DNA from: an uncultured Mycoplasmatota bacterium
GTDB lineage: Bacteria; Bacillota_I; Bacilli_A; RF39; UBA660
DNA: 59,402 nt
Direction: 5' to 3'
NCBI GenBank assembly: GCA_947646095.1
Contig: CANSFI010000008.1
Coordinates: 1 to 59,402 of the forward strand
In this document: positions 1 through 59,402 of the stretch, in pieces
Numbering within the stretch: the first letter of the stretch is position 1
Layout of the letters: each line of letters opens with the position of its first letter
The notes under the pieces: model-generated
What the model was told of the DNA's origin: nothing
The model's input: only the letters and a program-made list of their open reading frames with translations
Databases searched by the model: none
Position numbers and translations under genes: made by a program

Positions 1-44
1 AGTGAATGTTTTTTTTGTTACGCTTTCTAACGCACTTTCCTTAT

Positions 45-70
45 AAATAAAAAAAGCTATAATTAGCTTT
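45..70 (-). terminator. Rho-independent terminator of htrA
   Basis: The arms AAAGCTA (53-59) and TAGCTTT (64-70) form a 7-bp stem with a 4-nt loop. On the minus strand the stem is followed by a T-rich run. It overlaps the htrA stop codon. Confidence 0.75.
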
Positions 71-1148
71 ATTCTATACTTTTATTTAATTTTACTTTTG
101 TTTCTTTTATTTTTCCATCACTATAATATTTTAATGTAACTGTATCTCCTACTGCATGTTGATACAATATGAATCTAAAATGTGCGATACTTTTTATTTT
201 AACATTATCAAATTCTAATATGATATCACCTTTTTTTAATCCAGAAACTGAGGCAGGACTATTATTTTCTACTTGTATTATAGCAATTCCACTATCAACA
301 TCTTCAGGAACAATAACATTATTTCTATATAGCGCAAATGTATCATTAACATCTAACATACTTACACCAAGTAATGGCCTTTGAACTTCTTTACCAGCTT
401 CTAATTGAGAAACAGTTGCCATTACCATTTCAATTGGAATAGCAAATCCCATTCCTTCTATTTCATCTTTAACTAGTTTAAGTGAATTGACTCCAATTAC
501 TTCACCATTAATATTACATAATGGACCACCACTATTACCAGGATTTATTGCAGCATCGGTCTGTAAAACTTCCATCATAAATTCACCATTAGATAGGCTT
601 ACTTCTACAGTTCTGTCTTTTCCAGATAATATTCCTTTAGTTACTGTCCCCATATACTCAATTCCCAAAGGTGAACCAACTGTAAACAAACTATCACCTA
701 ATTCTAGTTCAGTACTATCACCTATTTGAGCAACAGATAAAACACCTTCTTCTGATATTGAAAGAACTGCTATATCAGCATATACATCACTACCTAATAC
801 CTTAGCTTCAACTATTTGACCATTATTATTAGTTATTTGAACTTTATCAGCACTTTCTATAACATGATTATTAGTAATAATATATCCTTTTTTATTTTCT
901 TTCTTATATACAAAACCTGTTCCACTACTGATAGCTTTATTATTTTTATATGATTCAATGTATACAACAGCGTCATATATTTTATCTACTGCACTTTTAA
1001 TAGTATTATCTTCTTTAACTGAAACTTCTTTTATTGTTTTTTCTTTTTGATTATCATCTGGTATGTATTTAATTACTAATACTGTTCCTATTATTCCAAT
1101 AAAAAGTGTTACGATTACTGTTAAAATATAAACTCTTTTTTCTCTCAT
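69..1148 (-). CDS. htrA: HtrA/DegP-type membrane-anchored serine protease
   Basis: Trypsin-like surface protease that degrades or handles misfolded exported proteins. Residues 7-28 form one N-terminal membrane anchor, followed by a Lys/Glu-rich linker. The protease domain covers about 50-240 and shows the catalytic triad H95 (TNNHV), D125 (YADIA) and S206 (GNSGGP). A single PDZ domain fills about 255-355. At 359 aa it has the usual length of Gram-positive HtrA. The start is supported by AGGAGG four bases upstream of ATG. It lies 8 bp behind the Abi_2 gene, so the two are probably co-transcribed. Family assignment is secure; substrate is unknown. Confidence 0.93.
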   Translation of the reverse strand: MREKRVYILTVIVTLFIGIIGTVLVIKYIPDDNQKEKTIKEVSVKEDNTIKSAVDKIYDAVVYIESYKNNKAISSGTGFVYKKENKKGYIITNNHVIESADKVQITNNNGQIVEAKVLGSDVYADIAVLSISEEGVLSVAQIGDSTELELGDSLFTVGSPLGIEYMGTVTKGILSGKDRTVEVSLSNGEFMMEVLQTDAAINPGNSGGPLCNINGEVIGVNSLKLVKDEIEGMGFAIPIEMVMATVSQLEAGKEVQRPLLGVSMLDVNDTFALYRNNVIVPEDVDSGIAIIQVENNSPASVSGLKKGDIILEFDNVKIKSIAHFRFILYQHAVGDTVTLKYYSDGKIKETKVKLNKSIE

Positions 1149-1156
1149 ATATCCTC

Positions 1157-2089
1157 CTAATCTAAATCAACAATATCTCGCCAATTATCTGGAAAGCCTA
1201 TTCTATTTAAAATACGATTTAATGGTACTACATCTATTATTCCATCCAAATAATCTACTTCATACCCAATCTCCCCTATAAGATCATGAAATTCTTCATT
1301 ACTTAACATTTGTTTTAAAATAATTATTAAAGCAAATAAATCATTTTTTCCATAAATATACTCATCATCTATTTTACTAATATTCAATGTTTTATGATAT
1401 TTATTATTTGGAATCAGTCTTTGTGTTCTATAATCATATAATATATCCTCATGCGCACATATATTTCTAAAATTGGCAAGTAAAGATATATATATACTTA
1501 ATGTTTCAATATCTATTTTATATATATCAGCTATAACTAATTTATCTTCTAATTTTAATATGTTATATAATTCTGAAATAATACCTAATGATAAAACTTT
1601 TACTAAAATCCACATTGGTATATAGCCATAATTATCCATATAATGCATAGTTGCAGTATGTTTACGACCATTTATTCTTATTTGTCGTTTCATTTTATTC
1701 AAAACATCTTTAACTTGACGATCTTTTATAGCATCTTGAATATAGTTTTTAGGATTTAAATAATCTTTCTCTTTATAACCATATTTTCTAGATAATTCAT
1801 AACTTATAATTGATTTTAAATTATTTTCAACTACTAAAATAAATTTAAACATTATATTTCTTATTTTCCTATCGAACAAAAACATTCCATATAATTCATC
1901 AAAAGTGGTTCCATCTATAAAATAGTTTTCTTTATTAGAACTCATGAATAAATGTCGGTAACCACTAATAAAAAAGTAGTTTTCTCTCATTAAAATTTCT
2001 TTAGCTTTTGAAACATCATTTATTGTTAATCCTTTTGCTAAAAGGATTTGAATTTGTTCATCTAAGTTTTTAAATATTTTGTTTTTCAT
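1157..2089 (-). CDS. Abi_2 family (AbiD/AbiF-like) protein
   Basis: About 310 aa, all-helical, matching the Abi_2 family by its N-terminal pattern (helix, then ENYFFISGYRHLF, then a GTTFDEL-x-x-MFLFDRKIR block) and the late RNxCAHED motif near residue 214. Family members include lactococcal abortive-infection proteins that stop phage growth by killing or arresting the infected cell. Whether this copy defends is inference. The start at 2089 is preferred over an in-frame ATG 18 bases upstream because TAGGTGGG precedes it at good spacing. No partner gene typical of toxin-antitoxin pairs is seen; htrA follows 8 bp downstream. Confidence 0.8.
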   Translation of the reverse strand: MKNKIFKNLDEQIQILLAKGLTINDVSKAKEILMRENYFFISGYRHLFMSSNKENYFIDGTTFDELYGMFLFDRKIRNIMFKFILVVENNLKSIISYELSRKYGYKEKDYLNPKNYIQDAIKDRQVKDVLNKMKRQIRINGRKHTATMHYMDNYGYIPMWILVKVLSLGIISELYNILKLEDKLVIADIYKIDIETLSIYISLLANFRNICAHEDILYDYRTQRLIPNNKYHKTLNISKIDDEYIYGKNDLFALIIILKQMLSNEEFHDLIGEIGYEVDYLDGIIDVVPLNRILNRIGFPDNWRDIVDLD

Positions 2090-2169
2090 GTTCCCACCTA
2101 TTATCATTATATCATATTAAATATAAAATAAATATGTTTTTTTTGTGATAAATTTGTGAGAAATTAGTT

Positions 2170-2826
2170 CTATTTAAAATACTCAAGAGTTGCTTCTAAG
2201 ATTGTATTAGCAATTTTTTGTTGATATGTATCTTGTCTTAACAAATATCTTTCATTAGGATTAGTTATAAAACCAGCTTCTATTAAAATTCCTGGTTGTT
2301 CTACTCTTTTACTAAGATACAAATTATTTCCTTTTTTATAATCTCTTTTTGTGTTAAGATTTTTTTTGAAATGTTTTTGAAATATTTCAGCAATTTTTTC
2401 ATTTTGCTCATTATTATCTGAATAAAACATTTGAGCACCCTTCCAAGTATTAGATGTATCCGCATTTAAATGAATTGACAAATATAAATCACATTTTGAT
2501 CTATTAATAATATTACCTCTTCTTGATAAATCACTTCTTTTTCTATTAATTGTATTTGGCACTGATAAATCATAGTCTCCATATCTAGTTAAATATACAA
2601 TTGCCCCATTTTGTTCTAATACTTTTTGAACTTTTTTGGATATTTCTAAATTAATATCAGCTTCTTTAATATCTTTAAAGATGGCACCTGGATCAAAACC
2701 TCCATGTCCAGGATCTAAATATATTACTTTACCTAACAAAGGAAGATTATTATTTTTAGCACTAACAAAACTAAATGTGCAAACACTACATATAAAAATT
2801 AATAAAATAAGTAATTTGTTTTTCAT
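2170..2826 (-). CDS. N-acetylmuramoyl-L-alanine amidase (Amidase_3, CwlD-like)
   Basis: Secreted zinc amidase that cuts the bond between N-acetylmuramic acid and L-alanine in peptidoglycan. A signal peptide (about 1-23) precedes one Amidase_3 domain with zinc ligands H41 (DPGHGG), E55 and H119 (SIHLNAD), and the catalytic E183 (IEAGF). No binding repeats are present; 218 aa equals a bare catalytic domain, most like CwlD. CwlD acts in spore cortex in Bacillus, but no sporulation context is visible here, so a general cell-wall role is as likely. AGGTGA precedes the ATG. Confidence 0.88.
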   Translation of the reverse strand: MKNKLLILLIFICSVCTFSFVSAKNNNLPLLGKVIYLDPGHGGFDPGAIFKDIKEADINLEISKKVQKVLEQNGAIVYLTRYGDYDLSVPNTINRKRSDLSRRGNIINRSKCDLYLSIHLNADTSNTWKGAQMFYSDNNEQNEKIAEIFQKHFKKNLNTKRDYKKGNNLYLSKRVEQPGILIEAGFITNPNERYLLRQDTYQQKIANTILEATLEYFK

Positions 2827-2859
2827 TTAATCACCTATTTAAATATATTGTTTTTAAAC

Positions 2860-2885
2860 AAAAAAAGACTTTTAAATTTAAGTCT
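2860..2885 (-). terminator. Rho-independent terminator
   Basis: Inverted repeat AGACTT (2866-2871) / AAGTCT (2880-2885) followed on the minus strand by seven T residues. It lies just downstream of the VirB2-like gene that ends at 2914 and separates it from the amidase gene. Confidence 0.7.
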
Positions 2886-2913
2886 ATTATAAATTTATAT
2901 ATATTAATTATTA

Positions 2914-3816
2914 TTATCCACATTTATCTGCATCATTAACCATACAATCAATACATTTTAATATACTATCTTTTTCTGTTTTATTAGAAGCAACAATTCC
3001 TACTATAAATTGAATAATCACTACTACAAAGAATACTATAGCAGCTGATATAATACGTTTTATAAATTTTCCTCTTGATGCTGTCATTTTTTTATCATCA
3101 CTAGCTATTACAGCTTGCATCATATCAATCATACCCATAAATATAAGAACTAATGGTGTAACAATTTTAATTAAAGTTACAATTGTTCTAGTTATTGATG
3201 GTAGCATTTCTGGTAATGTTGAATTGCCACATTTTATATTTCCTAATGTTCCCCAAAAATTTATATTGTTATCATTTGATTCATTTTCTATTTCTTGATT
3301 ATTATCTTGTAAATCGTTATTACTATTTTGATCATCATTTATAGGGGTATTATCTATATTTTCTCCAGTTATTGTCTTGTCATTATTTTCTGAAGTATAA
3401 TCTAAAAAAATTGGTGTTGCTAATTCACTAACTGACATTATCATATTTTTTTCTGAAGGGGCAGATACAATTTTATAATTAGTTTTAGTAAGACTAGGTT
3501 TTGTATCTTTTTCTGCTTTTAAATATAACTTTGCTGGACAAATTATTTTATTGTTTTCCTTGTCAATAAAATTATCTATTGTTATATTATCTGTGTACGT
3601 ATTTTCATAGGGACTATCAGAAATAAATTTTTCAATTTTTAATTCCTTATTGATATCACTTGTTCCATTACTTTCTAATTTATAAGTTATTTTATATGGA
3701 TTTGCTGAATATTCACAAGTAGCACATCCATATTTGGAACAATCTGCTGATACTAATTCAACATTAAATATTATTGTAACTGTAAATAATAATACTAAAA
3801 ACAAACTTTTTTTCAT
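2914..3816 (-). CDS. Secreted/membrane protein with VirB2/TrbC-like C-terminus
   Basis: Not a recognised named protein. It has a signal peptide (about 1-25), a Cys-rich start of the mature part (DCSKYGCATC), a roughly 150-residue polar extracellular region, an Asn/Asp/Glu-rich linker, and two hydrophobic helices near the C-terminus separated by a short basic loop (KKMTASRGKFIKR). That two-helix layout resembles VirB2/TrbC pilins of type IV secretion, but no other secretion gene is nearby. The last residues carry three Cys. The start at 3816 is chosen because AGGTG stands 6 bases upstream; a GTG 9 bases earlier overlaps that site. Confidence 0.6.
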   Translation of the reverse strand: MKKSLFLVLLFTVTIIFNVELVSADCSKYGCATCEYSANPYKITYKLESNGTSDINKELKIEKFISDSPYENTYTDNITIDNFIDKENNKIICPAKLYLKAEKDTKPSLTKTNYKIVSAPSEKNMIMSVSELATPIFLDYTSENNDKTITGENIDNTPINDDQNSNNDLQDNNQEIENESNDNNINFWGTLGNIKCGNSTLPEMLPSITRTIVTLIKIVTPLVLIFMGMIDMMQAVIASDDKKMTASRGKFIKRIISAAIVFFVVVIIQFIVGIVASNKTEKDSILKCIDCMVNDADKCG

Positions 3817-3863
3817 ATCTTTCACCTAATAAAATTATATCATAATTATTTTTGTTTTCAAAC

Positions 3864-4517
3864 TTATATCTCAAATAAATTAAATGGGTAAAAATTTGGT
3901 AAAGGAATTTTAAATTCTAATTTATCTTTTGTAATTGGATGATAAAATGATAATAATATTGAATATAATGCTATTTGACTTTTTTTTGAATTTTTATTAT
4001 ACCTTTGATCAGCATATAAAGGATATCCACGTGATGAAAATTGAACTCTTATTTGATGTGATCTCCCTGTTTTTAAATTTATTTTGACTAATGATAAATT
4101 ATTTTTATAATTAATTACTTCATATTCTAAAATAGCTTCTTTTCCTTTTTCATCAATTTTAGTTATGTTATTTTTATGATCTTTTAATAACTTATCTTCT
4201 AAAATACCTTTATTTGGTTTTAAAAGTCCTTCTACTACTGCATAATAAATTTTTTGGAATTGATGATTTCTTATTTGTTCACTTAAACGCGATGCTGCTT
4301 TAGAGGTTTTAGCAAATACCATAACACCACCTACTGGTCTATCTAGTCTATGAACTAATCCTAAATAAACATTGCCTGGCTTATTATATTTTTCTTTTAA
4401 ATATTTTTTTAAAATAGATAGTAAATCTTCATCTTTACTATCATCTGCTTGAACTGGTATATTGGGTTTTTTTTCAACTACTAGTAAATGATTATCTTCA
4501 TATAATATATTAATCAT
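3864..4517 (-). CDS. RluA-family pseudouridine synthase
   Basis: Isomerises uridine to pseudouridine in rRNA or tRNA. The RluA motif HRLDRPVGG contains the catalytic Asp, D59. At 217 aa it lacks the N-terminal S4 RNA-binding domain of RluC/RluD, and is closer in size to TruC/YqcB-type enzymes. The target base cannot be read from sequence. The start at 4517 overlaps the stop of the upstream methyltransferase (ATGATTAA), which implies translational coupling; a longer frame to 4544 exists but has no ribosome binding site. Two RNA-modification genes in a row suggest a shared rRNA-maturation job. Confidence 0.85.
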   Translation of the reverse strand: MINILYEDNHLLVVEKKPNIPVQADDSKDEDLLSILKKYLKEKYNKPGNVYLGLVHRLDRPVGGVMVFAKTSKAASRLSEQIRNHQFQKIYYAVVEGLLKPNKGILEDKLLKDHKNNITKIDEKGKEAILEYEVINYKNNLSLVKINLKTGRSHQIRVQFSSRGYPLYADQRYNKNSKKSQIALYSILLSFYHPITKDKLEFKIPLPNFYPFNLFEI

Positions 4518-5382
4518 TTTCTTCCCATCTACCATATATACCACAAGGAAGTACTAAATTATTATCTGTTATTGGAAGTCCTATTTCTCCTGCTTCAATA
4601 GATCCTCCATAAACTGGTTCTAAAGTTGTTTTAAGTATATTATAAAGAACTGTACTAGAAATACCAGTTGTATAAGCATTAATTAAAAAGAATAAGGGCT
4701 TATCACTTAATATTTTAAGACAAGCGTTAATTAAATTATATAGATTATGTTCAAACTTCCAAACCTCTCCATTAGGTCCTCTGCCATAACTTGGAGGATC
4801 CATAATTATTACATCATATTTATTTCCTCTTCTAGCTTCTCTTTCTACAAATTTTAAACAATCATCAACTATAAATCTTATTTTATTATTTTCTAAACCA
4901 CATAGTTTCATATTTTCTTTAGCCCATTCTGTCATTCCTTTTGATGCATCAACTTGAACTACTTCAATAGCACCAGCTTTTGATGCTGCCATACTTGCTC
5001 CACCTGTATAAGCAAATAAATTTAAAACTTTAATTGGTCTATTTGAATTCTTTATTTTATTCATTGAAAAATCCCAATTAGCAGCTTGTTCTGGAAATAA
5101 GCCTGTATGTTTAAAATTAGTTGGGCTAACTTTAAATGTTAAGTCTTTATATTTTATGACCCAGAATTTAGGTAACTTTTTCTTAAAATTCCAATATCCT
5201 CCTCCTGTATTAGAACGATGATAGAAACCATCTGGATTTTTCCAAATTTCATTATAGTTAATAGTCCACATAACTTGAGGATCTGGCCTTCTTAAAATAA
5301 TATTTCCCCATCTTTCTAATTTTTCACCATTTCCAGCTGAAATACATTCATAATCTTTCCATTCATTACTTATTTTTATCAT
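4510..5382 (-). CDS. Class I SAM-dependent methyltransferase (RlmI/RlmK-like)
   Basis: 290 aa. The Rossmann methyltransferase core follows a roughly 110-residue N-terminal region. The SAM-binding motif I is NLFAYTGGAS (121-130), the acidic motif II is VQVDAS near 145, and motif IV is DPPSYG (195-200). The layout matches COG1092-type 23S rRNA methyltransferases, although the PUA domain is not obvious. The gene overlaps the pseudouridine synthase by 8 bases. Exact target nucleotide is not deducible. Confidence 0.8.
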   Translation of the reverse strand: MIKISNEWKDYECISAGNGEKLERWGNIILRRPDPQVMWTINYNEIWKNPDGFYHRSNTGGGYWNFKKKLPKFWVIKYKDLTFKVSPTNFKHTGLFPEQAANWDFSMNKIKNSNRPIKVLNLFAYTGGASMAASKAGAIEVVQVDASKGMTEWAKENMKLCGLENNKIRFIVDDCLKFVEREARRGNKYDVIIMDPPSYGRGPNGEVWKFEHNLYNLINACLKILSDKPLFFLINAYTTGISSTVLYNILKTTLEPVYGGSIEAGEIGLPITDNNLVLPCGIYGRWEEND

Positions 5383-5412
5383 CTAATCACATCCATTAAC
5401 ATTATATCAAAA

Positions 5413-5434
5413 AAACATAGATTTAACTATGTTT
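5413..5434 (-). terminator. Rho-independent terminator of ldh
   Basis: Perfect 8-bp stem AAACATAG (5413-5420) / CTATGTTT (5427-5434) with a 6-nt loop. On the minus strand a run of T follows. It overlaps the last codons of ldh. Confidence 0.8.
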
Positions 5435-6338
5435 ATATTTTTCTTATAGCGTCTTTAATAACGTCAATTGATTTTTGGAATTTTTCTTCTTCCTCTTCGT
5501 TCAAATTAACATATACTTTTTCACGGACACCATTAACATTTATAACAGCTGGAAGTCCAATAAATATATTATTATCTTTATCATATGTTGAAACTGTTAT
5601 TATACTATTTTCATCTCCTAATATAGCATTTGTTATTCTAACTAAGCACATACCTATTCCATAAAATGTAGCACCTTTTCTTTCAATTATATCATAAGCA
5701 GCATCTCTAACATCAATATATATTTTATTTAATTCTTCATCATTTAAAAAATCCTTAATATTTTGAAGTCCTACACTAGCATTACTCCATGGAACAAATT
5801 CACTATCACCATGTTCACCTATTACATATGCATGAATATTTTTAGGATTTACTTTTAATCTATCTCCTATTATATATCTTAAACGTGCCGTATCTAGACT
5901 AGTTCCTGAACCTATAATTTGATTATGTGGTAATCCAGAATATTTCCAGGTTAAATAAGTCATAATATCAAGAGGATTAGTTGCGACTAAAAAAATACCA
6001 TTAAATCCACTATTCATTACTTCTTTTACAATACTTTCAAATATTTTACTATTTTTATGGATTAAATCCATTCTTGTTTCACCTGGATTTTGGTTAGTAC
6101 CTGCTGCAATACAAACTATTTTTGCATCACGACAATCACTATAATCACCTGCTTTTATTTGCATTCTAGTAGGTGCGAATGCTAAACAATGATTTAAATC
6201 CATTGCTTCTCCTATAATTCTATCTTTATTTAAATCAATTAAAACAAGTTCTTGGACATTACTTCTTTGATTTAATAAAGCATATGCATAACTCATTCCA
6301 ACATTTCCACAACCAATTATAACTACTTTATTATTCAT
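5433..6338 (-). CDS. ldh: L-lactate dehydrogenase
   Basis: Reduces pyruvate to L-lactate with NADH, the terminal step of homolactic fermentation. NAD-binding glycine motif GCGNVG at 9-14. Q83 in NQNPGETR marks lactate rather than malate specificity. Substrate-binding and catalytic residues are R89, D149 and R152 (GSGTSLDTARLR) and the proton donor H176 (GEHGDSE). 301 aa, slightly shorter than the usual 310-320 aa. It is flanked by its own terminator and probably transcribed alone or after the MgtC-like gene 40 bp upstream. Confidence 0.93.
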   Translation of the reverse strand: MNNKVVIIGCGNVGMSYAYALLNQRSNVQELVLIDLNKDRIIGEAMDLNHCLAFAPTRMQIKAGDYSDCRDAKIVCIAAGTNQNPGETRMDLIHKNSKIFESIVKEVMNSGFNGIFLVATNPLDIMTYLTWKYSGLPHNQIIGSGTSLDTARLRYIIGDRLKVNPKNIHAYVIGEHGDSEFVPWSNASVGLQNIKDFLNDEELNKIYIDVRDAAYDIIERKGATFYGIGMCLVRITNAILGDENSIITVSTYDKDNNIFIGLPAVINVNGVREKVYVNLNEEEEEKFQKSIDVIKDAIRKI

Positions 6339-6378
6339 TTTATCACCACTATCATTATAAACTTTTTAATTAAATATA

Positions 6379-7074
6379 TCAATCCTCATCATCAATATTA
6401 GAATCATTTTTTTCTAATTTATTCCAACCAATTGAGTCAACGCCTGACTCTATAGCTATTCTATTCATCATACGATCAATAATATGGTTAAATGGTTCTG
6501 TTGAATTAATTGTAGCTTTTATTTCTACTTTATCATAATTAATAGATTTTTCAATATTTTTTAAGTATACATTTTCTTTATTAGTAATATTACTGATTAA
6601 ATTTCTGATAATTATTTCTTTATCACTTTCACAACTAATTTTTACAATGTACGTTTCTTTCTCTTTAGTATTTGCCATCATTTTTCTAGTTATAAATCTT
6701 AAAATGATATTTGAAAATAAAATACAAATTGTTCCTATAGCTGCTTCTATAATTAAACCACCTGCACATAATACTCCAATAGCTGCATCACACCAAAGAG
6801 TTGCGGCTGTATTTAATCCTTTAACGTTTATTCCATCTTTTAATATAATTCCTGCTCCTAAAAAACCTATACCAGATACTACTTGAGCAGCTATCCTTGA
6901 AATATCATTTTTATCCATTTGAACGGAAAAGGTAACAAATAAAAAAGCCCCTATACATACCAAAACATTAGTTCTAAGCCCAATAATTCTTCTTCTCCAC
7001 TGTCTTTCAATACCAATTAAGAAACTAAAAAATAAACAACATAATAAATTTATAACAAATATTTTATAATCCAT
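6379..7074 (-). CDS. MgtC/SapB family membrane protein
   Basis: 231 aa. The N-terminal 130 residues contain four to five membrane helices with the family motifs GIERQWRRR and RTNVLVCIGA, followed by GIGFLGAGII. A cytoplasmic ACT-like C-terminal domain covers about 140-231. MgtC proteins relate to magnesium homeostasis and regulation of F-type ATPase in pathogens; many free-living and commensal bacteria carry this long form with unknown role. AAGGAG precedes ATG. The first IS110 element has landed about 60 bp upstream and may have removed the native promoter. Confidence 0.85.
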   Translation of the reverse strand: MDYKIFVINLLCCLFFSFLIGIERQWRRRIIGLRTNVLVCIGAFLFVTFSVQMDKNDISRIAAQVVSGIGFLGAGIILKDGINVKGLNTAATLWCDAAIGVLCAGGLIIEAAIGTICILFSNIILRFITRKMMANTKEKETYIVKISCESDKEIIIRNLISNITNKENVYLKNIEKSINYDKVEIKATINSTEPFNHIIDRMMNRIAIESGVDSIGWNKLEKNDSNIDDED

Positions 7075-7094
7075 AACTCCTTATATGATATATA

Positions 7095-7136
7095 TAGTCA
7101 GTTACAAGAGAGATTTTTGTATTTTCATACTGACTA
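7095..7136. repeat. 8-bp inverted repeat at the left junction of the first IS110 element
   Basis: TAGTCAGT (7095-7102) and ACTGACTA (7129-7136) are perfect inverted repeats with a 26-nt loop, in the mgtC upstream region. The right arm ends at the candidate insertion point. TGACTA recurs at 8685-8690, so this hairpin is probably the original target site. Confidence 0.5.
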
Positions 7137-7191
7137 GTATATTATCATATTCCTTCTTTTGATTTCTCTCTAATTTTTATATAATATACTT

Positions 7192-7370
7192 AAGATAACT
7201 GTGGATTGTATATTTGAATCCCTGTAGCTTTGACTACTTTCTTGGAGTTTACAACCACAGTTTTATCTTTAATTGCTTATTGGTTGGTTGAAACTTTTGA
7301 TTTCTTATAACAAGCAAGGCTGTGATAGATAAAATCTGTGGAACCACTTTGTTATCTAAATATTTTATTG
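7192..7370 (+). ncRNA. Candidate IS110 bridge RNA (first element)
   Basis: The non-coding left end holds a strong hairpin: AAGATAACTGTGG (7192-7204) pairs with CCACAGTTTTATCTT (7255-7269) with a 2-nt bulge. A second hairpin GATAA...TTATC with inner GTGG/CCAC lies at about 7329-7355. IS110-family left ends encode a two-loop bridge RNA that pairs with target and donor DNA. TTGACTA in the first loop (7230-7236) matches the right junction (8684-8690) exactly and the left junction at TGACTA. RNA ends are guesses. Confidence 0.5.
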
Positions 7371-7384
7371 TGAGGTGTTCTTTT

Positions 7385-8551
7385 ATGATTTATGTTGGTA
7401 TTGATATTGCCAAAACAAACCACTATGCATCTATTGTTAATTACTCTACTGGTGAAGTTATTGAAAGTCCATTTTTAGTTACTAATAACAAGCAAGGCTT
7501 TGAACTTCTTTATTCTAAAATCAAAGATTTTGATAAAGATAAAATTTTAATTGGTTTAGAATCTACTGCTCATTATGGTAATAATCTTATTTTCTATTTT
7601 CACGAGAAACAATTTAAGTTAGGTATTATTAACCCTATTCAAACTGCTGCTTTAAGAAAAACTAGTATTAGAAAAGTTAAAAATGATAAAATTGACTCTA
7701 TGCTTATTTGTGAGGCATTATCTTTAGGTTATTATAATTTATTATCTAATTATGATATTAAATTACTTGAAATAAAATCATTATGTAGATTTCATAAAGA
7801 TCTTAAAGATAAAGCATCAGAAACCAAAATTCAATTAAAAACATATGTCGATCAATTATTCCCTGAACTAAATGGGTTCTTTAAAGATAATCTTGATATT
7901 AAAACAGCTCATGAACTTTTAAAACTTTATCAATCACCAGATGATATTTCTAAAGTTAACTTAACTAAGCTTTCTAATTTATTAATCAAATCTTCTCGTG
8001 GAAAATATGATAAATCCCGTACCATTGAACTTAAAAGACTTACTTCTAATTCTGTTGGAATTAATAATAATGCTTTATCAATTCAAATTAAAATGACTGT
8101 AGAATTAATTGAACTTCTTGAATCTCAAATTAAAGGTATTGAAAAACAAGTCAGTGAATTTATTAAAAAAAGCGACAATGTTATTACTTCAATTCCAGGC
8201 ATTGGTGATATGACTGCTGACATTATCATTTCTGAAATTGGTGACATTAATCGCTTTTATAATCCAGGTCAAGTTTTAGCGTTTGCTGGCCTAGATCCAT
8301 CCGTTAAACAATCTGGTACATTTAACGCTTCTTCTACAAGAATGAGTAAACGAGGTTCTTCTTTACTTCGTTATGCTCTTATTCTTGCAGCAAACAACGT
8401 TCAATTAAACACTAAAACTTTCAATGACTATTATAACACTAAAAGACTTCAAGGTAAATTACATTACAACGCTTTAGGACATTGTGCTGGTAAATTAGTT
8501 AGAAATATCTTTTACATGTTAAAACGAAATGTCAAATTTAATTTAGATTGA
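7385..8551 (+). CDS. IS110-family DEDD transposase
   Basis: Recombinase of 388 aa. The N-terminal RuvC-like DEDD domain begins MIYVGIDIAKT with D7, E59 (GLESTAHYG), D101 and D104. A coiled middle region follows. The C-terminal Transposase_20 domain has SIPGIGDMTA, then GLDPSVKQSG and a MSKRGSSLLR block that carries the serine used for strand exchange in this family. The start at 7385 is chosen over the longer frame to 7322 because GTGAGGTG stands 7 bases upstream. It appears intact. Confidence 0.92.
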   Translation: MIYVGIDIAKTNHYASIVNYSTGEVIESPFLVTNNKQGFELLYSKIKDFDKDKILIGLESTAHYGNNLIFYFHEKQFKLGIINPIQTAALRKTSIRKVKNDKIDSMLICEALSLGYYNLLSNYDIKLLEIKSLCRFHKDLKDKASETKIQLKTYVDQLFPELNGFFKDNLDIKTAHELLKLYQSPDDISKVNLTKLSNLLIKSSRGKYDKSRTIELKRLTSNSVGINNNALSIQIKMTVELIELLESQIKGIEKQVSEFIKKSDNVITSIPGIGDMTADIIISEIGDINRFYNPGQVLAFAGLDPSVKQSGTFNASSTRMSKRGSSLLRYALILAANNVQLNTKTFNDYYNTKRLQGKLHYNALGHCAGKLVRNIFYMLKRNVKFNLD

Positions 8552-8555
8552 TTTT

Positions 8556-8592
8556 TTCAAAGAACTTTGTTTATTTTAATGTCTTCATTGAC
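8556..8592 (+). repeat. Block shared by the right ends of both IS110 elements (copy 1)
   Basis: TTCAAAGAAC (8556-8565) and GTCTTCATTGAC (8581-8592) directly follow the transposase stop. The same two blocks occur after the second transposase at 36340-36349 and 36362-36373, with 15 and 12 bases between them. The two transposases are clearly different proteins, so this points to a functional right-end signal. Confidence 0.7.
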
Positions 8593-8606
8593 AAAAGGAA
8601 TCCATA

Positions 8607-8626
8607 ACCGTAACCTCATTTACGGT
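8607..8626 (+). other. Right-end hairpin of the first IS110 element
   Basis: ACCGTAA (8607-8613) pairs with TTACGGT (8620-8626) around a 6-nt loop. The second element has a hairpin in the corresponding place (36381-36408). No T run follows directly, so a structural right-end role or weak terminator are both possible. Confidence 0.5.
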
Positions 8627-8714
8627 GCGTTGCTGTGCAATAATCTTTTATTTTAAATTTTTTCACTTTTTTACAAAAAACTATTGACTATTCATAGTTG
8701 GCCTCCTAAAACAA

Positions 8715-8738
8715 AAAGTATAATTTTTATTATACTTT
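8715..8738. terminator. Bidirectional terminator behind rpsI
   Basis: Perfect 9-bp stem AAAGTATAA (8715-8723) / TTATACTTT (8730-8738) with a 6-nt loop. A second weaker hairpin (ACCCCATA / TATGAGGT, one mismatch) lies at 8752-8778, nearer rpsI. Confidence 0.6.
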
Positions 8739-8790
8739 ATTAAATAAAGAAACCCCATAATACTTAAGTTTATGAGGTATAAAATATATC

Positions 8791-9201
8791 CTATCTCTTT
8801 GAGAATTGAGGTGCTCTACGTGCTCCTTTAAGTCCTGGTTTCTTACGTTCTTTCATACGTGCATCTCTAGTGATAAATCCAGCTCTTTTCAAAATAGTCC
8901 TAAAGCTATTTTCATTTCCAGCATTTGGTTTATCATATTCAAGTAATGCTCTAGCAATACCTAAACGAATAGCCCCAGCCTGACCATTAAAGCCACCACC
9001 ATTAACTTTTACATTGATATCAAATGTATTTTCAGTATTTGTTGCTACTAAAGGTTGTTTTAAATCCATTACATTAGTTTCATAAGGAAAGAATTCATTA
9101 ACATCTACACCATTAACTATTATATTGCCTTTTCCTGGTGTCATTCTAACTTGTGCGATTGATGTTTTTCTTCTTCCAGTTCCAATATATAATTTTTCCA
9201 T
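8791..9201 (-). CDS. rpsI: 30S ribosomal protein S9
   Basis: 136 aa, with a typical start ([14 protein letters not shown]) and the C-terminal [17 protein letters not shown] tail that reaches to the P-site tRNA. Second gene of the rplM-rpsI operon, 11 bp behind rplM, with AGGAGG upstream of ATG. Confidence 0.97.
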
Positions 9202-9212
9202 TTAAAACCCTC

Positions 9213-9647
9213 CTAGTCCACTTTTAACTCTGTTGGCTTTTGAGCCATATGTGGATGAGTATCACCCGCATATACAAATAATTTTTTATACATTTGACGA
9301 CCTAAACGACCTTTTGGAAGCATTCCTTTTACAGATCTTTCAATCATTTCAACAGGATAATTTTCTTTCATAACACGTGCTGTTCTTTCTCTTAATCCAC
9401 CAGTGTAACCACTATGATTGTAGTAGATTTTTTTATCTAATTTGTCACCAGTTAAATTAATTTTTGAAGCATTAATTATGATTACATTATCACCACAATC
9501 AATATGAGGTGTGAATGTAGGTTTGTGTTTTCCACGAAGAATATGTGCGACTTTAGTAGCAAGTCTACCTAATGTTACTCCATCAGCGTCAATTACATAC
9601 CAATTGCGTACAATATCTTCTTTTCTTTGCATATAAGTATTTTTCAT
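9213..9647 (-). CDS. rplM: 50S ribosomal protein L13
   Basis: 144 aa, an early-assembly large-subunit protein. Typical motifs are [17 protein letters not shown] and [16 protein letters not shown]. It is first in its operon, behind a consensus promoter (9726-9754) and a structured leader, as in other Bacilli where L13 regulates its own synthesis. AAAGGAAAGGG precedes the ATG. Confidence 0.97.
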
Positions 9648-9659
9648 GATTTTTCCCTT

Positions 9660-9702
9660 TCCTTTTTGTATAAGTGAATTTTCCCAAGATTCACTTAATG
9701 GG
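9660..9702 (-). promoter_or_regulatory. Candidate L13 leader with a possible pseudoknot
   Basis: TAAGTGAA (9671-9678) pairs with TTCACTTA (9690-9697). The loop contains CCCA (9683-9686), which can pair with TGGG (9699-9702) just outside the stem, giving an H-type pseudoknot some 25 nt upstream of the rplM ribosome binding site. An L13 leader family is known in Bacillota; a match to it was not computed. Confidence 0.55.
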
Positions 9703-9725
9703 ATTTATAAAATGTACCAGTTAAA

Positions 9726-9754
9726 ATTGTACTAAAAAACTTAAAAAAAGTCAA
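9726..9754 (-). promoter_or_regulatory. rplM-rpsI promoter
   Basis: On the minus strand: -35 TTGACT (9749-9754), 17-bp spacer, -10 TACAAT (9726-9731). The near-consensus sigma-A form fits a ribosomal operon. Confidence 0.8.
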
Positions 9755-9863
9755 TGTTTTTTAACTCTTTTCTTAAGTTTATGTTTTTATAAAATAATGT
9801 TTCATATTTTTTATTAACAAACTATAAAATATTTATCAAAACAAATTTATATATATTTAAGTA

Positions 9864-10598
9864 TTATTCATAATAAACATTTTTTAAATATAAACCATTT
9901 GGTTTAGCAGTGATTCCAGATTCCCTTCTATCTTTTATTTCAAAAAGTTTTGATATTTCTGTTAAATTTTTTTTAAGACTTCCTATCTCTATTAAAATAC
10001 CAACCATATTTCTAACCATATATCTTAGAAAACCACTACCAACAAATGTAATTGTTATAATATCTTTTTCTAATGATATGTCTGTTTTATATATAGTTCT
10101 TATGTAATCATTCTTTTCATCTGATGTTTTTGTAAAAGATTTAAAATTATGTTCTCCTTCAAAAAGTTTTATAGCTTTTTTCATTAGTTCTATATCTAAA
10201 CTTTTATTATATTGCAAAATATAATTTACATCTATTGGATTATATTCACCAATATTAATTTTATAGATATATTCTTTTTTTATAACATCAAATCGTGCAT
10301 GAAAATTAGAATCTACTATTTCAATTGTTTTGATATAAATATCGTCAGGCAATAGTTTATTTAATGATTTTTTTATTTTATATGGTTCTATATCACTATT
10401 TAAATCAAAATGAGCCTTTTGATTTACAGCATGAACTTTACTATCAGTTCTACCAGAAGCATGAATTATAACTTGATTATTACTATTAATTTTTGTTAAA
10501 GATTTTTCTATTACTTCTTGAATTGTTTTTGTTTTTGGTTGTTTTTGATAGCCATTATAATTAGTACCATCATATGAAAAAGTCATCAAGTAACGCAT
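9864..10598 (-). CDS. truA: tRNA pseudouridine(38-40) synthase TruA
   Basis: 244 aa. Makes pseudouridine at positions 38-40 of the tRNA anticodon stem-loop. Catalytic D52 lies in ASGRTDSKVHA. The FVGSGFLRYMVRNMVG block is typical of the family's C-terminal domain. It is the last gene of the ecfA1-ecfA2-ecfT-truA cluster, an order seen in many Bacilli before rplM-rpsI. AGAGG precedes ATG. Confidence 0.95.
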   Translation of the reverse strand: MRYLMTFSYDGTNYNGYQKQPKTKTIQEVIEKSLTKINSNNQVIIHASGRTDSKVHAVNQKAHFDLNSDIEPYKIKKSLNKLLPDDIYIKTIEIVDSNFHARFDVIKKEYIYKINIGEYNPIDVNYILQYNKSLDIELMKKAIKLFEGEHNFKSFTKTSDEKNDYIRTIYKTDISLEKDIITITFVGSGFLRYMVRNMVGILIEIGSLKKNLTEISKLFEIKDRRESGITAKPNGLYLKNVYYE

Positions 10599-10611
10599 AA
10601 AGACCTCTTTT

Positions 10612-11361
10612 CTAAAAATAATGATATATAATTAATACTAAAATAGTAATATGAATTAATACCATATAAGTATCAAAAAAATACCATTTATTAATTCTAA
10701 AATTAGTTCTTTTAGAGTTTATACTATATAATCTTACTGCCATAGCATCTGCTAAATCATCAGCTTTTTTTACGGTTAAAACAAACATAGGTATAATCAT
10801 TGATTTTATTGCTATAAATTTACCTTTTAATCCTGAATTATGATAATCGATTCCTCTACTTGCTTGTGATTTTAGTATTTTATTTCCTTGATCTATTATA
10901 GTTGGTATAAATCTTAGTACTAGTGAAATAGAAAGGGCCATTCTATTAACTGGAATCCTTATTATTTTTAAAGGAGATAACAATATTTCTAAACCATATG
11001 TTATTTCTGTAGGTGGTGTTGTCAATGTTAAAATTGTTGTATAAATGACTATTAAAATAAGACGTAACATTATTATAATAGTACTTATTATATCTACATT
11101 TAAAATCAAATTAAACAACAAAATAATAATCAAAATATATTTTAAACTATTAATAGTTCTTAAATATATATTTCTTGGTATATGTGCCATTTCAGTAAAT
11201 AGTATGGCAAGTAAACTAAGTAATATCATTAATTTTATATCATTGCAAATAAATAAAATTATTATAAAAACTATTACACAAATTATTTTGGATAAAGGAT
11301 GCATATAATGAATTTTAGAATTAGATTTATAGTATCTACCTAAAACTATATTACTAAGCAT
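10612..11361 (-). CDS. ecfT: ECF transporter membrane subunit EcfT
   Basis: 249 aa, with five or six membrane helices. It is the transmembrane coupling subunit of the energy-coupling-factor complex for vitamins and micronutrients. The coupling motif region contains SQASRGIDY near 165-173, the ARG-type signature that docks onto the ATPases. It overlaps ecfA2 by 8 bases, so the subunits are made in step. No substrate-binding S component lies in this window, so this is a shared (group II) module. Confidence 0.92.
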   Translation of the reverse strand: MLSNIVLGRYYKSNSKIHYMHPLSKIICVIVFIIILFICNDIKLMILLSLLAILFTEMAHIPRNIYLRTINSLKYILIIILLFNLILNVDIISTIIIMLRLILIVIYTTILTLTTPPTEITYGLEILLSPLKIIRIPVNRMALSISLVLRFIPTIIDQGNKILKSQASRGIDYHNSGLKGKFIAIKSMIIPMFVLTVKKADDLADAMAVRLYSINSKRTNFRINKWYFFDTYMVLIHITILVLIIYHYF

Positions 11362-12193
11362 TTCTATATATATCCTTTATTAAATCATTTATTTCATCAC
11401 GATATCCAATTTTTATATTTTTATTTTTTTGTACTAATTTTTCAAATTCTATTATTTTAGGAGGCTCTAATCCATAATGATACAATCTATCATCAGTAAA
11501 TACTTGATACTTGTCTCCTTCTAATACTATTTTCCCATTATCTAAAACAAATACATGATCACTTATTTGATGTAACAAATCAACATCATGGGTAATTAAA
11601 ATTATTGTTTTATTATACTTTGTTTTAAGCAATCTAATTAAATAAATTAAATTCTTTTTACTATTACTATCTAATCCTATTGTTGGTTCATCTAATATAA
11701 CAACCTTAGGATTAAATGCTAAAATAGATGCAATAGCAACTTTTCTCATTTCTCCACTACTAAGTTTAAATGTTTCTTTATTTAAGTAACTATCATCAAG
11801 TCCTACCATTTTTAAGGCATCACTGCATCTTTTATCAATTTCATTTGGTTTTATATTGAAATATTTCATTCCAAATTTAATTTCATCTTTTACCCTAATA
11901 TTAAAGAATTGTTCTTCTGGTAATTGAAAAACTAAACCTATATTTACTCTTAAATTATTAATATGAGCTATTTTTTTATTTTTTTCTATTACAAAGTCAT
12001 CTATTTTTATGTTTCCTACTGTTGGTATTAATAAAGCATTGATAAGTTCTATTAAAGTTGTTTTTCCACTACCACTTCTTCCAATTATTCCATTTATTCT
12101 TCCTTGTCTTATTTCAATATTAATATTAGTTAAAGCTTTCTTTTTTATTGGTGAATTATAAGTATAACTTACATTATTAAATTTTATTTCCAT
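11354..12193 (-). CDS. ecfA2: ECF transporter ATPase EcfA2
   Basis: 279 aa ABC ATPase. Walker A GRSGSGKTT, signature LSSGEMRKV, Walker B VVILDEP. The C-terminal extension (EKLVQKN... RDEINDLI) is usual in EcfA2. It pairs with EcfA1 as a heterodimer on EcfT. It overlaps both neighbours (10 bases with ecfA1, 8 with ecfT). Confidence 0.93.
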   Translation of the reverse strand: MEIKFNNVSYTYNSPIKKKALTNINIEIRQGRINGIIGRSGSGKTTLIELINALLIPTVGNIKIDDFVIEKNKKIAHINNLRVNIGLVFQLPEEQFFNIRVKDEIKFGMKYFNIKPNEIDKRCSDALKMVGLDDSYLNKETFKLSSGEMRKVAIASILAFNPKVVILDEPTIGLDSNSKKNLIYLIRLLKTKYNKTIILITHDVDLLHQISDHVFVLDNGKIVLEGDKYQVFTDDRLYHYGLEPPKIIEFEKLVQKNKNIKIGYRDEINDLIKDIYRNA

Positions 12194-12990
12194 ATTGTGT
12201 TCACCATCTCATTCATATCAAAAATTAAATGATCAATAAGACCATAGTACTTTAGTTTTATTGATAATGAAACCATAAAAGGTAAATCTAAATTGAGTTT
12301 ATTAAATACTTTTTCTTCTAATAATACTTTTTCTTTAGGACCTTTTAAAATTAAATTACCCTTATCTATTAAAACTATATCGTTACCATAAAGTAATTCA
12401 TCCATATCATGGGTTACATTAATAATTGTCACTTCTTTATTTTTATTAATATCATTTAAAATACTATATACTTGTTTTCTAACTCTAATATCTACCATTG
12501 TTAAAGCTTCATCTAATATTAGTATTTTAGGTTCATGTATTAAAGCTGAGGCAAGTGCGACTAATTGTTTTTCACCACCACTTAAGCTGTGAGGTTCACG
12601 TTCTAATAATCTACTAATTCCTATATAATTAGCCATTTTCATTATCTTTTCTTTTATGTTTTTAGAATTCATTTGAAGATTTTCTAATGAAAAAGCTATA
12701 TCATCCATAACTGTTTCTGCTACAAATTGGTTATCAGGATTTTCGAATACTATACCTATTGATTTTCTTATATTTTTTATATTATCCTTATTTAAAAGAA
12801 TATCATCTATTTTAATAATTCCTTCATATTTCAATAATCCAAGTAGTATTTTTATTAAAGTACTTTTACCACTCCCATTAAGACCAATAATAGTAGTAAA
12901 AGAACCATTTTCTAATTGTAAATTAAAATTATTAAAAACCTCTTTTTCTTTATATTTAAAATTTAAATTTTTTATATCGATGATATTCAT
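12184..12990 (-). CDS. ecfA1: ECF transporter ATPase EcfA1
   Basis: 268 aa ABC ATPase. Walker A GLNGSGKST, Q-loop FENPDNQF, signature LSGGEKQLV, Walker B ILILDEA. In the ECF family the DEA and DNQ forms match EcfA1. First gene of the ECF-truA operon, with its own consensus promoter just upstream and GAGAGGTG before the ATG. Confidence 0.93.
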   Translation of the reverse strand: MNIIDIKNLNFKYKEKEVFNNFNLQLENGSFTTIIGLNGSGKSTLIKILLGLLKYEGIIKIDDILLNKDNIKNIRKSIGIVFENPDNQFVAETVMDDIAFSLENLQMNSKNIKEKIMKMANYIGISRLLEREPHSLSGGEKQLVALASALIHEPKILILDEALTMVDIRVRKQVYSILNDINKNKEVTIINVTHDMDELLYGNDIVLIDKGNLILKGPKEKVLLEEKVFNKLNLDLPFMVSLSIKLKYYGLIDHLIFDMNEMVNTIWK

Positions 12991-13008
12991 ATTTTCACCT
13001 CTCTATAT

Positions 13009-13037
13009 ATTATATTTGTTTTAATATTAAAATACAA
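13009..13037 (-). promoter_or_regulatory. ecfA1 operon promoter
   Basis: Minus strand: -35 TTGTAT (13032-13037), 17-bp spacer, -10 TATAAT (13009-13014). It sits between the terminator of the upstream SDR gene and the ecfA1 ribosome binding site. Confidence 0.75.
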
Positions 13038-13039
13038 GA

Positions 13040-13077
13040 AAAAAAGATAAATTAAATTTTTTAAGTATTTAATTTAT
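13040..13077 (-). terminator. Rho-independent terminator of the SDR gene
   Basis: Eleven-bp stem ATAAATTAAAT (13047-13057) / ATTTAATTTAT (13067-13077), followed on the minus strand by CTTTTTTTC. It overlaps the stop codon of the SDR gene. Confidence 0.75.
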
Positions 13078-13826
13078 TTTTGCTTTGCTTTTTGAATATT
13101 GTAAGTAACTTTAAGTTTTAATTTAGTTGGTGCTATTTTAATTAAAATATATGTTATCTTCATTAATAGTGATGGTATTATTATTAACTTTCTTTTAAAC
13201 ATCTTTTTAATTGCATAATTACTAACATCGTAACTATTTAAGCTTTTAACATTAAAGGATACTCTGGCAACTTTATTAAATTCTGTATCTACTGGACCTG
13301 GACATAAAGCACCAATATAAACTTTACTATTCATTCTTCTAAGTTCTTCATATATTGCTTGTGTTAAATGTAATACATATGATTTAGTAGAATAATATGT
13401 TCCCATTAAAGGACCTGGTGTAAAGGCTGCTGAAGAAGCTACATTTAAAATATATCCCTTATCTTTTTTAATAAAATCCTTTAAAAACAATTTAGTAAGA
13501 GTGTGTACTGCTTTTATATTAAGATCTATCATATCTAATTCTTTATCTAAATTAGTTGTGTTAAATGTACCAAATAAACCAAAACCTGCATTATTTATTA
13601 CAATATCAATATCTTGTTTTTTTACTTTTTGATATAGGCTCATACAATTAAATGTACTTGACAAATCCATTGTTATAATTTCTATATTTGTATTTAGTTC
13701 TTTTTTTATTTTTTCTAATTTTTCTTTTCTACGAGCGACTAATATTAAGTCATAACCTTTACTACTTAATATTCTAGCCATATCTGCTCCCATTCCAGAA
13801 CTAGCACCTGTTATTAATACTTTCAT
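13074..13826 (-). CDS. Short-chain dehydrogenase/reductase
   Basis: 250 aa classical SDR. NAD(P)-binding TGASSGMG at 6-13, with a basic ARRKEK stretch after the second strand that favours NADPH. NNAG at 78-81, catalytic S131/S132, Y144 and K148. The C-terminus adds a hydrophobic, basic segment (LLMKITYILIKIAPTKL) that may touch the membrane. Substrate cannot be inferred. It has its own promoter and terminator, so it is a single-gene unit inserted between rplQ and the ECF operon, which are adjacent in many relatives. Confidence 0.85.
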   Translation of the reverse strand: MKVLITGASSGMGADMARILSSKGYDLILVARRKEKLEKIKKELNTNIEIITMDLSSTFNCMSLYQKVKKQDIDIVINNAGFGLFGTFNTTNLDKELDMIDLNIKAVHTLTKLFLKDFIKKDKGYILNVASSAAFTPGPLMGTYYSTKSYVLHLTQAIYEELRRMNSKVYIGALCPGPVDTEFNKVARVSFNVKSLNSYDVSNYAIKKMFKRKLIIIPSLLMKITYILIKIAPTKLKLKVTYNIQKAKQK

Positions 13827-13849
13827 TTTATCATCTACCTTCTAATAAG

Positions 13850-13878
13850 ATTATATAATAATATAAATGTTTGTACAA
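13850..13878 (-). promoter_or_regulatory. SDR gene promoter
   Basis: Minus strand: -35 TTGTAC (13873-13878), 17-bp spacer, -10 TATAAT (13850-13855), about 25 bp upstream of the start codon. Confidence 0.7.
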
Positions 13879-13899
13879 GAAAAAAGCATATAAATGCTT
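13878..13899 (-). terminator. Terminator of the membrane-anchored surface protein gene
   Basis: AAGCAT (13884-13889) / ATGCTT (13894-13899) hairpin with a 4-nt loop, followed on the minus strand by a T run. It overlaps the gene's last codon. Confidence 0.65.
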
Positions 13900-14998
13900 A
13901 ATCTATAATATATGGATTTTCTAATGTTCCATTACCTTTTATATAGTTTATTTCTCCTGATACATTTATAACAAGTTTTATAACTGCTGAAGTTCTTGCT
14001 GATAAAGATTGTGGTGAATAATCTATATAATATACATCACTAGTATTGGTTGCATCTGCTGTAATTGTCCAATAGTTACGATCATAATTTGCTAAAAAAT
14101 TGTAGTTAGTACATTGTCTTTTGTTTAAGTCTGTACACCCATCATCTAAACTAGCAATTAGGTATTCATTCATTTGAAGAAGTCCTAATGGTAAAAATTT
14201 TTCTGTTAAAGTAGCACATTCAGTACTTCCATCCATATTTTTATCGTCACTTTTTCTTTTTCCAATACATAATCTAGTTGGTACTATTTTAGCTTTATTA
14301 GTTGCTGAAAATAATTCCCCATTATAAATTCTTTCTAAATCGTCTTTAATTCTACTGACTTCAAAATTATTGATACCAGATGTTGTTTTTTTATCAGCAT
14401 TGTATCTATTATCCCAGTCTTGTTGTTGAAAATAATCATCTTGAATCATTCTAATATTTCCATCTTCAGTTATTCTTAATATTCTCCATATTTTATTTGC
14501 AAATGAAACATAGTTATTAATTTTTTCACCTTTATATATATATTGATTTCCTATTTGATATAAACCATCACCTTTAGTTACTATATTTCCTTTTGAAGTT
14601 ATTTTTTTTACTAAACTATTACTTGTATAATCTCCTCCACAATTTAATTTTGGAATAAATGCGTAATAGCTTCCATTTTTTAATACTATAACTTTTCCAC
14701 TACAACTAATGCCTTTTTCTGTATATTTGTCTAATGATTTCATATAGTCTTTTTCTACTAAAGTATCGACACGCAATTCAATTGAACTAACATCACCAAC
14801 TGGTAATAGATGTGGATTATCTTTATAGTACTTATCAGCTGCTTTTACCATTTTATCTTCTATTTTATCAAATGATAATTTATTTCCATTAACTAATTTT
14901 ACTATAAATAATACCAAAAATAAAATTATTATTATAACTACTCCAATAATTATATATTTAACTAATTTTTTTTGCATTTCATTTAAATTTTTAAACAT
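13898..14998 (-). CDS. Membrane-anchored extracellular protein with a C-type-lectin-like C-terminus
   Basis: 366 aa, no named family recognised with certainty. Residues about 12-33 form one membrane helix with a short cytoplasmic start, so most of the protein is outside. The C-terminal half has the pattern IWRILRI...IRMIQDD, then NYWTITAD, then AVIKLVINVSG...GNGTLENPYII. That matches the end of the FGE/C-type-lectin-like fold common in surface proteins of gut Bacillota (YWLST...GVRPV...GGDGT-x-x-NPY). The DGR variable protein at 29574-30662 ends in the same type of domain. Several Cys pairs suggest disulfides. No DNA similarity to the DGR template is seen. Confidence 0.6.
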   Translation of the reverse strand: MFKNLNEMQKKLVKYIIIGVVIIIILFLVLFIVKLVNGNKLSFDKIEDKMVKAADKYYKDNPHLLPVGDVSSIELRVDTLVEKDYMKSLDKYTEKGISCSGKVIVLKNGSYYAFIPKLNCGGDYTSNSLVKKITSKGNIVTKGDGLYQIGNQYIYKGEKINNYVSFANKIWRILRITEDGNIRMIQDDYFQQQDWDNRYNADKKTTSGINNFEVSRIKDDLERIYNGELFSATNKAKIVPTRLCIGKRKSDDKNMDGSTECATLTEKFLPLGLLQMNEYLIASLDDGCTDLNKRQCTNYNFLANYDRNYWTITADATNTSDVYYIDYSPQSLSARTSAVIKLVINVSGEINYIKGNGTLENPYIID

Positions 14999-15019
14999 AG
15001 TTACCCTCCAATTACTTAT

Positions 15020-15048
15020 ATTATAACATTTTAATTAATTAGATACAA
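15020..15048 (-). promoter_or_regulatory. Promoter of the 13898-14998 gene
   Basis: Minus strand: -35 TTGTAT (15043-15048), 17-bp spacer, extended -10 TGTTATAAT with TATAAT at 15020-15025. GGAGGG follows before the start. Confidence 0.75.
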
Positions 15049-15159
15049 CAAATTAATTTTCTTTTGATGGTTGTTTTTATAATTTGTATGATTAATGTAT
15101 TACAGTGATGATATATAATTTTATATAAATTTATAATAATATTCTAATTTTTCATAAAA

Positions 15160-15182
15160 CAAAAAGATGCTACTGTGCATCT
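15160..15182 (-). terminator. Terminator at the end of the S10-alpha operon
   Basis: AGATGC (15165-15170) / GCATCT (15177-15182) hairpin, then TTTTTG on the minus strand. It overlaps the end of rplQ, the last gene of the long ribosomal operon. Confidence 0.75.
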
Positions 15183-15526
15183 CCTTCTACTAATTCTATT
15201 ATTACCATTAATGCATCATCACCACGACGTTCATCAAGTTTTAATATTCTAGTATAGCCACCATTTCTATTTGTGTAACGAGGTGCCAATACATCAAATA
15301 CTTTTTTGACTGCTTCTGTATCGTTTTGTAAAAATGCTAAGGCCTTTCTACGAGAAACTAAAGTTCCTTTTTTTGCATATGTAATCATTCTATCAACAAA
15401 TTTACGAACTTCTTTAGCTCTTGTTTCTGTTGTAGTAATTCTTTCATTCATTATAAGATCTTTAGTTAGATTAGCAAGCATGCTTCTTCTATGTTTAGAG
15501 TCACGTCCCAATTTTCTATAAGCCAT
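15170..15526 (-). CDS. rplQ: 50S ribosomal protein L17
   Basis: 118 aa, typical start [20 protein letters not shown] and the [12 protein letters not shown] motif. Large-subunit protein near the exit tunnel. Last gene of the operon, 18 bp after rpoA, as in Bacillus. Confidence 0.97.
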
Positions 15527-15544
15527 TATTTTTCCTCCTAACTA

Positions 15545-16495
15545 CTAGTCTTCGTCACGGAATTTAAGTCCCATATCTTTAATTTTATCAATTACTTCTT
15601 TTAAAGATTTTTTACCTAAATTACGTATTTTCATCATTTCTAATTCTGATTTTTCAACTAAGTCACCTAATGTATTAACATTAGCTCTCTTTAAGCAATT
15701 ATATGCTCTTACTGAGAAATCTAAATCTTCGATTGATGTTTCTAATTTTTTAAGTTTACTATCTTCTTGTTTAGCAGACATAATTCCTGTAGTATCAGCT
15801 AATTCACTTAAATTAGTAACAATATTTAAATGTTCAATTAATATTTTAGAACCTAAAGCCATAGCTTCTTCTGGTTTTAAAGAACCATTAGTATAAACTT
15901 CCATAATTAATTTATCAAAGTTAGCATCTTGACCAACACGAGCACTTTCTACTTCAAAGCTAATTCTTTCGATTGGTGAATATAAAGAATCTATTGGAAT
16001 AAATCCGATTTTTTCATTCTCAATATATTTTTTATTTTCATTTGATGGAACATATCCACGACCATTTGAAACAATCATTTCCATATGTAATTTTCCACCT
16101 TTAGCTACAGTTGCTATAACTTGATCTTTGTTAATTATTTCAACATCCTCATCTGTTTTAATATCGCCAGCTGTTACAATACCTTCTTTATCAACAGATA
16201 ATGTAATTATCTTGTTTTCTTCTACATTCTTTTTTAAAACAACACTTTTTAAATTTAGAATAATTGAAGTAACATCTTCAACTATGTAATCCATAGTTTG
16301 AAATTCATGCATGACACCATCAATTTTAACTGCAACAATTGCACTACCTGGCATATTTGATAACATTACTCTTCTAAGTGCATTACCAATGGTTAATCCA
16401 AATCCTCTTTCTAAAGGTTCTAATTCAAATTTACCATAATTACTATTTTCAATATATTCAGTTATTTTATACATTGGTTTTTCAAAGTTTAACAC
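15545..16495 (-). CDS. rpoA: RNA polymerase alpha subunit
   Basis: 316 aa. The N-terminal domain (about 1-225) drives assembly of the polymerase core, with GFGLTIGNALRRVML. The C-terminal domain (about 250-310) binds UP elements and regulators, with AYNCLKRANVNTLGDLV and RNLGKKSLKEV. I place the start at a GTG (16495), because AAAGGAG stands 9 bases upstream and the protein then begins like other RpoA proteins. The longer frame to 16546 would overlap rpsK by 31 bases. Confidence 0.95.
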   Translation of the reverse strand: MLNFEKPMYKITEYIENSNYGKFELEPLERGFGLTIGNALRRVMLSNMPGSAIVAVKIDGVMHEFQTMDYIVEDVTSIILNLKSVVLKKNVEENKIITLSVDKEGIVTAGDIKTDEDVEIINKDQVIATVAKGGKLHMEMIVSNGRGYVPSNENKKYIENEKIGFIPIDSLYSPIERISFEVESARVGQDANFDKLIMEVYTNGSLKPEEAMALGSKILIEHLNIVTNLSELADTTGIMSAKQEDSKLKKLETSIEDLDFSVRAYNCLKRANVNTLGDLVEKSELEMMKIRNLGKKSLKEVIDKIKDMGLKFRDED

Positions 16496-16515
16496 TTTTC
16501 CACACTCCTTTTCTT

Positions 16516-16899
16516 TTATCCACGAGGACGTTTTGGTGGACGACATCCATTATGTGGGATAGGCGTTACATCAGAAATTGAAGTAATTTCTAATCCTGCT
16601 GTTTGTAAAGAACGAATAGCTGTTTCACGTCCTGAACCTAAACCTTTTACAAAAACTTCTACTTTTCTCATACCCATATCATAAGCTGCTTTACCAGCTG
16701 CTTCTGCAGCCATACCAGCCGCAAATGGAGTTGATTTTTTACTTCCTTTAAATCCTAAAGTTCCAGCTGAAGCCCAACTAATTGCATTTCCTTCTTTATC
16801 ACTAATTGTAACAATAGTGTTATTGAATGTTGAATGAATATATGCTTGACCTTCTGGAATATTCTTTTTAACTTTACGTTTTCTTGGTTTATAAGCCAT
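16516..16899 (-). CDS. rpsK: 30S ribosomal protein S11
   Basis: 127 aa, with [18 protein letters not shown] and the basic end [11 protein letters not shown], platform protein of the small subunit. AAGGAGG precedes ATG. It lies between rpsM and rpoA. Confidence 0.97.
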
Positions 16900-16923
16900 T
16901 ATTTAACCTCCTTAATCTAACGA

Positions 16924-17289
16924 TTATTTTTTCTTATTAGCAACAACTTTTCCTTTACCTTTACGAGTTCTTGCATTACGACTTGTACGTTGGCCTCTTA
17001 CAGGCAAACCTTTTCTATGTCTATCTCCTTGATAGCATTTAATTTCCATTTTGGTCTTAATATTCATTGTAACTTCACGACGTAAATCACCTTCAGTTAA
17101 ATATTTATTAACTTCTTCACGAATACGTCCTAGTTCTTCATTATCAAGTTCTCCTGCTTTTTTATTAATATTTATTTTAGCATCTTTTAATATTTGATTT
17201 GAAAGACTTCTACCTATACCATAAATATAAGTTAAAGCAATTTCAATCCTTTTATTATTTGGTATTTCTACACCTTTAATACGTGCCAT
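16924..17289 (-). CDS. rpsM: 30S ribosomal protein S13
   Basis: 121 aa, [26 protein letters not shown] start and the tRNA-contacting basic tail ([17 protein letters not shown]). Head protein that forms the B1 intersubunit bridges. AGGAGGTG precedes ATG. Confidence 0.97.
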
Positions 17290-17303
17290 ATAGTCACCTC
17301 CTA

Positions 17304-17417
17304 TTAACCTTGTCTTTGATTATGTTTACGATTAACACATCTTATTTCTATTCTTCCATTACGTTTTATTTTTTTACATTTATCGCATATTTTTTTAACT
17401 GATGCTCTTACTTTCAT
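17304..17417 (-). CDS. rpmJ: 50S ribosomal protein L36
   Basis: 37 aa, read directly from the sequence: [17 protein letters not shown], then [12 protein letters not shown]. The zinc ligands C11, C14, C27 and H32 are present, so this is the zinc-binding form. AGGAGGG precedes the ATG at 17417. It lies in its normal place between infA and rpsM. Confidence 0.95.
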
Positions 17418-17433
17418 ATTATCCCTCCTACTA

Positions 17434-17649
17434 TTATTTTCGGTAAGTTATTCGCCCACGTGTTAAATCATATGGTGAGAGTTCAACAGTTACTGTATCA
17501 CCTGGTAAGATGCGAATATAGTTCATTCGGATTTTACCAGAAACGTGAGCAATTACAGTATGTTTATTTTCTAGTTCTACTTTAAATTTAGTACCAGGTA
17601 AAACTTCTACTACTTTACCTTCTACTTCAATAACATCATCTTTTGCCAT
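17434..17649 (-). CDS. infA: Translation initiation factor IF-1
   Basis: 71 aa OB-fold protein that sits in the A site during initiation. Motifs are [18 protein letters not shown] and [18 protein letters not shown]. The start at 17649 follows AGAGGTG; an upstream in-frame ATG (17682) lies inside map. It is 4 bp downstream of map. Confidence 0.96.
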
Positions 17650-17653
17650 TTTA

Positions 17654-18400
17654 TCACCTCTTTGTAAGTATCTCATAACCATCTTTTGTAACTACCACTG
17701 TATGTTCAAAATGTGCAGATGGTTTGTTATCAGCGGTTATAATTGTCCAATCATCATCTAATATATATATGTCAGCAGTTCCTAAATTAAGCATTGGTTC
17801 TACAGCTATTACCATTCCTTCTTTTAATAATGGTCCTGTATTTTTTTTTCCATAATTTGGTACGTCTGGCATTTCATGAAGATTTGTTCCTACACCGTGA
17901 CCTACTAGTTCTTTTACAACTCCTAGTTTATGTTTATTAGCATAAGTTTCTATAGCATTCCCAATATCCCCAATTCTAGCTCCTGGCCTTATTTGTTTTA
18001 ATCCTTCAAAAAGTGAAGTTTCAGTATGTTTCATAAGATATTCTTTTTCTTTTGAAATATGCCCTACTTTATAAGTCCAAGCAGAATCACCATGATATCC
18101 TTTATAGCAAGCACCTATATCTATAGATATTATATCCCCTTCTTTTAGTTTTCGCATACTTGGTATTCCATGAACTACTTCATCATTAATAGATGTACAA
18201 ATAGAACCTGGATAACCATCATAGCCTTTAAAAGATGGGATTGCTTGTTTGCTGATAATAAAATCATATGCAAGTTTATCTAATTCTTTTGTTGTTATTC
18301 CTGGTTTAATAAAAGGTATTAAATATTTATGAGTTTCACCTACAATTGAACCAGCAACTCGCATTAGTTCTATTTCATGTGATGTTTTTATATTTATCAT
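17654..18400 (-). CDS. map: Type I methionine aminopeptidase
   Basis: 248 aa. Removes the initiator methionine. Metal ligands lie in [15 protein letters not shown] (two Asp), [10 protein letters not shown] (His), EPMLN (Glu) and the last Glu in HFEHTVVV. No N-terminal SH3/zinc extension. It overlaps adk by 4 bases and uses GGGAG as ribosome binding site. Confidence 0.95.
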
Positions 18401-19056
18401 ATTGAACTCCCAATTATACTTTGTATTTCTTTAAATATAAGGTCTGCATTTATATTGGCATTAACTCGATATAAACAACCTTTATCATCGTAGTAATTTA
18501 TTAGTGGTTCTGTTTCCTTTAAATAAGTATTATAACGCATTTCAAATGTTTCTTCATTATCATCAATTCTTTTTGACAATTTTAAATTACATTTATCACA
18601 CAAACCTACATTTTTAGGTTTTGTTTCCTTGATTAATTCATTATAAACACTACCACATTTGTTGCAGGATAATCTTCCTACTATACGATTTTTAAGAATT
18701 TCTTTATCTATATCTAGTAAAATTACCAATCCTAAATCTTTATCTAATTTTTCAAGTAATTTATCATATTCTTTTGCCTGATTAACATTTCTAGGAAAAC
18801 CATCTAAAATGTAACCAGAAATACAATCTTGTTGTTTTAATCTATTTTTTAATAGATTTAATATTATATCATCACTAACAAGTAAACCTTTTTCCATATA
18901 TTCATTGATTTTTTTAGAACTTTCATCTTCACTATTAATAGAATATCTAAGCAAATCGCCAATTGAAATATGTGGAATATTATATTTTTTACTTATTAAT
19001 TTTGACTGAGTTCCTTTACCAGCAGCGGGAGGAGCTATGAATATTATACTTTTCAA
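18397..19056 (-). CDS. adk: Adenylate kinase
   Basis: 219 aa. Interconverts ATP+AMP and 2 ADP. The P-loop is at 8-15 (APPAAGKGT). The LID domain has the zinc ligands C131, C134, C153 and C156 usual in Gram-positive enzymes. The P-loop has Ala-Ala where GGPGAGKGT is common. The start is TTG (19056), 7 bases after GGAGGAG; no ATG fits. Confidence 0.94.
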   Translation of the reverse strand: MKSIIFIAPPAAGKGTQSKLISKKYNIPHISIGDLLRYSINSEDESSKKINEYMEKGLLVSDDIILNLLKNRLKQQDCISGYILDGFPRNVNQAKEYDKLLEKLDKDLGLVILLDIDKEILKNRIVGRLSCNKCGSVYNELIKETKPKNVGLCDKCNLKLSKRIDDNEETFEMRYNTYLKETEPLINYYDDKGCLYRVNANINADLIFKEIQSIIGSSI

Positions 19057-19059
19057 AAT

Positions 19060-20322
19060 TTATCTCCTCCTTGTATAATTTCTACTGATAAGTTGACTTT
19101 CAATTTGTTTATATGTTTCTAATGCTACTCCAACTACAATTAAAAGTCCTGTCCCTCCAATAGTAACACTAGTTGGCATCTTAGAGAAAATTCCAAAAAC
19201 AATTGGTAAACCAGCTATAATTGCTAGAGCAAAAGCTCCTACAAAGGTAATACGACGTAAAACTTTATTTACATATATTACAGTTTCTTCTCCTGGTCTT
19301 ATGCCTGGAATGTATCCTCCATTTTTATTTAAGTTATCTGCAAGTTCTTTTGGTTTCAATTGAATGAAAGTATAAAAATATGCGAATGCAAAAATAAATA
19401 CTACATAAAGAATAAATCCACAAGCTGATGTCGTAGTTAGATATTTACTTACAAATAAAGTAAATCCCTCTTTTTTTATAAATTGTGAAATTATTTGTGG
19501 GATAGATATAAGTGCGGATGCAAATATTACAGGTACTACTCCAGCATAGTTAAGTTTAAATGGTATATAACTTTGTCTACCGCCATAACTACTTACTGTC
19601 TTATTAGCATATTGAATTGGTATTCTTCTTTCTGCTGATTCTTCGAATATAATTCCTAAAATGATCGCAATATATACTAGTACAAATAATATAAACAATA
19701 CTATTCCTAGTGTTGTTGCTTGAGTACTACCTCCTACAACTAAAGATTTCCATGCATCCATAAACATTGTTGGAAGACTTGCAATAATTCCAGCCATAAT
19801 AATTAATGATATGCCGTTTCCTATTCCTTTTGCTGTTATTTGATCTCCTAACCAAAGTAGGAATGATGTTCCAGCTGTAAGAATTAATGAAAATTGCATA
19901 TAATCAATTGGACTTCCTCCTTGAACATAAGTAAATGAATACATATATCCTTGAATAAATGCTAGAATAATTCCCAAAATTCTTGTTATTTGATTCAGTT
20001 TATTTCTTCCTACTCCACCTTGTTTATTTAATTCGCTCAAATATGGTATTATATCCATTGAAAGTAATTGAATGATGATAGATACTGTAATATAAGGCAT
20101 TACTCCTAGAGCAAAAATTGAAAACTTTTCCATTGCTCCTCCACCCATAGCATTCATTATTTCTAAGAATCCTAAATTACCTGTTAAAGCTTCTTTATCT
20201 ATTCCAGGAACAATTATTGTAGTTCCTAATTTAAAGATAAAAAGTATAAAGAATGTAAACAGTATACGTTTTCTTAAATCTTTATTTTTGGGATTAAATA
20301 TTTGCTTAATAGTTGCAAACAT
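19060..20322 (-). CDS. secY: Protein translocase subunit SecY
   Basis: 420 aa, ten membrane helices, the channel for Sec export and membrane insertion. Typical stretches are GGVGRNKLNQITRI, AERRIPIQYA and NGGYIPGIRPGEET, and the C-terminus ends in basic residues. It lies in the usual place between rplO and adk. Confidence 0.96.
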   Translation of the reverse strand: MFATIKQIFNPKNKDLRKRILFTFFILFIFKLGTTIIVPGIDKEALTGNLGFLEIMNAMGGGAMEKFSIFALGVMPYITVSIIIQLLSMDIIPYLSELNKQGGVGRNKLNQITRILGIILAFIQGYMYSFTYVQGGSPIDYMQFSLILTAGTSFLLWLGDQITAKGIGNGISLIIMAGIIASLPTMFMDAWKSLVVGGSTQATTLGIVLFILFVLVYIAIILGIIFEESAERRIPIQYANKTVSSYGGRQSYIPFKLNYAGVVPVIFASALISIPQIISQFIKKEGFTLFVSKYLTTTSACGFILYVVFIFAFAYFYTFIQLKPKELADNLNKNGGYIPGIRPGEETVIYVNKVLRRITFVGAFALAIIAGLPIVFGIFSKMPTSVTIGGTGLLIVVGVALETYKQIESQLISRNYTRRR

Positions 20323-20323
20323 T

Positions 20324-20767
20324 TTAAATCACCTCTGCTTTTCCACCTAATGATTCTATTTGTTCTAAAGCTAATTTTGAAAATTTATGTGCTTTAACTG
20401 TTAATTTGCGTTCTAATTTTCCATTTCCTAAAACTTTAATTCCATCTAATTGTTTTTTAATAAGTCCCATTTCTTTTAATATTTCTGGAGTTACTATTGC
20501 TCCATCTTCAAATCTATTTAAATCACTTAAATTAATTATTGCATATTCTGTTTTAAATAAAGCATTTGAAAAACCTCTTTTTGGTAAACGACGGAATAAA
20601 GGTAATTGTCCTCCTTCAAATCCAGGTCTAACTCCACCACCACTACGAGCGTTTTGTCCTTTATGACCTTTACCACTTGTTTTTCCTAAACCACTCCCTG
20701 GTCCACGTCCAACTATTTTACGAGTTTTAGTAGCTCCATTTGGTACACTAATGTTATGTAATTTCAT
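20324..20767 (-). CDS. rplO: 50S ribosomal protein L15
   Basis: 147 aa, Gly-rich N-terminal extension ([18 protein letters not shown]) that threads into the 23S rRNA. Its ATG overlaps the rpsE stop (TAATG). In most Bacilli rpmD (L30) separates rpsE from rplO; it is missing here. Confidence 0.96.
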
Positions 20768-21270
20768 TATCTGATTTCCTCAACTTTCTTACCACGAAGT
20801 TTAGCAACTTCTTCGATTGTTCTTTGTGATTTTAATGCTTCTAATGTTGCATAAGCCATATTAATTTTAGTATTTGATCCAAGTGATTTTGATAAGATGT
20901 CTTTAACACCAGCAAGTTCTAGTACAGCACGAACAGGTCCTCCTGCTTTTACTCCTGTACCTTTTGAAGCTGGTTTAAGCATAACTTTACTAGCACTTCT
21001 TATTCCAATAGCTTCATGTGGGATTGTTCCATCAACAATAGATACTCTAACTACATTTTTAGTTGCAGCTTGAACAGCTTTTTTAATTGCATCTGGTACT
21101 TCGTTTGCTTTACCAGTTCCAATTCCTACTTGTCCTTTTCTATCTCCAACAGCTACTGTAGCAGAGAAACGGAAATGACGACCACCTTTTGTTACTTTTG
21201 TAACACGACCAATATTAATTATTTCTTCTTCAAATAATTTTGGTCTTGGTTCTCTTCTTTTCTTTTCCAT
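20767..21270 (-). CDS. rpsE: 30S ribosomal protein S5
   Basis: 167 aa, with the double-stranded RNA-binding fold and the [16 protein letters not shown] loop involved in decoding accuracy. It overlaps rplO by one base. AAAGGAGG precedes ATG. Confidence 0.97.
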
Positions 21271-21283
21271 AAAAGTCCTCCTT

Positions 21284-21646
21284 TTAGAATTCTAAACCAT
21301 TAGCACGAGCTGCTTCTGCTAAGGCTTTAACACGACCATGATATAGGTATCCACCTCTATCAAAAGTTACTTTAGTTATTTTGGCTTTTTTAGCACGACT
21401 TGCTAATAATTCGCCTACTTTTGTCGCTGCTTCTATGTTTCCACCATTTTCTAGTTTCAACTCTTTATCAATTGAAGATGCACTAACTAATGTAACTGCA
21501 GATCTGTCATCAATGATTTGTGCGAAAATATTATTATTTGATCTAAACACATTTAATCTAGGTACTTCTAAAGTTCCTGATATTTTTTCTCTAATACGAG
21601 TATGTCTAGCTTTACGCATATCATTACGAGCTACTTTTTTTATCAT
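21284..21646 (-). CDS. rplR: 50S ribosomal protein L18
   Basis: 120 aa, 5S rRNA-binding protein. [18 protein letters not shown] and the C-terminal [20 protein letters not shown] block are typical. AAGGAG precedes ATG. Confidence 0.97.
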
Positions 21647-21671
21647 AAGTATTACTCTCCTTTACTCTTAA

Positions 21672-22205
21672 TTATTTAGAAGCTTTCTTTCCTTCTTTAC
21701 GATGAATAATTTCATCTTTATAACGAATTCCCTTTCCTTTATAAGGTTCTGGTTTTCTAATTTTTCTTATGTTAGCAGCAAATTCACTAACTTTACATTT
21801 ATCAATTCCTTTAATTGTAAGTTCTGTGTTACTAGGAACTTCTATTGTAAGTTCAACTGGCACTTCTACATTAACTGGATGAGAATAACCAGCAGTTACT
21901 ACAAGATCTTTTCCTTTCATAGCAAAACGATAACCAACACCTAATATTTCAAGTTGTTTTGTATATCCTTCTGTAACACCAATAATCATATTTTGAATAT
22001 TTGCATTAGCAGTTCCATGAAATTTTTTGTAATTATCATTTTCTCTGGTAACTGTTAATTCATTTCCATTAATATGTACAGTAATATGTTTGTTGATTTC
22101 AGTAGAAAGTTCTCCTTTAGGTCCAGTTACTTTAACTATGTTTCCATCAACGTTTACTGTAACATTATCTGGTACTAGAATTACTCTATTTCCAATACGA
22201 CTCAT
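21672..22205 (-). CDS. rplF: 50S ribosomal protein L6
   Basis: 177 aa, two related domains, with the signature PEPYKGKGIRYKDE near the C-terminus. Located near the factor-binding site of the large subunit. AAAGGAAG precedes ATG. Confidence 0.97.
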   Translation of the reverse strand: MSRIGNRVILVPDNVTVNVDGNIVKVTGPKGELSTEINKHITVHINGNELTVTRENDNYKKFHGTANANIQNMIIGVTEGYTKQLEILGVGYRFAMKGKDLVVTAGYSHPVNVEVPVELTIEVPSNTELTIKGIDKCKVSEFAANIRKIRKPEPYKGKGIRYKDEIIHRKEGKKASK

Positions 22206-22218
22206 AAAATCTTCCTTT

Positions 22219-22617
22219 CTACCAAATATAAGCTAGAACTTCGCCACCTAATGATTCATTTCTTGCACTTTTATCAGTCATAATACCTTTAGATGTTGAA
22301 ATGATTGCAATTCCTAAACCATTAAGAACTCTTGGCACTTCTGTAGCTTTAGCATATACACGTAATCCTGGTTTTGAAATTCTTTTTAGTCCAGTGATTA
22401 CTCTTTCTTTGTTTTGTCCATATTTTAAACTAAGAACAATAATATTTTGAATATTATTTTTCTTAACTTTATAATCGTTAATAAATCCTTCTTCTTTTAG
22501 AATTCTTGCGATTTCTAATTTCATTTTTGAAGCGGGTACTTCAACTTCTTTATATCGCATTTGATTTGCATTACGAATACGTGTAAGCATATCTGCGATT
22601 GGGTCAGTTACTACCAT
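22219..22617 (-). CDS. rpsH: 30S ribosomal protein S8
   Basis: 132 aa; starts [17 protein letters not shown] and ends with [26 protein letters not shown]. Central-domain assembly protein; S8 is the usual feedback regulator of the spc genes in enterics, which has not been shown here. GGGAGG precedes ATG. Confidence 0.97.
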
Positions 22618-22635
22618 ATATATCCTCCCTTCAAC

Positions 22636-22821
22636 CTACCAGCTAGATTTTGTAACACCTGGTATTTGTCCTTTATAAGCTAATTCTCTAAAACAAATAC
22701 GGCAAATTCCATATTTTTTAAGTACGGCATGTGGTCTTCCACATCTATTACACCTTGTATATTCACGTACTTTGAATTTAGGTTTACGACTAGCTTTTAC
22801 AATCATGCTTTTTCTTGCCAT
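22636..22821 (-). CDS. rpsN: 30S ribosomal protein S14, zinc-binding type
   Basis: 61 aa short form with two CxxC pairs (CNRCG and CRICF), so the zinc-dependent type Z. The C-terminal IPGVTKSSW is characteristic. AGGAGG precedes ATG. Confidence 0.97.
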
Positions 22822-22835
22822 AATATCCTCCTATA

Positions 22836-23375
22836 TTATTTCTTAAATGGCATACCGAAACCTTTTAAGAGATCGTACGCTTCCTCATTAGTTTTGGCTG
22901 TTGTAACAATTACAATATCCATACCACGTACTTTTACAACATTATCAAATTCAATTTCTGAGAAAATTAATTGTTCAGTTAATCCTAAAGTATAGTTTCC
23001 TCTACCATCAAATGATTTATTTGAAACTCCTCTAAAGTCTCTTACACGTGGAAGTGTAATACTAATTAGCTTATCTAAAAAATTATACATATTTTCTCCA
23101 CGTAATGTTACTTTACATCCAATTGCTTGACCTTCTCTTAATTTAAATCCAGCAATGGCTTTTTTTGCCTTTGTAGCTACTGGTTTTTGACCTGTTATTA
23201 ATTCTAAATCTTTCATAGCTGCTTCTAATAATTTAGAATTATTAGTTGCATCACCTACACCCATATTAACTACAATTTTATCTAATTTTGGAACTTCCAT
23301 TAAGCTTTTATAACCATATTTTTCTTTTAAACTCGCTACAATTTCATTATTATATTTTTCTTTTAGGCGGTTCAT
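22836..23375 (-). CDS. rplE: 50S ribosomal protein L5
   Basis: 179 aa, binds 5S rRNA and contacts P-site t[16 protein letters not shown] and the end [18 protein letters not shown] are typical. AAGGAGG precedes ATG. Confidence 0.97.
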
Positions 23376-23392
23376 ATTTACCCTCCTTCCAA

Positions 23393-23701
23393 TTAATCGA
23401 TAACTTCGTTAGATTTTTTAGCAACTCTAACTTTTTTACCATTTTTATCAACTGTATGTCCTATTCTGGTTCTTTTTTTAGATTTAGGATCAATCATCAT
23501 AGCATTTGAAGCGTTAATTGGAGCTTCTAATTCGACGATGCTTCCAGCATTTTGTCCATTTGGTTTAATGTGTTTTTTTACTACATTAACACCTTCAATA
23601 ACGATTTTATTTTCGTTACGTAGAACTTTAGTAATTTTGCCTTCTTTTCCTTTGTCTTTTCCAGCAATAACGACTACTTTATCTCCTGTTTTAAAGTTCA
23701 T
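23393..23701 (-). CDS. rplX: 50S ribosomal protein L24
   Basis: 102 aa, with a KOW motif at the start ([19 protein letters not shown]), one of two assembly initiators of the large subunit. AAGGAGG precedes ATG. Confidence 0.97.
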
Positions 23702-23711
23702 AATTACCTCC

Positions 23712-24080
23712 TTATAACACTTCTTTAGCTAGTGATACAATTTTCATAAAATCTTTATCACGTAATTCACGTGCTACTGGTCCAAATACACGAGTCCCAA
23801 CAGGGCTTTTATCATCTTTAATAATAACACAAGCGTTATCATCAAACTTAATATAAGATCCATCTTCTCTTCTTAGACCAAATTTACTTCTAACAACTAC
23901 AGCTTTAACAACTTTTCCTTTGCCAACTGTTCCATTAGGAGTAGCTTTTTTGATAGTTCCAACAACTATATCTCCAATATTACCAGTTTTTACTTTTGAT
24001 CCTCCAAGTACACGGATAACTGAAAGTTCTCTCGCACCTGAATTATCAGCAACTTTTAAACGGCTTTCTTGTTGAATCAT
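23712..24080 (-). CDS. rplN: 50S ribosomal protein L14
   Basis: 122 aa, starts [18 protein letters not shown], forms intersubunit bridges and is the docking site of RsfS. AAGGAGG precedes ATG. Confidence 0.97.
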
Positions 24081-24108
24081 ATATTAATCCTCCTTATTAG
24101 ATTAACTA

Positions 24109-24363
24109 TTATAATATAACAGCTTTTTCTACAATTTCTACTAAACGAAAATGTTTAGTTTTTGATAGTGGTCTTGTTTCAACAATACGTACTGTATCGC
24201 CAACTTTTGCTTTATTTTTTTGATCGTGAGCAGCATATTTTTTTGAAGATTTAATACGTTTTCCATATATTCTATCTTTTTTGTAAGTTTCAACTAAAAC
24301 AGTAATTGTTTTATCATTTGTGCTACTTACAACTTTACCAACTAATTCTTGTTTTCTTTCCAT
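24109..24363 (-). CDS. rpsQ: 30S ribosomal protein S17
   Basis: 84 aa OB-fold primary binding protein. [17 protein letters not shown] and the [16 protein letters not shown] signature are present. AGGAGG precedes ATG. Confidence 0.97.
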
Positions 24364-24373
24364 AAAAATCCTC

Positions 24374-24574
24374 CTAGTTTTCCACGCTTAATTCACGTTC
24401 ACGTAAAATTGTTTTCATACGTGCGATTAACTTTCTAAGTTCTCTAATGCGAGCTGGATTTTCAAGATTTCCAGTGGCTTGATTGAAACGTAAATTAAAT
24501 AATTCTTCTTTGTATTCTTCAATTTTTTTAGTGATTTCTTCGTTTGTTAGTTCTCTTATTTCATTATTTTTCAC
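24374..24574 (-). CDS. rpmC: 50S ribosomal protein L29
   Basis: 66 aa two-helix protein at the tunnel exit where trigger factor docks. [22 protein letters not shown] contains the family signature. I choose a GTG start at 24574 (then K-N-N-E-I-R-E-L), the usual L29 beginning. GTG codons at 24583 and 24586 would also be open. The gene overlaps the end of rplP by 11 bases. Confidence 0.93.
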
Positions 24575-24995
24575 AAGCGTCACCACTTTCTTTTTTTACA
24601 AATTTACATTTGATTGGAAGTTTGTGCATAGCAAGTCTTAAAGCTTCACGAGCAATTTCTTCACTTACACCATCTATTTCAAACATAATTTTTCCTTTTT
24701 TTACTACTGCTACCCATTTTTCAGGTTGACCTTTACCTTTACCCATACGAGTTTCTAAAGGTATTTTAGTTAGTGATAAATGAGGAAATATATTAATCCA
24801 TACTTTACCACCACGTTTCATAAAACGAGTCATAGCTACACGAGCTGCTTCGATTTGTTGTTGAGTTATCCAAGCACCTTCTTGAGCTTTTAATCCATAT
24901 GAACCAAAATGTAATTCTGTATTACCTTTGGCTACACCATCATATCTTAAACGGTGTGGACGACGATATTTAGTTCTTTTTGGAATTACTGCCAT
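24564..24995 (-). CDS. rplP: 50S ribosomal protein L16
   Basis: 143 aa. [15 protein letters not shown] start and [14 protein letters not shown] are typical. It helps shape the A site of the large subunit. The start at 24995 follows GGGAGG; the open frame to 25037 lies inside rpsC. The ATG is reached 26 bases before the rpsC stop. Confidence 0.96.
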
Positions 24996-25650
24996 CGCTA
25001 TTACCTCCCTTATTTTTCTTTTCAGGAAGAATTTCACCTTTATAAATCCATACTTTTACACCAATTTTACCATAAGTAGTATTAGCTTCTTTATGAGCAT
25101 AATCAATATCAGCTCTTAAAGTATGTAATGGAATATTTCCCTCAGTATATCCTTCAGTTCTTGCCATATCAGCACCACCTAAACGTCCTGATACTGCGGT
25201 TTTGATACCTTTTGCTCCTGCTTTCATTGTATTTCTGATTGCTCTTTTTTGAGCTATTCTAAATGAAACACGATTTTCGATTTGATGAGCAATATTTTCT
25301 GCTACGATATTAGCATCAACATCTGGATTTTTAATTTCTTTAATAGAAATTTGAATATTTTCTTTAACTAATTTTTCTAATTCTTTTTTTAACTTTTCAA
25401 TTTCATCTCCACCATGACCAATTACTACCCCAGGTTTAGCAGTGTTAATAGTAACTTCGGTCTTATCAGTGGTTCTCTCAATAAGAATACTTGAAACTGC
25501 TGCGTCTTTTAATTTTTTTGATAAAAATTTACGAATCTTAACATCATTATCTAAAAATTTAGCAAAATCTTTATTTCCAGCATACCAAATTGAATCCCAA
25601 GTTTTATTGATTCCGATTCTAAGTCCTATTGGACTAACTTTTTGACCCAT
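24970..25650 (-). CDS. rpsC: 30S ribosomal protein S3
   Basis: 226 aa. N-terminal KH domain ([14 protein letters not shown]) and C-terminal domain with [15 protein letters not shown]. It lines the mRNA entry channel. It overlaps rplP by 26 bases. AGGGAGG precedes ATG. Confidence 0.97.
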
Positions 25651-25667
25651 CAGTTTACCTCCCTTTC

Positions 25668-26003
25668 TTAATTTTTTTCACTTACAACAACTGTAATATG
25701 ACTTGTTCTTTTTTTGATTGGATCAACGTGTCCACGAGATCCCATTCTTGCCCTTTTCATTGTTTGCCCTTCATTAACATATGCTTCTTTTACATATAAG
25801 TTAGTTTTATCTAGGCCTAAATTATTTTCTGCGTTAGATGTAGCAGAAGTTAATACTTTACGAATAATTCTTGCTGCTTCTTTATTTATATTATTTAAAA
25901 TATTATCAGCTTCTGAAACGTTTTTGTTACGTATTAAATCTATAACTAAACGAGCTTTACGAGGTGCAATTCTAACTGTTTTTGCAATCGCTTTTGCTTC
26001 CAT
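25668..26003 (-). CDS. rplV: 50S ribosomal protein L22
   Basis: 111 aa. The beta-hairpin that reaches the exit tunnel includes [28 protein letters not shown] precedes ATG. Confidence 0.97.
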
Positions 26004-26024
26004 TTTTGTCCTCCTTACCTAATA

Positions 26025-26297
26025 CTATTTTTTACCTTTATCGTCGCCATGTCCACCAAATTTACGAGTTGGTACAAATTCTCCTAATTTATGTCCAACC
26101 ATATCTTCTGTTACATAAACTGGTATAAATTCTTTACCATTATGAACAGCAAATGTAAGTCCGATGAAATCAGGATAAATTGTAGAACGGCGAGACCATG
26201 TTTTGATAACTTCTTTTTTTCCAGATTCTTTTACTTTTTCTACCTTTTTAGCTAAACTTTCATCTATAAAAGGTCCTTTTTTTAAACTTCTTGCCAT
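26025..26297 (-). CDS. rpsS: 30S ribosomal protein S19
   Basis: 90 aa, [15 protein letters not shown] start and the signature [22 protein letters not shown] in the middle. Head protein paired with S13. AAAGGATG precedes ATG. Confidence 0.97.
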
Positions 26298-26313
26298 TTA
26301 TATCATCCTTTCA

Positions 26314-27144
26314 TTATTTTTTACGACGACGGACAATTAACTTGTCTGAAGCTTTTTTATTTTTACGAGTTTTATAACCTAATGCAGGTTTACCCCAAGG
26401 AGTAACAGGTCCTTTACGACCAATTGGAGCTCTACCTTCACCACCACCATGTGGGTGATCGTTAGGGTTCATTACAGATCCACGTACAGTTGGACGAATA
26501 CCCATATGTCTTTTTCTACCTGCTTTACCAACTTTTACAAGTTCATGATCAGCATTTCCAACTTCACCAATTGTAGCTCTACAAGTACTAAGTACTTTAC
26601 GAACTTCTCCACTAGTTAAACGAAGTAATGTATATCTTCCTTCTCTACCTAATATTTGAACACTAGATCCAGCAGTTCTAGCTATTTGTCCACCTTTTCC
26701 AGCTTTTAATTCTACATTATGTACCATTGTTCCTTCAGGAATGTTAGATAGTGGTAAAGCATTTCCAACTTTGATATCAGCTTTTTCTCCACTTTCAATT
26801 TTATCGCCAACTTTTAATCCTTTTGGAGCAATAATATATCTTTTTTCACCATCAGCATAGTTAATTAAAGCAATGTTAGCAGTTCTGTTTGGATCATATT
26901 CGATTGATGCAACTGTTCCAATAATACCATCTTTATTTCTTTTAAAATCAATTAAACGATATTTTCTTTTAGCTCCACCACCACGATGTCTAACAGTAAT
27001 TCTACCTTGATTATTACGTCCACCATTTTTCTTTAGAGTTATAACTAATGATTTTTCAGGAGTAGTTTTTGTAACTTCATCATTAATTAAAGTTGACATT
27101 CCACGTTGACCATTAGTCATTGGTTTATAATTTTTTATCGCCAT
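26314..27144 (-). CDS. rplB: 50S ribosomal protein L2
   Basis: 276 aa, peptidyl-transferase-associated protein. The [15 protein letters not shown]-type stretch and [18 protein letters not shown] carry the conserved His. GGAGGGAG precedes ATG. Confidence 0.97.
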
Positions 27145-27159
27145 GATAATCTCCCTCCA

Positions 27160-27435
27160 TTAGTTAAGTTCGATTGAACTTCCTTCTTTTAATTTAACAA
27201 TTGCTTTTTTAACTTTACTTGTTTTACCAACATATTTACCTACTCTTTTTTTCTTAGGTTTTACATTGATTGTATTTACGCTTTCTACTTTAACATCAAA
27301 GATGTTTTCAATTGCTTGTTTGATTTGTGTTTTATTTGCTTTAACATCTACACTAAATGTGATAACATTTTTTTGAGCCAAGTCACTACTTTTTTCAGTA
27401 ATGATTGGTGCTTTAATAATATCTCTATAATTCAT
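27160..27435 (-). CDS. rplW: 50S ribosomal protein L23
   Basis: 91 aa, tunnel-exit protein that docks trigger factor and [18 protein letters not shown] and a C-terminal basic loop [13 protein letters not shown] are typical. Its ATG overlaps the rplD stop by one base. Confidence 0.96.
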
Positions 27436-28058
27436 TAAACAAGCACCTCCTCAATTTGTTTTACTGCTTTTTCAGTAATAATCATATTATCAGCTGCGAT
27501 AACATCATAAGTATTAATTTCATTAGCTTGTAGTAGTACTACTTCTTTAATATTACGAGTTGCTAGAATAATGTTATCAGTAAGTTCATCTACTACTAAT
27601 AATACTTTTTTAGTTGCTTTTAAGTTTTCCAATGCTTTTAAAGCATCTTTTGTTTTATTTGTTTCCATATTAAAGTTATCTATAACAATTAACTCACTTT
27701 CGATAACTTTATAAGATAAAGCTGATTTTAAAGCTAATCTTCTTTCTTTTTTGTTCATTTTTTTAGCAAAGCTTCTTGGATGAGGTCCAAACACGATTCC
27801 TCCACCTGGCCAATGAGGTGCTCTTGTAGATCCTTGTCTTGCTCTACCTGTACCTTTTTGTCTCCATGGTTTTTTACCACCACCAGATACTTCACTACGA
27901 GTTTTAGTACTAGCAGTACCTTGACGAGAATTGTTGCGTGCTAAGGTAATAGCATCATATAAAACAGCATCATTTGGTTCAATACCCCAAACTAATTCAT
28001 TTAAAGTAATCTTTCCTACGTTTTCGCCTTTAATATTTAATACAGATAAGTTTTCCAT
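27435..28058 (-). CDS. rplD: 50S ribosomal protein L4
   Basis: 207 aa. The tunnel loop contains [15 protein letters not shown] followed by [10 protein letters not shown]4 is the known S10-operon regulator in enterics; in Bacillota this is unproven. GGAGG precedes ATG. Confidence 0.97.
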
Positions 28059-28070
28059 CTATATGCCTCC

Positions 28071-28841
28071 TTACTTACTTTCTAGAGTAGTTTCTTCTTG
28101 AACTTCAGTATTTTCTACTTCAGTTTCAACTACTTCTTCAGTAGTAGTTTCATTTTCTTCTACGTGTTCTTCTACTTCATAAGTAATTAGTTCTTCGGCT
28201 TCTCTTACTTTTCCTGGATTTTTAGTTGCTGTTCTAATTAATACTAATGATTTTTTAGGACCTGGAACATTACCTTTAATAAGTAAACAATTATTTTCTA
28301 AATCAACTGCCACTATTTCAAGATTTTGAATTGTTACATTTAATGTACCCATATGTCCTGGTAATTTTTTACCTTTAAAAACACGCATTGGTCTCATAGT
28401 TCCCATTGAACCTGGTCTTCTATGATAATGAGATCCATGTCCCATAGGTCCTCTTTGTTGTCCATGTCTTTTGATAACACCTTGGAAACCATGACCTTTT
28501 GTAGTTCCTGTAACGTCAACAACTTCACCTTCAGTAAATACTGAAACATTTAATTCTTGCCCTAAAGTATAGTTGTTAACATCTACACCCCTAATTTCTC
28601 TAAAGAAGCGCTTAGGTGTAGTATTAGCTTTATTGGTATGTCCAATAGAAGCTTTCGTCGCAAGTTTTGCTCTTTTAGTATCAAAACCTAATTGAATTGC
28701 TTCATAACCATCGTTTTCAACTGTTTTAATTTGTGTTACTACATTTGGTTCAACTTCAACAACAGTTACAGGAATTAATTTACCAGATTTTGTAAATACT
28801 TGAGTCATTCCAATTTTACGACCTAAGATTCCTTTTTTCAT
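28071..28841 (-). CDS. rplC: 50S ribosomal protein L3 with an acidic C-terminal tail
   Basis: The first ~210 residues are a normal L3 ([40 protein letters not shown]). The usual family length is 205-215 aa; this one has 256, with a roughly 40-residue tail from about residue 217 that is mostly Glu, Thr and Val. The tail reading frame is intact and ends just before the rplD ribosome binding site. Its role is unknown. Confidence 0.96.
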
Positions 28842-28852
28842 AACTTTTCCTC

Positions 28853-29161
28853 CTATAATTTGATTTGAATATCAACACCACTTGGGATTTCTAGATGAGT
28901 TAAAGCATCTATTGTTTCCTTACTTGGGTTTGCGATATCAATAAGTCTTTTATGTGTTCTTTTTTCAAATTGTTCACGCGAATCTTTGTATTTATGAACA
29001 GCTCTTAAAATAGTGATTTTTTCAACTTCAGTTGGTAATGGAATTGGTCCACTAACTTCACCACCAGTTCTTTTAACTGTTTCAACAATTTTAGCACATG
29101 CTTTATCTAAGTTTTTGTTTTCAAACGCTTTCAATTTGATACGAACTTTAGTTTTAGACAT
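28853..29161 (-). CDS. rpsJ: 30S ribosomal protein S10
   Basis: 102 aa; also the NusE transcription factor. The stretches [26 protein letters not shown] and [18 protein letters not shown] are typical. First gene of the ribosomal operon, behind a long leader. AAAGGAGG precedes ATG. Confidence 0.97.
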
Positions 29162-29286
29162 TGGTATCCTCCTTTCGCCTATATCCAGTATAGACTTGCT
29201 CCGTGTAAAAACCTGATTTTATTTTATTGCATTTTACAACTTAACCTGGTGTATCAGCAACCTCACACATCAACGCATGCCACACA
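29162..29286 (-). promoter_or_regulatory. Structured leader of the S10 operon
   Basis: About 125 nt of untranslated RNA between the promoter and rpsJ. Two stems are visible: TTTTACA (29232-29238) with TGTAAAA (29204-29210), and CTATA/TATAG (29179-29193) directly before the ribosome binding site. A weaker GTGT/ACAC stem covers 29249-29268. The layout allows translational or transcriptional feedback, not shown. Confidence 0.5.
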
Positions 29287-29292
29287 TTCATA

Positions 29293-29321
29293 ATTCTACA
29301 GTAAAATACTATGAAAATCAA
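29293..29321 (-). promoter_or_regulatory. S10 operon promoter
   Basis: Minus strand: -35 TTGATT (29316-29321), 17-bp spacer, -10 TAGAAT (29293-29298). An A/T-tract-rich stretch at 29322-29360 upstream could be an UP element. Confidence 0.8.
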
Positions 29322-29573
29322 GTGTTTTTTATGATTTTTTGAAAATTTTTTTATAAAAAAATTGACAAATGTGTGCCAATTAATTATTTATTTTATTTAC
29401 TATGAATTACAAATCTCCAAAGCCATAATCACAAGTGATTTCGACTTTGATATAAGGCATGACAAGCACGCTATTTACAAAAATCAAGGATTTTTGCATG
29501 TATTCTTCGATTTTCATTTATTTATTTTTCTTTTTTATTCATCTTTTTATATTCTATAGTTTTTTATAGTAGA
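29322..29573. other. Intergenic segment between the S10 promoter and the DGR variable gene
   Basis: No convincing gene. It contains a palindrome AATCAC-AA-GTGATT (29427-29440) and an 8-bp hairpin CAAAAATC / GATTTTTG (29478-29496), which may help end DGR transcription. The 29415-29475 part is visibly richer in G and C than its flanks and is open in both strands for 30-65 codons. A perfect TTGACA (29362-29367) faces the plus strand but lacks a good -10. Confidence 0.4.
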
Positions 29574-30662
29574 TTATAGACCTTTAGATATTTTTATAAC
29601 TGGGCGAACACCACCAGTATAGTAATAGAAGACACTGTGGCCATCAACAAAACCATGGTAGTACACATCGAAGCTAATGCTGGAGCTGTCGGAGTTTGCA
29701 GTAGATAACCAATATGCATATGGTTTTTCATCTGTATTTTCTATACTCAAATTTTCATATAAATATGCTGGCATTATTATTGGTTGTTCTTCATTTTCTA
29801 AATCTAGAACTATTAAATCTTCTATATCTGATAATTTTGGTAGTCTTGCTCTGACATTAGTTCTTTTGACTGGTTTATACATTGTTCTTGAATTACTAAT
29901 ACCAATTTTTTGTTCTAACTTTGATGGTTTATCATCTTCTAAAGTATAATTATATGATTTTAAGTTAGTCCATCCTTTTGTTAAGTCTTCTAATTGTTTT
30001 AAGGCTGTTAATGGTCCCTTATCGTTTGCCCCATATTTTTCGTCCCAAGCAGTTCCTCCAGCTGCTTCATAGTCTTCTTTTGTTATCCATGCTACTGTTG
30101 GTCCTAAGTTTTTATTCATGATTAGTGTTAGTTCTTCTCCATCATCTTTGATTACATAGAAATCATAGTTTTCTTTTTCATTTACTTTTACATTTAACTT
30201 AGTTCCATTTTCACATATTCCATCTGTTAGACAAGTATTATTTGTTGTTATAATTGGATTAGGAGTCTTTGTTAACGAACAATCATCTATATTATCATCT
30301 ATAGTTACATCTTCATCATTTAAACTTTTTCTAGCACACCATTTTCCATTACTTATTGCTAATTCTATTTTTCCATCTTTAGTTACTTTCATATTTCCAC
30401 TTTTAGGTTTACTTCCTTTTATATCTAAATTGGCATTTGGAAATGTGAATGTTATATCATCTGTCATTCCACTTGGTTCTAATAATTTATCTGCATAATG
30501 TAATTCTCCTGCTTTTATTACTCCATATGCTGAATCTTTAAATGCTGATTTATTTGCTCTTTCTACTATGTTCATTATTACTGGTACTGTGATTAGGGCT
30601 ATTATAGAGAGTATTATTATTACAGCTAGTAATTCTATAAGTGTAAATCCATTCTTTTTCAT
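29574..30662 (-). CDS. DGR variable protein: type IV prepilin-like protein with a variable C-type-lectin-like end
   Basis: 362 aa. The N-terminus MKKNGFTLIELLAVII is a type IV prepilin signal: cleavage after G5, methylated F6, and E10 as the Glu5 of the mature pilin. A hydrophobic helix runs to about residue 32. The middle resembles pseudopilins. From about 150 a second domain runs to the end, with the late pattern YWLSTAN...GGVRPVIKIS typical of FGE/C-type-lectin-like DGR targets. Residues 320-354 are encoded by the variable repeat. Against the template, 13 codons differ (D325, S326, S328, I329, D332, Y334, H336, F338, H342, Y346-Y348, T349). AGGAG precedes ATG; an extended -10 is at 30686-30694. 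No prepilin peptidase or pilus motor is in the window. Confidence 0.9.
   Translation of the reverse strand: MKKNGFTLIELLAVIIILSIIALITVPVIMNIVERANKSAFKDSAYGVIKAGELHYADKLLEPSGMTDDITFTFPNANLDIKGSKPKSGNMKVTKDGKIELAISNGKWCARKSLNDEDVTIDDNIDDCSLTKTPNPIITTNNTCLTDGICENGTKLNVKVNEKENYDFYVIKDDGEELTLIMNKNLGPTVAWITKEDYEAAGGTAWDEKYGANDKGPLTALKQLEDLTKGWTNLKSYNYTLEDDKPSKLEQKIGISNSRTMYKPVKRTNVRARLPKLSDIEDLIVLDLENEEQPIIMPAYLYENLSIENTDEKPYAYWLSTANSDSSSISFDVYYHGFVDGHSVFYYYTGGVRPVIKISKGL
29600..29704 (-). repeat. DGR variable repeat (VR)
   Basis: 105 bp aligned without gaps to 30990-31094. There are 14 mismatches, all where the template coding strand has A (5 to T-type changes in Tyr codons, others to G, C or T). 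The GC-richer 3' end GGTGGTGTTCGCCCAG is identical in both copies and is the likely IMH. Beyond the ends the copies diverge, except for one shared Leu codon on the 5' side. Confidence 0.95.
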
Positions 30663-30963
30663 ATCTAATTCTCCTATCTTTATTAATTATAACATAATTT
30701 TTTATTAAAAATTTAAAATATTACATAAATTTTATCAGAACAATATTTTAAGTAATCATATTTACATTTGGTTTGCTATTTTTTATTTTAAGAAAAATTT
30801 TTAACTATTTATCTTGTGATTACTTAAAATATATCTATTATAGGTTCTCAAAATAATTGATTTTCATATAATTACTAATCTATTATTTTGCTATAATCTC
30901 TTTTTTAGTCTTTTAGACAAGGAATTTAACTTGTTTCTTTTAGCTTTTCAATATTAACTTTTA
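30663..30963 (-). other. DGR spacer downstream of the template, with a 16-bp inverted repeat
   Basis: 301 bp with no gene. ATATTTTAAGTAATCA (30743-30758) and TGATTACTTAAAATAT (30817-30832) are perfect inverted repeats around a 58-nt loop. In phage BPP-1 the RNA downstream of TR is needed for priming, so 30833-30989 may be the functional spacer. The variable-gene promoter lies at the low-coordinate end. Confidence 0.7.
30686..30694 (-). promoter_or_regulatory. Extended -10 promoter of the DGR variable gene
   Basis: Minus-strand TGTTATAAT, with TATAAT at 30686-30691, some 24 bp before the start codon. No clear -35. It implies the pilin-like gene can be transcribed apart from the RT operon. Confidence 0.6.
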
Positions 30964-32115
30964 TTAATATTCCTTAGTTTTAAAAGAATCTGGGCGAACA
31001 CCACCATTATTGTTATTGAAGACACTGTTGCCATCAACATTACCATTGTAGTTCACATTGAAGCTATTGTTGGAGTTGTTGGAGTTTGCAGTAGCTAAAT
31101 CCCTATATTTATTATATAACTTATAACATTTACCTTTACTTAAATGTCCTTTATAACTTGATATTACTTGTTTTACTTCTTTTTCTGTTAATATATTATT
31201 TACATATAATTTATTTAATATTTTCATTTTTTTCTTAAATTTTTGTTTTGTTTTATTTTTTAATGTTATTATCACTTTATTATTTTTTATTTTAAAATAA
31301 AATCCTAAATATGTTATTCCTTCTTTTTTAGTATATATTTTTGTTTTATTATTTAATTCTAATTTATATTTTTTTAAAATGTTTGTTATTTCTTTTAAAC
31401 AATATTTTAAATACTCTTTACTTTCATGGATTAATATTCCATCATCCATATATCTAATATAGTACTTTATTTTTAACTTTTCTTTTATATAGTGGTCTAA
31501 TTCATTTAAATAGTATATAGCAAATATTTGACTTGTCATATTACCTATAGATATACCTTTATATTTAGTATAACCATAATTATTTACATAATTAGTACTA
31601 TCTATTATTTGATTTATTAAATTAATTGAATCTTTATCTTTTATTTTTTTATTTATTATTCCTTTTAATTTATTATGATCTATATTGTAAAAGTATTTTT
31701 TTATATCAAATTTTAGAATATAAAATTCTTTTGTTTTCATTTTATTTAAATATTTTTTTAATAGTTTTATACCAAGTGATGTTCCTTTATTTTTTCTAGT
31801 AGCTATATTTTCATTTATTAAGCTTTTATCTAATACATTTAAAATATATTTACTTACTAGATTATTTACTATTTTGTCTTTAATACTTAAACTCATTATT
31901 ATTCTTTCCTTTGGTTCATATATTTTAAATATATTATATTTACCTATTTTATAAGTTTTATTATTTAATTCATTATAAATACTTATTATATTAATAGAGT
32001 AATAATCATTAAATTTTTCTAACTTTTTCTTATTTTTTACTTTTATTTTTTTAGATTCCTTTATTATATTTTCTATATTACAAATATTTAAATATAAATT
32101 ATTTTTTCTTTTCAT
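30964..32115 (-). CDS. DGR reverse transcriptase, with the template repeat at its 3' end
   Basis: 383 aa from an ATG at 32115 that overlaps the Avd stop (ATGA); a TTG 6 bases earlier is the only alternative. In the 385-residue numbering from that TTG: catalytic D139 in KFDIKKYF, motif IGNMTSQ (192-198) in place of the QGxxxSP of group II and retron RTs, YMDD at 224-227, and LGFYF at 272-276. IGxxxSQ is the DGR-RT signature. No maturase or endonuclease domain follows. Residues 342-377 are the in-frame translation of TR, an Asn-rich tail, then DSFKTKEY and stop. The gene is extremely rich in Lys, Asn and Ile. Confidence 0.93.
   Translation of the reverse strand: MKRKNNLYLNICNIENIIKESKKIKVKNKKKLEKFNDYYSINIISIYNELNNKTYKIGKYNIFKIYEPKERIIMSLSIKDKIVNNLVSKYILNVLDKSLINENIATRKNKGTSLGIKLLKKYLNKMKTKEFYILKFDIKKYFYNIDHNKLKGIINKKIKDKDSINLINQIIDSTNYVNNYGYTKYKGISIGNMTSQIFAIYYLNELDHYIKEKLKIKYYIRYMDDGILIHESKEYLKYCLKEITNILKKYKLELNNKTKIYTKKEGITYLGFYFKIKNNKVIITLKNKTKQKFKKKMKILNKLYVNNILTEKEVKQVISSYKGHLSKGKCYKLYNKYRDLATANSNNSNNSFNVNYNGNVDGNSVFNNNNGGVRPDSFKTKEY
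30990..31094 (-). repeat. DGR template repeat (TR), inside the RT frame
   Basis: 105 bp containing about 35 adenines on the coding strand and 14 AAC/AAT codons. It is identical to the VR except at 14 adenines. It is read by the RT frame in the same phase as VR is read by the pilin-like gene (T-A-N-S-N-N-S ... G-G-V-R-P). Confidence 0.95.
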
Positions 32116-32429
32116 ATCCAACTTTGTATCATTTTTATTATTTCAATTAAATTATTTGTAATACTTATATATTTTTTATAACTAATATATTTTTTATCAA
32201 CACTTATATTTAAGTAAAAGTCTATTAGTTTTATTTCTATTATTAATTCTTTTTTATAGTATTTATTTTGAGTTAAATTAGCTTTATAACTTAAGTATAA
32301 TAATTTATATAAAGAGTTATTTATATTATCTCTAAGTACTTTTTCTTTATTAGGATAATTTAATAGTATTTTGTCTAAATAAATTATTGTTTTCTTTATT
32401 CTCGTTATTATAAGTAAATTGTCTTTCAT
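32112..32429 (-). CDS. avd: DGR accessory variability determinant (Avd-like)
   Basis: 105 aa, four predicted helices. The pattern matches bacterial Avd and the related 23S rRNA IVP four-helix family: a NYPNKEKVLRDNI turn (like FPKxERxxLGxxI), basic helices, and the C-terminal LIEIIKMIQSW (like EIGRMLGGW). Avd forms a pentameric basic barrel that binds RT and RNA and is needed for cDNA synthesis in known DGRs. It overlaps the MutS-like gene and the RT gene by 4 bases each, so the three are translated as a unit. Confidence 0.8.
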   Translation of the reverse strand: MKDNLLIITRIKKTIIYLDKILLNYPNKEKVLRDNINNSLYKLLYLSYKANLTQNKYYKKELIIEIKLIDFYLNISVDKKYISYKKYISITNNLIEIIKMIQSWI

Positions 32430-32758
32430 ATTATACTTTCTATTTTATCTATTAAATTAGAATCTAATTTATTTAACTTTTTAACTATTTTTATTACTTT
32501 TATAATATTATTATAATTATTATTTTTAAATGTTTTCTTTTTATTTAATACTACATAATTTATTTTTAATTTATTTAGTTTTTCTATTACTTTATCTATA
32601 TTAGGAAATCCTACTTTTAATTTATTATTTATTTCTTTTAATTTAAATTTAAATAAATAATTTAGTATTTTAGCATCTTTTCCATAAGTGATATAAAAGA
32701 TTCCTTGTTTTATTATTACTATACTATCAATATTATTTCCTTTTATTTCTTCATACAT
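32426..32758 (-). CDS. MutS domain I-like DGR accessory protein (MSL)
   Basis: 110 aa. Residues 12-72 resemble the mismatch-binding domain I of MutS: IVIIKQGIFYITYGKDA (compare LFYRMGDFYELFYDDA), then VGFPNIDKVIEKLNKL and a final YVVLN strand. The stacking Phe is kept (F21), but the Glu of the FYE motif is Ile (I23). The clamp and ATPase domains of MutS are absent. MutS-like (MSL) accessory genes have been reported beside some DGR RTs; their role is not settled. First gene of the DGR operon, with GGTGA before ATG. Confidence 0.7.
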   Translation of the reverse strand: MYEEIKGNNIDSIVIIKQGIFYITYGKDAKILNYLFKFKLKEINNKLKVGFPNIDKVIEKLNKLKINYVVLNKKKTFKNNNYNNIIKVIKIVKKLNKLDSNLIDKIESII

Positions 32759-32842
32759 ATAATCACCATTTTAATTATATAAGTTATTTTAATATACATG
32801 TTAAAGTTAACATAAATATGATACAATACTAATGGTGATAGA
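32759..32842. promoter_or_regulatory. Divergent promoter region of the DGR operon and gpsA, with an operator-like palindrome
   Basis: 84 bp. Towards gpsA an extended -10 TGATACAAT lies at 32819-32827. Towards the DGR operon TATAAT reads on the minus strand at about 32775-32780, with TTAACA as a weak -35 at long spacing. Between them ATGTTAA-AG-TTAACAT (32798-32813) is a perfect palindrome with 7-bp arms, a plausible binding site for a dimeric repressor. Confidence 0.55.
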
Positions 32843-33817
32843 ATGAAAATAACTATATTAGGTACAGGTGCTTATGGAATATCTTTAGCACTTATGTTTA
32901 ATAAAAATACTAAAAGTATAACTATGTGGACTAAGTTTAAAGATGAATTAGATATGTTAGAAAGTAAAAGAGAGAATAATAAAGTTTTACCTAGGATTAA
33001 GATTCCAAATAATATTACGTTTACTGATAAGATGGAAGAAGCTATTAAAGATTCTGAGCTTATTGTTATAGCAATTCCAGCTGCTTTTTGCGATAATGTT
33101 TTTTTAGAACTTAAAAACTATATAAAAAAAGATCAACATATTTGTATTGCGACTAAGGGTATTGAACAAGATACTTGTTTGTTTATAGTCGATGTTTTAA
33201 ATAAATATATTAATACTAAAAATATAGCTGTTATATCAGGTCCTTCTTTTGCGATTGATATAGCATCTAATGTTCCAATTGGTTTAACGTTAGCTACTAA
33301 GAATAAAAAAACTGAGACTATTTTAAAAGATTATTTACAAAATGACGTTTTAAAATTACGTACAACTGATGATATTATTGGGACTGAAATATGTGGTTCA
33401 ATAAAAAATGTAATAGCTATAGCATCTGGTATTTTAGATGGTTTAGGTATGCCAGAATCTACTCAAGCTATGTTTATAACTGAATCTTTACATGATATTA
33501 AAGAATTAATTAAATCTTTAGGTGGTGATGGTAAAACTATATTGTCATTTGCTGGATTTGGTGATTTATTATTAACTTGTACTAGTACTAAAAGTAGAAA
33601 TTTTAGATTTGGTTTATTAATTGGTCAAAATAAATCTAGAGATGAAATACAAAATTTTATAGAAAATACAACTATAGAAGGTTTATATACATTAAAATCT
33701 ATTCATAAATTATTAAAAAATAAAAAGGTAAATATACCCATTATTGATTTAATTTATAATATTGTTTTTAATAATATAAGTCCTGATGAATTAAAAAAGT
33801 TTTTAATAGAAAAATAG
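32843..33817 (+). CDS. gpsA: NAD(P)-dependent glycerol-3-phosphate dehydrogenase
   Basis: 324 aa. Makes sn-glycerol-3-phosphate from dihydroxyacetone phosphate for lipid synthesis. NAD(P) site GTGAYG (7-12), a central GPSFAIDIA, and catalytic Lys in CGSIKNVIAIASGI. GGTGATAG precedes ATG. It is a single-gene unit with a strong terminator, transcribed against its neighbours. Confidence 0.95.
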   Translation: MKITILGTGAYGISLALMFNKNTKSITMWTKFKDELDMLESKRENNKVLPRIKIPNNITFTDKMEEAIKDSELIVIAIPAAFCDNVFLELKNYIKKDQHICIATKGIEQDTCLFIVDVLNKYINTKNIAVISGPSFAIDIASNVPIGLTLATKNKKTETILKDYLQNDVLKLRTTDDIIGTEICGSIKNVIAIASGILDGLGMPESTQAMFITESLHDIKELIKSLGGDGKTILSFAGFGDLLLTCTSTKSRNFRFGLLIGQNKSRDEIQNFIENTTIEGLYTLKSIHKLLKNKKVNIPIIDLIYNIVFNNISPDELKKFLIEK

Positions 33818-33866
33818 TTTTATGGTGAAAAATATTGAATTTCACTATAAATTTATTTTTAATAAT

Positions 33867-33905
33867 ACTGTGGAAAAGTTAGTTTTCCACAGTGTTTCAT
33901 TTTAT
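33867..33905 (+). terminator. gpsA terminator
   Basis: Perfect 11-bp stem ACTGTGGAAAA (33867-33877) / TTTTCCACAGT (33883-33893), 5-nt loop, then a T-rich stretch. Each arm contains a sequence identical to the main DnaA box form of this genome (TTTTCCACA). Confidence 0.75.
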
Positions 33906-34028
33906 ATTTAAAATTCTTTATTCGTTAAAATTAATATATACTATTTTATCCTGTGAATAATATATTTTATTTATGTGATACTACTTATATCATAATATTT
34001 TATTTTTATATTTTTTAATTATATTCAC

Positions 34029-34067
34029 TTTTTTAATGTTGAAAGATTAAATTTCAACATTAAAAAA
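34029..34067. terminator. Strong bidirectional terminator behind rpsR
   Basis: Sixteen-bp perfect stem from TTTTTTAATGTTGAAA (34029-34044) and its complement (34052-34067), 7-nt loop, T runs on both strands. It ends the rpsF-ssb-rpsR operon on the minus strand. The 33906-34028 stretch before it holds nothing I can name. Confidence 0.85.
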
Positions 34068-34074
34068 CCACTTG

Positions 34075-34293
34075 TTATTTAACAAATGGTATTAAAGCCA
34101 TAAAACGAGCTTTTTTTACTTCATTAGCTATATGTCTTTGATGTTCTGCACATGCTCCAGTAATTCTTCTTGGTAAAATTTTACCTTTATCATTACTAAC
34201 ATATTTTTTAATAATATCAACATCTTTATAGTCTACTGATTTTCCAGCACACATTTGACATTTCTTTTTCTTTTTTCTATAAAATTCAGCCAT
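34075..34293 (-). CDS. rpsR: 30S ribosomal protein S18
   Basis: 72 aa, binds S6 on the platform. [26 protein letters not shown] is the signature region. It begins with [10 protein letters not shown], so one CxxC pair is present; S18 may bind zinc with a further Cys. AGGAGG precedes ATG. 17 bp behind ssb. Confidence 0.96.
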
Positions 34294-34310
34294 GAATATT
34301 TCCTCCTTTT

Positions 34311-34769
34311 TTAATCTAGGAAGTAATCATCTATTGATACACTATCTCCAAAATCTGCGAATGGATCATTTTCAATATTAACTTCATTGACAGGCGCATC
34401 TGGGTAATTATAACTATTTGTATCTTGAGTTGAAACTCTAGCTTGACTTTGTCCTTTACTTTCTAAAAATTGAACATTATCAGCTACTATATCTGTTGTA
34501 TATCTTTTATTACCATCTTGACCATCATAACTTCCTGTTTGAATTCTACCTTCTATTGAAACAAGGCTACCTTTATCTAAATAGTTACAAACATTTTCAG
34601 CTTGTTTTCTCCACACTACAATATTAATAAAATCAGTTTCTCTTTGACCTTGAGAATTACTAAAATTACGGTTTACTGCTAAAGAAAATCTTGTGTATGG
34701 TAAATTAGAATTTGTATATCTCAATTCTGGTTTAGTAGTTAATCTTCCAATTAGACAAACTTTATTCAT
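34311..34769 (-). CDS. ssb: Single-stranded DNA-binding protein
   Basis: 152 aa. OB fold at 1-105 ([33 protein letters not shown]). Flexible Gln/Asn-rich linker, then an acidic end SIDDYFLD in place of the common DDDLPF tip that binds partner proteins. I set the start at 34769, downstream of GAAAGGAA; the frame open to 34817 has no start signal. It belongs to the rpsF-ssb-rpsR operon but is cut off from rpsF by an IS element. Confidence 0.95.
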
Positions 34770-34793
34770 AAATAAAAACATTCCTTTCTGCGT

Positions 34794-34812
34794 CCTTTCA
34801 GTCCTCGAAAGG
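34794..34812 (-). other. Hairpin in the ssb leader
   Basis: CCTTTC (34794-34799) / GAAAGG (34807-34812) with a 7-nt loop lies just upstream of the ssb ribosome binding site. Function unknown. Confidence 0.4.
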
Positions 34813-34849
34813 CACAAATCGAGATTAAAATAAATAAATTAAAATTTCT

Positions 34850-34877
34850 GATATAATAATTAACTATTAAAAGGCAA
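34850..34877 (-). promoter_or_regulatory. Possible outward promoter in the IS left end
   Basis: Minus strand: TTGCCT (34872-34877), 16-bp spacer, TATATC (34850-34855). It points out of the element into ssb-rpsR and may restore their expression after the operon was split. Confidence 0.4.
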
Positions 34878-35052
34878 TCACTGCGGAGCACGTTGGGGTG
34901 AGTGGGAAAAGATTTATTTCTTAAAACCGCATAAATATAAGTGTCGATTATCTTTTGAGTACAAATGAGTGTGTCTAAAGAGCACGTAACCTTATCTTTG
35001 TTAAAAACAAACCAGTTTTTTAGGTAAAAGATTTTCAGTTAAGGCCTTTTAA
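34867..35052 (+). ncRNA. Candidate IS110 bridge RNA (second element)
   Basis: The 230-bp left end has no frame. TTAAAAGGC (34867-34875) and GCCTTTTAA (35044-35052) enclose 186 bp, close to the 177-nt bridge RNA of IS621. GTGTGTCTAAA at 34969-34979 is identical to the right junction at 36415-36425, covering the end of the element and the CT core: what a left donor guide should look like. In the first half, ATTTCT matches the left target flank next to the core. Right-hand guides were not identified. Confidence 0.6.
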
Positions 35053-35078
35053 TAAATTTTATTGAAAGGAGTTTTTAT

Positions 35079-36332
35079 ATGCTAAAAATCGTTTTTAAAA
35101 AATGTGCTGGTATTGATGTTCATTCAACTCAAATTACCGTATGTATTGCTATTACAGATAATAATGACATTACTTCTTACGAAACAAGAATATTTCCAAC
35201 ATTCACAGAAAATCTTAGAGAATGCCGTGATTGGTTATTGTCTAAAGATATTACTGATGTTTGTATGGAATCTACAGGTAAATATTGGATTCCTGTTTAT
35301 AACATATTAGAAGAAAAAATTCATTGCATTATTACTCATCCTAAATATGTTAGAACTATTCTTGGTAAGAAAACTGACAAAAAAGACGCAAAATGGATTG
35401 CTGATATGTTCAAACACGGTCTTGTTGAGCCTTCTTTTATGCCACCAAAAGAAATTCGTGAACTTAGAGATTTAATGAGATATCGTAACAAATTAGTTAA
35501 TATTAGATCAGGTGAAAAGAATCGATTTCAAAATTCTTTAACTGTTTCTAATATTCAAATTGCTAATGTTTTAACAGATACCTTTGGTAAAACCGCTCAA
35601 TCTATTTTAACTTCTGTTTTAGAAAATCCAAATCTTACTTTGGATGATATTAAACCTTTACTTAGAAAAAATATCAAAGCTACACCAGAAGAAATCTACA
35701 AAGCGATTGATGGTAATTTTTCTGAATATCAAACTTCTAAAATGTCTGTTTGCCTTAGTCATTATGAAGCCATTAATTCTTGTATTGATAATTTAGAACA
35801 ATACATTTTAAAATTAGCCATCAATTATAGAACTGAAATTAATCTTTTATTAACCATACCAGGAATCAAAGAAATTTCAGCAATATTTATTATAGCAGAA
35901 ATTGGAACTGATATGAACGTATTTTTAGATTCTAAACATTTAGTTTCTTGGGCAGGTTTAGTGCCTCGCTGTAATGAATCCAATAACAAGAAAAAATCTG
36001 TTAAGATTACAAAAGTAGGAGTTTATATTAAACCACTTCTTGTTCAATGTGCTTTAAATTCTATAAGAGATAATTCTACTAGCTATTTTAAACTTCGTTA
36101 CGAATCTATTAAAAGACGTCGTGGGCATAAAGTTGCAATTATTGCTATTGCAAAATTAATGCTTACTTGCATTTATAATATTCTTAAAAATGGTGAAGTA
36201 TTTGATAGTGAACGTTGTAACAAATTAATTGAACGTAATTTTAAATCTCATAAGAAAACATTTACTAAACCAGAAGAAATGATTTCTTATTTAAGTTCTC
36301 TTGGATACAATATCACTTTATCTGATAATTAA
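35079..36332 (+). CDS. IS110-family DEDD transposase
   Basis: 417 aa. N-terminal RuvC-like domain begins CAGIDVHSTQITV, with acidic residues also in MESTGKYW and KTDKKDAKWIADM. C-terminal Transposase_20 domain has TIPGIKEISA, then SWAGLVPRCNES. It differs clearly from the transposase at 7385-8551, so the two elements are separate arrivals. AAAGGAG precedes ATG. No frameshift is visible, so it may be active. Confidence 0.92.
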   Translation: MLKIVFKKCAGIDVHSTQITVCIAITDNNDITSYETRIFPTFTENLRECRDWLLSKDITDVCMESTGKYWIPVYNILEEKIHCIITHPKYVRTILGKKTDKKDAKWIADMFKHGLVEPSFMPPKEIRELRDLMRYRNKLVNIRSGEKNRFQNSLTVSNIQIANVLTDTFGKTAQSILTSVLENPNLTLDDIKPLLRKNIKATPEEIYKAIDGNFSEYQTSKMSVCLSHYEAINSCIDNLEQYILKLAINYRTEINLLLTIPGIKEISAIFIIAEIGTDMNVFLDSKHLVSWAGLVPRCNESNNKKKSVKITKVGVYIKPLLVQCALNSIRDNSTSYFKLRYESIKRRRGHKVAIIAIAKLMLTCIYNILKNGEVFDSERCNKLIERNFKSHKKTFTKPEEMISYLSSLGYNITLSDN

Positions 36333-36339
36333 TTATTAT

Positions 36340-36373
36340 TTCAAAGAACACTTATTTTATAGTCTTCATTGAC
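36340..36373 (+). repeat. Block shared by the right ends of both IS110 elements (copy 2)
   Basis: TTCAAAGAAC (36340-36349) and GTCTTCATTGAC (36362-36373) recur from the first element (8556-8592). Confidence 0.7.
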
Positions 36374-36380
36374 TTATCTA

Positions 36381-36408
36381 AGTTCAAAAAAATTTTGATT
36401 TTTGAACT
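36381..36408 (+). other. Right-end hairpin of the second IS110 element
   Basis: Perfect 10-bp stem AGTTCAAAAA (36381-36390) / TTTTTGAACT (36399-36408), 8-nt loop, 12 bases before the element end. It may also stop transcription. Confidence 0.55.
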
Positions 36409-36456
36409 CATTTTGTGTGTCTAAATTTTAATTATTTATTTTCAACCTTACACCTC

Positions 36457-36747
36457 TTAATCTTCTATCTTTGTTATTAAGTGACGAATAACATCACTAC
36501 TTATTAAAGCTAAACGATCAAATTCTTTAATAGCTTTATCATCATTAGATTCAAGATTAATTAAAAAATAATAACCACTTTTGAATTTTTTGATTTCATA
36601 TGCTAATTCTCTTTGACCAATTTCTTTAAAATCAGTTACATTAGCACCATTATTAGAGATTATATTTTTAAAATTTTCAGAAACTTTTTTAATTTCTTCT
36701 TCACTTAATGTTGGTCTAACAATAAACATAATTTCATATTTTTTCAT
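36457..36747 (-). CDS. rpsF: 30S ribosomal protein S6
   Basis: 96 aa. Starts MKKYEIMFIVRPTLSEEEI and has ELAYEIKKFKSGYYFLINLE. Pairs with S18 on the platform. AAGGAGGTG precedes ATG. First gene of the operon; the IS now separates it from ssb. Confidence 0.96.
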   Translation of the reverse strand: MKKYEIMFIVRPTLSEEEIKKVSENFKNIISNNGANVTDFKEIGQRELAYEIKKFKSGYYFLINLESNDDKAIKEFDRLALISSDVIRHLITKIED

Positions 36748-36812
36748 TTTTACACCTCCTTATGGTCTTTTCGGCAATTTCTTGCAAGGAGTAAATTTCT
36801 TACTCGTCTAAG
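36748..36812 (-). promoter_or_regulatory. rpsF leader, candidate S6:S18 feedback site
   Basis: About 65 nt. Hairpin GAGTAA/TTACTC (36789-36805), the palindrome CTTGCAAG, then GCCGAAAAGACC just before AAGGAGG. In other Bacillota an S6:S18 complex binds an rpsF leader with a bulged CCG motif. The CCG here is suggestive only. Confidence 0.45.
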
Positions 36813-36841
36813 ATTATAACAGAGTTTAACAAATTTGTAAA
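36813..36841 (-). promoter_or_regulatory. rpsF promoter
   Basis: Minus strand: -35 TTTACA (36836-36841), 17-bp spacer, extended -10 TGTTATAAT with TATAAT at 36813-36818. Confidence 0.8.
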
Positions 36842-36930
36842 CCCTTATATTATATGATGTATTAAAATTATTAATTATTCTTTTATTTATAAATTTTTAT
36901 TATTTGTTTATACTAATAATGGTGAATAAT

Positions 36931-37416
36931 ATGTATTATTTAAATTATTTTTTTATTTTTTCTATTATAGGCCATATAATTGAATGCTTTTGTTACTCTA
37001 ATGGAGAGAGTGGTATCTTATATGGTTATTGGACACCAATATATGGAGTTGGAGTAATTATAATTTTGTTAATTAATAAATTTATAAATAAATATAAAAT
37101 TAATAACTTTTTTAAATTTTTATTATTATTTTTTAGTAGTATGATTATTCTTTCTATTATTGAAATTATTGGTGGATATTTAATTGAATGGTTATTTCAT
37201 ACTAAACTTTGGGATTATACTAATTATAAATTTAATATTGGAAAATATACCGCATTAGAAATGGCTATTATTTGGGGAAGTGGAAGTATTTTACTTATTT
37301 ATATTTTAAAACCAATTATAGATAAAATAATAAGTAAGATTCCTAAGTTTCTTACTTATATATTAATTGTATTATTTGTTTTTGATTTACTTATGACTTT
37401 GATTACTAAACATTGA
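36931..37416 (+). CDS. Integral membrane protein, putative ABC transporter permease (CmpB type)
   Basis: 161 aa, four membrane helices. The stretch GILYGYWTPIYGVGVIIILL matches the family called ABC_trans_CmpB, and IIEIIGGYLIEWLFHTKLWDYTNYKFNI its second half. True transport function of the family is unproven, and no ATPase gene is nearby. The start at 36931 is chosen because GGTGAATAAT precedes it. Its end overlaps the end of ychF on the other strand by 11 bases. Confidence 0.7.
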   Translation: MYYLNYFFIFSIIGHIIECFCYSNGESGILYGYWTPIYGVGVIIILLINKFINKYKINNFFKFLLLFFSSMIILSIIEIIGGYLIEWLFHTKLWDYTNYKFNIGKYTALEMAIIWGSGSILLIYILKPIIDKIISKIPKFLTYILIVLFVFDLLMTLITKH

Positions 37417-38506
37417 ATCTAAAGTGACAAATATCTCCATCTTGCATTATATATTCTTTTCCTTCTAAGCGCATTTTTCCTGCTTCTCTTACTAATTTTT
37501 CATTACCTAATGCTTCTAAATCAGAATAACTCATAATTTCAGCACGTATAAATCCTCTTTCAAAATCACTATGAATAATACCTGCACAAGCTGGAGCTTT
37601 CATTCCTTTTTTAAATGTCCAAGCTTTTACTTCATCACTACCTGAGGTAAAATATGTTGCAAGTCCTAGTAAATCATAAGTAGCTTTAATTAACTTATCT
37701 AATCCACTTTCCTCAATCCCTAAGTCATTTAAAAAATTGCTCTTATCTTCATCATTTAATTCACTTAATTCCGATTCTATTTTAGCACACACTGTTATTA
37801 CCTTTGAATTTTCTTTTAAAGCATAATTTCTAACTTCATCGACATATTTATTTCCATTATTTATAAGATCATCTTCACTAATATTAGCCATATATATAAT
37901 TGGTTTTTGTGTTAAAAAATTAAATGGCTTTAATATTTTTAATTCTTCTTCATCAAATTCTAACTTTCTAATAGCTATATTTTGAAGTAGTGATTCTTTT
38001 ATTTTATTTAAAACTTCTATTTCTTTTAATGTTTCTTTATCTTTTGACATTGAAGCTTTTTTTCCAATTTTATCAATTCTATTTTGGACTATCTCTAAAT
38101 CTGATAAAACTAATTCAACATTAATTATTTCAATATCACGTATTGGATCAACACTATCTTCTACATGAATTATATTATTATCTTCGAAACATCTAACCAC
38201 TTCTACAATTGCATCTACTTCTCTTATATGAGATAAAAATTTATTTCCCAAACCTTCTCCAGAAGATGCTCCTTTAACTAGACCAGCTATATCAGTAAAT
38301 TCAAATGAAGTTGGAACTAAACTTTCTGGAACATATAGTTTTTCTAGAAATTCTAATCTTTTATCAGGAACTGTAACTACTCCTACGTTTGGATCAATAG
38401 TTGCGAATGGATAATTAGCTGCTAAAATGTTTTTTTTAGTAATTGCATTAAACAAAGTAGATTTTCCTACATTAGGAAGTCCTACTATACCTGCTGTTAA
38501 ACTCAT
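37406..38506 (-). CDS. ychF: Redox-regulated ATPase YchF
   Basis: 366 aa, exactly the usual length. Obg-family P-loop protein that binds ATP: GLPNVGKSTLFNAIT at the start, DIAGLVKGAS switch, coiled-coil insertion near 130-190, and a C-terminal TGS domain (TFKKGMKAPACAG, then REAGKMRLEGKEY). It starts at 38506 after AGAGGA; two extra codons upstream are unlikely to be used. Confidence 0.94.
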   Translation of the reverse strand: MSLTAGIVGLPNVGKSTLFNAITKKNILAANYPFATIDPNVGVVTVPDKRLEFLEKLYVPESLVPTSFEFTDIAGLVKGASSGEGLGNKFLSHIREVDAIVEVVRCFEDNNIIHVEDSVDPIRDIEIINVELVLSDLEIVQNRIDKIGKKASMSKDKETLKEIEVLNKIKESLLQNIAIRKLEFDEEELKILKPFNFLTQKPIIYMANISEDDLINNGNKYVDEVRNYALKENSKVITVCAKIESELSELNDEDKSNFLNDLGIEESGLDKLIKATYDLLGLATYFTSGSDEVKAWTFKKGMKAPACAGIIHSDFERGFIRAEIMSYSDLEALGNEKLVREAGKMRLEGKEYIMQDGDICHFRFNV

Positions 38507-38594
38507 AAACATTCCTCTTTTCTTTTGTATTATATCATTATTTAATGATTAAAAAAAGTTAAAATTGTAATATTTTTACTGAAATTAATATTCA

Positions 38595-38628
38595 TTTAAA
38601 AACTAGAAATTAAAAGATTCTAGTTTTT
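38595..38628 (-). terminator. abgT terminator
   Basis: AAAAACTAGAA (38598-38608) / TTCTAGTTTTT (38618-38628), 11-bp stem, followed by T on the minus strand. It ends the long rpmH-to-abgT gene run. Confidence 0.75.
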
Positions 38629-38633
38629 TACTT

Positions 38634-40154
38634 CTATATTGTTGGATAAGTATTTGGTCCTATAGGAAGTCCTACAATATACCATCCAATGATAATAATT
38701 AACCATAGTGCTGTAAATAATAATACACAAGGTAAAATCATTTTTAGTGTTCCAAATACTGTTATTTTATTATTTTCTTTTGTATTATATTTTTCTAAAA
38801 AGGCAAGCATTACTATAAAATAAGCAAACATTGGAGTTATTGATTTACCAATACCATCTGCTATTTTAAATATAAATTGTGTAAAATCAGGTGTAATATT
38901 TGAACGCATTAATAATGGAACAAATATAGGTGAAGCTAAAATCCACTTACTTGATAAAGATGGCATTAAAATACTCATTATAATTACTATAATAAATACT
39001 GTTATAATAAGAGGTAAACCTGTAAATGGTAAAGAACTAACTAAGTCTATTAATTTAGTTGATATGACTTCACCTAAATTAGTCCATTCAAGTAAATTTA
39101 CCATTTGTGCTGTAAAAAACATTAGAACAAATACATATCCTAATCCTTCAAAATTCTTAGAAAGACCAACACTATATTCATTACTGTTTTTAATATTTTT
39201 AGATATATAACCATATATAAATCCACAAACCATCATTATAGCAATCGAAATAACAACTATTCCATCTTTTAAAGGTGAAGTGATTCCAAATAATTTTTCA
39301 ATATAGGTATTTCCTTCTCCTAATAATAATCCTGAGCCATGAAGACCTGGTATAATCATATAAATAATATTTAAAAGCATTACTACTAAAGCAAAGTTAC
39401 TACAATACAAAGCTTTTTTAGATATTATTAATTCATCCTCTTCTATTTCACTTTTAGGAACCTTTTTGGATAAAAATTTTTCAATAATAAAAGTTCCTGC
39501 TATAGCTAAAATGAAGGTACTAGCTATCATTATATATGAAGCATATGAAACATTAAAGATATAATCTTTATCAACATTAACAGTTGCTGATAATTGAGTT
39601 AAAGTTCCTAAAGTCAAATCATCATAATTAGCGATTATTCCTGTTCCATAACCAATAGTCATTCCTAAAAATACTGTTAAAATACCTAATAATGGTTTTT
39701 TGCCAATATATTTATAAAGTACTGCTATTAATGGTAATAATAAAGCATAACTATATTCCCCTATAAAACTACTAATAATTCCTAATAATAAAACTATAAA
39801 AGTAATAATGAAAGGTTTTGTTTTCTTTAATGGTGTAAATACTGCTTTAAGTAAACCACTAGCTTCTCCTATACCTACTGCTATTAAAGAAGCTATTATA
39901 AGTAGTAATGGTTTAAAAATTTGTAGATTAGTTATAGCATTAGTTAAAATATATTTCATACCATCTATTGTTAGTACATTTTTAATAGTGATAAGAGAAG
40001 TTTCAATGGTTCCATTTATTATTTCAGCTTTTTGTCCTTCTAATTCAACTAATGAAAAAACAGCACTTGCTATAATAATTAAACCTATTAATAACATTAT
40101 TGTTATTACTGGCCCTAATAATATATTTCTTTTTTTTTGTTTCCTTGTTTTCAT
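38634..40154 (-). CDS. AbgT family transporter
   Basis: 506 aa, about eleven membrane helices. Family stretches include VGIGEASGLLKAVF, FNVSYASYIMIASTF and the PSLSSKWILASPIFVP block. AbgT proteins import p-aminobenzoyl-glutamate or export sulfonamide-like compounds; which applies here cannot be read. It overlaps the DUF951 gene by 4 bases (ATGA), so it is coupled to it. GAAGGTG precedes ATG. Confidence 0.88.
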   Translation of the reverse strand: MKTRKQKKRNILLGPVITIMLLIGLIIIASAVFSLVELEGQKAEIINGTIETSLITIKNVLTIDGMKYILTNAITNLQIFKPLLLIIASLIAVGIGEASGLLKAVFTPLKKTKPFIITFIVLLLGIISSFIGEYSYALLLPLIAVLYKYIGKKPLLGILTVFLGMTIGYGTGIIANYDDLTLGTLTQLSATVNVDKDYIFNVSYASYIMIASTFILAIAGTFIIEKFLSKKVPKSEIEEDELIISKKALYCSNFALVVMLLNIIYMIIPGLHGSGLLLGEGNTYIEKLFGITSPLKDGIVVISIAIMMVCGFIYGYISKNIKNSNEYSVGLSKNFEGLGYVFVLMFFTAQMVNLLEWTNLGEVISTKLIDLVSSLPFTGLPLIITVFIIVIIMSILMPSLSSKWILASPIFVPLLMRSNITPDFTQFIFKIADGIGKSITPMFAYFIVMLAFLEKYNTKENNKITVFGTLKMILPCVLLFTALWLIIIIGWYIVGLPIGPNTYPTI

Positions 40155-40348
40155 ATTTCACCTTCTAATTGAGAAACTTTCTTTAATTTTTTATTGAATT
40201 CGATTCTTGGTAGCATTATACTACGTCCACATTTTAAGCATTTTATTTTAATATCAGCGCCTATTCTTATAATTTTCCATTCGTTTGTTCCACATGGATG
40301 TTGTTTTTTCATAATAACAATACTACCTAATTTATATTCCTTATCCAT
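40151..40348 (-). CDS. DUF951 family protein
   Basis: 65 aa. MDKEYKLGSIVIMKKQHPCGTNEW and IKCLKCGRSIMLPRIEF match DUF951, small Cys-containing proteins (C-G, then CxxC) that often follow mscS and precede ychF in Bacilli. Function unknown; zinc binding is plausible. The start at 40348 lies within the end of mscS; a longer frame to 40381 is unlikely. Confidence 0.85.
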   Translation of the reverse strand: MDKEYKLGSIVIMKKQHPCGTNEWKIIRIGADIKIKCLKCGRSIMLPRIEFNKKLKKVSQLEGEI

Positions 40349-41132
40349 TATGTACCACCAATTGATTATAAGGAATAACAATTTTATTCTTATCTAATTC
40401 TAATTTTATTTCTTTAAGCATCTTTCTTTGAATTTCAAAATGTTTCATAGATTCTGTTAAAGCTGTTATTCTAAAACGAACAGAAGATGATTCTAATGAA
40501 TTAATGCCTAATAATTCTACATCACCTTTTAGATAAGGTAATTCTTTGGTTAGTTTTATACATAAATTGTTTAAAACTTTTTCTACTTTTTCAATGTTTG
40601 ATTCGTAGGCAACATCTATATCAACTATCGCTAAAGAGTTTGATAAATTGTAATTTACTACTTCATTTATTAAACGATTTGCGATAATCATAATTTCACC
40701 TGTATAGGCTTTAATGTGTGTAGATTTTAATCCTACGCCTATTATTTCTCCTCTAAATCCATTAATTGTTACAGTATCACCAACACGATATTGACCTTCT
40801 ATAATTATTGAAACACCTGAAATAAAATCCTTTAATAAATCTTGAAGTGCTAAACCTACAACTACTCCAATAACACTTAATGAAGCTATCAATCCTTTAG
40901 TATCTACACCATATGTTTCAAGAATAAAAAGTCCTGCTATTAAAATAACTAAAACTCTAACAATATTACGTGAAAGTTGTAATAAGGTTTTTTTTCTTTT
41001 ATTACTAAGATGATTAGATTTAGAATAAAAACACTTTTTTAATAAAATTGAAATTATTTTATAAATTAAAAATGATATTACTATAATTATTGTAGGTGTA
41101 ATTACTTCTTTGATTAAAGTTTTTTCTAACAT
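40341..41132 (-). CDS. MscS-type mechanosensitive channel
   Basis: 263 aa. Three membrane helices then the cytoplasmic beta domain. Pore helix region GLIASLSVIGVVVGLALQDLLKDFISG and GDTVTINGFRGEIIGVGLKSTHI are typical. Releases solutes on sudden osmotic downshift. AAAGGAG precedes ATG; 3 bp behind parB. Confidence 0.93.
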   Translation of the reverse strand: MLEKTLIKEVITPTIIIVISFLIYKIISILLKKCFYSKSNHLSNKRKKTLLQLSRNIVRVLVILIAGLFILETYGVDTKGLIASLSVIGVVVGLALQDLLKDFISGVSIIIEGQYRVGDTVTINGFRGEIIGVGLKSTHIKAYTGEIMIIANRLINEVVNYNLSNSLAIVDIDVAYESNIEKVEKVLNNLCIKLTKELPYLKGDVELLGINSLESSSVRFRITALTESMKHFEIQRKMLKEIKLELDKNKIVIPYNQLVVHNG

Positions 41133-41135
41133 AAA

Positions 41136-42017
41136 TTACTCCTTTATATTAATAATTTCTAAAATTCTGTTTAAATCTGCTGCATTATTAAAACTAATCT
41201 CAATTTTTCTATCTTTTATTCTTACTTTAGTATCTAGTTTTTCACGTAATAATTCTTCTACATATTTATATTCTAAATTTTTTTCTTTTTGTTTTCTTGT
41301 AGTCTTTACTTTACGTTCAAATTTATCATCATCTGTTATTCTTTCTAATTCACGAACTGGGATTTTTTCTTCAACTATTTTATTTGCTAATTCTATCATT
41401 TGATCATTTGACTCAAGTTTACTAATAACACGAGCATGTCCCATTGTAAGTTCCCCTGCTAAAATTAAAGCTTGTACTTCAGTTGGGAGTCTAAGAATAC
41501 CTATAATATTAGTAATATGGCTTCTACTTTTTCCTACTCTTTTAGAAAGTTCTTCTTGGGTAATCATTAATTTATCAATCATTGATTTATATGCTAAAGC
41601 TTCTTCTATTACATTTAGATTTTCACGTTGCAAATTTTCAAGTAAAGCTATTTCCATCATTTGTTCATCTGTAAAATCACGAATTATGGCTGGTATTTTT
41701 TCTAAGCCAGCTAACTTAGATGCTCGAACTCTTCTTTCTCCTGCTATTATTTCATATCCTTTTATACTTTTTTTTACTATTATAGGTTGAAATACACCAT
41801 GTTCTTTTATTGATTCTGCTAATTCATTTAAAGCTGCTTCTGAAAAAGTTTTTCTTGGTTGATATGGATTAGCTCTAAGTTCATTTAAATTTATTTCAAT
41901 TATTTCTTCATTACTAGAATTTTCATAAATTTGTCTTTCTATTGTTTCTAGATCTAAATTTTCGGTATTAAATAATTGTTCTAAACCTCTTCCTAAAGCT
42001 CTTTTTTTAGTTTCCAT
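41136..42017 (-). CDS. parB: Chromosome partitioning protein ParB (Spo0J)
   Basis: 293 aa from the ATG at 42017 (a TTG at 42026 also fits). N-terminal RALGRGLEQLF motif that stimulates ParA, CTP-binding domain with NPYQPRK and AGERRVRASKLAG, and a helix-turn-helix (SKRVGKSRSHITNIIGIL) that reads parS. Its likely sites are the three parS copies at 59328-59399. It overlaps parA by 11 bases. Confidence 0.95.
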   Translation of the reverse strand: METKKRALGRGLEQLFNTENLDLETIERQIYENSSNEEIIEINLNELRANPYQPRKTFSEAALNELAESIKEHGVFQPIIVKKSIKGYEIIAGERRVRASKLAGLEKIPAIIRDFTDEQMMEIALLENLQRENLNVIEEALAYKSMIDKLMITQEELSKRVGKSRSHITNIIGILRLPTEVQALILAGELTMGHARVISKLESNDQMIELANKIVEEKIPVRELERITDDDKFERKVKTTRKQKEKNLEYKYVEELLREKLDTKVRIKDRKIEISFNNAADLNRILEIINIKE

Positions 42018-42792
42018 TTCTTTCAATCACTTCCTTTGCTAAGTTAAGGTAAGCTTCTGTTCCTCTACTTTTAGGATCATAAGCGATAATTGGTTTACCA
42101 TGACTTGGTGCTTCTGAAAGTCTTACAAGTCGTGGAATAATAGTATCATAAACTCTTTCTTTAAAATAACTTCTAATATCTTCTACTACTTCTAGCCCTA
42201 AATTAGTTCTATTATCTAACATAGTAAGTAATACTCCTTCAATATCTAAAGTTGGATTTAGATTTTTTTGGGCTAACATAATTGTATTTATTAATTGCAT
42301 AATTCCTTCTAGAGCAAAAAATTCACATTGGACTGGAATTATAACTGAATTAGCAGCTGTTAAGGCATTGGTTGTAAGTATTCCTAGACTTGGAGGACAA
42401 TCAATAATTATATAATCAAATTGTTCTTTTGCTATATCTAAATACTTTTTTAATTGACTCCCCTTAGAAAAAGAATTTGTATTTTTACTTAATTCCATTA
42501 ATTCTATATCAACACCTGCTAAGTTGATTGTTGCTGGTATAATATATAGATTCTTAAATTTAGTCTTTATTATTACTTCTTTTAATTCAGCTTGATTTAT
42601 TAATAATTCATATATACTTTTATTATATTGTCCTTTAGATACTCCTAATCCAGTTGTACTATTACCTTGAGGATCTAAATCAACTAACAATACTTTACGA
42701 TTTAGAACACCTAATGAAGCTGCTAAATTAATACTAGAAGTAGTTTTTCCTACTCCACCTTTTTGATTAACTAAAGCTATAACTTTTCCCAT
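42007..42792 (-). CDS. parA: Chromosome partitioning ATPase ParA (Soj)
   Basis: 261 aa. Deviant Walker A KGGVGKTTSS at 11-20, VLLVDLDPQGN, and IIDCPPSLG. Works with ParB and parS in origin segregation; in Bacillus Soj also controls DnaA. GGTGG precedes ATG. 188 bp separate it from rsmG, with a terminator in the gap, so parA likely has its own promoter. Confidence 0.95.
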   Translation of the reverse strand: MGKVIALVNQKGGVGKTTSSINLAASLGVLNRKVLLVDLDPQGNSTTGLGVSKGQYNKSIYELLINQAELKEVIIKTKFKNLYIIPATINLAGVDIELMELSKNTNSFSKGSQLKKYLDIAKEQFDYIIIDCPPSLGILTTNALTAANSVIIPVQCEFFALEGIMQLINTIMLAQKNLNPTLDIEGVLLTMLDNRTNLGLEVVEDIRSYFKERVYDTIIPRLVRLSEAPSHGKPIIAYDPKSRGTEAYLNLAKEVIERNGN

Positions 42793-42949
42793 TATACCAC
42801 CATTTTCTATTTCTCATTTATATATTATTCTATCATATTTTTTTTTATAAATCTATGCATACAACTTAAATCATGAAATTTTTAATAACTTTAATATTGA
42901 TATCTATTATAATACTTTATTTTCTAAATTATTTAAGTTTAGGTTTACA

Positions 42950-42975
42950 TCAAAAAAGAGATTATTATCATCTCT
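42950..42975 (-). terminator. Terminator behind rsmG
   Basis: AGAGAT (42957-42962) / ATCTCT (42970-42975) hairpin with a T run on the minus strand. It divides mnmE-mnmG-rsmG from parA-parB. Confidence 0.7.
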
Positions 42976-42980
42976 ACAAA

Positions 42981-43685
42981 TTATAAAGGTCTTTTTTTTA
43001 TTTCCACATATTTTCTTGGATATTTATTTGATGTAGATTTAAGTTTTTTTATTTTTATTAATGTTCTGTTACTATTTTCTTTTGGCAATTTAAAATCGAT
43101 TTGTTCTATTATAGATGCATCTAATAATTTTAAAGCATTTTTACTATTCGTTACTTCTTTATCAATATTAGCTTTCATTGGAACAAAATAACCATTTCTC
43201 TTTATCATTGGTATTGAATATTCAAGTAATATATTTAAAGGAGCAACTGCTCGTGCTGTTGCTATATCAAATTGTTCTCTATTTACTTTACCATATTCCT
43301 CAATTCTAGTGTGAATTGCTTCTATATCTTTTAAATTTAATTCTTTAATTATCAATTTTAGAAATTCTATTCTTTTGTTTAATGAATCAATTAACGTTAT
43401 TTTTAAGTTGGGAAATAATATTTTCAATACTATTCCAGGAAATCCTGCTCCTGTTCCTATATCAACTAATGATAGTTCTTGGTTTAAATCAATTATTTTA
43501 CTTAAAGTTAATGAATCGTAGAAATGCTTTAAATAGACTTGCTCTTGATCTGTTATAGCTGTTAAATTTATTTTTTCATTCCAAGTAATTAATAATTCGT
43601 AATATTTTTTTAATTGATTTAATTTTATATCATCTAATTGAATATTTAATTCTTTTACATATTTTACAAATTCTTTTTCATTCAT
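42981..43685 (-). CDS. rsmG: 16S rRNA (guanine527-N7)-methyltransferase RsmG
   Basis: 234 aa. SAM site LVDIGTGAGFPGIVLKI, LIDSLNKRIEFL, and ATARAVAPLNILLEY. Methylates G527 in the 530 loop. It overlaps mnmG by 4 bases. AAAAAGGAG precedes ATG. Confidence 0.95.
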   Translation of the reverse strand: MNEKEFVKYVKELNIQLDDIKLNQLKKYYELLITWNEKINLTAITDQEQVYLKHFYDSLTLSKIIDLNQELSLVDIGTGAGFPGIVLKILFPNLKITLIDSLNKRIEFLKLIIKELNLKDIEAIHTRIEEYGKVNREQFDIATARAVAPLNILLEYSIPMIKRNGYFVPMKANIDKEVTNSKNALKLLDASIIEQIDFKLPKENSNRTLIKIKKLKSTSNKYPRKYVEIKKRPL

Positions 43686-45547
43686 TTTTGATACTCCTTT
43701 TTTAAATATATCATTAAAATAGAAATATCAGATGGATTAACACCACTTATTCTAAGTGCTTGACCTATTGACGTTGGTTTTATTTCTTTTAATTTTTGTT
43801 TTGCTTCACTTGCTAAATTATGAATTTTATCATATTCAATATTCTCTGGTATTTTTTTATTATCTAAATCAACCAGTTTATTAGCTTCTTTATTAGCTTT
43901 ATTTATATATCCTTCATATTTAATAAATATTTCTACTTGATTTATTACTTCATCATCATATTTTAATTCAAAAAAATCTTTGATATTTTTCATCGATATT
44001 TCTGGTCTTTTTAATAAATCATATAAAGTTATTCCATCCTTTAAAATAGCAGATCCTAATTTATTTAAATATTTATTAACCTTTTTTGTTGGAGTTAATT
44101 TATTATTTTTTAAATAATTTACTAAATCTTCAATATTCTGCTTTTTTTCTAAAAATTTATTATATCTATTATCATCAATTAGACCAACTTGATATCCATA
44201 TTTTCTAAGTCTTAAGTCTGCATTATCATGTCTTAAAAGTAAACGATATTCAGCTCGAGAAGTTAATAATCTATATGGATCTCTTACTCCTTTTGTAACT
44301 AAATCATCAATTAAAACTCCAATATAAGCTTCATTTCTTTTTAAAATTAATGGTTCTTTTCCTTTTATCTTAAGTGATGCATTAATACCTGCAATTAATC
44401 CTTGACAAGCAGCTTCTTCATAACCACTTGTACCATTTATTTGTCCAGCTGTATAAAGATTTTCAATTATTTTTGTTTCTAGTGTTTGTTTTAACTGAGT
44501 TGGATAAATAGCATCATATTCTATAGCATAAGCATATTTTAATATTTTTGCATTTTCTAATCCTGGTAAGCTATGAACCATTTTTTCTTGAATATCATAA
44601 GGCATACTAGTAGAAAATCCTTGTAAATAGATATCATCATAATAAATACTTTCTGGTTCTAAAAATAATTGATGTTTTTCTTTATCTTTAAATCTAACAA
44701 CTTTATCTTCAATTGAAGGACAATATCTTGGTCCTACACTTTCTATATCATCAAGACCACCATACATACTTGATTTACTTAAATTATCCATTATTATTTT
44801 ATGAGTTTCTTCAGTTGTATAAATCAAATGACAAGGAATTTGTTCTTCAATGTTGTAATTTGGTTCATTATCAAAACTAAAAGTATGATATACATTATCT
44901 CCATGTTCTATTTTTGCTTTAGAATAATCTATACTATTTTTATCTATTCTCTGAGGTGTTCCCGTTTTTAATCTAATTATTTTAAATCCTAATTTTTTTA
45001 AATTATCACTTAAGAAATGACTAGGTCTTTCTCCATGTGGTCCTTCTAATTTTCTAGTACTACCAACCATTATATTTGATTTTAAATAAGTTCCTGTAGT
45101 TAAAATTACTGATTTACAAAATATTTGATCTTTTGTTTCTAGAATAATCCCTTTTATTTTATTATTCTCTACTATTAAATCTTCTACCATGGCTTCTTTT
45201 ATTTCAAGATTTACTTGATTATTTAAAGTTCTTAACATTTCTTTTGGGTATATTATTTTATCTGCTTGAGCTCGTAATGCTTGTACTGCTGGACCTTTAG
45301 CACTATTAAGAATTTTTATTTGAATTTGAGATTTATCAGCGTTTTTTCCCATTTCTCCACCAAGAGCATCTATTTCCCTTACTACTATTCCTTTAGCACT
45401 ACCACCTATTGAAGGATTACAAGGCATATCAGCTATATTGTTAATATTGCTTGTTATAAGCAATGTTTTATTGTTCATTCTAGCTGATGAAAGAGCTGCT
45501 TCACACCCAGCATGTCCACCACCTACTACTATAATGTCATAATTCAT
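43682..45547 (-). CDS. mnmG: tRNA uridine 5-carboxymethylaminomethyl modification enzyme MnmG
   Basis: 621 aa FAD enzyme. FAD motif VVGGGHAGCEAA at 7-18, then MPCNPSIGGSAKG and GTSGYEEAACQGLIAG. Acts with MnmE on the wobble uridine of several tRNAs. mnmE lies close upstream. Confidence 0.96.
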   Translation of the reverse strand: MNYDIIVVGGGHAGCEAALSSARMNNKTLLITSNINNIADMPCNPSIGGSAKGIVVREIDALGGEMGKNADKSQIQIKILNSAKGPAVQALRAQADKIIYPKEMLRTLNNQVNLEIKEAMVEDLIVENNKIKGIILETKDQIFCKSVILTTGTYLKSNIMVGSTRKLEGPHGERPSHFLSDNLKKLGFKIIRLKTGTPQRIDKNSIDYSKAKIEHGDNVYHTFSFDNEPNYNIEEQIPCHLIYTTEETHKIIMDNLSKSSMYGGLDDIESVGPRYCPSIEDKVVRFKDKEKHQLFLEPESIYYDDIYLQGFSTSMPYDIQEKMVHSLPGLENAKILKYAYAIEYDAIYPTQLKQTLETKIIENLYTAGQINGTSGYEEAACQGLIAGINASLKIKGKEPLILKRNEAYIGVLIDDLVTKGVRDPYRLLTSRAEYRLLLRHDNADLRLRKYGYQVGLIDDNRYNKFLEKKQNIEDLVNYLKNNKLTPTKKVNKYLNKLGSAILKDGITLYDLLKRPEISMKNIKDFFELKYDDEVINQVEIFIKYEGYINKANKEANKLVDLDNKKIPENIEYDKIHNLASEAKQKLKEIKPTSIGQALRISGVNPSDISILMIYLKKEYQK

Positions 45548-45562
45548 AGTTACACTTCTTTT

Positions 45563-45979
45563 CTAATAAATTGTTAAGATATATATAAAGATAATCAAAT
45601 TAGGAATAAGCGAAATAATATTTAATACAATTCCTGAAATATTAAATCCATTTCTTTGTTTTTTCAAACTAATAATTGCAAATATAACTCCTAAAATAGA
45701 AGGTATTAAAGCAAAAAGCGTATAACCAATTGCTACTCCTATTATTTCAGCTAATTGATAATAATGATTCATATAAATTTCTGTTTCAATTTCTCCGACT
45801 GATATTAATTCCATTAATGTCCATAATAATGCTACTATTCCTAATATCATGCTAGCAATTGAAAAACCTAATTTTTTTGATTTTTTTTGTTCTAGTTTTT
45901 CTACTAATTTTCCACAGTTAATGCATACATCCGCATTTTCAATTAATTCTTTTCCACAATTTACACAATATTTTGCCAT
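45563..45979 (-). CDS. Zinc-ribbon membrane protein
   Basis: 138 aa. The N-terminal ribbon has two CxxC pairs (YCVNCGKEL, VCINCGKLV), then a short coiled basic linker and three membrane helices, similar to the zinc_ribbon_2 plus DUF4190 type. Role unknown. It lies between mnmE and mnmG, usually adjacent, so it is a lineage-specific insertion in the operon. The start at 45979 follows GTAGGTAG. Confidence 0.7.
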   Translation of the reverse strand: MAKYCVNCGKELIENADVCINCGKLVEKLEQKKSKKLGFSIASMILGIVALLWTLMELISVGEIETEIYMNHYYQLAEIIGVAIGYTLFALIPSILGVIFAIISLKKQRNGFNISGIVLNIISLIPNLIIFIYILTIY

Positions 45980-45987
45980 TTTACTAC

Positions 45988-47343
45988 CTACTTTCCTAAA
46001 CAAAATTGACTAAATAATTGATCAATTAATTCTTCACTATAATTTTGACCTATAATTTCTCCTAATTTAGTCCATGAATGTTTGATATCTATTTCAACCA
46101 TATCAACTGGAATATTATTTTTTATTCCTATTTTAGCTGAAGAAATTGATTCTAAAGCTTCGTTTAAAAGTGCTATACTTCTAGCATTTGTTAAATATGT
46201 TAAATCTGTTGTTTCTATCTTTTCTAGATTATACAATTCTTTTATTTTATTTTTTAACTCTTCTATTCCTTGATTATTTATTGTACTAATATAAACTATA
46301 TTTTCTATATTATATTTAGATAAATCTAAATTTGCTTTTAAGTCAATTTTATTTACAACAACAATATAATTTTTTTCTTTTATTTTATTTAATATTTCTT
46401 CTTCTTCATGAGTTAATACTTCATTATTATTTAATACAAATAAAACTAATTCTGATTTTTCAGTTAATTCGATGCTTTTTTGGACTCCTATGCTTTCTAC
46501 TATATCATTAGTTTCCCTTATTCCAGCTGTATCAATTATATTAAATATTATTCCATCTATTATAATATTTCCCTCTACAATATCTCTTGTCGTTCCTGCT
46601 ACAGAAGTTACAATAGCTTTTTCTTCACCTAATAATTTATTTAATAAACTACTTTTTCCTACATTTGGTTTTCCAATAATACAAGTATCTATTCCTTCTT
46701 TTATTAAACGACTATTTTCACTATTTTTTAATATTTCCTTTAATTCATTTTCAATAATATTTAATTTGGGAAATAATTTTTGGTTTGTTAATTCTTCTAT
46801 ATCTTCATATTCAGGATAATCAATATTAACTTCAATATTAGCAAGTATTTCCACTATTTTTTGTCTTATATTTTTTATCATTTGGGAAATATTTCCCCCA
46901 ACTTGGGAAATGGCTAATTCACGCATTTTATCTGTTTTAGAGTTTATTAAATCCATTATTCCTTCTGCTTGCATTAAATCAATTCTACCATTTAAATATG
47001 CTCTTTTAGTAAATTCTCCTGGTTCTGCTAAACGACACCCTTTTTGAAGTAACAATTGTAATATCTTATTAGTTGTTGCAATACCACCATGAGCATTTAT
47101 TTCAATTACATCCTCCATGGTGAAAGATCTAGGAGATTTCATAATACTTATAAGTACTTCATCAATTATTTTTTCATTATCAACTATATGATTATAATTG
47201 ATTGTATGACTATTTAATTGATGTAGGTTTTTATTTTTAACTATTTTATCAACTATTTCAATTGCATTATCACCACTTACTCTAATTATAGAAATAGCTC
47301 CTATTCCTAAAGAAGTAGATATAGCTGCTATTGTATCTTTCAT
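45988..47343 (-). CDS. mnmE: tRNA modification GTPase MnmE
   Basis: 451 aa. N-terminal formyl-THF-like domain, helical domain, inserted G domain (GKPNVGKSSLLNKL, DTAGIRET, NKID) and the C-terminal CLGK with the catalytic Cys. Partner of MnmG. Its ATG overlaps the stop of the HD gene. Confidence 0.96.
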   Translation of the reverse strand: MKDTIAAISTSLGIGAISIIRVSGDNAIEIVDKIVKNKNLHQLNSHTINYNHIVDNEKIIDEVLISIMKSPRSFTMEDVIEINAHGGIATTNKILQLLLQKGCRLAEPGEFTKRAYLNGRIDLMQAEGIMDLINSKTDKMRELAISQVGGNISQMIKNIRQKIVEILANIEVNIDYPEYEDIEELTNQKLFPKLNIIENELKEILKNSENSRLIKEGIDTCIIGKPNVGKSSLLNKLLGEEKAIVTSVAGTTRDIVEGNIIIDGIIFNIIDTAGIRETNDIVESIGVQKSIELTEKSELVLFVLNNNEVLTHEEEEILNKIKEKNYIVVVNKIDLKANLDLSKYNIENIVYISTINNQGIEELKNKIKELYNLEKIETTDLTYLTNARSIALLNEALESISSAKIGIKNNIPVDMVEIDIKHSWTKLGEIIGQNYSEELIDQLFSQFCLGK

Positions 47344-47882
47344 TAATACTCCTTCTTTTCTTTTGGATGAATACCAATATATTTATATAACTGAGATGGT
47401 GTTTTAAAAACTTCTAATGAAATATATTTATCAACTGAGGTAATTATCCAACTTTCTATATATCTTGGAGGTTTTATAGTTAAAGGAAACATATGTCTAG
47501 AAATAATGTCAGCAATTTTATCATTTACTACTCCAGGAAATATTTTTTTGCTATTTTCTAAAGCCCACCTAGGATGAGCAAAACCATGAGCTTCAGTTAT
47601 TTTTTTATGTTTTTCTTTAGGACTTATCTGCCAATCTTTATAATAAAAATCATGAAGTAATCCACCTATTGCTGCTGCTTCATAATCTAAATGAAATAAT
47701 TTAGCAATCTGATATGATCTATATGATACCATTAAGGAATGAACATATACAGATCTATTTTCATGATGATGAAATTGTAGTCTTTTTTTAAATTCAGCAT
47801 TTTCTAAAATAAATGAGACTATTTGTATATATTCTTTATTCATTATAGAAAATAATTTTTTTATATCTTTTTCTTCATTCAT
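47343..47882 (-). CDS. HD domain hydrolase
   Basis: 179 aa. RSVYVHSLMVSYRS and GGLLHDFYYKDW carry the HD metal ligands, with later His in EAHGFAHPRW. Phosphohydrolase of unknown substrate; the fold is like that of HDIG nucleotide phosphatases. It sits between jag and mnmE. AGGAAGG precedes ATG. Confidence 0.75.
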   Translation of the reverse strand: MNEEKDIKKLFSIMNKEYIQIVSFILENAEFKKRLQFHHHENRSVYVHSLMVSYRSYQIAKLFHLDYEAAAIGGLLHDFYYKDWQISPKEKHKKITEAHGFAHPRWALENSKKIFPGVVNDKIADIISRHMFPLTIKPPRYIESWIITSVDKYISLEVFKTPSQLYKYIGIHPKEKKEY

Positions 47883-47939
47883 ATTGATTTCCTTCCTATC
47901 AAACGTATTTTACCTTTTTTAATATATAATGTCAAATAA

Positions 47940-47965
47940 AATGAAAAACCTAAATAAATTAGGTT
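47940..47965 (-). terminator. Terminator behind jag
   Basis: AACCTAA (47947-47953) / TTAGGTT (47959-47965), 5-nt loop, T run on the minus strand; overlaps the jag stop codon. Confidence 0.7.
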
Positions 47966-48578
47966 AATTTTCTTTATATCTTATAACTACATATCTATTT
48001 GGACTTTCTCCAAAACTTTCTGTTTCTAAATTTATATTTTCTGAAACTATTGTATGAATATATCTTCTTTCATATGAATTCATTGGATCTAATTTTGCTT
48101 CTATTTTAGTTTTTTCTACTTCTTTCATTATTTTTCTTACTTCATATTCTAATCTTTTTAATTTTTTATCCTTATAATTTGAAACATCTACATTAATTTT
48201 AATATTTAATCCTATTTGATGAATTAAAGATTGATGAATTAATAATTGAAGAGCATTCAACGTTCTTCCATCTTTACCTATTAAAATATTATTATTACTA
48301 CTAATAAGCATTATATTATAAATTTCATCATTTTCTCTTATCTCAGAATCTATTTTAATTCCCATATTCATACCTAAATTTTCTATATATTCTTTAATAT
48401 ATTTTTTTATATCTTCTTTTTTTATTATTTCAATTACAGTTTTTTTGCTTTTAAACAATTTTCCTTCTACTATTTCTTCTTTTAAATAAATTTCTTCTAA
48501 ACTTAAATTATTTTCTTGTAAAAAATTATTTAATATTTCTTCTCTATTTTTGCCCTCAATTCTAATTGTTTCTAGCAT
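47964..48578 (-). CDS. jag: RNA-binding protein Jag/KhpB
   Basis: 204 aa. Jag N-terminal domain (1-50), KH domain with IGKDGRTLNALQLLIHQ near 97-113, and R3H domain with RRYIHTIVSE and ESPNRYVVI. KhpB with KhpA binds many RNAs and affects cell division and elongation in streptococci. It overlaps yidC by 17 bases, the classic arrangement. Confidence 0.93.
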   Translation of the reverse strand: MLETIRIEGKNREEILNNFLQENNLSLEEIYLKEEIVEGKLFKSKKTVIEIIKKEDIKKYIKEYIENLGMNMGIKIDSEIRENDEIYNIMLISSNNNILIGKDGRTLNALQLLIHQSLIHQIGLNIKINVDVSNYKDKKLKRLEYEVRKIMKEVEKTKIEAKLDPMNSYERRYIHTIVSENINLETESFGESPNRYVVIRYKEN

Positions 48579-49497
48579 TTTTCTTACTCCTTTTTACATA
48601 TAAATTTTGTAAAACTGTGAAACCACTATTTACTATCCAATATAAGGCTATTCCTGTTGAAATAGTAAATGACATAATAGATATCATTATAACCATTATA
48701 TTACTCATCATTTTCATTTGTGATGCTTGTTCTTCACTCATTGATGCTCCACTATTAAGCTTAAATGAAAAATATGTAACAAGAATTACTAAAACTACAA
48801 AAATTAAATAATAGAAATTTCCTGATTTCATTGCAACTAATGGACTAGTACCTAATTGAAAAATTCCTAAAGTTTCTTCAAATACTACTGGTAAACGATT
48901 TAAAGCTTCATAGAATGCAAAGAAAAGTGGTATTTGGATAAATGAAAATAGGCAACCAGACATTGGATTAATATCATATTTTTTATAAATCATCAACATT
49001 TCTTGACTTTTTTGCATCATACTTTCTTGATCTGTTTTATTTTTATATTTTTTTTCTAAACGATCTAGTTCTGGTCTAGCTTTTACTAAATTTTCTGATT
49101 GCATTGCTGTTTTTTTAGTTACTGGTACCATTATTAACCTAATTAAAAATGTAATTATAATAACTGCTAGTCCGTAATTTTTTACTAACTCACCTATTTT
49201 TATAATAACCCAAGCTAATGGTTTTACAAATATTGTAGTCCAAATGCCTTCATACCCTCCACTTGTTATTTTGAATTCAGAACAAATTGGCAATTTTTTA
49301 ATATTAACATCATATTCTTTATATATTTCTAATGTTTTTTCTGCTTTTGGTCTACATAGAACATTTTCAGGTAAACTTTGACCTGTTTCTGGATTTGTAA
49401 CTGCTTGTTTTTTATCATCCTTTAATATTTTTGTACATCCTGTCATTGATATTGTTAAAAACAATAATAAAATTATAAGTAATTTTTTTTTCTTCAT
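48562..49497 (-). CDS. yidC: Membrane protein insertase YidC (SpoIIIJ/OxaA)
   Basis: 311 aa. Lipoprotein signal with lipobox SMTGC (Cys21), an extracellular region, then five membrane helices. The LIRLIMVPVTKK stretch holds the conserved groove Arg. Inserts membrane proteins with or without SecYEG. AAAGGAG precedes ATG. Confidence 0.95.
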   Translation of the reverse strand: MKKKKLLIILLLFLTISMTGCTKILKDDKKQAVTNPETGQSLPENVLCRPKAEKTLEIYKEYDVNIKKLPICSEFKITSGGYEGIWTTIFVKPLAWVIIKIGELVKNYGLAVIIITFLIRLIMVPVTKKTAMQSENLVKARPELDRLEKKYKNKTDQESMMQKSQEMLMIYKKYDINPMSGCLFSFIQIPLFFAFYEALNRLPVVFEETLGIFQLGTSPLVAMKSGNFYYLIFVVLVILVTYFSFKLNSGASMSEEQASQMKMMSNIMVIMISIMSFTISTGIALYWIVNSGFTVLQNLYVKRSKKNARNN

Positions 49498-49500
49498 TAA

Positions 49501-49836
49501 TTATTCTCCTTTAAATACATTCATTTTTTCTAGATTTTGTAACAATAAGATTTTTAATTCATCATAACTTAAATTTAAAACCTCACTTCTTAATATTATA
49601 ATACAATTAAAGTTATTTTTATAGTCTTTTTTATCAATTATATCTTTTAATCTCCTTTTATATTTATTTCTTACAACAGCATTACCTATTTTTTTCCCAA
49701 CTGATAAACCAAAATGATAAACATTATCAATTGTCCACTCTAAATATATAACAAAATATTTATTTTTATACGGTTTATTATTTTTTATAATTCGATCAAA
49801 ATCAAAATTGTTTTTAAGTATATTAATTTTTTTCAT
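49501..49836 (-). CDS. rnpA: Ribonuclease P protein component
   Basis: 111 aa. The RNR motif is RNKYKRRLKD at 56-65. Binds the RNase P RNA and the tRNA 5' leader. Follows rpmH after a terminator-like hairpin. AGAGGTG precedes ATG. Confidence 0.94.
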   Translation of the reverse strand: MKKINILKNNFDFDRIIKNNKPYKNKYFVIYLEWTIDNVYHFGLSVGKKIGNAVVRNKYKRRLKDIIDKKDYKNNFNCIIILRSEVLNLSYDELKILLLQNLEKMNVFKGE

Positions 49837-49851
49837 ATTTCACCTCTTTAA

Positions 49852-49880
49852 AGTAAAAAACCACTGATTGATTCAGTGGT
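49852..49880 (-). terminator. Terminator or attenuator between rpmH and rnpA
   Basis: ACCACTGA (49860-49867) / TCAGTGGT (49873-49880), 8-bp stem, then TTTTTTA on the minus strand. It would lower rnpA expression relative to rpmH. Confidence 0.75.
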
Positions 49881-49888
49881 GTATTATT

Positions 49889-50011
49889 TTAGTGACTTAA
49901 TACTTTACGACCTTTTCTTCTTCTTCTTTTTATTATAGATGTATTAACACGTGCTAAAAATCCCATTTTTTTACTTCTTTTTCTATTATTTGGTTGATAA
50001 GTTCTTTTCAT
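49889..50011 (-). CDS. rpmH: 50S ribosomal protein L34
   Basis: 40 aa, read directly from the sequence: [20 protein letters not shown], then [20 protein letters not shown]. The usual length is 44 aa; four residues of the NGRKVLARRR segment are missing. AGGAGGTG precedes the ATG at 50011. First gene left of oriC, as in most bacteria. Confidence 0.93.
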
Positions 50012-50053
50012 TTTAACACCTCCTAAACTAAATAATTTTTGGATCTCAGGATA

Positions 50054-50082
50054 ATTATATAGATAAAAGTGTTTTTTGTCAA
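50054..50082 (-). promoter_or_regulatory. rpmH promoter
   Basis: Minus strand: -35 TTGACA (50077-50082), 17-bp spacer, -10 TATAAT (50054-50059). Full consensus on both hexamers. Confidence 0.85.
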
Positions 50083-50099
50083 ATATTTTATAATTTTTT

Positions 50100-50345
50100 T
50101 TAACAATACTTTAGTATTGTGGAAAAAAGTTACTAAACCCTTCTTTTTTTTTGCAAATAATTTTTTTCCACAAAATTTTATTTTTATCAAGTTTTTTATT
50201 TATAAAATAAAACGCAATTTTTCCACAAATTAGTGGAAAATTTATCCACTCTAAAATGTTAAAAACTTTTTATCCACTATTTATGTGGAAATTAAATTTT
50301 TTATCTTATTTTATTAATCTTTTTTTCCACAATTATAAAATTTTA
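50100..50345. other. oriC: oriC part 1: DnaA-box cluster upstream of dnaA
   Basis: Eight box-like 9-mers on both strands: 50118-50126, 50164-50172, 50219-50227, 50232-50240, 50242-50250, 50270-50278, 50284-50292 and 50323-50331. The most common form is TTTTCCACA; two are TTATCCACT. Long A/T runs lie between. No gene is present between rpmH and dnaA. Confidence 0.9.
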
Positions 50346-50347
50346 TA

Positions 50348-50376
50348 TTGGCATTTCTAGAAAATTAAGGTAAAAT
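50348..50376 (+). promoter_or_regulatory. dnaA promoter
   Basis: -35 TTGGCA (50348-50353), 17-bp spacer, -10 TAAAAT (50371-50376), downstream of the box cluster, so DnaA can repress its own gene. Confidence 0.75.
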
Positions 50377-50405
50377 GAAGTTATCAGGACAAGTGGGGTG
50401 ATGGA

Positions 50406-51758
50406 ATGGATGTTGAAAGCATTTGGAATTCTTTCTTAAAAAAAATAGAAGAATATTTAAATCCTATGTTATTTGAAGCATGGTTTTCAGAAACTAAACT
50501 AATAGAGCTTAATGAAAATAAAGCTAAAGTACTAGTTCCGATGCAAGTTCACAAAAAACATTTAAAAGAAAACTACAATGATTTAGTTGAAAATATTTTT
50601 AATCAAATTACTGGCTCTAATTTTATGATAGAATATGTAACTGAAGAAGAAATTGAAAACAACATTATTATAGATTCTGATAATGTAGGAGTTCCATATA
50701 GCCAAAATTTTGAATCAAATCTAGACCCAAGATATTCTTTTGATAATTATGTTGTAGGGGAGAGCAATAAATTTGCACGAGCCAATGCCCTTGCTGTTGC
50801 TGAAAAACCTGGTCTTATGTATAATCCACTATTTATTTATAGCAATAGTGGATTAGGAAAAACCCATCTGATGCACGCTATTGGGAATTATATTATAAAA
50901 AATAGTAATAAAAAAGTATTATATGTTACTAGTGAAAAATTTGTTAATGACTTCTTAAATATATGCAGAACTAATAAAAACGATAACAATTTTGGATTAA
51001 TTGATGATTTTAAAACTAAATATAGAGATGTAGATGTACTTATGATAGATGATATACAGTATCTAGAAATTGCCAATAAAACACAACAAGAATTCTTTAA
51101 TACATTTAATGAATTACATAATAAAAATAAACAAATTATAATATCATCTGATAGATCTCCAGATGATTTAAAAAAATTAGAAGATCGTTTAAGAACTAGA
51201 TTTAACTGGGGTTTAACTGTTGATATCTTACCACCTGACTTTAATCTAAGAATGAATATTATTGATAAAAAAATACAGGCTCATGAAATGGCTATTGATT
51301 TTCCAGCTGAAGTTAAAGAATATATTGCTAGTAATTGTACTAGTGATATTAGAAAACTAGAAGGTGCTATAACACGTGTATTTGCCTATGCTACTATCAT
51401 GAATGGTAGTAATATTACTTTAGAACTTGCTGTTGAATCATTAAAAGATTATTTTGTAAAAAGCATTATTTCTAAGAATAAAATAGATCAAGTTCAACAA
51501 CTTGTTGCTCGAAATTACAATATAACAGTAGAGGATTTAAAAAGTAAAAAAAGAAATGCAAAAATCGGTGTCCCAAGGCAAATAGCTATGTATATATGTA
51601 GAAGTTATCTAAATGAACCTTTAGCTAGAATAGGTAGCGAATTTGGTGGAAAAGATCACACAACTGTTATGCATTCTGTTGATAAAATCAAAAAAGAAAT
51701 TAGTAAAGACACTAATTTATCAGATACAATTCAAAATATAGTGAATCAAATAAAATAA
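50406..51758 (+). CDS. dnaA: Chromosomal replication initiator protein DnaA
   Basis: 450 aa. Domain I at 1-80, short linker, AAA+ domain with Walker A SNSGLGKT (146-153) and VLMIDDIQYL, and domain IV with the DnaA signature GGKDHTTVMHS that binds boxes. GGGGTG precedes ATG. Confidence 0.97.
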   Translation: MDVESIWNSFLKKIEEYLNPMLFEAWFSETKLIELNENKAKVLVPMQVHKKHLKENYNDLVENIFNQITGSNFMIEYVTEEEIENNIIIDSDNVGVPYSQNFESNLDPRYSFDNYVVGESNKFARANALAVAEKPGLMYNPLFIYSNSGLGKTHLMHAIGNYIIKNSNKKVLYVTSEKFVNDFLNICRTNKNDNNFGLIDDFKTKYRDVDVLMIDDIQYLEIANKTQQEFFNTFNELHNKNKQIIISSDRSPDDLKKLEDRLRTRFNWGLTVDILPPDFNLRMNIIDKKIQAHEMAIDFPAEVKEYIASNCTSDIRKLEGAITRVFAYATIMNGSNITLELAVESLKDYFVKSIISKNKIDQVQQLVARNYNITVEDLKSKKRNAKIGVPRQIAMYICRSYLNEPLARIGSEFGGKDHTTVMHSVDKIKKEISKDTNLSDTIQNIVNQIK

Positions 51759-51906
51759 AGTTGTGGAAAAAAAATAATATTAAACAAAGTTTTCAACATC
51801 TATATTTTTTAGAAAATTATATTTTACAAACAAATTATAACTTTTCCACATTTTCCACATCTATAATAAGAATATATTATATAAATAATAATAAAGGAGA
51901 AAAATT
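51759..51906. other. oriC part 2: DnaA boxes and AT-rich DNA between dnaA and dnaN
   Basis: TGTGGAAAA (51762-51770), and TTTTCCACA twice in tandem (51842-51850, 51851-51859), plus a weaker TTTTCAACA near 51790. An almost pure A/T stretch follows (51860-51895), a likely unwinding region. A dnaN promoter TTTCCA-17-TATTAT (51852-51880) overlaps the last box. Confidence 0.8.
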
Positions 51907-53028
51907 ATGAAATTAAAAATTAAACAAAACATATTAATGGAACATTTAAACTACGTTATAAAAGGAATATCATCTAAAAATTTAATACCAATTTTAAACT
52001 GTATTAAGTTTGAACTAACTGAAGATGGTTTATATTTAATGAGTACAGATAACGAAATTGCTATTAAAACATTTATTGAAAAAAATCAAATAGAAGAATT
52101 AGAAGAAAAAGGAGAAATTGTAGTATCTGGGAAATATATTTATGATATTATTAGAAAATTACCAAATGAATTGATCAATATAGAGGAATTAGTTGATTCT
52201 AGAATAAATATTTATACATCAAATTCATCATTTAATTTAAATTGTAATAATGCAAATGAATTTCCTGACTTAGAACTAGAAGAACAAAATAATCCTATTA
52301 TTATAAATAAAAAAGTATTTAAAAATATAATAAACCAAACTATTTTTGCAACATCTACACAAGAATCACGTCCTGTACTTACAGGTATAAATTTTAAAAT
52401 ATCTAAAGATACATTAGTTTGTACAGCAACTGATTCTTACCGTTTAGCTAAAAAACAAGTATCATTAAATACAACAACAGAAGAAGATATAAATATTATT
52501 ATTCCAACTAAGAATTTAAATGAATTAATAAGAATGTTTTCAGATGATGATGAATCAATAGAAATGCATATTTTTAATAACAAAGTAATATTTAAATTTG
52601 GAAGTATTATAATGTTATCACGAATAATAAATGGAACATATCCTGATACATCAAAATTAATTCCAACAGAATTTTTGTTAACAATTAAAGTAAAATTAAA
52701 TGAATTCTATAATTCTATTGATAGAGCTTCTTTGCTTACTAATGAAAGTGATAAGAATACAATTAAATTAGAAAGTAAAGATAATATAATAATAGTATCA
52801 TCAAATATTCCTGAAATAGGAAATGTAGAAGAGAAACTTGAAGGAATTAAAGATAAAAATGAGGAAATAAAAATAGCATTTTCATCTAAATATATGATGG
52901 AAGCATTAAAATCTCTTGATTGTGAAGAAATAGTTTTAATGTTTAATGGAGAAATCAAACCAATCATCATTAAAAATCCAGAAAGTGAAGATTTAATTCA
53001 ATTAATTTTACCAATTAGAACATATTAG
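51907..53028 (+). CDS. dnaN: DNA polymerase III sliding clamp (beta)
   Basis: 373 aa with the three-domain clamp repeat; FATSTQESRPVLTGINF and TDSYRLAKK are typical. The end, LILPIRTY, keeps the conserved C-terminal pocket strand. AAAGGAG precedes ATG. Confidence 0.96.
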   Translation: MKLKIKQNILMEHLNYVIKGISSKNLIPILNCIKFELTEDGLYLMSTDNEIAIKTFIEKNQIEELEEKGEIVVSGKYIYDIIRKLPNELINIEELVDSRINIYTSNSSFNLNCNNANEFPDLELEEQNNPIIINKKVFKNIINQTIFATSTQESRPVLTGINFKISKDTLVCTATDSYRLAKKQVSLNTTTEEDINIIIPTKNLNELIRMFSDDDESIEMHIFNNKVIFKFGSIIMLSRIINGTYPDTSKLIPTEFLLTIKVKLNEFYNSIDRASLLTNESDKNTIKLESKDNIIIVSSNIPEIGNVEEKLEGIKDKNEEIKIAFSSKYMMEALKSLDCEEIVLMFNGEIKPIIIKNPESEDLIQLILPIRTY

Positions 53029-53051
53029 AAAGAAAATTCTTTCTTTTTTTT
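53027..53051 (+). terminator. dnaN terminator
   Basis: AGAAAGAA (53027-53034) / TTCTTTCT (53037-53044) followed by a T run, overlapping the dnaN stop. Confidence 0.75.
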
Positions 53052-53111
53052 AATTTATCGACATAAAAAAACAGAATTCGACAAAAAAAAGTAGTATAAG
53101 AGAAGGAATTT

Positions 53112-53130
53112 CACATATTTATGTGGAAAA
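53112..53130. promoter_or_regulatory. DnaA box and palindrome upstream of comK
   Basis: TGTGGAAAA at 53122-53130 equals the oriC box form. It overlaps CACATA-TT-TATGTG (53112-53125), a perfect palindrome, 24 bp before the comK start. Confidence 0.5.
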
Positions 53131-53153
53131 ATATTAGTAAGAGGAGGTGAATT

Positions 53154-53603
53154 ATGGATAATAACTACGAGATAAACAAAGGAACTTTAGCGCTTATTCC
53201 AATTAATGATAAAATAACACAAATTATAGAATTAGAAGATAGTTTTTTTGTTAATTGTTCAGTTAATAAAATAATTGATAATAGTTGTAGATCATTTGGT
53301 AGTTCATATCTTGGTAGAAATGAAGGAACTAAAACATTACTAGGAGTAAATTATAAGGTACCAATTATTATAAGTGAAGCAAAAAGTATAATTTTTTTTC
53401 CTACCGCATCACCAAGATGTAATAAATGTTGTTGGATTTCTTTAAATAATATTGTTAATTATAAAAAGGAAAATAAAAAAACAGTAATTAATTTTTTAAA
53501 CAATAAAGAAATAAAATTAGATATTTCCAGTTTTGTAATTGAAAATCAAATATATAAGGCTACAATGTTAGAATCAAAGCTAAGAAAATTAACTTTAAAT
53601 TAA
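53154..53603 (+). CDS. comK: ComK-family competence transcription factor
   Basis: 149 aa. Motifs of ComK are in order: KGTLALIPINDKITQIIE at 9-26, DNSCRSFGSSYLGR at 42-55, GTKTLLGVNYKVPIII, then FFPTASPRCNKCCWISL, and an end of LESKLRKL. Bacillus ComK (192 aa) activates DNA-uptake genes; this one is shorter at both ends. It occupies the dnaN-recF interval, where yaaA (S4 domain) is usual. GGAGGTG precedes ATG, and a terminator follows, so it is its own unit. Confidence 0.85.
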   Translation: MDNNYEINKGTLALIPINDKITQIIELEDSFFVNCSVNKIIDNSCRSFGSSYLGRNEGTKTLLGVNYKVPIIISEAKSIIFFPTASPRCNKCCWISLNNIVNYKKENKKTVINFLNNKEIKLDISSFVIENQIYKATMLESKLRKLTLN

Positions 53604-53636
53604 GATATTTATTTTATCTTGATTTTTTCTTTTTTT
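53602..53636 (+). terminator. comK terminator
   Basis: AAGATA (53602-53607) / TATCTT (53615-53620), then GATTTTTTC and a longer T run. Confidence 0.7.
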
Positions 53637-53734
53637 TAATAATATTTTATGATATAATTAACTTGTGTATAGGTATACTTAAATATAGATTATTTTTCTA
53701 TAATTGGCAAAAAAACAAGAATGGAGAGGTATAG

Positions 53735-56780
<3,046 letters not shown>

Positions 56781-56792
56781 AGGTGATAAATT

Positions 56793-59267
56793 ATGGACAG
56801 ATTAGAGAACAGTAATATAGTAAAAGAAATGAGAGATTCATTTATTGAATATTCAATGAGTGTAATTATTTCAAGAGCTATTCCAGATTTACGTGATGGT
56901 ATGAAACCAGTTCACAGAAGGATTTTATATACAATGTTGGAATCAGGCTTTACCCCTGATAAAGGTTATGTAAAATGTGCTAAAACGGTAGGAGCAGTTC
57001 TTGGTAATTATCATCCCCATGGTGATACTTCTGTATATGATTCAATGGTAAGAATGGCTCAAGATTTTAGTTATCGTCATCCACTTATTGATGGTCATGG
57101 TAACTTTGGGGCAATAGATGGAAGTACAGCAGCAGCTTACCGTTATACAGAATCAAGAATATCTAAAATTGCAATGGAATTATTACGTGATATAAATAAA
57201 AATACCGTTGATTTTGTTGATAATTTTGATGCTTCAAGAAAGGAACCAGTTGTTTTACCATCAAGATTTCCTAATATTTTAGTAAATGGTACTATGGGAA
57301 TTGCTGTTGGTATGGCAACAAACATTCCACCACATAATTTAAGTGAAGTAATAGATGGTTGTATTGCATATATAGATAATCATGATATTGATGTTTTAGG
57401 ACTTATGGAATATATAAAAGGTCCAGATTTCCCAACAGGTGGAAGCATCCTAGGAAATAGTGGAATTAAAAAAGCCTTTGAAACAGGCAAAGGAACAATT
57501 TCTATTCGTGGTAAAGTTGATATTGTTGAAAAAAAAGATAGATATGAATTAATAATAACTGAAGTACCTTATCAAGTTAACACTTCAGCACTTATTATAA
57601 AAATTGCAGAACTTGTTAGAGATAAAATAATAGATGGCATAGCAGATTTAAGGGAAGAAACTTCATTTAAAGATGGTATGAAAATAGTTATTGAATTAAA
57701 GAGAGATGCAAATCCAAATGTAGTTTTAAATAATTTATACAAACATACACAACTTCAATCTTCTTATGGAATTAATATGCTTATGTTACATCAAGGTAAA
57801 CCACAAATAATGGGACTTAAAGAAATTATTAGTAGCTACATTGATTTTCAAAAGGAAGTAATATATCGTAGAACTCAATTCGATTTAGATAAAGCACAAA
57901 AAAGAGCACATATTTTAGAAGGTTTGAAAATAGCTTTAGATAATATTGATGCTGTAATTAAAATAATTAAAGAAGCAGAAAATGATACAATTGCTAAGGA
58001 ACAATTGATATCTAGATTTGGTTTAGATGATTCTCAAACAGAAGCAATTCTAGAAATGCGTTTACGTAAATTAACTGGTTTAGAAAAAGAAAAATTATTA
58101 GAGGAATTAGAATCACTATTACAATTAATTATCCATTTAAAAGATATTTTATCAAGTGAAGAAAAAATACTTCAAGTAATAAAAGAAGAATTGATTGAAA
58201 TTAGAGATAAATATGCTGAATCAAGGAAAACTATAATTGACATGTCTGCAATTGATTATATAGAAGATGAATCTTTAATTCCAGTAGAAGATATAGTAAT
58301 TACTTTAACAAATAGAGGATATATTAAAAGAATGACTAGTGAAACTTATAAAACACAAAATCGCGGAGGTGTTGGTATTAAAGGAATGAGTACTAATGAA
58401 GAAGATTTTGTAGAAAATATTCTTTCACTAACAACACATGATTATTTATTATTCTTTACTAATAAAGGGAAAGTTTATAGAATAAAAGGTTATGAAATAC
58501 CTTCGTTTAATAGACAATCAAAAGGAATACCAATTATTAATTTATTGCCTTTAGATAAAAACGAAATAGTAAAAGCTATGTTAAAAGTTAAAAATGATGA
58601 AACATCACGATTTATAGTTTTCTGTACTCAAAAGGGATTAGTAAAAAGAACAGATTTAAAAGAATTTGATAATATTAGATCAAACGGCAAATTAGCAATC
58701 ACTTTAAAAGAAAATGATGAACTAATTTCAGTTAAAAAGACAACTGGAAATAATGAAATATTAATAGCTTCGTCAAATGGGCGTATGATTAGATTTGAGG
58801 AAAATGAAATAAGAGTGATGGGAAGAACTGCTTCTGGTGTTCGAGGAATAGATATTGGTAGTGGAATGTGTGTAGGTTGTGAAATAGCTGAAAACAATCA
58901 AGATATATTAGTTGTAACAGAAAATGGTTATGGCAAAAAGACCAATATAGAAGAATATCGTATGACTCATAGAGGAAGCAAGGGTGTAAAAGCCTTAAAT
59001 ATCACTGATAAGAATGGAAATATAGTTTCATTTAAAACTTTACATGGTGATGAAGATTTAATGATTGTAACAAACAATGGAATTATTATTAGAATTTCAA
59101 CTGAGCAGGTTTCTTCAACTGGTCGTGTAGCACAAGGTGTTAAATTAATTAATCTTAAATCTGATCAAAAAGTTAGTACTGTTGCTACAATAAAAAAAGA
59201 TGAAATTGAAGAAAATGAAATTGTTTCAGAAAATATTGAAACAACAGGCAACGAAACTCAAGAATAA
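56793..59267 (+). CDS. gyrA: DNA gyrase subunit A
   Basis: 824 aa. Winged-helix/tower core with the catalytic Tyr at about 118 (AAYRYTE) and HPHGDTSVYD at 74-83. The C-terminal beta-pinwheel begins with the GyrA box QNRGGVG, which separates gyrase from topoisomerase IV. The acidic tail is short. AGAGGTG precedes ATG; 12 bp after gyrB. Confidence 0.97.
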   Translation: MDRLENSNIVKEMRDSFIEYSMSVIISRAIPDLRDGMKPVHRRILYTMLESGFTPDKGYVKCAKTVGAVLGNYHPHGDTSVYDSMVRMAQDFSYRHPLIDGHGNFGAIDGSTAAAYRYTESRISKIAMELLRDINKNTVDFVDNFDASRKEPVVLPSRFPNILVNGTMGIAVGMATNIPPHNLSEVIDGCIAYIDNHDIDVLGLMEYIKGPDFPTGGSILGNSGIKKAFETGKGTISIRGKVDIVEKKDRYELIITEVPYQVNTSALIIKIAELVRDKIIDGIADLREETSFKDGMKIVIELKRDANPNVVLNNLYKHTQLQSSYGINMLMLHQGKPQIMGLKEIISSYIDFQKEVIYRRTQFDLDKAQKRAHILEGLKIALDNIDAVIKIIKEAENDTIAKEQLISRFGLDDSQTEAILEMRLRKLTGLEKEKLLEELESLLQLIIHLKDILSSEEKILQVIKEELIEIRDKYAESRKTIIDMSAIDYIEDESLIPVEDIVITLTNRGYIKRMTSETYKTQNRGGVGIKGMSTNEEDFVENILSLTTHDYLLFFTNKGKVYRIKGYEIPSFNRQSKGIPIINLLPLDKNEIVKAMLKVKNDETSRFIVFCTQKGLVKRTDLKEFDNIRSNGKLAITLKENDELISVKKTTGNNEILIASSNGRMIRFEENEIRVMGRTASGVRGIDIGSGMCVGCEIAENNQDILVVTENGYGKKTNIEEYRMTHRGSKGVKALNITDKNGNIVSFKTLHGDEDLMIVTNNGIIIRISTEQVSSTGRVAQGVKLINLKSDQKVSTVATIKKDEIEENEIVSENIETTGNETQE

Positions 59268-59300
59268 AGTAGATTTCTTTTAGAAATCACTTTTTTTGTT
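59268..59300 (+). terminator. gyrA terminator
   Basis: GATTTCT (59272-59278) / AGAAATC (59282-59288), 3-nt loop, then ACTTTTTTTG. Confidence 0.8.
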
Positions 59301-59327
59301 TATAACAAAAAAAGCTACTACAAACAA

Positions 59328-59399
59328 TGTTCCACGTGAAACAAAAAACAAACAATGTTCCACGTGAAACAAAAAACAAACAATGTTCCACGTGAAACA
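59328..59399. repeat. parS: Three tandem parS sites
   Basis: TGTTCCACGTGAAACA occurs at 59328-59343, 59356-59371 and 59384-59399 with a strict 28-bp period and near-identical 12-bp linkers. This is the 16-bp parS consensus read by ParB/Spo0J. The array reaches the window edge and may go on. Confidence 0.93.
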
Positions 59400-59402
59400 A
59401 AA

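What the first reader, a model, noticed from the sequence alone, without database searches (positions are those of the whole stretch)
34867..36425. Donor-guide match between the putative bridge RNA and the right end
GTGTGTCTAAA in the non-coding left end (34969-34979) is identical to 36415-36425, which spans the last six bases of the element, the CT core and three flanking bases. In the bridge-RNA model the left donor guide copies this strand. ATTTCT in the first loop matches the left target. If right, this is a programmable recombinase with a readable guide in a gut-type Bacilli.
Basis: partly seen in the sequence, partly recalled or inferred. Interest (0 to 1): 0.65.

Follow-up and report, generated by a model that had tools for sequence, protein, structure and literature searches.

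The report
Bridge-RNA transposon targeting gene start sites

Summary
The 11-mer GTGTGTCTAAA does occur at 34969-34979 and 36415-36425, but it is not a donor guide. In close homologues the two copies do not covary, and its first four bases form a conserved stem.

Homologous elements at unrelated loci, and an empty ssb site in the same genus (CATAAATACACCTC), put the ends at 34774 and 36449. The IS110-group element sits between the Shine-Dalgarno sequence and the ATG of ssb, in the opposite orientation, much as reported for IS900.

The non-coding left end does encode a bridge-RNA-like RNA. Its left target guide is CATAAAT (34930-34936), identical to the left target at 34767-34773. Its left donor guide is AACCTT (34988-34993), identical to the right end (36444-36449). 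Over 53 elements, 47 guide triplets match their own flank exactly (shuffled mean 8.6, maximum 20). The donor guide matches the right end in 20 of 22 subgroup B/C elements, over six variants.

About ten related elements are 376-397 bp and carry only the RNA and the ends, without transposase. The right target guide is not proven; the best candidate is a Shine-Dalgarno-like GGGGUGA in the 5' hairpin.

The parts
34774..36449 (+). IS110-group element, 1676 bp; one T is shared between left flank (34773) and right end (36449). Inserted between the Shine-Dalgarno sequence and the ATG of ssb.
   Evidence: Empty ssb site in same-genus genome L135: CATAAAT|ACACCTCTTAATC equals window 34767-34773 joined to 36450 on. 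Homologues at unrelated loci are conserved out to these ends and no further.
35079..36332 (+). IS110-family DEDD recombinase, 417 aa. E64, D100 and D103 align with the IS621 RuvC residues and S301 with the catalytic serine; D13 by motif.
   Evidence: PF01548 and PF02371; NF033542 253.6 bits, cut-off 140; IS621 8wt6 and ISCro4 9t56.
34866..35053 (+). Bridge-RNA-like non-coding RNA in the left end: outer stem ATTAAAAGGC/GGCCTTTTAAT, 5' hairpin, target-guide segment, long donor-loop stem.
   Evidence: Consensus folds with compensatory changes in the donor-loop stem (A1) and in the outer stem (A2); 22 + 18 homologues aligned.
34930..34936 (+). Left target guide CATAAAT, identical to the left target 34767-34773; the match also covers the next base (A34937 / A34774).
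   Evidence: Unbiased scan of RNA columns against flank positions in A1: the three highest of 2394 are flank positions 4-6 with columns 68-70, in register. 47 of 53 triplets identical; shuffled maximum 20.
34767..34773 (+). Left target CATAAAT, the reverse complement of the ssb start codon and the 4 nt before it.
   Evidence: empty site; the same rule in all elements parsed.
34988..34993 (+). Left donor guide AACCTT, identical to the right end of the element (36444-36449).
   Evidence: Nearly invariant in subgroup A; co-changes with the right end between and within subgroups: ACACTT, AGATTA, AGACTA, AGGTTA, ACACTA, AAACTA; 20 of 22 identical.
36443..36449 (+). Right end CAACCTT (left donor).
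   Evidence: Conserved last bases in all subgroup A copies; flanks diverge immediately after.
36450..36456 (+). Right target: reverse complement of the host Shine-Dalgarno region (ACACCTC, minus strand GAGGTGT).
   Evidence: most copies carry a Shine-Dalgarno-like stretch here, at variable distance.
34895..34901 (+). Candidate right target guide GGGGTGA (GAGGTGA or GGAGGTGA in most homologues) in the loop of the 5' hairpin; its last A would pair with the shared T. Hypothesis.
   Evidence: Highest complementarity to the right flank of any RNA position in A1 (58% of 7 positions), but not better with own than with shuffled flanks (z 0.4).
34852..34857 (+). Probable -10 box TATAAT of the RNA promoter. 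Miniature copies carry TTGACT-N16-TATAAT here.
34779..34788 (-). GAAAGGAATG supplied by the left end upstream of ssb: a Shine-Dalgarno-like sequence and an in-frame ATG.
   Evidence: Sequence, ORF list; conserved in homologues.
34969..34979 (+). Not a guide: 5' arm of a conserved hairpin plus its loop.
36415..36425 (+).

Best explanation
This is an IS110-group insertion sequence whose left end encodes a bridge RNA. The recombinase and this RNA insert the circular element between a Shine-Dalgarno sequence and a start codon. The left target guide pairs with the strand opposite CATNNNT, where CAT is the start codon read on the other strand. The left donor guide pairs in the same way with the element's own right end. 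Top strands would be exchanged just after the shared T, as after the core T in IS621. In the window the target was the start of ssb in the rpsF-ssb-rpsR operon. Shown by comparison here: the ends, the two left guides, the RNA structure and the target rule. Inferred: transcription, binding, catalysis, circle formation, and recognition of the Shine-Dalgarno side by a second guide.
For: Empty sites: ssb in L135 matches the predicted joined site exactly; gyrB in L258 matches with the same length and a few substitutions; clpP in L241 matches apart from a 3-nt longer spacer. Left target guide against own flank: subgroup A 26 of 28 triplets, 82 of 84 bases, shuffled maximum 16; all 53 elements 47 triplets, 153 of 159 bases, shuffled maximum 20; these columns rank first in an unbiased scan. 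Nearly identical elements L171 and L174 differ in the guide triplet (AAT, TTT) and their targets differ the same way. Left donor guide against right end: 20 of 22, six variants. RNA stems with compensatory changes. Protein family.
Against: No RNA-seq or transposition data. The right target guide and the right donor guide could not be fixed by covariation. Elements are related by descent, so permutation values overstate independence. A few guide mismatches exist (L015, L039, L067, L168, L222, L225; donor side L014, L062). The core is not the CT of IS621: the shared base is T in subgroups A and B and A in subgroup C.
Confidence: 0.92

Rival explanations
1. One reading: element 34850-36420 with CT cores, left donor guide GTGTGTCT(AAA), target guide ATTTCT.
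For: The exact 11-mer match. A circle joined at those ends would happen to give TTGAAC-N17-TATAAT (read).
Against: The sequences outside those ends are conserved in elements at unrelated loci; the empty site puts the ends about 75 bp and 29 bp further out; the 11-mers do not covary and the LE copy lies partly in a conserved stem.
Confidence: 0.02
2. The start-codon location reflects survival rather than targeting: insertion occurs at any CATNNNT and only copies between Shine-Dalgarno and ATG, where the element supplies its own translation signals, are kept.
For: CATAAAT alone occurs 23 times in the 59-kb window, so the left guide by itself cannot specify start codons. No right-flank guide was proven. 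The left end carries Shine-Dalgarno-like sequences that may keep the gene expressed.
Against: Neutral intergenic CATNNNT sites should also hold copies, yet parsed copies abut an ATG in one orientation, most with a long open frame behind it (a few frames are only 14-26 codons). The search started from conserved element sequence, not from gene starts.
Confidence: 0.2
3. The RNA is only a cis regulator of the transposase gene and the guide match is a by-product of shared ancestry.
For: Upstream structured RNAs control some transposases (general knowledge). Related elements inflate statistics.
Against: The matched letters in the flank lie outside the element, in unrelated host genes, so common descent of the element cannot create the match. 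Transposase-less copies keep the RNA.
Confidence: 0.03

Closest known systems
IS900 (IS110 family, Mycobacterium avium subsp. paratuberculosis)
   Same: Target motif CATGNNNNNNTCTCCTT, i.e. [quoted passage not shown] Here the target is CATNNNT followed at variable distance by ACCTCC-like sequence.
   Different: Different host class; three variable bases follow CAT and match a guide; no long reverse-strand ORF (hed) here, only a tiny frame starting TTG; transposase-less RNA-carrying copies. IS900's own sequence was not compared here.
IS621 and its bridge RNA (PMC11208160, PMC11208158)
   Same: Recombinase family and catalytic residues; RNA in a long left end; left guides identical to left target and to right end; second core base T, with exchange just after it.
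   Different: Shared base T or A with a free neighbour instead of CT; guide order and right guides not established; target is a gene start, not a REP sequence; the RNA promoter of miniature copies appears to lie wholly inside the left end rather than being rebuilt at the circle junction.
IS1111-group seekRNA elements (PMC11187229)
   Same: A small RNA guides target choice. [quoted passage not shown]
   Different: RNA lies upstream of the transposase gene, not downstream; long left end and short right end.
MITEs (transposase-less miniature IS derivatives)
   Same: About 380-bp copies keep both ends and lack transposase.
   Different: They also keep the whole guide RNA, and different copies carry different guide triplets that match their own sites.

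Membership tests
IS110 family / IS110 group | DEDD recombinase with RuvC-like and Tnp (serine) domains | tested here: met
   NF033542 253.6 bits (cut-off 140); PF01548, PF02371; alignment with IS621 keeps E, D, D and the serine.
IS110 family / IS110 group | Long non-coding left end upstream of the gene, short right end | tested here: met
   305 bp left end (34774-35078) and 117 bp right end (36333-36449).
IS110 family / IS110 group | Left-end RNA with left target guide and left donor guide matching target and right end, with covariation | tested here: met
IS110 family / IS110 group | Right target guide and right donor guide | tested here: inconclusive
   No significant covariation with the right flank; right donor guide only suspected near 35013-35022.
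IS110 family / IS110 group | CT core dinucleotide at both ends | tested here: not met
   One shared base, T (A in subgroup C), with a free neighbour. PMC11208158 notes that only the T is near invariant and that AT, GT and TT cores also work in IS621, so CT is typical rather than strictly required.
IS110 family / IS110 group | Circular intermediate with promoter rebuilt at the junction | not testable with these tools
   Needs circle PCR and RNA-seq.
IS900-like start-site targeting | Insertion between Shine-Dalgarno and start codon, element reading against the gene | tested here: met
   Window plus other elements; a few have too little flank, or too short a frame, to be sure of the gene.
IS900-like start-site targeting | Sequence kinship to IS900 itself | not tested
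   IS900 sequence was not fetched.
IS1111 group | RNA downstream of the gene, long subterminal inverted repeats | tested here: not met
   RNA is upstream; right end is only 117 bp. Subterminal repeats were not searched for separately.

The most novel reading that the evidence does not exclude
A lineage of bridge RNAs in which one guide reads the start codon plus three programmable bases, and a Shine-Dalgarno-like loop in the 5' hairpin reads the ribosome-binding site of any gene at flexible distance. Transposase-less 'guide-RNA elements' are moved in trans and shift targets by changing three bases.
Probability: 0.35. Interest if true: 0.75.

Novelty: new variant of a known kind. Interest (0 to 1): 0.58.

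Why it matters
It links a 1997 observation (an IS110-family element that lands on translation-start signals) to the 2024 bridge-RNA mechanism and gives a direct reading of how the start codon is recognised: the guide simply contains CAT. Natural guide triplets that vary with their targets form a ready-made test set for target programming. Insertion in front of essential genes (ssb, gyrB, clpP, rplI) with replacement translation signals is a clean case of a mobile element coexisting with its host. RNA-only miniature copies would show that bridge RNAs can be shared in trans in nature.

Tried and rejected
Rfam search at E up to 1: only a chance hit on the neighbouring gene. Idea that the conserved flanks were a REP-like repeat target: rejected once copies were seen to stop at a fixed distance from start codons. 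Right target guide by covariation: nothing significant. Viral contigs gave no relatives. A first automatic parse of distant left flanks misread several targets and was corrected. Structure prediction was not run because the family assignment was already clear.

Full report
Observation. The 11-mer GTGTGTCTAAA is at 34969-34979 and 36415-36425 and nowhere else exactly. So the letters are as reported.

What the element is. The ORF 35079-36332 is an IS110-family recombinase. Searches of genomes from the same family, order and class and of GTDB contigs gave many relatives.

True ends. In the copies parsed, the left flank reads CATNNNT (CATNNNA in one subgroup) and then the element begins; CAT is the start codon of a gene on the other strand. 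The right flank begins after CAACCTT and usually carries a Shine-Dalgarno sequence on the other strand. The closest genome has an empty site: ssb in L135 reads GATTAAGAGGTGTATTTATGAATAAAG, in window orientation CATAAAT|ACACCTCTTAATC. That is exactly window 34767-34773 joined to 36450 onward. Two further sites agree: gyrB (occupied L253, empty L258) at the same length with a few substitutions, and clpP (occupied L239, empty L241) apart from three extra spacer bases. The element is therefore 34774-36449, sharing one T with the flank.

The RNA. The left end between the -10 box and the gene aligns across 22 elements of one subgroup (A) and 18 of two more distant subgroups (B, C). Consensus folds give an outer stem, a 5' hairpin and a long donor-loop stem, with compensatory changes in the donor-loop stem of A1 and the outer stem of A2.

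Target guide. The segment CCGCATAAATATAAG contains CATAAAT (34930-34936), identical to the left target. In 28 subgroup A elements the three bases after CAT match the element's own flank in 82 of 84 positions; shuffling partners gives at most 16 full triplet matches against 26 seen. Adding 25 elements of subgroups B and C (recombinases about 43-50% identical) gives 47 of 53 full matches and 153 of 159 bases; the shuffled mean is 8.6 and the maximum 20. A scan of RNA columns against flank positions, without prior choice, ranks the three in-register column pairs first among 2394. Elements L171 and L174 are nearly identical but carry AAT and TTT, and their targets are CATAATT and CATTTTT. The match cannot come from common descent of the element, because the target letters belong to different host genes.

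Donor guide. In subgroup A the RNA carries AACCTT (34988-34993), identical to the right end. It hardly varies there, but across subgroups both sides change together: ACACTT, AGATTA, AGACTA, AGGTTA, ACACTA and AAACTA, with 20 of 22 identical.

Exchange point. In IS621 the top strands are cut just after the core T, and only that T is near invariant (PMC11208158). Here the shared base is T in subgroups A and B and A in subgroup C, with its neighbours free. This fits exchange right after the shared base; the exact cut was not tested.

Shine-Dalgarno side. CATAAAT occurs 23 times in the window, so the left guide alone cannot explain why the copies abut start codons. Of all RNA positions in A1, GGGGTGA (34895-34901; GAGGTGA or GGAGGTGA elsewhere) has the highest complementarity to the right flank, with its last A opposite the shared T. 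Own flanks do not pair better than shuffled flanks, as expected if all contain a Shine-Dalgarno sequence, so this remains a hypothesis. Selection for tolerable insertions is the main rival for this part.

Miniature elements. A pattern search for the donor-guide region hit 26 of 385 genomes. About ten of the copies with both ends are 376-397 bp and have the RNA and both ends but no transposase (L099 in the window's own genome, L108, L170, L171, L172, L174, L175, L183, L186, L211). The own genome also holds a decayed subgroup C copy that obeys the same rules. Movement in trans is inferred, not shown.

Comparison. IS900 has target CATGNNNNNNTCTCCTT and has been described as targeting translation initiation signals (PMC8141618, citing Doran 1997). 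The bridge-RNA mechanism is known from IS621 and seekRNA elements (PMC11208160, PMC11208158, PMC11187229). I found no paper in the held library that reads the start-codon target from a bridge RNA or reports bridge-RNA-only elements, but the library is not complete.

Verdict. Its guide letters, core and ends are wrong. New variant of a known kind; interest 0.58.

Noticed in passing
L099 / L218 (own genome contig C11, about 16.2-16.6 kb): Transposase-less 378-bp copy with intact guide RNA (guide TATAATTA, flank CATAATTA) and its own TTGACT-N16-TATAAT promoter, in front of a short ORF.
   Followed up: partly
L219 (own genome contig C1, about 51.0-52.4 kb): Decayed copy from a distant subgroup (guide TATAATAAC, flank CATAATAAC; donor guide and right end AAACTA), in front of a 155-aa ORF.
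   Followed up: partly
34767-34788, minus strand: The left end gives ssb a new Shine-Dalgarno-like GAAAGGA and an in-frame upstream ATG (MFLFMNKV..); another subgroup supplies GGAGGAAAATATG. The elements seem built to keep the interrupted gene translated.
   Followed up: partly
36415-36456, minus strand: After the host Shine-Dalgarno sequence the right end reads AAGGTTGAAAATAAATAATTAA: a tiny TTG-started frame, conserved in kind among copies, possibly a counterpart of the IS900 hed frame.
   Followed up: no
34886-34892 and 34980-34986: GAGCACG occurs twice in the RNA, in the 5' hairpin loop and just before the donor guide; both are conserved in most subgroup A homologues. Meaning unknown.
   Followed up: no
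L239, L249, L253: Essential genes are hit repeatedly: clpP starts in two genomes of one genus, gyrB in one of them; also rplI, proS and rsmA elsewhere.
   Followed up: partly
L233-L236: More distant IS110 relatives (34% identity) have quite different ends (ATATAGACCATCACGCC .. TTTCATAGTAGAA) and do not appear to lie at start codons.
   Followed up: no
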